In this document: one piece after another, positions 1-23,835 of the stretch
Layout: every line of letters starts with the position of its first letter
Position numbering within the stretch: the first letter of the stretch is position 1
Origin: a virus
Strand: one strand, 5' to 3'
Virus record (IMG/VR): IMGVR_UViG_3300046002_004963
Coordinates: 1 to 23,835 of that record
DNA: 23,835 nt
The notes under the pieces: generated by a model
Databases searched by the model: none
What the model was told of the DNA's origin: nothing
What the model saw: the letters and a program-made list of their open reading frames with translations, nothing else
Position numbers and translations under genes: made by a program

Positions 1-171
1 GAAGGTGCGTTTGTAATTAGCCATGAACGGCAGTTCGCGGTCAGCCAGCCAGAGGGCGTAGCCACCGAAGTCCTGAGTGATCTTGGCGATTGGAGTGCCG
101 TTGAGAGAGGCGACGATTGGGAAGCCTTCCCTGGCACTTGCATACTGTACACGACTGCCCGTAGGCGTCAA
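1..171 (-). CDS. Hypothetical protein, cut by the left edge of the window
   Basis: The minus-strand frame is open from about position 210 to the window edge, and only the N-terminal part is present. The reading contains residues such as REGFPIVASLNGTPIAK followed by DFGGYALWLADRELPF, which look like ordinary protein. No ATG is available. One candidate start is a TTG at 171 that overlaps the TGA stop of the upstream exonuclease gene (TTGA). The other is a TTG at 210 lying directly after the palindrome at 210-220. I do not recognise the family. Its place at the end of the early leftward operon, right after the exonuclease, suggests a replication or recombination accessory gene, but this is context only. 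Confidence 0.6.
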   Translation of the reverse strand, partial: MTPTGSRVQYASAREGFPIVASLNGTPIAKITQDFGGYALWLADRELPFMANYKRTF

Positions 172-899
172 GGGTTCAGCATGCTGAAGGCGGTAATTCT
201 TTGAGTCCAATGAGTCTCATGGCGAGAAAGCTCTGCGCCAGCAGCGGCAACAGGGAAAGCCGGCTGATCAGGGAAGGCGTACAGGGCAATGAAACGCTGC
301 ACCTGGATGCCGTAGTTTTCAGCCAGACAGAGACGATACGCCTGCATCTGGGTCATGGCTTCATCGCTGATCTGCTTGGTTGGCTTCGCCTTGCCCGGTG
401 CCTTGGTCTTCAGGTCGAGCAGGCAGAACTCACCGTTCAGCTTGACAAGGGCATCCAAGGTGCCGGCAAAGGGGACCAGTCCTTCATCGCTGCAGACCTG
501 ATGCTCAGTGCAGACAACGTGATCGAGGTGCTTCCAGAGAGGAGCCTTGATGATGTTTTCGCACCAAGGAGCAATGTGTTCAGGAATCTCAGGTGATTCT
601 CGATTTAAGAATTGCTCAAACCAGTCATGGATCTGGGATCCACGTTTGGCAGCCTGATCACGCGTCTCATCAGGGTCACCACCTTCTGCCAGGATCTTTG
701 CCTTCCACCTGCGCAGTGCCATCTTTGTGGCTTCTGATTGGGTAGCAGAAAGGATCGAGGTGATGCTGCTGTAACGCAGGTCAGGGCGGCGTTCGTTCCA
801 GTAGTAGCGCGGCTGCCCTACAGGATTGCGCTGTATCAGTGGCAAACGCTGCAGAGGCACGAAGTCGCTACTGCTTTCTGGGATGGTAACGAACTTCAC
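168..899 (-). CDS. PD-(D/E)XK exonuclease, RecB/Cas4-like
   Basis: This 243-residue protein is predicted to be a metal-dependent DNA exonuclease of the PD-(D/E)XK superfamily, the type that phages pair with a single-strand annealing protein for recombination and end processing. Visible motifs in order are: an RGSQIHDWFE helix (residues 86-95) matching the RG-x-x-x-H-x-x-x-E motif of RecB/Cas4 nucleases; Glu132; GTLDA with metal ligand Asp149; the D-x-K element DLKTK (Asp162, Lys164); and QMQAY (184-188), matching the QxxxY motif. The length is normal for a stand-alone phage exonuclease. The start is GTG at 899, overlapping the TGA of the upstream 78-residue gene (GTGA), so translation is probably coupled. 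No helicase domain is present. The likely partner is the annealing protein at 2944-3681 on the opposite strand. Fold and class are well supported; the exact polarity of digestion cannot be read from the sequence. Confidence 0.85.
   Translation of the reverse strand: MKFVTIPESSSDFVPLQRLPLIQRNPVGQPRYYWNERRPDLRYSSITSILSATQSEATKMALRRWKAKILAEGGDPDETRDQAAKRGSQIHDWFEQFLNRESPEIPEHIAPWCENIIKAPLWKHLDHVVCTEHQVCSDEGLVPFAGTLDALVKLNGEFCLLDLKTKAPGKAKPTKQISDEAMTQMQAYRLCLAENYGIQVQRFIALYAFPDQPAFPVAAAGAELSRHETHWTQRITAFSMLNP
210..220. promoter_or_regulatory. Palindrome ATGAGTCTCAT, variant of the TTGAGNCTCAA site
   Basis: This is a perfect 11-bp inverted repeat with the central 9-mer TGAGTCTCA shared with the sites near 1970, 2710, 3368 and 3841. 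It lies inside the 3' end of the exonuclease gene, immediately before a possible TTG start (210-208, minus strand) of the leftmost gene. It could be an operator for that gene or a chance match, because a single 9-mer is weak evidence. Confidence 0.3.
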
Positions 900-1132
900 A
901 GGATGAAATCATCCTCAGGAATGTCTTCAGAATCACTGGCTTCACGTAACAGGTTGCGATATTCGGGAAATTGTCCGGTGTAGTTTTTTGCCATTGGGTG
1001 ACGCCGGAACTCGGCAAGATTCATGGCTGTGCCTGGAGGTGCTTTGTCGAGGTCGTCTAAGGTCCAATAACCTTTCGCTATACCGTCACGCAAAATTTTG
1101 CATGCAGCAACAAGGTCAAAACTTTTTTTCAT
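896..1132 (-). CDS. Hypothetical protein, 78 residues
   Basis: This is a small soluble protein I do not recognise. It is lysine-rich at the N-terminus (MKKSF), contains a helical segment around ACKILRDGIAKGYWTLDDL, and ends in a strongly acidic tail (SDSEDIPEDDFIL). The ATG at 1132 overlaps the TGA of the upstream nuclease-like gene (ATGA), and its own TGA overlaps the GTG of the exonuclease gene, so it is embedded in a translationally coupled operon. That coupling and the clean open frame are the main reasons to accept it. The overlap with the upstream gene contains seven consecutive adenines (1132-1138), discussed as a possible slippery site. No function is proposed beyond an early-operon accessory protein. 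Confidence 0.7.
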   Translation of the reverse strand: MKKSFDLVAACKILRDGIAKGYWTLDDLDKAPPGTAMNLAEFRRHPMAKNYTGQFPEYRNLLREASDSEDIPEDDFIL

Positions 1133-1647
1133 TTTTTTAAATTCAAGGTTTGTACAAATGATTTAAGTTCGTCCATTGGCAGTAAATATTTTTGAGGAAC
1201 AAAATAAGCATGCCTATTTGTGCCCTGAGGATCTTCGATAAACTCCTTGCGCATGACATTTTCCCCAAAATTCCAACCATGAATTCTCACTTCAGGATGT
1301 TGATATGTACAAGAAATGAATATTTTACGAGGGTTGTCGTTTAAGTAGATTAAAAGCCTTCGATTGTGTCCATGCGTATTCTTTACTTCTAAGTTGGGTG
1401 GCAAATCAAAGCTGCCTTTGACTTCTTCGAGTACGGGAAAAAGAAAATCAGTCAATTCAAGATATTTTGCCACGCAAAGTTCGCCTATTGCTCCAATAAT
1501 ATCATTATTCAATTTTGTATTTTCACAGCCAATAAAATTATTTCTTTGCGTTCTTCCCTGCTTTTGAGAATTTTGACGCCGAAGAATTCCCTGCTCTTTA
1601 GCGAATGAATGTTCCTCGTTGCTTAAGATGTAGCTGATGTAATCCAT
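1129..1647 (-). CDS. Predicted PD-(D/E)XK-like nuclease, AT-rich
   Basis: This 172-residue protein contains GAIGELCVAKYLEL followed by SFDLPPNLEVKNT, that is a G-x-x-G-E helix and then D plus E-x-K in a beta hairpin. This is the layout of a PD-(D/E)XK nuclease core. The later GWNFGENV and RHAYFVPQ segments resemble a family of phage proteins I recall next to replication genes, usually annotated hypothetical. A nuclease role is therefore inferred, not shown. The start ATG at 1647 shares its A with the preceding TAA, and a strong AAGGAGACGGAG ribosome site lies just upstream. The gene is visibly richer in A and T than both neighbours, which suggests separate acquisition. It overlaps the next gene by ATGA. 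Confidence 0.75.
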   Translation of the reverse strand: MDYISYILSNEEHSFAKEQGILRRQNSQKQGRTQRNNFIGCENTKLNNDIIGAIGELCVAKYLELTDFLFPVLEEVKGSFDLPPNLEVKNTHGHNRRLLIYLNDNPRKIFISCTYQHPEVRIHGWNFGENVMRKEFIEDPQGTNRHAYFVPQKYLLPMDELKSFVQTLNLKK

Positions 1648-1967
1648 TAAAACTCCGTCTCCTTGTAAGAACCAAACGAATCAAGGCGACCCCAAACCTT
1701 TTCCTTGACGGCTTGGCGTTGCTCCTGTTGTGCAAGGGGATGCTTGCTGTAGCGGCCAGAACGCGAGGAGTTGGGGTCTTCCTCGCCAGACATAGGCACA
1801 AACGTCCAATACAGACCGTCGCTGTCGTATCTGCCCAGGGGATGACCGTGAACGGCGTCAGGGGGCGGAGAGGTGCTGTTGTTGGCCGTGTAGCTGACAG
1901 AGCGTGTCTTGGCATCAGCGACCTGCCAGACGTGCTTGCCGGCATGCTCAGGTGCGAACAGTTTCAT
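1647..1967 (-). CDS. Hypothetical protein, 106 residues
   Basis: This is an unrecognised, hydrophilic protein with no membrane segment. It is rich in aromatic and charged residues (for example HVWQVADAKTRSVSY near the start and GRYDSDGLYWTFVPM in the middle). The frame stays open to a TTG at 1979, but ATG at 1967 is preferred: the TTG belongs to a palindromic element, TTGAGTCTCA, that sits two bases before the ATG. That element recurs in the same position before the gene at 3853, so it may be a regulatory site overlapping the ribosome-binding region. The gene follows the replication-type protein after a gap of 32 bases and runs into the nuclease-like gene with a 1-nt TAATG overlap. Confidence 0.7.
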   Translation of the reverse strand: MKLFAPEHAGKHVWQVADAKTRSVSYTANNSTSPPPDAVHGHPLGRYDSDGLYWTFVPMSGEEDPNSSRSGRYSKHPLAQQEQRQAVKEKVWGRLDSFGSYKETEF

Positions 1968-1968
1968 A

Positions 1969-1985
1969 GTGAGACTCAATTGAGA
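1969..1985. promoter_or_regulatory. Overlapping palindromes at the start of the 106-residue gene
   Basis: On the plus strand, positions 1969-1979 read GTGAGACTCAA, one mismatch from the perfect TTGAGACTCAA palindrome. It overlaps a second perfect 10-bp palindrome, CTCAATTGAG (1975-1984). Three half-sites of the TTGAG/CTCAA type are therefore packed into 17 bp directly upstream of the minus-strand ATG at 1967. This is a plausible operator for a repressor acting on a gene internal to the operon. Confidence 0.4.
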
Positions 1986-1999
1986 TAGATGAACAAGGA

Positions 2000-2629
2000 T
2001 CAGTCCTCAACCCAGCAGCGGTTGCCTTCGTCCCACCACCGGCCAGCACGTTGAGGCTTGTGCTCTTCGAGGTACACCTCGTACTTGCCATCCCGAAGCC
2101 ACCGAAACAGGTCAGGAAGGCTACCCACGAACTCGTCAGCACTCTTCTTGCGCTTCTGCTCCTCAATCGCCCTTCTAGCGGCTTCCAGGAGCCTCTCAGC
2201 GCCATCCTCCTTGGTGATCGCTTTCCACTCCTCGTACGCCTTCGGTTTGGTTTGAGACGACACACGGTCAGGAGCGGACTGGTACAGCCTCCAAAAAGTT
2301 TCGAACTCTTCGGAATACTCCGTTTTTGTGTATCGCTTTGAACTTTTTGGCTTTTTAGGATTTTCAAATTCGACCGTATTATTTATATTATTAGATAATA
2401 ATTCTTCTTTAATAGAAGAAGAAGAATAAGAAGAAGAGGCTTCGCTCGCTTTCGCTCGCTCCGCCAGCGTAACGGGCGCGTCAAGCACCTGCTCGATCAA
2501 AAGGGCGCAAAACGTAGCCGTGGGAAGGGATCTGGGTTTTTTGAGCAGGAGTTTTTCGGCGGTGAAAGCATCCAAAGTCAACTTGATGACCATTGACGCA
2601 TCTGAACCTGTGGTTGCCTCGGGTTCCAT
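2000..2629 (-). CDS. Phage replication-type protein with RHH-like N-terminus
   Basis: This 209-residue protein has three visible parts. Residues 10-52 (VIKLTLDAFTAEKLLL, then PTATFCALLIEQVLD) read as a beta strand plus two helices, resembling a ribbon-helix-helix DNA-binding unit. Residues 58-105 are a serine- and lysine-rich linker. Residues 106-189 contain EEFETFWRLYQSAPDR, KAYEEWKAI and LPDLFRWLRDGKYEVYLEE, the FxxFWxxY...K...A...W pattern recurrent in phage replication and helicase-loader proteins. A role in origin binding or loading the replicative helicase is inferred from that pattern and from being first in the early leftward operon. ATG at 2629 is chosen over the TTG at 2638; neither has a good Shine-Dalgarno. 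The linker is encoded by an unusual AT-rich and repeat-rich segment that may be the origin itself. Confidence 0.65.
   Translation of the reverse strand: MEPEATTGSDASMVIKLTLDAFTAEKLLLKKPRSLPTATFCALLIEQVLDAPVTLAERAKASEASSSYSSSSIKEELLSNNINNTVEFENPKKPKSSKRYTKTEYSEEFETFWRLYQSAPDRVSSQTKPKAYEEWKAITKEDGAERLLEAARRAIEEQKRKKSADEFVGSLPDLFRWLRDGKYEVYLEEHKPQRAGRWWDEGNRCWVED
2381..2460. repeat. Origin-like AT-rich segment with inverted and tandem repeats
   Basis: Within the replication-type gene lie, in order: a 16-bp palindrome ATTATTAGATAATAAT (2387-2402); an overlapping inverted repeat TTCTTCT-5 nt-AGAAGAA (2402-2420); a GAA/GAAGAATAA purine run to about 2438; and a perfect tandem 10-bp direct repeat TTCGCTCGCT (2441-2450 and 2451-2460). 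An almost pure AT stretch beside GC-rich tandem repeats, inside the linker of a replication protein gene, resembles the arrangement of the lambda origin inside gene O. Origin function is inferred. Confidence 0.45.
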
Positions 2630-2652
2630 GAAGTGCAAAAAAGCGACTCGAG

Positions 2653-2679
2653 GTTATATGGGTTTTCAGGTTCCGTCAA
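2653..2679 (-). promoter_or_regulatory. Leftward early promoter candidate
   Basis: Reading leftward, TTGACG (2679-2674) is followed after 15 bases by TATAAC (2658-2653), close to sigma70 -35 and -10 consensus with short spacing. Transcription would begin near 2647, some 18 bases before the ATG at 2629 of the replication-type gene. The -35 box lies in the centre of the inverted repeat 2666-2688, so the promoter looks repressible. A rightward TTGACA occurs at 2728-2733, but no convincing -10 follows it. Confidence 0.5.
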
Positions 2680-2688
2680 GTAACCTGA
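2666..2688. promoter_or_regulatory. Operator candidate 1, inverted repeat 7-9-7
   Basis: The arms TCAGGTT (2666-2672) and AACCTGA (2682-2688) are perfect complements separated by nine bases. The spacer contains the -35 box of the leftward promoter, so binding here would block it. A further half-site, TCAGGT, lies at 2749-2754 near the start of the rightward operon. Confidence 0.45.
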
Positions 2689-2693
2689 GGTGT

Positions 2694-2720
2694 GTCTCAA
2701 GGAACTTTTTTGAGACTCAA
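2694..2720. promoter_or_regulatory. Operator candidate 2, inverted repeat 7-9-7 and TTGAGACTCAA palindrome
   Basis: The arms GTCTCAA (2694-2700) and TTGAGAC (2710-2716) are perfect complements with a nine-base spacer, the same geometry as the repeat at 2666-2688. The right arm is part of the perfect 11-bp palindrome TTGAGACTCAA (2710-2720). The site sits between the two divergent early operons, upstream of both candidate -35 boxes, where a regulator could control both directions. Confidence 0.45.
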
Positions 2721-2770
2721 CCCAACCTTGACAAAGTGGGTATGGTGTTCAGGTACTCAAGCCATTTCCC

Positions 2771-2944
2771 ATGGCCATCCAACTGACCGCCAAAGCTTCC
2801 ACCCTCAAGACCGTGATGCTCCAGCTCGACCCTGAGCTGTACACCCGCATCAAAACCGTCGCCAAGAAGCACAACCTGCCCGCCGCTGTCGCCATGCGTC
2901 AGATCCTAGAGCAGGGCATTGAAGAGGTCGAGGCGAACGCCTGA
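2771..2944 (+). CDS. Small ribbon-helix-helix-like protein, 57 residues
   Basis: This short open frame begins at ATG 2771 and ends in a TGA that overlaps the ATG of the annealing protein gene (TGATG). Its central part, TVMLQLDPELYTRIKTVA followed by AVAMRQILEQGIEE, reads as a beta strand with alternating hydrophobic residues and then two amphipathic helices. This is the layout of Arc/CopG/MetJ-type ribbon-helix-helix dimers, whose usual length is 45-60 residues. Such proteins bind short inverted or direct repeats in operators. As the first gene of the rightward early operon, next to inverted repeats, it is a good candidate autoregulator; this is inference. No clear Shine-Dalgarno precedes the start. 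Confidence 0.6.
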   Translation: MAIQLTAKASTLKTVMLQLDPELYTRIKTVAKKHNLPAAVAMRQILEQGIEEVEANA

Positions 2945-3681
2945 TGACCAGCACTCCCGTCTATCCCAACCTGGCGGGAGTCATCACTCTTTCTGACATC
3001 AAGCAGAAAGGGACTGGCTCCTTCGCCGCTGATTACATCCCTTGGTCAAAGGTGATGCAGTTGATCAACCAGCACGCCAATGGCTGGTTGCCCGAGCTGA
3101 TCGCTGCTGATGACTCTTGCTTCGTCCACCGGGCACCTGACGGCACTGGCTACCTGTGCATTCAGTTTGTCAATGGCAACTGCAGTACCCCGATCTGGCC
3201 GTTCCCGATCACGGATGCACGCAACAACGCCATTGCTTACGACAAGATCAGCGCCCGCAACTTCACCGATTCCCACCGCCGAGCACTGTGCTCTGCCGCC
3301 GCTGCGTTTTTCTCGCTGGCGTATGAGCTGTGGGCACGTGAGGAGGTTTCAGCTTCGTCTGAATCAGTTGAGACTCAACCTGAGATTCAACTGCAACAGG
3401 ACACCCCTAAGCCTGCCGCCAAGCAGCGCAAGAAGGATCCTGAGCCGACCAAGTTGTCGCCGTCTGCCGACAGCGAAGCCAACATCAAGCAGAGCGCCAT
3501 CGATCAATGTGTTGATCTGATTCAGTCAAAGCTTGATCGCACTCAGCAGATCGCTTGGATCGCCGACAAGGCAACCAAATGGGATCTGGAGGGCAGCGGC
3601 AGTAAACTTGCCCAGATGACCATTGATCAGCTCCTGAGCTGCATTGATGAGCTGAAAGGCAAACCCAACCTGAAGCAGTGA
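2944..3681 (+). CDS. Single-strand annealing protein, DUF1071/Sak3-like
   Basis: This 245-residue protein is predicted to anneal complementary single-stranded DNA during phage recombination. The N-terminal core (about 1-132) contains AADYIPWSKVMQLINQH, then TGYLCIQFVNG, and then FTDSHRRALCSAAAAFFSLAYELWA. The sequence Y-x-x-W, a beta-rich middle and H-R-R-A-x-x-x-A-x-A closing on LW is the pattern I associate with DUF1071 annealing proteins. A proline- and lysine-rich linker (about 140-170) leads to a C-terminal region (about 170-245) of unknown role. The start ATG overlaps the stop of the preceding small gene. Its exonuclease partner is probably the PD-(D/E)XK protein at 168-899. The perfect palindrome TTGAGACTCAA lies inside this gene at 3368-3378. 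Family assignment is from recalled pattern; an alternative is an unrelated replication accessory. Confidence 0.65.
   Translation: MTSTPVYPNLAGVITLSDIKQKGTGSFAADYIPWSKVMQLINQHANGWLPELIAADDSCFVHRAPDGTGYLCIQFVNGNCSTPIWPFPITDARNNAIAYDKISARNFTDSHRRALCSAAAAFFSLAYELWAREEVSASSESVETQPEIQLQQDTPKPAAKQRKKDPEPTKLSPSADSEANIKQSAIDQCVDLIQSKLDRTQQIAWIADKATKWDLEGSGSKLAQMTIDQLLSCIDELKGKPNLKQ
3368..3378. promoter_or_regulatory. Intragenic TTGAGACTCAA palindrome
   Basis: This is a perfect 11-bp match to the recurrent palindrome, followed after one base by the near-copy CTGAGATTCAA (3380-3390, 9 of 11), so two sites start 12 bases apart, roughly one helical turn. It lies in the linker-coding part of the annealing protein gene. 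It might be an internal operator or a binding site used in DNA organisation; function is unknown. Confidence 0.35.
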
Positions 3682-3866
3682 TGGCTACCCCCGCAGGAAA
3701 CAAAATGCGGGTGCAAGTACTCCTTGACCCTGAAGCATTGCAAATGATGGAGCGTGAAGTCGCGCTTCGTTACAACAGTGCTTCAAGGGTCACTGTTTCT
3801 TCTCTCGCCAACGAGATTATCAAATCTCACTACGCAATCCTTGAGTCTCAAAATGTACAAGACTGA
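3681..3866 (+). CDS. Small ribbon-helix-helix-like protein, 61 residues
   Basis: The segment MRVQVLLDPEALQMMEREVA followed by VTVSSLANEIIKSHYAIL shows an alternating hydrophobic strand, a first helix and a second helix, matching the ribbon-helix-helix architecture of small phage and plasmid repressors. ATG at 3681 overlaps the stop of the annealing protein gene (TGATG); the GTG one codon earlier is less likely. Its 3' end overlaps the next gene by 14 bases, and the perfect palindrome TTGAGTCTCAA (3841-3851) lies in that 3' end, just before the next start codon. The protein could regulate that site; this is inference from proximity. Confidence 0.6.
   Translation: MATPAGNKMRVQVLLDPEALQMMEREVALRYNSASRVTVSSLANEIIKSHYAILESQNVQD
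3841..3851. promoter_or_regulatory. TTGAGTCTCAA palindrome abutting a start codon
   Basis: This perfect 11-bp palindrome ends one base before the ATG at 3853. Its GAG, at about -10, may also act as the weak ribosome-binding element. The same arrangement, TTGAGTCTCA plus two bases plus ATG, precedes the minus-strand gene at 1967. Confidence 0.45.
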
Positions 3867-4161
3867 ATCAACCTTCGAGTCAGCCTTCACCGGTCAGATT
3901 TCGCTTTTTGCCAACAAAATTAAAAAACACGAAAAATCTCCCGACAAAACAGGCACCATTGAACTTGAATTGTCAGAAGCCATGAAACTGGCTGAATACC
4001 TGACTTCTCACCCTGGCGAGCAAAATTACGCTGGCAAGACCGTTGTCAAGCTTGCGATCAATGCTTGGGATAAATGCTCTGATAGTGGCACTGAATATAT
4101 CGGTGGCACTGTCTGGGCGAAAAAGCCTGAAGCCGGCGTGAATGACGTACCTATGTTCTGA
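3853..4161 (+). CDS. Hypothetical protein, possibly ssDNA-binding
   Basis: This 102-residue protein starts MYKTESTFESAF at ATG 3853. The frame is open further upstream, but those codons overlap the preceding gene and the palindrome. The body contains an amphipathic region with several beta-prone stretches (GTIELELSEAMKL, GKTVVKLAINAW, YIGGTVWAKK) and ends in NDVPMF. An acidic-hydrophobic tip ending in P and F is typical of single-strand binding proteins, where it recruits partners, and the location beside an annealing protein fits. However, the full OB-fold is not evident to me and the acidic tail is short. SSB-like is a weak suggestion; otherwise it is a hypothetical early protein. Confidence 0.6.
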   Translation: MYKTESTFESAFTGQISLFANKIKKHEKSPDKTGTIELELSEAMKLAEYLTSHPGEQNYAGKTVVKLAINAWDKCSDSGTEYIGGTVWAKKPEAGVNDVPMF

Positions 4162-4412
4162 TGGACTTCACGGCTCTGTTCCCTGAGTACGTTGAGCCGA
4201 ATCGCGGACCAGGCATTTCCTATTGCGTTGCACCTAATGCACGTATGTTCGACTACGAACTGGCTTTGCCTGGCGAGCGTCGGTTGCGTGGCTGCCTTCG
4301 TGCTGTCAATAAAAAGGATGCCGAGCGCATCCTTCAAAACCGACATCCCGGTGCCACCAAGATTGACATCGGAGAAGGACGCAAGATTGTTTCTGCTCCA
4401 CCGAAGACTTGA
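4161..4412 (+). CDS. Hypothetical protein, 83 residues
   Basis: The ATG overlaps the stop of the previous gene (TGATG), so the two are translationally coupled. The protein contains ARMFDYELALPGERRLRGCL followed by VNKKDAERILQNRHPGA, which suggests a small alpha/beta domain, and a basic C-terminus. I do not recognise it. Membership in the coupled early operon between the annealing gene and further small genes is the main support. Confidence 0.65.
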   Translation: MDFTALFPEYVEPNRGPGISYCVAPNARMFDYELALPGERRLRGCLRAVNKKDAERILQNRHPGATKIDIGEGRKIVSAPPKT

Positions 4413-4415
4413 CCC

Positions 4416-4571
4416 ATGCTGAACAACAGGGCATACGTGGCTGACAAATTCAAGCCATTAACGCCACCACCTCCGCCAATTCACAAAAATCCTTTGATTG
4501 ATCGTGAATTGATGATGGCTTACGCCCGTAAGCGTTATTACGCACAACTGACTGTTGACATTGACGACTGA
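4416..4571 (+). CDS. Hypothetical protein, 51 residues
   Basis: This short frame begins at ATG 4416, three bases after the previous stop, and its TGA overlaps the next ATG (TGATG at 4571). The protein has a proline run (LTPPPPPIHKNP, residues 14-25) and then a basic tyrosine-rich helix (ELMMAYARKRYYAQL). It has no membrane segment and no recognised family. Perfect fit into the chain of overlapping genes supports it despite its size. Confidence 0.5.
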   Translation: MLNNRAYVADKFKPLTPPPPPIHKNPLIDRELMMAYARKRYYAQLTVDIDD

Positions 4572-4783
4572 TGAAACGCAAATTCAGCAGCAAAGATTTG
4601 GCATTGTTGTGCGCATCTTTGCTTGAAACCAACCCTCGCAAGCCTGGTGCTGAGGACTTCGAGGTAATGGACAACCGCCAGTACATCCTCGATGCGTTGT
4701 ACGTCATTGATGGCCGGCACAAACCAAGCCACAAGATGCACAGCCTTTACACGGGTCTGTTCACCAAGTACTTCAAGAGCTAA
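4571..4783 (+). CDS. Hypothetical protein, 70 residues
   Basis: This is a lysine-rich small protein, helical in its first half (SSKDLALLCASLLETN) and later containing MDNRQYILDALYVIDGRHK. It is coupled to the gene before it by a TGATG overlap and to the gene after it by a TAATG overlap. It is not recognised. The composition, net basic with a conserved-looking aromatic C-terminus (YTGLFTKYFKS), could suit a nucleic-acid or protein-binding accessory, but nothing specific is seen. Confidence 0.6.
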   Translation: MKRKFSSKDLALLCASLLETNPRKPGAEDFEVMDNRQYILDALYVIDGRHKPSHKMHSLYTGLFTKYFKS

Positions 4784-5223
4784 TGAAGGCGCCCCATCGT
4801 CTACCCCGCTACCGTCATGGGAGATGGGTTCCCGTCATGGCCGCTCCCAACGCCGACTTCGAGTTCACGGAGGGTCATATCCGCATCCTGCTTTGGATGT
4901 GCGATTCACATCAAGAATGGGTTGATAACGCCTGCGCCAAGATCATGCAGAACGGTGAAATGCCGTCTGATAATTTGATGCGCTGCAGGGAAGGTATTGC
5001 AGACCTCAAATGCTGGGGATTGCGTCTACTTGAAATTGTCGAGGCAACTCCCGATGATGAAGAGTACGACGATGAAGACGAGGACGACGATGAGTATTCA
5101 TCGGAACTGGCGCGTTTCGCAGGTAATCTCGAAGCGGAATGGAGCTTATATCGACGTGCTGGAAGACGGTCCGTACATCCTTTACAGAAGCTGCGCCGGT
5201 GGCTTGTGTCGTTACTCGGATGA
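4783..5223 (+). CDS. Hypothetical protein with an acidic run, 146 residues
   Basis: The ATG shares a base with the preceding TAA. The N-terminal two thirds look like a folded domain (FEFTEGHIRILLWMCDSHQEW, then REGIADLKCWGLRLLEIVE). This is followed by a dense acidic run of roughly 18 residues (DDEEYDDEDEDDDEYSSE, about 90-107) and then a basic C-terminus. The last 45 codons overlap another open frame in a different phase starting at 5090, so either part may be the weaker call. The acidic run could mimic DNA or bind basic proteins, but this is speculation. The family is not recognised. Confidence 0.55.
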   Translation: MKAPHRLPRYRHGRWVPVMAAPNADFEFTEGHIRILLWMCDSHQEWVDNACAKIMQNGEMPSDNLMRCREGIADLKCWGLRLLEIVEATPDDEEYDDEDEDDDEYSSELARFAGNLEAEWSLYRRAGRRSVHPLQKLRRWLVSLLG

Positions 5224-5290
5224 CCTGTGGCAAGCTGAGATTTACATCGAACACCTGCTTGCTCAGATGGTGCCTAACCCGACTGAATGA
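5090..5290 (+). CDS. Overlapping small hypothetical protein, 66 residues
   Basis: This frame starts at ATG 5090 inside the acidic run of the previous gene, with GAGGA six bases upstream as a ribosome site, and continues past the end of that gene. The product contains NGAYIDVLEDGPYILYRS, then DDLWQAEIYIEHLLAQM, and looks more like normal protein than the competing frame does beyond 5110. Overlap is 134 bases in the +1 phase. It may be an independent gene or the true C-terminus of the preceding one reached by a frameshift. The family is not recognised. Confidence 0.5.
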   Translation: MSIHRNWRVSQVISKRNGAYIDVLEDGPYILYRSCAGGLCRYSDDLWQAEIYIEHLLAQMVPNPTE

Positions 5291-5522
5291 TTGACTTCTG
5301 AAGGATGTCATCTTCAAGATCAGGGCGCCCCAAGTTACGAGCAGCTTCACCAGCCAGCCATTTGGTGATGGTTCGCTGCTGATGCAGCATGGTATTGAGC
5401 AGGAGCGCGGCGTTGTATATCCCTTTGATGTCGCCCTGCTTCAGCCATTCCTCCAGCATCTTGGCTGTGGCTATCTCGGAAAACTGGCTTTCCTGAGTGC
5501 GTTCAATCGGATGCCAGTCCAT
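5274..5522 (-). CDS. Hypothetical helical protein, 82 residues
   Basis: From ATG 5522 the protein begins MDWHPIERTQESQFSEIATA and continues through mostly helical, charged sequence (LLNTMLHQQRTITKWLAGEAARNL) to an acidic end. The upstream extension of the frame to 5564 is ignored because it overlaps the preceding gene more. The W-H-P-x-E-R-T start resembles short proteins I recall from cyanophages, but no function is known to me. It is convergent with the plus-strand operon (17-base overlap at the 3' ends) and follows the 69-residue gene with a 20-base overlap, so the two form a mini-operon. Confidence 0.55.
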   Translation of the reverse strand: MDWHPIERTQESQFSEIATAKMLEEWLKQGDIKGIYNAALLLNTMLHQQRTITKWLAGEAARNLGRPDLEDDILQKSIIQSG

Positions 5523-5712
5523 AAGCGGTCTGAGCAGCGGATACTGCCATACTCTCAGTATCAAAGCAGGTGGGAAGGTAGAACACCGTACTTTGCTTTA
5601 GAAACCACGCAGACCAATAGCCGCTGACGCCAAAACGTACCCAGACGGCACCGTGGCCGTCACGTGAAAAAGACGGAGGAGTCACTGGTTTTCTTCTTCC
5701 TTTTGGCCGCAA
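5503..5712 (-). CDS. Hypothetical protein, 69 residues, TTG start
   Basis: The frame opens after an upstream TAG, and the only near start is TTG 5712 with AGGA five bases before it. A basic N-terminus (RPKGRRKPVTPP) leads to GAVWVRFGVSGYWSAWFLK and then FDTESMAVSAAQTAYGLA. Three strands with aromatic residues followed by an FDTE-x-x-A-x-x-AA helix are faintly reminiscent of AP2-type DNA-binding domains, which often accompany HNH nucleases in phages. The neighbour across 34 bases is an HNH gene. This likeness is tentative, and the gene itself is only moderately supported. Confidence 0.45.
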   Translation of the reverse strand: MRPKGRRKPVTPPSFSRDGHGAVWVRFGVSGYWSAWFLKQSTVFYLPTCFDTESMAVSAAQTAYGLASD

Positions 5713-5746
5713 TCGTTCCTACGATTTATGCAAACGGAGGCGCGTC

Positions 5747-6061
5747 ATGCACTCTTGGATCGACGAGACTAGTCTGATTCCAAAGAGAGAAACAAGGGCG
5801 CGATTCAGGTTAAAAATATTTGATGCTTTCTGTGGTAAATGTGCCTATTGCAATGAACCTGCTCAGTCGTTAGATCACATCATTCCACGGCATCGTGGTG
5901 GACAGACTGTAATAGAAAACCTAGTGCCAGCATGCCTGCGCTGCAATGGATCCAAAGGATCAACAGAATGGACGCTTTGGTATAGACGGCAAAGTTTTTA
6001 CACACAAGACCAGGAAATTGCGATCTGGTATTGGATGTACCAGTTCAGGGATTTACCTTAG
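5747..6061 (+). CDS. HNH endonuclease
   Basis: This 104-residue protein contains a complete HNH core: C-x-x-C (CAYC) paired with a second C-x-x-C (CLRC) for structural zinc, LDHIIPRHRGG supplying the catalytic histidines, and ENLVPACLRCNGSKG supplying the asparagine. It is the only plus-strand gene between minus-strand genes on both sides, preceded by a strong CGGAGG ribosome site (5735-5740). Its stop lies inside the convergent end of the dCTP deaminase gene. Orientation and size fit a free-standing homing-type endonuclease, although a packaging-associated HNH cannot be excluded; those normally lie beside terminase, which is not here. It is richer in A and T than the fibre genes. Confidence 0.88.
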   Translation: MHSWIDETSLIPKRETRARFRLKIFDAFCGKCAYCNEPAQSLDHIIPRHRGGQTVIENLVPACLRCNGSKGSTEWTLWYRRQSFYTQDQEIAIWYWMYQFRDLP

Positions 6062-6569
6062 AAGCTGATACTTTTGTGTCGTTGTTATAGTGCCCAACTT
6101 CGGCATAACTTTTGAGTGGTTTTTGACTCATTTCAAAGAAGATTATCTGTCCAATTTTGAGTCCAGGGTACAGCGGCAGCGAATGCATTTTGCGTGCGTT
6201 CTGCAGCTCCAGCGTCAGCTTTGAACCGTGCCAACCTGGGTCGATCCAGCCTGCAAGCATGTGGGAATAACCTTCCCTTGCCCTGCTGCTTTTCAGCGCA
6301 AACTGCCCGCTGATGTGCTCGGGTACATCAAAAGTCTCACGGGTTTCAGCCAGCACAAATTCCCCAGGGCGCAACCAGTAGGGATCTTGTGCGGTGTAGC
6401 CATCAAGGCTGAGCAACTGCATGGTCATGTCCACCGGCGACTCGATCATCAGGTTGTCGCCCAGCAGCACGTCAATTGATGCGGGGTTCAGCAGCTCCAA
6501 GTCAAACGGCACGATCATTCCACCGCCCTCGCACAAAGAGCGGATCTGCCAGTCACAAAGAACAGACAC
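6045..6569 (-). CDS. dcd: dCTP deaminase
   Basis: It converts dCTP to dUTP, feeding thymidylate synthesis during phage replication. The 174-residue protein carries the family landmarks: LNPASIDVLLGD (28-38), LKSSRAREGY (92-101), the signature AGWIDPGWHGSKLTLEL with catalytic Glu121, and the nucleotide-binding YPGLKIGQIIF (134-144). The GTG start at 6569 follows directly on the TGA of the endolysin gene. Whether it is monofunctional or also hydrolyses dUTP is not settled by these motifs. It is placed after the lysis genes at the far end of the late operon, unusual for a nucleotide enzyme, and it is convergent with the HNH gene. Confidence 0.9.
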   Translation of the reverse strand: MSVLCDWQIRSLCEGGGMIVPFDLELLNPASIDVLLGDNLMIESPVDMTMQLLSLDGYTAQDPYWLRPGEFVLAETRETFDVPEHISGQFALKSSRAREGYSHMLAGWIDPGWHGSKLTLELQNARKMHSLPLYPGLKIGQIIFFEMSQKPLKSYAEVGHYNNDTKVSASKVNP

Positions 6570-7586
6570 TCAGTAATCCCAACGTACGCGTGGACGACCT
6601 AGCCGCATGCCGAGGTGGACGAACCCCTTGGTTGCGCCATATCCCAGCGAATACGGCCAAGTCCGATCACAGTACTCTTGCACCTCATAGATGTCCACGT
6701 CCTTGACGTAAAAGTCAACGGCGCCAACGCCGGTCATGTTGTAAAGATGCTCGCTGTTGCTGGCACCACCAACTTGTTTGTTCACCGCCGGTGGGCGATA
6801 GCCGGAAGTGATGATGATCGGCTTGCCACCAAAGTGATTGCGCACGTTTTCTAGGTATTTGCACAGCTCAACAGCGGTGTCACACTGTGCCTGCACCTGA
6901 AAGCGACGCTTCTCATCAAACAAAGCCAACTCCCCATAGGTGATATTGGGCGTCACCTTGAAGTTGAATGGCTTGTCAGGGGTGAACTTGTCGCCTACTG
7001 GTTTGCCCTGCACGTGCTGATTCATCAGCTTGATCAGCTTGTCGGCGTAGGTGGGATCAGTGGCATAGCCATCATTCACCAGCCAACGCGCAGCATCCTC
7101 ACGATCAGATGCGTTATTGCAACCCTTGTAGATGTGATAGTCCTTGTACCACCGCTCAACCAAGTAATACACGCACGTCTCAAGATCAGGGAAATCCAGG
7201 AACGTATCTTGAATTGTGATCCACTTGCCGTTGATGTATTCCTTGGTGTTCCGTGTAGTGCCGTTACCCTTCAACCCAAAGTAATTGTGCTCACCTGATA
7301 CGTGCTTGCCGTAGCCAGATTCCAGTGCCCACTGCGCGGCAACAAGCTCAGGGAATTTTGCACCAGCCTTTTTGGCAGCAGCACAAACACCATCCCAGTT
7401 GTTGTCAAACCTGTCCTGCTTGCCAGCCTGACTCCAAGTCTTGAACCAGATCTGATCCCTATTCAAGATGCCAGGCTTTGCCTTGAGAATGGCAGATTCC
7501 AACTCAAATATGGCCGCCGTTTGATGCGGCAGTTCCTTGTAATACTTGAACAGATCAACTAGCCGAAGGCGGTTCTGGGTCGTCAT
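6570..7586 (-). CDS. Two-domain endolysin: glucosaminidase plus M15 peptidase
   Basis: This 338-residue lysin degrades peptidoglycan in two ways. Residues about 75-190 match a bacterial glucosaminidase/FlgJ-like domain (ELVAAQWALESGYGKHVSG with catalytic Glu89, then NYFGLKG). Residues about 230-338 match an M15 zinc peptidase (ITSGYRPPAVNKQVGG, SEH with His280, GAVDF with Asp291, and GFVHLGMR with His324). No signal peptide is seen, so export would depend on a holin. ATG 7586, with GGA just upstream, is preferred over the GTG at 7619 that would overlap the previous gene further. It overlaps the preceding gene by 32 bases. Confidence 0.88.
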   Translation of the reverse strand: MTTQNRLRLVDLFKYYKELPHQTAAIFELESAILKAKPGILNRDQIWFKTWSQAGKQDRFDNNWDGVCAAAKKAGAKFPELVAAQWALESGYGKHVSGEHNYFGLKGNGTTRNTKEYINGKWITIQDTFLDFPDLETCVYYLVERWYKDYHIYKGCNNASDREDAARWLVNDGYATDPTYADKLIKLMNQHVQGKPVGDKFTPDKPFNFKVTPNITYGELALFDEKRRFQVQAQCDTAVELCKYLENVRNHFGGKPIIITSGYRPPAVNKQVGGASNSEHLYNMTGVGAVDFYVKDVDIYEVQEYCDRTWPYSLGYGATKGFVHLGMRLGRPRVRWDY

Positions 7587-7851
7587 CGTTCCAAGGAGAT
7601 GAGATAGACATCGGACCACCCAGAAGGCGGCTTTCTCCAGTCTGCTCAGGCGTAGGCTCTTCGTGTTTAATCACAGGCTGACGTTTGTTTCGCTCCATTT
7701 CAAGATCAATTACCTGATTGACCTTTTCAATTTCACGATCCAGTCGTGGCGTCAGAGTTGCGTGAAACTTGGCTTGTTGTGCAGCACGCAGTAAGTGATG
7801 CCGCCAGTCACGCTTGTCGTAACGCCACAACCAAACAACGTCAGCGTTCAA
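7555..7851 (-). CDS. Hypothetical protein of the lysis region, 98 residues
   Basis: The preferred start is TTG 7851, which overlaps the TGA of the small membrane protein gene (TTGA). The longer frame to 7899 would run over that gene. The protein begins NADVVWLWRYDKRDWRHHLLRAAQQA, continues with a charged helix (LDREIEKVNQVIDLEMERNKRQ) capable of coiled coil, and ends in an acidic proline-rich tail (NDDDPEPPSAS). It has no membrane segment or lipobox, so it is not an obvious spanin. Lying between two small membrane proteins and the endolysin, it is probably a lysis-cassette or structural accessory. Confidence 0.6.
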   Translation of the reverse strand: MNADVVWLWRYDKRDWRHHLLRAAQQAKFHATLTPRLDREIEKVNQVIDLEMERNKRQPVIKHEEPTPEQTGESRLLGGPMSISSPWNDDDPEPPSAS

Positions 7852-7985
7852 CGCTTTGGGAACAGAATCTTCAGCGCCTTCACCACAAGCTGCACCCAAG
7901 AGTTTTCCTTGATTGGCAGCAGTGCAATGATTTCAGAGCCGGCAGCGATGATGATCGCAATGGCAGCAGCGGTCGTGGGATCCAT
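7848..7985 (-). CDS. Small membrane protein, 45 residues, holin candidate
   Basis: This short frame begins MDPTTAAAIAIIIAAGSEII and has one hydrophobic stretch (about residues 5-24), a loop with KENSW, and an amphipathic cationic helix ending in LFPKR. I recall near-identical small proteins from cyanophages, annotated hypothetical. One transmembrane segment plus a basic tail next to an endolysin is compatible with a pinholin or antiholin, but this is inference. ATG 7985 is the only sensible start. Confidence 0.65.
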   Translation of the reverse strand: MDPTTAAAIAIIIAAGSEIIALLPIKENSWVQLVVKALKILFPKR

Positions 7986-8009
7986 GACGAAATAGCGTCT
8001 ACTACCAGC

Positions 8010-8240
8010 CTATCGCCTGATTTCCAACTTGATCAATCGCTGCTCGTGATCAAGGATACGATCATCCATCTTTCCAATCTTTTCTTCAAATTTGACTTGA
8101 TTTTGAAGTACGTCATCAAGTTTCGTCGGCACGGTATAGACCAGGTAGAAGATGCCTGATGCCAAGGCAACCGTAGCTGCAACACCAATGCCTGCAATGG
8201 TTTCTTGCTTGACTCCCCGCCAGAATCCACCTTCAGACAT
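8010..8240 (-). CDS. Membrane-anchored coiled-coil protein, holin-like
   Basis: This 76-residue protein has a short cytoplasmic N-terminus (MSEGGFWRGVKQET), a single transmembrane segment (IAGIGVAATVALASGIFYLVYTV, about 15-37) and then a charged heptad-rich helix (LDDVLQNQVKFEEKIGKMDDRI and onward). The order membrane segment then coiled coil resembles small phage lysis accessory proteins; XhlA-type proteins use the opposite order. It is a holin, antiholin or inner-membrane spanin candidate; no partner outer spanin was recognised. It is transcribed with the other lysis genes, 24 bases upstream of the 45-residue membrane protein. Confidence 0.65.
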   Translation of the reverse strand: MSEGGFWRGVKQETIAGIGVAATVALASGIFYLVYTVPTKLDDVLQNQVKFEEKIGKMDDRILDHEQRLIKLEIRR

Positions 8241-8266
8241 CGCACGTCTGCAGCTACGTTTAGATC

Positions 8267-8401
8267 TTACCGCCCCTGACCACGAGTCAATTTACGACCG
8301 TGATTAGCAAGCGAATGTTTTCCATTTCCCTGCCGTGTTTTCTTTGGCGGGCGTGGAATGCGTTGAATTGATTTGACGCCAGTCTTTGATTTAACCGCCA
8401 T
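8267..8401 (-). CDS. Small very basic protein, 44 residues
   Basis: ATG 8401 overlaps the TGA of the preceding gene (TGATG) with GGAG just upstream. The protein starts MAVKSKTGVKSIQRIPRPPK and is dominated by Lys, Arg, Gly, Pro and Ser with hardly any hydrophobic core, so it is probably unstructured or nucleic-acid/protein-coating. I recall closely similar tiny proteins in cyanophage genomes, always unannotated. The 26 bases between it and the next gene hold nothing visible. Confidence 0.6.
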   Translation of the reverse strand: MAVKSKTGVKSIQRIPRPPKKTRQGNGKHSLANHGRKLTRGQGR

Positions 8402-8925
8402 CACTCCTCTTCGCTATCGCCAGCAGGCTCCACATCATCAGCAGATACAGGCTCAGCAGGAACAGGAGCGTAAGGGTCAACTGGCCACACGGGATAGTCG
8501 GCACCAGTAATGTACGCCGCTAATTCCTCAGTGTCGGCGGTGTCACGAATTGCAGTCACCTTGACGCCAGTGGCAAGGCGAATGTCCTCACGCCAAGTTT
8601 TCAGCACTGGATCCGCCACCTTGCCGTTGTCAGCCTCGCGGATGATGATCCAGTCAGTAGGAGCCAGCAGGGTGTTGGCGGTAGTGCGCGTCTGCTGCGT
8701 CCACTGCTCCATTAGTTGGGTGTGGTCTTTCCAAATAAGGTCGCCCTTGTCGTCATAACCCCACGCCCACCTCTCATCCCACGATTTGGGATCGGGCACC
8801 TCTGTGATGCCGATTGCCAGGCGCTCTTTCTGGCTGCTCAGACGGAGCCAGTTTGCGGGGTACTGGATGCCAGCGTGCTTGAAGGGCACGTCAGGGGCAA
8901 GTGGCTGGCCGTCGAGGATGAACAT
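8401..8925 (-). CDS. Tail-fibre-associated protein, phage tail assembly chaperone type
   Basis: This 174-residue protein begins MFILDGQPLAPDVPFKHAGI and contains the stretch QQTRTTANTLLAPTDWIIIR followed by WREDIRLATG. R...LL-x-x-TDW followed by a WR-x-x-x-R helix is the pattern of the small tail assembly chaperone family found after fibre genes. The C-terminus is acidic and proline-rich (YAPVPAEPVSADDVEPAGDSEEE, about 152-174). Its place immediately after the large fibre gene supports a role in fibre folding or attachment. Similar proteins are, as far as I recall, common in cyanophages. Confidence 0.65.
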   Translation of the reverse strand: MFILDGQPLAPDVPFKHAGIQYPANWLRLSSQKERLAIGITEVPDPKSWDERWAWGYDDKGDLIWKDHTQLMEQWTQQTRTTANTLLAPTDWIIIREADNGKVADPVLKTWREDIRLATGVKVTAIRDTADTEELAAYITGADYPVWPVDPYAPVPAEPVSADDVEPAGDSEEE

Positions 8926-8978
8926 GGGTCTGATGCGCTGGATTGAGTCTAAATGGACTGCCTAGGCTTGTTCACTAC

Positions 8979-11900
8979 TCACCTGGCGCGGGCGTAATTA
9001 AAGGGCGATTCCGCGAAACTTGCGTACACATACGTGGTTCCGCTTCCGTTCACTTCTGCGCCGGACGCCCGCAGTTTGAACCCGTTGGAGAGAATGTCCA
9101 CGTAGCGAAGTGAGCTAGAAAACTCAGCCCCTGATGTGTCTGCCCGCAAGAATGCGTCGACTACGTTGTAAGTGGATCGCGCTGTGTCGATAATAATCCA
9201 GCTTTCATTTGCAACGGAAGTTGCCTTGATCATGATCCAGCGGCTTCTGTGTCCGGTGTAGATAAAGCTGCCATCTGACGAACCATTCCCTACATATGAG
9301 CCCATCGCAGAGTACCCGACTACTGGGGCGAAACAGTAGGCGACCATTGTGGCTCCACTTATGTTGTTGTCGTATCCGGTAAGAGTGCCAAACACTGTTG
9401 AACTAGGGGTAGTAGAGCCCCAGAAATTGCTTACATTTGTTTGGGCATTTGTGTTGTTTAACTGGAGAGTGTAATCTTTGCCGGTTGAAACGTGGTAGGT
9501 CTGCCACGCACTTGTTGTGCTTCTTGCTTTGACAAAAATTAGACCCGGTGCCACACCTAAACCATGTCCTACGGTGCCATTTGAGCTCGTGCCCGTATAG
9601 GTAACAATCGAGAAGCCCGCCGTGGCGTTAGCTCGCACACTAGAAGTGATGGAGCCTGCTGTGTTCGTAACCGTTGAGGTTCCGGCGTCCCAAGCCCAGC
9701 CGACATAGGTGCTTGAGTTGAGGTTGGTGTAAGTGCCATTTACCGTGCCAGACGCGACCGAGAAGCCGTCGGAATTGAAGGCGCTTAAATAGCCATACTC
9801 TTGGGTGGCAATACTTGACGTGTTGCCTTCCTCAAATGTTCCGCTAGACACCAGTTCTTTGTTGGCGCCCGCTCCACGGATCGCGTCAAACAAAACATGA
9901 TGCGCTGCAGAGTCCCTGCGCTTGATCCATACCAGATCAGGACTGAAGCCCAATCCAGTGATGTTTTGCGTACTGCCGTTGCCGGTGTACGTTTTCACGT
10001 CCATCACCGTGGAAGGCTTTGTGACTGATGGGGCGGGCAGGTTTGCTGTGCAGAGTGCTTTGAAGCCGCTGGGGGCGGTGTAGGCGAAGGCGCGTTGGCC
10101 GAAGTTGCAAGCGTAGGCAGGCACAGGGTTTCCATTTCTACCTGCAACTGGACCGTAGTTTCCTGTGACGCTAGTAAAAGCCTGCCCTTGCGATACGCCG
10201 TTTTTGTAAAAGGTCAATGTACCGTTGTCGGCATCCCATGCAATGCCAATAACATCTCCGACCGTGTACGAGGCTCCGTAACTTGTAGCGCTGTTGTTGA
10301 GTCTTTTTAACCCATCGTCTCTGTATCCCCAGGACTCGGACCCACTGTTCCCCATTTCACCAGTGTTGCCAATGCTGCCAATACCAACCAGCCCATAACT
10401 TGGAACAGAAGGCTGGGCTGTCATAGTGGCTTCCCAATACCATTTGCCCGATGATGCGGAAAACGTCGAATTAGCGCGTCCGTTGCTGCCTATGGTTACA
10501 TCTAGATTGCCGTTTGCATAAGTGGAGTTAACCGGGGACAGCGGGTTCCAAGTGCAATAGTTGCCACGAACCTCGCCCCCCACGCCCGTGTCCGTCTGCG
10601 CCCCGTTAGTGGGAACGTCAACTACGGAATCGTTGCCGGGATCGCTCAGAACAGAGCTGGATGCAGTGAAGCTATAAATCTTGTAGCCGCCGGATGTTGT
10701 TTTTGTATAGGTCAGGCTGGAGCCAATAAACGACAAATCGGGATTGGTATCGGCATAGCGGATTACAACAACGCCAGAACCACCATTGCCGCCATCTCCA
10801 CCGAACTGACTGCCGCCACCGCCGCCGCCACCAGTATTTGCGGTGCCGTTACTGCCTGCGCCTCCTGAGGTGAACGCGCCATTCCCGCCGCCACCTTGGC
10901 CGCCTGTGCCCGCGCCACCAGACAGCCGTGTGTCTCCTGCGCCGCCACCGCCACCGCCGTAATAGGTGGATGTGCCAGTAATGGACGAAGTTGCGCCGAT
11001 GCCGCCGTTACCACCGCCACCCGTGCTGGTCGTGCCGTTAGAACCTGCTCCTCCAGCACCACCACCGCCGCCAGGACCACCGGGATAGCCAAAGCCGTTG
11101 CCACCCGCATAGCCTTGGCCGGATGTTCCAGCGGCGCCGGTACGAGCTGAAGAATTAGATCCACCAGTCGATCCACCACCACCACTGCCGCCAGTAGTAG
11201 GAACGCCGTTATCTCCACCACCGCCGCCACCGCCATACGCAACGATTGATCCGAAGCGAGAGTCGCCGCCGTTAGAGCCTGCGGTATTACCTGTGTTGCC
11301 ACTGCCCCCAGCACCAACGATGACTTGGTAAAGGGAGGAACTGGTGATTGAAGTGGACGAGGCAAGAACGCCACCGCCACCGCCACCACCTGACAGGTCG
11401 CCACCTGCGCCACCGCCACCACCTACAACGAGGTAATCGACGCTGCTGACGCCACTGGGGAATTGGATGGCGTTTGGAGTTGAGCTGACGGACAAATTCG
11501 ACGGGGTGAAGTTATTCCCGTTGCCCGAAGTGTCCTTCCCTAATGTGGTCGCGGTAGCTGCACTGTTGTCCGCAAACTCAAGGTGGAAGCCGTTGGTGCC
11601 GTAGCTGCCGGTGTATGCCTTGGGGTTCCACACGCCGGTGGTGGCGTCGAACTCGCCGAAGCTGGTGGGGTCTAGGGCTTGGCCGTCGATGAAGTAGATG
11701 TCGGCGAGGTAGCCGGAGAGATACCTGGGATCAGCATCTCTTTGGCGACCAATAAAATGAACTGACGCTTGGTTGAAATTCGTATCTGCATTTTGCGATG
11801 GATTATTCCTGCTGCTGAATTGCGTAACCTCGCTTCCGTTAATGTAGACTCTTACTCTGTTATTTGCCGTTGCACTTGTTGTATCAATCGCAAACACTAC

Positions 11901-12227
11901 ATGATACCAGGCAGAGGCATCTCTGAAAACTTGTGTTGTAGATAGAGCGTTAGATCCAGCAATTACATTGGCTTTCAAGCCATCTTGTGCAAACGCCAGA
12001 ATCACATCGTCCTGCATACCAAAGAGTGTGTACTCAGACGATGAAGAAAGCGCACTTCGCTTCACCCACCCCGCCCAAGTCCACGTCTTGCGGTTACCAG
12101 CAGATGCAGGTGTGCGGCTTAAGTAAGCCGAATCGGCGGAGTTGAAGCGTAGTGATCTACTAATCCCTGTAGCGGCAGCAGTAACAGTCCGCAGCAGCAG
12201 TGCGTTGGCGTTTCCGGGAACTCCCAT
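8979..12227 (-). CDS. Large tail fibre: LamG, polyglycine, SPRY and C-terminal repeats
   Basis: This 1082-residue fibre probably makes first contact with the host surface. Domains in order: a LamG/concanavalin-like beta sandwich at about 15-230 (TWTWAGWVKRS, ASAWYHVVFAID, YLSGYLADIYFIDG); a glycine-rich region at about 263-490 with many GGGGGG runs, likely polyglycine-II helices; an SPRY-like domain at about 550-730 (GKWYWEATM, WDADNGTLTFYKNG); and a C-terminal region at 735-1082 with three related units (about 744, 876 and 977) of the type YTGNGS...G-x-P-x-LVWIK-x-R. It ends ESPFNYARAR, as in cyanophage fibres I recall. ATG 12227 lies three bases after the previous stop. The glycine-rich DNA creates a long false frame on the same strand. 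Confidence 0.85.
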   Translation of the reverse strand: MGVPGNANALLLRTVTAAATGISRSLRFNSADSAYLSRTPASAGNRKTWTWAGWVKRSALSSSSEYTLFGMQDDVILAFAQDGLKANVIAGSNALSTTQVFRDASAWYHVVFAIDTTSATANNRVRVYINGSEVTQFSSRNNPSQNADTNFNQASVHFIGRQRDADPRYLSGYLADIYFIDGQALDPTSFGEFDATTGVWNPKAYTGSYGTNGFHLEFADNSAATATTLGKDTSGNGNNFTPSNLSVSSTPNAIQFPSGVSSVDYLVVGGGGGAGGDLSGGGGGGGVLASSTSITSSSLYQVIVGAGGSGNTGNTAGSNGGDSRFGSIVAYGGGGGGGDNGVPTTGGSGGGGSTGGSNSSARTGAAGTSGQGYAGGNGFGYPGGPGGGGGAGGAGSNGTTSTGGGGNGGIGATSSITGTSTYYGGGGGGAGDTRLSGGAGTGGQGGGGNGAFTSGGAGSNGTANTGGGGGGGSQFGGDGGNGGSGVVVIRYADTNPDLSFIGSSLTYTKTTSGGYKIYSFTASSSVLSDPGNDSVVDVPTNGAQTDTGVGGEVRGNYCTWNPLSPVNSTYANGNLDVTIGSNGRANSTFSASSGKWYWEATMTAQPSVPSYGLVGIGSIGNTGEMGNSGSESWGYRDDGLKRLNNSATSYGASYTVGDVIGIAWDADNGTLTFYKNGVSQGQAFTSVTGNYGPVAGRNGNPVPAYACNFGQRAFAYTAPSGFKALCTANLPAPSVTKPSTVMDVKTYTGNGSTQNITGLGFSPDLVWIKRRDSAAHHVLFDAIRGAGANKELVSSGTFEEGNTSSIATQEYGYLSAFNSDGFSVASGTVNGTYTNLNSSTYVGWAWDAGTSTVTNTAGSITSSVRANATAGFSIVTYTGTSSNGTVGHGLGVAPGLIFVKARSTTSAWQTYHVSTGKDYTLQLNNTNAQTNVSNFWGSTTPSSTVFGTLTGYDNNISGATMVAYCFAPVVGYSAMGSYVGNGSSDGSFIYTGHRSRWIMIKATSVANESWIIIDTARSTYNVVDAFLRADTSGAEFSSSLRYVDILSNGFKLRASGAEVNGSGTTYVYASFAESPFNYARAR

Positions 12228-12230
12228 TGC

Positions 12231-13040
12231 TTAGCTCAGGTTGGTGATCAGCGTAGCGGTGATCTTCGTTGTGGACTGGACCGAATACACCAGACAATCC
12301 ACGGCAGCGGCAGTAGTGGTCAACGTTGGTGCTGTGCCGCCGGTGAAGTCCCACTGCGATCCATACGCCAAAGTACGGCTGCCCGTGCCGTCCTGCGTGA
12401 TCCAGATACAACCGCTAGCTCCAGCGGTCAGGTTCGTGGGGTTGGCGAGAGTGCGGTTGCCGCCGAGTGTCACGCTGAAGTTGTTGGCGAGGCTGAAATC
12501 AGGCGTGATCGTGGCGCCGTCGGTCAGAGCAGAGATTGCACCACGCTGTTGTGCCGTGAAGGTCTGCGCCGTGGCCAGTGCGGCGTAGCTTGCCCATGAC
12601 AGAACACCAGAGGCATTGGTGCTTAGTGCTTGGCCGCTGGTGCCATCAGCACTAGGTAGCGTCCATGTGACGTTGGTGCTGATCGTGGAGGGTGCCTGCA
12701 GTGCCACCCAGTTGCTGCTATCGGAATCTGCAAAACGCAGGTCGGATTGGGCGTTGAGGGTGATGTCGCCGGTGAAGGTCGCACCAGAGAGGGCAGCCAG
12801 ACCCAAGTTGGCGACGGTCACGTCACCGATGGTGATCCAGGCGCTGTTGGCGGCATTACGCAGTTTCAGCAGCGGGTTGGGACTGACGCTGGTGTCAATC
12901 CAGAGCTGATAGGCGTAAGTGGTGGTGGGGGCAGTAGAGCCAGAGTTTTGGCTGACGATTGCCGCCAGGATCGTGTTCAGCTCCGCCCGGAAGTTTGCAC
13001 CGGACTGGTTAGCAAGGTTGTAATCAGTTGCCTGTGCCAT
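12231..13040 (-). CDS. Tail fibre or tip-associated structural protein
   Basis: This 269-residue protein starts AQATDYNLANQSGANFRAEL, then has an N-terminal module (PLLKLRNAANSAWITIGDV) that I associate with phage fibres, several short repeats of GATFTGDITLNAQ type, and a C-terminal beta-rich part (NFSVTLGGNRTLANPTNL, GCIWITQDGTGSRTLAYG). This is typical of trimeric fibre shafts and lids. It follows J directly: its ATG at 13040 shares a base with the J stop. It precedes the large fibre gene, so it may link the tip complex to that fibre. The exact role is inferred from order and composition. Confidence 0.7.
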   Translation of the reverse strand: MAQATDYNLANQSGANFRAELNTILAAIVSQNSGSTAPTTTYAYQLWIDTSVSPNPLLKLRNAANSAWITIGDVTVANLGLAALSGATFTGDITLNAQSDLRFADSDSSNWVALQAPSTISTNVTWTLPSADGTSGQALSTNASGVLSWASYAALATAQTFTAQQRGAISALTDGATITPDFSLANNFSVTLGGNRTLANPTNLTAGASGCIWITQDGTGSRTLAYGSQWDFTGGTAPTLTTTAAAVDCLVYSVQSTTKITATLITNLS

Positions 13041-16000
13041 TAGGTGATCTGCCTGCCGTGGCCAACGGCTTGGTAGTCAAAGGTCTTACTCACCATGCTA
13101 CCTCCACTGTTTCTGAAGGTCACTGTGAATCCGGTGCGGCTAATACTGGAAAGGGTGAAGTAGTCGCCGGTGGCCATATCCTGCGCCGTGATGCCCACGC
13201 TTGGTGTGCCATAGAAGGCGGTTGGGAAGGTCACGCTATAAGCTGCAGCACCACTGCTGAGGTTGCGCTGCTGTTCGGTGCGGCGCTCGAAGTCAGCCTT
13301 GACGCCCAGCTCCTCCACCACCACGTTTTGCGCTGGGTTGCTGCTGGTGGCCACCAACTTGAACTGGAAGCCGCGACCACGGTGGTTGTTGTTGACGAAT
13401 GGCTGCCAGTCGCGCCAAGTCGGGGTGCTTGATGGGTTGTCGGATGTTGTACGGACAAACAGTTGGCAGTTGGCCGCACCAAGGTCGTCGCCGTCGATGT
13501 CGTCCCACAGGTCGATCAACTCCAGGCGCTCATCCCAAGTGTTGCCGGGTTCGTAGGAGCGTGTCTTGAGGATTTGCTGCAGACCCAAGTCGTAGACAGC
13601 GCCTAGATCAAGGGTTTCAGCGAACTGGTACTCGCCCTCGCTAACCGCACCACCGATGTAGTCGATCAGACCCAAGCCATCCCAGTTGTTGTCGGTGGCC
13701 ATGTCATCAATCAACTCATCCGCTGACAGCACCAGACCGACCTCAGTCTCGTTGTAGTACATGTCAGTGGCGGTGCCGTTGAAGGGCGGACTGTTGTCCT
13801 CCTCGCGGTATTCCTGCACCAAGAACAGATCCTGTGGTGCGGGCAGATCGACCACCACACTGGCTGTATCAGCAGATTCGTTGCCAAGGGAGTCAACGGC
13901 ACGGATGAAGTAGGTGCCCTCCAGCAGTGGGACAATTTTGCGGGTGCTGCTGCCGGCAACTGCAGGCACGATGTCGTTCGAGCGTCCCCACGTGGCGGTT
14001 ACGTCGGTCAGCGGGGTGTGGCGGATGCGGACTTTGCCGCCGATCTTCACGTCAAGGTCAACCGCCTGCGGCCAGTACAGCTCAGCGGTATGCTGATCAA
14101 TCGGGGCGATGAACAGGTCAGGGATGGTTTCCGGTGGCGCCGTCTTGCCAATGGCGTCATAGGTCTTGGTGGCAGCAGGGGATCGCTTGCTGTTGATTGC
14201 ACCAACGGCGGTCACTTCAATCTCGTAACGCCCCACGTCACTGTTCTGGATTTCGTAATCAACAGAACGAACGTTGCTGCGTACCCAGTTGCCGTTGTTG
14301 TAGCGGTAACGCACCTCATAGGTAAGGGCACGCTCAGCAGCACGCCAGCCAACAATCAACTTGGCCAGCACCTGACCGTTACTTTCGTAAAGCACCTCAT
14401 TGACAATCAAGTTGCTTGGCGCCAGTGGCGGCTCGTTCAGGTCTGAAACATCGCGTTGACTCAGTGGAACATCGCGCTCGATGTAGTCGTATTTCGTGCT
14501 GTTGTACGCGACAGCAGTGATTGCAAATGTTTCTTTGTCTTCCTTGACGGACAACACGCGCCAAGTTGACATGGCGACTCTGCTATCACCAATAGTCCAA
14601 GGCGCACCAGCCACAGGCGCCTCAGCCAACGTGGCACCCGGATAAATGGAGTTACCAACCAGTGTTGAGCCTGCAACGATTGCAAGTTGACCACTGGGCA
14701 GCAACACATTGAGGGTGAAACTATCGGGCGGACCGCTGGGGAACAGATCAACGTCAGTGCGATCCAATCGAACGCGAGTTGTAGTCGAGCCACTGGTGCA
14801 ACGGCCAGAACGCACAACACCTGCACGCACCGGATCGCCGATCTTGATCAGATCACCAGGGCGAACCGTGATGCCGGCGGCAATGTCAGTACTGAAGCTG
14901 ACAATCTCAGTTTCGTTTTGCTCTGTGTAGAGCAGCCATTCACCAACACGTCGCGCTTGTCCTTGACTTGTGCAACCAAACGCTGAAATCTCAATTTTGA
15001 TGACACCGAACTTCTCAATGCCCGCCTTGTCTTCAACGACCTCATAGGCAAGGTCGCGAAGGTTCATGTCGAAATACTGCACCACAGCAACGGTGTGGCG
15101 AGTCTTGAGGCTGCTGCCGCTGTAAGAAAAACCTTCTTCGGTGACGTTTGTTTGGTTGAAGATGTAGGAGTAATCTTGCGGGCGATCCTGTGAAATTTCC
15201 AGTGACCCTGCCGACCAGAACGGCATTGCACGGAACACTGAGCACAGGTCGTTGATCAGCTTGAATGCTTCTTCTTGCGTTTGAATGATGACGTTGCAAG
15301 CAAAACGTGGCTCTTGACCACCCTTGCCATCAGGCACAAGCTGCCCCGAATACTGACTGGCAGCTAAAAAGCTCCATTTATCAAGTTGCGTCGAATCAAT
15401 GTGATCGCCAAATCCATATCGCTTATTGGCTAAAAGATCCCAAAGAATCCAAGCGGGATCGGTTGTCCATTGCGCAGCGCCAAATGTGCCATTCCATGTG
15501 CCCGCATAAGTCAAGCGGCCATTTTCAGCGTCAACAGTAGCGTTACTAGGAATTTGTACTTTTATTCCACGAACACGGTACGAACGCTGGGGGATGCTGC
15601 TGAATTGCTCCGCATTTAACTTGACTGCAAACAATGCGCTGTTTGGATATCGCGTTTTGGCGTTAATTTTTTCTGTGTAGTCGTACCAATAGAAGTCACT
15701 ATTTTCCGTTGTGCCACCTGACGGAGCGGCATCAGCACTGATGCGAACAACTCGAATATCAACTGGCGGTGGCGAAGTTAAATCAATGCGATGGATGCGT
15801 TGATAAAGATCAGCCGTGCGGCCAACAATCTTGTCTGCAAAGACTGTTGAATAAGGACCGCCGCTGTAAGAAACACGAATTTCGTAATCAATCCGACCGC
15901 CTTCAACGTCACCGTTATTTTTAAAAACTTGTAGCGCAGGAGTGCCAATGGTTACGCGAACTGCATTGACATCTGGATCAGTGATTGATCGAGTGACAGG

Positions 16001-16420
16001 CGTACTGTTTGTAACCTTGGTATTGACAACCGTGGTGCTTTGGTTTGCGTCGCCTACGTTTTGTGTATAGGACTGGAGTTGCGTGCCAGTGCGAAACTCA
16101 AAAACAGCACCAGTTGTATCAAAGTTGTAATCAGCGGCTTGAGCATTGGCCGGATCTGCGCTTTCGCGCAATATTGGCGTGTTGTTGAGATATACATCTT
16201 TCAACATTGCGGTGTTGTATTCCGCAGTGCCAAGTGTGTAATAACGCGCAGAAGGAAACCCCTCTATTTCACCTTCGCCAAGCAAGTCGATAATTCTTGC
16301 AACTTGCTTTGAGTCAAGGTTGTCAGTTGTGACCTTGGCGCTACCGCCACCACCACCGCCGCCGCCTTTACCACCGCCGCCACCACCGCCGCCAGAGCCG
16401 ACAATTAGATCCTTAGGCAT
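13040..16420 (-). CDS. J: Tail tip / host specificity protein, lambda J-like
   Basis: This is the central hub protein that forms the tail tip and determines receptor binding. The 1126-residue length is close to lambda J (1132). The glycine-rich N-terminus (two long G runs, residues 9-26) leads to SKQVARIIDLLGEGEIEGF; hub domains follow with RYPNSALFAVKLNAEQFSS, WILWDLLANKRYGFGDHID and FGCTSQGQARRVGEWLLYTE, all matching lambda J segments. Fibronectin III-like sequence lies at about 655-760. The distal end (GYF-type turn, TGFTVTFRNSGG, then YQAVGHGRQ) is beta-rich and is the likely variable receptor-facing part. The ATG overlaps the I stop by eight bases. Confidence 0.9.
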   Translation of the reverse strand: MPKDLIVGSGGGGGGGGKGGGGGGGGSAKVTTDNLDSKQVARIIDLLGEGEIEGFPSARYYTLGTAEYNTAMLKDVYLNNTPILRESADPANAQAADYNFDTTGAVFEFRTGTQLQSYTQNVGDANQSTTVVNTKVTNSTPVTRSITDPDVNAVRVTIGTPALQVFKNNGDVEGGRIDYEIRVSYSGGPYSTVFADKIVGRTADLYQRIHRIDLTSPPPVDIRVVRISADAAPSGGTTENSDFYWYDYTEKINAKTRYPNSALFAVKLNAEQFSSIPQRSYRVRGIKVQIPSNATVDAENGRLTYAGTWNGTFGAAQWTTDPAWILWDLLANKRYGFGDHIDSTQLDKWSFLAASQYSGQLVPDGKGGQEPRFACNVIIQTQEEAFKLINDLCSVFRAMPFWSAGSLEISQDRPQDYSYIFNQTNVTEEGFSYSGSSLKTRHTVAVVQYFDMNLRDLAYEVVEDKAGIEKFGVIKIEISAFGCTSQGQARRVGEWLLYTEQNETEIVSFSTDIAAGITVRPGDLIKIGDPVRAGVVRSGRCTSGSTTTRVRLDRTDVDLFPSGPPDSFTLNVLLPSGQLAIVAGSTLVGNSIYPGATLAEAPVAGAPWTIGDSRVAMSTWRVLSVKEDKETFAITAVAYNSTKYDYIERDVPLSQRDVSDLNEPPLAPSNLIVNEVLYESNGQVLAKLIVGWRAAERALTYEVRYRYNNGNWVRSNVRSVDYEIQNSDVGRYEIEVTAVGAINSKRSPAATKTYDAIGKTAPPETIPDLFIAPIDQHTAELYWPQAVDLDVKIGGKVRIRHTPLTDVTATWGRSNDIVPAVAGSSTRKIVPLLEGTYFIRAVDSLGNESADTASVVVDLPAPQDLFLVQEYREEDNSPPFNGTATDMYYNETEVGLVLSADELIDDMATDNNWDGLGLIDYIGGAVSEGEYQFAETLDLGAVYDLGLQQILKTRSYEPGNTWDERLELIDLWDDIDGDDLGAANCQLFVRTTSDNPSSTPTWRDWQPFVNNNHRGRGFQFKLVATSSNPAQNVVVEELGVKADFERRTEQQRNLSSGAAAYSVTFPTAFYGTPSVGITAQDMATGDYFTLSSISRTGFTVTFRNSGGSMVSKTFDYQAVGHGRQIT

Positions 16421-17030
16421 TGGTGACCTCCTCGGTATTGATACCCGCAGAAATAATTACACTGCCGGTAAAGACTTCGCCGTAAATCACTGGTACTGGC
16501 ACACCTTGACGACTGACGTTTTGGATGCCGCTAAACGAATATGAACGCTTGGGATCCGTTGCGCTATCAGTGCCAGAGCTAATTGTTGAAGTTGGGGTTA
16601 GAAGTTGGGCAACGCCACCAAGAACAAGGCTGGCGCCAATGCCGGCAACAATTGGCACTGCTTGAGCACCAAAGGTAAATAATCCTCCAGCAAGAGCTGC
16701 TCCAGGCGCAAATAATATTGCAGCAGCAATCAAACCAACACCAGCCAAAATTTGTCCTGCGCCACTACCAGCGCCAGCAACGACAGGCACGATCCTGATG
16801 GCTTCTTGTGGTGCGGATGGGTAGTGCAGTTGCACCGGTTCATCCACAAGCTGCAAACCAAGCCGGCCAACAGTTACTTGGTATTCGCCTTCGCTCATCA
16901 CGCCACGAAGGCTGGGGAAATTGGCCAGCAGGAAACGAATTGCCTCAGCCGGTGACTTCACCGCAACCTTGAAACTCCGCTGCCCCAAATGCTTTGCCAG
17001 CTTGCCGTAGACCTTGATGACTCGGAACAT
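16413..17030 (-). CDS. I: Tail assembly protein, lambda I-like
   Basis: This protein of about 205 residues from ATG 17030 (AGGTG upstream) begins MFRVIKVYGKLAKHLG, the usual I-family opening with a ubiquitin-like fold (VKSPAEAIRFLLANFPSL). It then has a hydrophobic glycine/alanine region (AGVGLIAAAILFAPGAALAGG and GIGASLVLGGVAQLL, about 105-155) and a C-terminus with SFSGIQNVSRQGVPVPVIYG, a common end of this family. I proteins assist assembly of the tail tip and are not always present in the virion. The order K-I-J is preserved. One base separates the K stop from this start. Confidence 0.85.
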   Translation of the reverse strand: MFRVIKVYGKLAKHLGQRSFKVAVKSPAEAIRFLLANFPSLRGVMSEGEYQVTVGRLGLQLVDEPVQLHYPSAPQEAIRIVPVVAGAGSGAGQILAGVGLIAAAILFAPGAALAGGLFTFGAQAVPIVAGIGASLVLGGVAQLLTPTSTISSGTDSATDPKRSYSFSGIQNVSRQGVPVPVIYGEVFTGSVIISAGINTEEVTNA

Positions 17031-17031
17031 T

Positions 17032-17742
17032 TCAACACCTACTGGTATGCCGAACAATCAAGCCTGTGCTCTTCTGATAGTAGCCACCCCAAACGTCACG
17101 GCTACTGAGGCGACCGCGTAAATGGTGCAAAATCCTTTGCTCACCCACGTAGACCGCCACGTGGTTCAAACCAGGTGATCCGTCAAGCTGCATCAAAATT
17201 GCATCGCCATATTCCGGTTCACTCAATCCCAAATCAACAAAACCAGCAGCGGCAAAACACTCTTTGAACATTGGTGCTTTGTGGAAATCCAACATTGACG
17301 GCGGACGCTGCCAATCAGGCAAGTCAAGGTTCAATTCTTGTTTGTACCAGTCGCGTGCCAATGTCCAGCAATCACTGACGGACCACACCCATTGCCTTCC
17401 GATCAATGGAGCAGCGTACCCTTCCGGTTCAATGCAACACCAAATTTCCGTTCCAGGATTGCAGATGTACCAAAGCAAACCTGATTTTTCGCATGCCATC
17501 CGATCAGCCTCACTGGCTTGAGCCGGACTTTGTGGATGGCTATGAAACACAGCCGTGACTTCACCAGCTTCTTCTGCGCTGATGTAATCCTCAGGATCTA
17601 GGACGAAGAAGTCACGAGAATCCGCCAGGTTTTTACACGGCCAATACTTCTCTCGTCCCTTGATGACCACCACCAAACCACATGCCTCTCGTGGCGCCTC
17701 TTGCAGGGCGTGTTCAAGAGCAGCAGCTTTCCAGTGTGTCAT
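17032..17742 (-). CDS. K: Tail tip peptidase: JAMM domain plus NlpC/P60, lambda K-like
   Basis: The 236-residue protein joins two hydrolase domains. The N-terminal JAMM/JAB part has E19 (PREACG) and a perfect HxHx10D zinc motif, HSHPQSPAQASEAD (His67, His69, Asp80). The C-terminal NlpC/P60 part has DCWTLARDWY with catalytic Cys125, and LNHVAVYVG with His194. Lambda K has the same pairing. It likely cuts peptidoglycan peptides or processes tip proteins during infection or assembly. The ATG overlaps the L stop (ATGA). Confidence 0.9.
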   Translation of the reverse strand: MTHWKAAALEHALQEAPREACGLVVVIKGREKYWPCKNLADSRDFFVLDPEDYISAEEAGEVTAVFHSHPQSPAQASEADRMACEKSGLLWYICNPGTEIWCCIEPEGYAAPLIGRQWVWSVSDCWTLARDWYKQELNLDLPDWQRPPSMLDFHKAPMFKECFAAAGFVDLGLSEPEYGDAILMQLDGSPGLNHVAVYVGEQRILHHLRGRLSSRDVWGGYYQKSTGLIVRHTSRC

Positions 17743-19283
17743 CCGTAGAAGGTACCGGCGCTGGGGAATGATCCAAATGGTAAGTCGGCAAACTCACCAA
17801 AACGCTTCTTGCAGGAGCTGATGCGCTTACCGCAGACATCCTTGAGGGGATCATTTGTCCCTGTTACCACCCGAGGCTCTGTTGCACTGCTTTGTCCTTG
17901 CGACCAAAGAGAAACGTTTGCGCTTGTATAAAGATTCAAAACACCGGTATTGCCTATGTTCAATCGATTGTTTGCATTGCCAGTCACGGCAGTGATTTCA
18001 TATTGCGGACCGGCTGAAGTCAGGACGCTAACAGATGGATTGTTGTATTTAAAAGGGTTGCCATCAGACAGCGTTTTTGTCAAATTGATTGCTTCGCCTT
18101 GATACCAAGTTCCAGTCGACGCAGTGATGGTTGCGCTTTGGATCAAGTTCCATGCATATGTTTGACCGCTGTAACTATTTTCCGTGGTAGGACTGGATTC
18201 AAATACAAATTCAACAGTTAAAGATCGACCGTCAATCGTAAAAGTTTCTGTTTGCGTATTGGTCAAACCAGCGGAACCAGGGTTAGACCCAACACATTCA
18301 TATCCAAAACCACCGGAACGTCCAGTGGATACATCGGTTGGATACCAACCCAAAAATTGCATCGTTGTTGGCTGTGCTCTGGCAACTGTGTTGGTTGCCC
18401 AAATGGCTGAACTGCCGTTGTAAATAACAAGGTTGCCATCAGATTGCATCTGCAACCGATATGTGCCATCGCCGTAGACAGTATTGCTTGCCCAAGTGGC
18501 TACACCAGCCTTGTTGTACATAACAAAGTTGCCGTCCGATTGCATAACAGCGCGATACCAACCATTGGACGAAACAATCGCATCGCCTTCGTTTAAAACC
18601 TCTCCAACCGTCAATTCGTTGCCAAACGATGTTGCATTGAAGTTTGTTGCAGCCACTGAGTTCACGGGATTATCAAATTCGTCAAAGTAATTTGTCCCCT
18701 CATAGCCGCATTCTGCGCTGCGGTATTTCCACTGACAAATGTTTGCAATTACCTGCCGCTTGGGAGCGCGAACATTGGCCAAGTCAAACGATGCAGCCAA
18801 TTCAAATTCAACGATTTCGCGATTCTCTAATGACTTGCGATCAACGTAATAAATCTCGCGTGGCATTTCTTCGTTGGCTGGCGTCCCATACGGATTGGTT
18901 CCACTGGCAAAATTCCTGCCATCCAAGAAGCGACTTAAGGTTCGGATGCGTATTACTTTTGCGCCAATCAAATCATTACCAGGCGTGAATTCGTTGACGC
19001 CAATTAACAATGCAGAAATCGTGCCAAGCAGGTTGGCAACTCGTATTTTTGGACGTGGCAACTGACCACTGCCGTTGTACTCAAATCCTTCAGCCTCAAC
19101 AGGCAATGCGGTATAGGTATTTCCGTTCCAATAAATATCCCCAGCAGTTGCTGTTTCATTGACGCCCGCATGAAAGCGAACAATATCAGTGCTGCCATGC
19201 AGTAATTGATCAAGGTGCAGCTCAAATAGCTCAATGATCGCGTAAGGATTGGAGCTAAGTAGCTCCTTAAACATTTCGCTCAT
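17739..19283 (-). CDS. L: Tail tip protein, lambda L-like, with inserted bulb-lectin domain
   Basis: This 514-residue protein is more than twice lambda L (232 residues). The ends match L: an N-terminal module, then QWKYRSAECGYEG with Cys183 and Cys192, and at the end VCGKRISSCKKRFG with Cys484 and Cys491 plus LPFGSFPSAGTF. In L these four cysteines bind an iron-sulfur cluster. Between them lies an extra segment of about 270 residues (208-476). Residues about 220-300 form a B-lectin (monocot mannose-binding type) unit with two perfect QxDxNxVxY motifs, QSDGNFVMY (248-256) and QSDGNLVIY (280-288). Residues 310-470 are further beta-rich sequence with one extra cysteine (Cys330), and another unit (LNIGNTGVLNLYTSANVSLW, about 441-460) resembles a degenerate lectin repeat. 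Insertion leaves both core halves intact, so the cluster site is probably preserved. Confidence 0.9.
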   Translation of the reverse strand: MSEMFKELLSSNPYAIIELFELHLDQLLHGSTDIVRFHAGVNETATAGDIYWNGNTYTALPVEAEGFEYNGSGQLPRPKIRVANLLGTISALLIGVNEFTPGNDLIGAKVIRIRTLSRFLDGRNFASGTNPYGTPANEEMPREIYYVDRKSLENREIVEFELAASFDLANVRAPKRQVIANICQWKYRSAECGYEGTNYFDEFDNPVNSVAATNFNATSFGNELTVGEVLNEGDAIVSSNGWYRAVMQSDGNFVMYNKAGVATWASNTVYGDGTYRLQMQSDGNLVIYNGSSAIWATNTVARAQPTTMQFLGWYPTDVSTGRSGGFGYECVGSNPGSAGLTNTQTETFTIDGRSLTVEFVFESSPTTENSYSGQTYAWNLIQSATITASTGTWYQGEAINLTKTLSDGNPFKYNNPSVSVLTSAGPQYEITAVTGNANNRLNIGNTGVLNLYTSANVSLWSQGQSSATEPRVVTGTNDPLKDVCGKRISSCKKRFGEFADLPFGSFPSAGTFYG

Positions 19284-19651
19284 GGTTCAAATACCTGCAC
19301 GAAACTGGCCGTGATGATATTGATGTTTGCGTACTGCAGCTCCCTGCTCCAATTGGGGCAGATGTATTTGCCAGCAGTGCCGCCGGCAGGTGGTGTCCAA
19401 TCAAATGGAGCAGCATCATTTGCCCGAGCATCAAAAAATGCTTCAATCGCATCTGCATCGGCATTGCTCTTTGCCGTCCACTTCAGATCCCAGACCTTCG
19501 GGTTCTGATTCAAACCAAAACGCAAACGCTGCTGATAGCCATCACCAAACTGAACAGTGCGCAGCTTTGGTTCACTCTTCTTGGTCAGGCTGAAGTCAGG
19601 CGTTGTACCGCCAGTGCTTGTACCAACCGTGGCATCGTTAAAAGTAGCCAT
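19280..19651 (-). CDS. M: Minor tail protein, lambda M-like
   Basis: This 123-residue protein (lambda M is 109) belongs to the minor tail protein M family, which joins the tape measure and tail tip. Typical sequence includes PKLRTVQFGDGYQQRLRFGL near the middle, then LKWTAKSNADADAIEAFFDA and FDWTPP. The ATG at 19651 shares its first base with the tape measure stop. The stop overlaps the L start (ATGA). Confidence 0.88.
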   Translation of the reverse strand: MATFNDATVGTSTGGTTPDFSLTKKSEPKLRTVQFGDGYQQRLRFGLNQNPKVWDLKWTAKSNADADAIEAFFDARANDAAPFDWTPPAGGTAGKYICPNWSRELQYANINIITASFVQVFEP

Positions 19652-22215
19652 TACGCCAGCAAGCCTCCAGGACGCTTCTGCTTGATCAATTCTGCCTGCA
19701 CAGCAGCACCAACAGCACGTCCCAATGCATTTGCGTCAGGTGCATTTCCTTGCACGCTGGAGCCGCTTGCATCGACGTTGACAACCACATTGGCACCACC
19801 ACCCTTCATGGTCACCGGAATAGTGCGACCATCAGGCAAGGGCACATAGGCTTCAGGGCGGCTGCCTTCGCCGTACATGGCAAGCTGCGGGCTGTTAGCA
19901 ATGCCTCCAGCGGCATAACGACGCAATTGAAGTGGACCATCTTGGGTCATGATGCCGCCATTGGCAAAACCCAAAAACTTGCCTATCCCAGAGCTACCAG
20001 GAAAAAGTGCTTTTAATGTTTGAAAAATTGCAGCCCTCATAAATATTTTGCTCAAATCTAAAAGCACCGAACGAGTGAAATCCGCAAAAGTTGCTTTACC
20101 AGTTGCTGCAAATTCCGCCAATTGATCCCCAAGTCCAGCAAGAGCATTTCCCAATGAAGAGCCAAGATTTGCACCAAGATTTAAAGCCGAATCGGCAATT
20201 GCCTTGAATGAAGCCTTGAAGTTATCGGCAAAGCTATTTCCACTCTTTGCGGCGCCCTCTAGAGCTTCTCGCAACTTTCGGATTGCCTCAAGAAGTTCTT
20301 CTGACGATATTTTGCCTATAAATTTCTCGACTATTCCCGCAAGTTGTTTATTTATTTCAACGCGCTTTTGATCTTCTTCAGTTAAAATTTTTGTCTTCAA
20401 CTGTGCATCTGAAATTAATATATTAATTTGTGCTCTTGCTTCCGCTTCTTCGTCAAGAGCTTTTATTACGTCTTTGCCAAATCCCTTAAATGCATTCTCA
20501 ATTGCCTGCTCTAATTGCTGCTGAGACTGGGCTCCTTCAAGAATCGCTTGGTTGACGCCAATCTGACCGCGTTCAAGTTTTTTCTGCAAATCAAGTTCGC
20601 GTTCTAAAAATTTTGAATATTCAACGCGAATGTCAAGACCCTGCCGTTCAAGGTTTACGGTGTCCAAGCCAAGTTGCAATTGTTCATTTGTAAGATCAAC
20701 AATTTTCTTTTTCCTCCTTTCTTTTTTGCCTGCTCCTCCTTCTGTGTCTGAACCTGGCACTGCACCTTCACCACCGCCAAACAAGCCTGCACTAGGCTCA
20801 AAAGTTGGAAAATAATCGGCAAAATTTGAGGTGTATTGCTTGAATCCTTCTTTTAACGTTCCAATTGCTTTGCCAAAGATTTTCTCTGGCGTAGTACCAA
20901 ATGCTTTGGCTATTTGACGAGGAAGGAATGTGGCCAAATCGTAAAATATTTTTGCAAATCCATTGCCAAATTCAAGCAATTTTTTGCTAATTGATGCCAA
21001 GATTTTGACTATATCGCGACCAAGATTAAAGAAAAAAGTTGCAACTCTTTTGATTGGCACTGCTGATTGATTCGCCCAGCTTATTGTTTTGGCAAGGCTA
21101 TCTTGCAAGCCTGCTCCAATTTTTTGGAAAAATCCGCCATAGTTTTCACTTGCCGTATCCAAGGCAATTTGCAATCGAGCACCTGCCTTCGCTGGTGAAT
21201 CACCAATGATCTTGGCGATTTCGTCATAATCATCTAATTGCTGCTTGGCAAATTTGACAAAATCAGCAATCTTTACTTCGCCTTGCTCAAAAGCTTTTGC
21301 CAATTCCGGCAGCGTGCGATCAGTGGCTGCAGCAAACTTGGCAACAGCGCCAGGCAAACGCTCGCCAATCTGACCACCCATTTCTTCGGCGCTTACCTTG
21401 CCCTTGCTCAAGACCTGAACGGTGGCTCGAACAATTGCATTGATATCTTCTTGGGATTTACCAAACGCAACGCCAGCGGCAACAACGCCTCTGTAAATCG
21501 TTTCTGTTTCTTTCAGGCTCAATCCATTGGCACGTGCAGCTACTGAAACCTGTGCATAACCGGAAATTGTTTCCTTGAGAGAAGTCGCGTAATCATCGCT
21601 AACTTTTCTTGCAATTTGCAAGTTCTTTGAATAATCTTCTTGGCTGCTAGATGCTTGAGCAAGAGTTATTTTTGCAAGATTGAGGTCATTGTTGTAGTTG
21701 GCAATAGCTGCAGATGCTTGGCGCAGTGGTCTGATGACCATACTTCCAACAAGAACGCCAGCACCTGCACCAGCGGTAGTGCCAACACCAGGAATAACGC
21801 TTCCCAAAGTTGCGCCTGCAGCAGCACCAATCAGCTCGTCTGGTCCTAAAAAGCTGGCGCCTGCTGCAATGGCTCCAATCCTGCCACCACCACCCCCACC
21901 ACGGCGTCCTTGTGCTTTTGCTGCCTGAGCTTCAAACTTTGAGGCTTGAGCGGTAGCTTCCTTGAATTCTTTGCTTGCAATATCAACGCTATTTGCCAAT
22001 TCACGCCAAGAAGCCGCATAGTCCTTGAGGGTTTTTATGCTATTGGCGCCAGTTTTTTCCTGAACATCGCGCAGTTCATTTGATAAAACCTTGAACTTGG
22101 CAGAAGATATTGTTGTTTGATTCGCCAGATTATTTAACTTCGCGCTAAGACCTTGGAAGACTGCTTCGCCCTCAGCCTTGATGCGCAGCTTGATTTCCGA
22201 GGTAATTGAACTCAT
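19651..22215 (-). CDS. H: Tape measure protein, lambda H-like
   Basis: The 854-residue protein is almost exactly the length of lambda H (853), so a tail of similar length is expected. It contains the tape measure core at about 175-345 (NLAKITLAQASSSQEDY, VQVLSKGKVSAEEMGGQIGERL, then a VAKFAAATDRT segment), hydrophobic stretches (about 115-160 and 370-430) that may form the membrane-crossing channel, coiled-coil charged helices at about 500-640, and a C-terminus (ANGGIMTQDGPLQLRRYAAGG) of the usual type. The middle (about 20000-21100) is notably AT-rich. The ATG overlaps the stop of the frameshifted G-T frame by four bases. Confidence 0.9.
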   Translation of the reverse strand: MSSITSEIKLRIKAEGEAVFQGLSAKLNNLANQTTISSAKFKVLSNELRDVQEKTGANSIKTLKDYAASWRELANSVDIASKEFKEATAQASKFEAQAAKAQGRRGGGGGGRIGAIAAGASFLGPDELIGAAAGATLGSVIPGVGTTAGAGAGVLVGSMVIRPLRQASAAIANYNNDLNLAKITLAQASSSQEDYSKNLQIARKVSDDYATSLKETISGYAQVSVAARANGLSLKETETIYRGVVAAGVAFGKSQEDINAIVRATVQVLSKGKVSAEEMGGQIGERLPGAVAKFAAATDRTLPELAKAFEQGEVKIADFVKFAKQQLDDYDEIAKIIGDSPAKAGARLQIALDTASENYGGFFQKIGAGLQDSLAKTISWANQSAVPIKRVATFFFNLGRDIVKILASISKKLLEFGNGFAKIFYDLATFLPRQIAKAFGTTPEKIFGKAIGTLKEGFKQYTSNFADYFPTFEPSAGLFGGGEGAVPGSDTEGGAGKKERRKKKIVDLTNEQLQLGLDTVNLERQGLDIRVEYSKFLERELDLQKKLERGQIGVNQAILEGAQSQQQLEQAIENAFKGFGKDVIKALDEEAEARAQINILISDAQLKTKILTEEDQKRVEINKQLAGIVEKFIGKISSEELLEAIRKLREALEGAAKSGNSFADNFKASFKAIADSALNLGANLGSSLGNALAGLGDQLAEFAATGKATFADFTRSVLLDLSKIFMRAAIFQTLKALFPGSSGIGKFLGFANGGIMTQDGPLQLRRYAAGGIANSPQLAMYGEGSRPEAYVPLPDGRTIPVTMKGGGANVVVNVDASGSSVQGNAPDANALGRAVGAAVQAELIKQKRPGGLLA

Positions 22216-22876
22216 TTGCGGCTCGCATTCAAAACGGAAAGGGCAGCCATTTCCATCACCTGCACGCCCTCAAAGACAGCGACAGGATCCTTGACTGAAT
22301 ACAGCTTACAGAGCCATTCAAGACTCGGGTAGTTCAATCCTGTCAAACCGGCCATGCTCGTCTGCCATTGCGTCGACATGCGGATGAACATCACCACGAT
22401 TTCCCAATTCTCCTCCCAAATTTCACAATCCTGCTGTACTGCCTGCAGATGTGCAGCGGCAATCTGCTCCTCGCTTGCGCCAAGAGCACGTAGATCAGCT
22501 TCGCGCTCGTCTATAACGCCGCCTTTCGCCCAGTACTCAGCGGCGTCTTTTAGTTTTTTGCCGGCGCCCCAGTGACGCTATCGGCATATGCCTGAATCAA
22601 AGCCTTCATGACGTACGGATCGTCACACAGCTCTTTCTTGTTCTTTTCAGTGAAAGGGACTGACTTACCAGCCTCATCATTGATGCCATCCCAACCTTCA
22701 AGGATCCCATCAACAAGAGCGTCATCACCTTTGTCAATAAGATCATTAAAAGCTGAACGACTCATCTTCTTGAAGACCGCTTCAAACACTTGAGTTTCAA
22801 AGCGATTTCCGTCAACCGGAGTTTCAACTTTGACTTCCCATTTGTAGGAAGCAGTCTTCTTGAGGACGAATGCCAT
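22212..22876 (-). CDS. GT: Tail assembly chaperone G-T, made by -1 frameshift
   Basis: This product consists of G (108 residues from ATG 22876) joined, by a -1 slip at 22559-22553, to a T extension of 113 residues ending at 22212, giving 221 residues. The T frame is open without interruption from the slip site to the stop and has no ATG until well inside it (three codons into the GTG-GTG-ATG cluster near 22397), so it is expressed only as a fusion. It contains EYWAKGGVIDEREADLRALG, then WEENWEIVVMFIRM and TQWQ, resembling the DUF1799-type T domain. Lambda uses the G:G-T ratio to load the tape measure with tail protein; the same role is expected here. The next gene, H, overlaps its stop. Confidence 0.88.
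22516..22559 (-). promoter_or_regulatory. Programmed -1 ribosomal frameshift signal
   Basis: On the minus strand the heptamer A AAA AAC (22559-22553) ends exactly in front of the TAA of G. A six-base spacer is followed by a GC-rich stem, ACGCCGC (22546-22540) pairing with GCGGCGT (22522-22516) across a 17-base loop. Heptamer, spacer and stem match the standard design of a -1 frameshift site. Confidence 0.88.
22550..22876 (-). CDS. G: Tail assembly chaperone G
   Basis: This is the unshifted 108-residue product, ending in GAPAKN before TAA. It starts MAFVLKKTASYKWEVKVETP and has an acidic helical middle (DDALVDGILEGWDGIND). G coats the tape measure during tail assembly and is absent from the virion in lambda. 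ATG 22876 is used; a TTG at 22882 (giving MLMAF) lies two codons earlier but is less likely. The preceding major tail gene ends nine bases upstream, with no good ribosome site, so translation is probably coupled. Confidence 0.85.
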   Translation of the reverse strand: MAFVLKKTASYKWEVKVETPVDGNRFETQVFEAVFKKMSRSAFNDLIDKGDDALVDGILEGWDGINDEAGKSVPFTEKNKKELCDDPYVMKALIQAYADSVTGAPAKN

Positions 22877-22885
22877 GAGCAAAGA

Positions 22886-23827
22886 TCAGTTCAGGACCAG
22901 CGACATCTCGTTGTTACCAGCCGTGGTAGGCAAAGCCAGGTACGGCATGGACAGCGCGATTACGCCGTTAGTATCAGCGTAGCTGCAACCGGTGATATCT
23001 GTCTGCGCTGCGTTCAGCGTGACGATGTTGCCGGCAGTGGCGCCCAACACGAGGCTGGTGGAGCCAGTGGCAGCCGCTACAGCCTTGGCGAAGTAGTCGG
23101 TAGTGCCAATTGCAGGAGCTTCGATCACAGCCGTACCACCAGGGGCGCGGTTGGTGATCAGAACCTCTTTGTTGGAAGCCGTTTCCTTGTATAGCAGCTC
23201 GTTGTTGAGCGCCATGTCAAACGATTCAATGCGAGCCGAGGTCACACCATGGAAGGTGGCAGTGGTCACGTTGGTGTCGTTCACCTCAATCGCAGCAGCC
23301 TGGTTGGCAACAGTGAAGGAGCCAGACAGGGCGGTGCCGTCAGGGGCGTTGTAGATGCCGATGAACTGGAAGCTAGCAACAGCAAACTGACCAGCAGTCA
23401 GGTTGAAGCTCACAGTGCCGCGAGCGCCGGTGATCTTGTGCTGGGTGCCGTCGTAGAAGCAGTAGATCGTGGCAGAGCTAAAGCTGCTGCTGACCGGGGC
23501 ATAGGTCACCGAGGTCGAGGAAACAATCGTCTCGCTCAGACCGCAGGACTTCAGCAGCGGACCAAAAGCAGGAGCAGTACCAGCAGCACCAGAACCAGCC
23601 AGTTCAACGTCAAAGGTCACGCTGACGCGCTTGTTGGCAACCAAGGTGCCACGGGTGCTGTTACCAAGAAAGCCTTGATAAGAGGCTGCTTGAACGTTGT
23701 CCGATTCAATCGGAGTTACCTCAAGGTTGGTAACTTGAACCGCGTCAGAACCGCCGACAGGACTAGGGTCAGTCCCATAGGTTGTCTCAATCTTCGCGAT
23801 CAGAAACTTCTTCCGAGTCAGTGCCAT
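22886..23827 (-). CDS. V: Major tail (tube) protein
   Basis: This 313-residue protein begins MALTRKKFLIAKIETTYGTD, the usual opening of siphovirus tube proteins (basic start, then ETTYGTDP), followed by beta-rich repeats (VSVTFDVELAGSGAAGTAP, FNLTAGQFAVASFQFIG) and a small-residue-rich C-terminus. It stacks in rings to form the tail tube. Its place just before G and G-T supports the call. It is larger than lambda V (246); the extra length is near the C-terminus (about 235-313). The ATG is eight bases inside the right edge of the window, so its upstream region is not visible. Confidence 0.85.
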   Translation of the reverse strand: MALTRKKFLIAKIETTYGTDPSPVGGSDAVQVTNLEVTPIESDNVQAASYQGFLGNSTRGTLVANKRVSVTFDVELAGSGAAGTAPAFGPLLKSCGLSETIVSSTSVTYAPVSSSFSSATIYCFYDGTQHKITGARGTVSFNLTAGQFAVASFQFIGIYNAPDGTALSGSFTVANQAAAIEVNDTNVTTATFHGVTSARIESFDMALNNELLYKETASNKEVLITNRAPGGTAVIEAPAIGTTDYFAKAVAAATGSTSLVLGATAGNIVTLNAAQTDITGCSYADTNGVIALSMPYLALPTTAGNNEMSLVLN

Positions 23828-23835
23828 CGGTGGTA

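Follow-up and report, generated by a model that had tools for sequence, protein, structure and literature searches.

The tail-tip protein L encoded in the window, which is the whole stretch of 23,835 nucleotides analysed here (IMG/VR virus record IMGVR_UViG_3300046002_004963), was found to carry a cassette of 269 amino acids (residues 213-481) placed between the two pairs of its predicted cluster cysteines, and structure prediction shows this cassette as a complete beta-prism II bulb lectin. The cassette probably acts as a composite host-binding arm on the gpL trimer, with the lectin making reversible glycan contact and a domain nested within it providing specificity.

The L homologue of 514 amino acids lies on the minus strand within the tail gene order M-L-K-I-J, matches Pfam Phage_tail_L at E=3e-57, and scores above both curated cut-offs (PF05100, 193.6 bits against 25; TIGR01600, 210.6 against 70.75). 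Cysteines are located at residues 183, 192, 330, 484 and 491, among which Cys183/192 and Cys484/491 are the two predicted cluster pairs of the C-terminal domain, conserved in complete relatives. Lambda gpL (8iyk_L) shares with the window protein the core fold (L residues 4-174, Z 11.6 by VIA structure alignment), the four cluster cysteines, located at 173/182/205/212 in lambda (PMC10721106), and the gene order, whereas its cysteine pairs are separated by only ~22 residues, against 291 in the window. The I-like protein, recognised by its place between K and J, gave no match in a Pfam search. The gene, its core and its neighbours are as follows:

17739-19283, minus strand: gene L, gpL-like tail-tip protein with cassette, 514 aa (Pfam, TIGR01600, VIA)
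18648-19283, minus strand: L core, N-terminal part, residues 1-212 (aligned to residues 2-208 of the empty homologue L047)
18735-18737, minus strand: Cys183 (invariant in alignment A1)
18708-18710, minus strand: Cys192 (invariant in alignment A1)
17742-17840, minus strand: L core, C-terminal part, residues 482-514 (81% identity to the L047 C-terminus)
17832-17834, minus strand: Cys484
17811-17813, minus strand: Cys491
19280-19651, minus strand: M-like minor tail protein (Pfam Phage_min_tail, 2.9e-22)
17032-17742, minus strand: K-like JAB and NlpC/P60 protein (Pfam)
16413-17057, minus strand: I-like tail protein
13040-16420, minus strand: J-like central fibre/hub protein (Pfam FNIII-A_GpJ and Phage-tail_3)

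Other features were also observed around these genes. The C-terminus of J (residues 1062-1110) gave an H-type lectin match below threshold (20.9 bits against 24), so that a second sugar-binding element may be present on the same tip; a G-like ORF (22216-22882, minus strand) ends in GCA AAA AAC TAA, where a -1 shift at AAAAAAC would add ~115 codons reaching the tape measure gene, comparable to the lambda G/GT frameshift; a lysin-like ORF (6570-7619, minus strand) fuses a glucosaminidase domain (1.9e-19) to an M15 peptidase domain (4.7e-22); and a fibre-like protein of 1,082 aa (8979-12227, minus strand) contains glycine-rich, SPRY and DUF7483 domains and has relatives in Pelagibacter, Methylophilales, Roseobacter and Synechococcus phages.

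The IMG/VR scan for relatives of the locus yielded 60 related loci, and one of the relatives, L047, represents a natural empty site. This protein of 241 amino acids is 55% identical to the window L; its residues 2-208 match query residues 1-212 and its residues 209-240 match query residues 482-513 with nothing between, and because L047 thus joins query residue 212 directly to 482, the cassette boundaries were set at 213-481, close to the 17860-18660 given by the original prediction. All 115 cassette copies found (115/115) lie inside L ORFs. The base composition of the insert equals that of the core, with no GC anomaly. Large inserts in L were absent from 60 records evenly sampled from 1,506 cultured L-bearing phages (0/60), and tblastn of the insert against cultured phages gave no match, so no isolate with the cassette is present in the cultured-phage collection. 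The cassette and its lectin parts are located as follows:

17841-18647, minus strand: inserted cassette, residues 213-481 (missing from L047; all copies found inside L ORFs)
18372-18629, minus strand: bulb-lectin lobes 1 and 2, residues 219-304 (PDB sequence matches ~1e-19; gastrodianin model match)
17883-17969, minus strand: bulb-lectin lobe 3, residues 439-467 (structural match to the gastrodianin C-terminal lobe)
18516-18542, minus strand: predicted lectin site 1, QSDGNFVMY, residues 248-256 (strict motif in 56/60 distinct relatives)
18420-18446, minus strand: predicted lectin site 2, QSDGNLVIY, residues 280-288 (strict motif in 55/60)
17928-17954, minus strand: degenerate site 3, GNTGVLNLY, residues 444-452 (perfect counterpart in L039/L042)

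AlphaFold2 was run on 26 natural sequences and gave pLDDT values of ~85-95 over most of residues 211-470, the L core being modelled poorly and with low confidence. All 110 of the 110 residues of gastrodianin (1xd6) were aligned with model residues 221-466 (VIA, Z 18.0, rmsd 1.3 Å), from which the prism is taken as complete, and many other bulb lectins matched the cassette model at Z 11-17. The prism is three-lobed, with lobes 1-2 kept apart from lobe 3 by the nested domain. Sequence comparisons point to the same fold, the cassette matching pyocin L1 at 7e-20 and the garlic, daffodil and gastrodia lectins at ~1e-17 to 1e-19, and the whole-set profile matching gastrodianin-4 at 1e-24. The Pfam B_lectin scores of the window (25 bits) and of L039 (31.8 bits) both fall under the curated cut-off of 32.4, probably because the nested domain interrupts the profile. 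A literature search covering few subscription journals returned nothing relevant on bulb-type lectins in phage tails.

Plant bulb-lectin modules contain three QxDxNxVxY motifs, and pyocin L1 binds D-rhamnose (PMC6240691). The cassette contains two perfect copies separated by 32 residues, where ~0.00015 would be expected by composition, and the third position holds a degenerate unit. L039 and L042 have a perfect QNDGNLVVY at this position, which identifies lobe 3 as a real lectin lobe and the third unit as a real one. Unit 1 retains its Q-D-N residues in 58/60 distinct complete relatives, unit 2 in 59/60 and unit 3 in 4/60; one strict unit-2 residue is missing in 5/60 relatives, and where site 1 is lacking, in two relatives, site 3 is intact, so that each protein has at least two sites. 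This conservation fits a selected binding function. The original prediction, which had called a lectin inserted between the cluster cysteine pairs with two perfect motifs and a later degenerate unit, was thus borne out by the AlphaFold model, whose beta-prism is predicted with high confidence, and by the empty site of L047; the retention of the L core with all four cysteines around the insert, which it had also proposed, is seen both in the predicted model and in the alignments to L047 and relatives, and the comparison of L homologues that it suggested is what mapped the insertion boundaries. Its account of the insert's composition was right for the lectin units and missed the domain nested between units 2 and 3.

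This nested domain constitutes half of the cassette and its most variable part, with the following positions:

17970-18371, minus strand: nested domain, residues 305-438, between lectin lobes 2 and 3 (AlphaFold; hhalign to a hub domain)
18099-18251, minus strand: most variable segment of the nested domain, ~residues 345-395 (L013 versus L153 DNA identity 43-60%)

Predicted alone, the domain of ~134 amino acids reached pLDDT 92.8 and pTM 0.87 (AlphaFold). Searches against the PDB gave nothing below E 0.5 with Foldseek (best E 0.54), a best Z of 3.2 with VIA and, as the best profile match, a 43-residue stretch of a flagellin hook motif at E 0.0015; the fold is accordingly unrecognised, and the absence of a PDB match does not show that it is a new one. 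The IMG/VR scan with the nested-domain profile recovered L proteins and one other context, contig L280, where two tandem copies are present in a hub-like ORF of 1,175 aa, and a further scan found 13 contigs with a tandem pair near residues 750-1010 of hubs of ~1,450 aa, which match PHROG 27845. The nested domain and the hub tandem domain were related by profile-profile alignment (hhalign) with 99.1% probability, E 1.2e-18 and 127 columns. Neither the nested domain nor its hub homologue gave a match in cultured phages, and bacterial genomes contained 532 lectin-like stretches, 80 of which were examined and none of which (0 of 80) contained the nested domain. The only L-like match among these 80, L294 on MAG contig RGVP01000028.1, has this L gene as far as lectin lobe 2, beyond which the contig continues as apparently unrelated sequence; it is probably a chimeric contig and says nothing on the host, since other sequence is joined inside L.

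The cassette-bearing proteins cluster together in a tree built from 91 L cores, next to a group made up of L proteins that are either plain or fitted with a different insert. No complete member of the lectin clade lacks the cassette, and the concern attached to the original prediction, that the segment might be ubiquitous and hence ordinary, is answered by its absence from L047-type relatives and from the sampled cultured records. Two loci considered as cassette losses inside the clade, L044 and L045, were rejected, both being truncated at contig ends. The mean pairwise identity is 82% and 85% in the two core parts versus 55-60% in the cassette parts. The L core and downstream DNA of L004 are 92-95% identical to the L027/L029/L034 lineage, while its cassette DNA is 92-95% identical to that of the window, to which its core is only 73% identical, with both breakpoints close to the cassette ends; this recombinant is known from one metagenomic contig. 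L035 and L021 are ~94% identical in core DNA, ~50-80% in the cassette and 93% after it. Between L013 and L153 the identity is 100% over residues 138-310, drops to 43-60% in DNA at ~350-385 and is back at ~90% afterwards, a pattern that indicates strong diversification inside the nested domain. These three cases represent three kinds of exchange, and near-identical phages thus differ by whole-cassette swaps or by replaced segments within the nested domain.

Other arms were observed at the same site. Synechococcus phage S-CBS4 L (AEX56003.1) and its relatives, 27 loci in all with other IMG/VR contigs, carry, like the window, a large cassette between the cysteine pairs, but theirs is a different one of ~240 aa, without the lectin motif and without a Pfam lectin match; its sequence has alanine-rich, helix-like flanks around a variable head and is probably a coiled-coil arm. 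The nearest precedent comes from published structures: in the RcGTA hub (Rcc01696, g13) and the roseophage R4C hub, an oligosaccharide-binding domain lies between the halves of the ion-binding domain (PMC7296036, PMC10276861), and the cysteines of the R4C sequence are indeed spaced in this way (Cys147/157 ... 244/251). Like the window L, these hubs are gpL-type with a four-cysteine iron-sulfur cluster (predicted in the window) and have the added domain between the first and second cysteine pair; unlike it, their domain is of ~80 residues, is not a bulb lectin and has no nested second domain, and the RcGTA insert has been compared with the LKA1 tailspike insertion domain (PMC7296036). Their attachment domain belongs to a different Pfam family, PF09931; R4C matches PF09931 and PF09356, whereas the window core matches PF05100 and falls outside PF09931. 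As these hubs carry an oligosaccharide-binding domain at this place, and S-CBS4 phages another arm, there is precedent for sugar-binding domains in proteins of the L type, and the idea that such a placement stands alone is not supported.

Comparable modules are also known outside the L family. The evolved Dit proteins of lactococcal, streptococcal and Lactobacillus phages have carbohydrate-binding modules in loops that aid adsorption (PMC7291167); they resemble the window L in that a module is inserted in a loop of a tail-tip structural protein, and differ in the carrier (Dit rather than L), in the other CBM folds and in their Gram-positive hosts. The lectin-like bacteriocins pyocin L1 and putidacin L1 share the bulb-lectin fold and QxDxNxVxY sites, which they use against the Gram-negative surface sugar D-rhamnose (PMC6240691), but are free bacteriocins with tandem prisms, whereas in the window one split prism forms part of a virion protein; with one prism rather than two in tandem, the cassette scores 48.3 bits against the NF033557 cut-off of 275 and lies outside the LlpA family. 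What is already known is hence a sugar-binding domain between gpL-type cysteine pairs (RcGTA, R4C) and tip proteins bearing CBMs (evolved Dits), and the new elements are the identification as a bulb lectin, the nested domain, whose fold is not recognised and which also occurs in another family of hubs, and the evidence that cassettes are exchanged.

Further variation of L was recorded elsewhere in the protein. A second insertion site follows the second cysteine pair and precedes the C-terminal PFGSFPG motif, with inserts of ~225 aa and unrecognised fold in L084 (3995-5398), L091, L112, L113, L118, L122, L124 and L126; the L of marine single-cell virus AG-345-A17 (L063:4989-5981) has an insert of ~140 aa with threonine-rich flanks at residue 125; and all four cluster cysteines are missing from this protein and from the L of Prochlorococcus phage MED4-184 (L064:3980-4555).

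The nearest phages to the window J are Prochlorococcus MED4-117 and MED4-184 (94-97% coverage, 36% identity), the cultured L relatives include S-H1, KBS-S-2A and S-CBS4, and the only cultured phages with hubs related to the tandem-domain hubs are S-CBS1, S-CBS3, S-LBS1 and Mic1, whose hosts are Synechococcus or Microcystis/cyanobacteria. Judged from these relatives of J and of the hubs, the host of the window virus is likely to be picocyanobacteria. No psbA-type genes, sought as a host marker, were detected in 10 related contigs, which are possibly incomplete.

Acting as a host-binding arm, the cassette would be present in three copies projecting outward from the tip, one per L of the trimer; the arms are so placed because the iron-binding domain of lambda faces outward and gpL is trimeric, the orientation being taken from the lambda structure in view of the low confidence of the L core model. 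The lectin sites would make weak, reversible contacts with mannose-like residues (D-mannose or D-rhamnose) of the host surface polysaccharide and so bring the tip to the cell, the nested domain would add a narrower specificity, and J would afterwards engage the receptor and complete adsorption. It is unlikely, by comparison, that the lectin is a carrier only, the prism being a rigid mount and all recognition, of a protein or glycan receptor, falling to the nested domain: that domain is indeed the most divergent, is exchanged alone between phages that are nearly identical elsewhere and is found in another hub as a tandem with no lectin, yet a pure scaffold would not need the Q-D-N residues, which are kept in units 1 and 2 while the rest of the lobes varies. 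That the lectin binds non-host glycans, such as dissolved or particle-bound polysaccharide or biofilm matrix, and concentrates virions near hosts agrees with the breadth of mannose-type sites, the environmental origin of the contigs (IMG/VR) and a host receptor that is not known; the placement at the tail tip beside J, not on the capsid or tube, and the fast exchange of the nested domain, which resembles host-receptor matching, make it rather improbable. That the cassette serves the structure or assembly of the tip, with no role in binding, is very improbable. All complete clade members keep it, and its loop links both halves of the cluster domain; against this, it is absent from sister clades and from most cultured phages, the conservation of its sequence is poor next to that of the core, and unrelated arms are found at the same place. 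An intein or intron-like element or a chimeric assembly, suggested by an insertion at a conserved position within a conserved gene, was rejected as barely credible, as the reading frame is continuous in 60 distinct complete proteins of independent contigs from many metagenomes, the insert has a lectin fold and the base composition of the core, and Pfam found no intein-like domain.

Beyond the host-binding arm itself, the loop between the gpL cysteine pairs looks like a docking port, because related viruses swap the cassette or mount other arms there. It is a tentative possibility, at somewhat less than an even chance, that this loop serves in general as a port at which arms for host binding (the bulb lectin, the coiled-coil arm and the oligosaccharide-binding domain) can be exchanged, and that the nested domain is a new type of adhesin fold directed at picocyanobacterial surfaces, moving between unrelated hubs and giving specificity, with the lectin making a reversible first contact. 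Little is known of the receptors of cyanobacterial siphophages or of the phage parts that bind them, and the conserved scaffold with its exchangeable cassette offers, as a candidate for the host-binding part, a defined unit that can be expressed, while the split between scaffold and cassette predicts where variation in host recognition would be located. The comparison with RcGTA, R4C and S-CBS4 further suggests what the cluster domain of gpL, otherwise unexplained, may be for, namely a rigid, outward-facing mount that tolerates large inserts.
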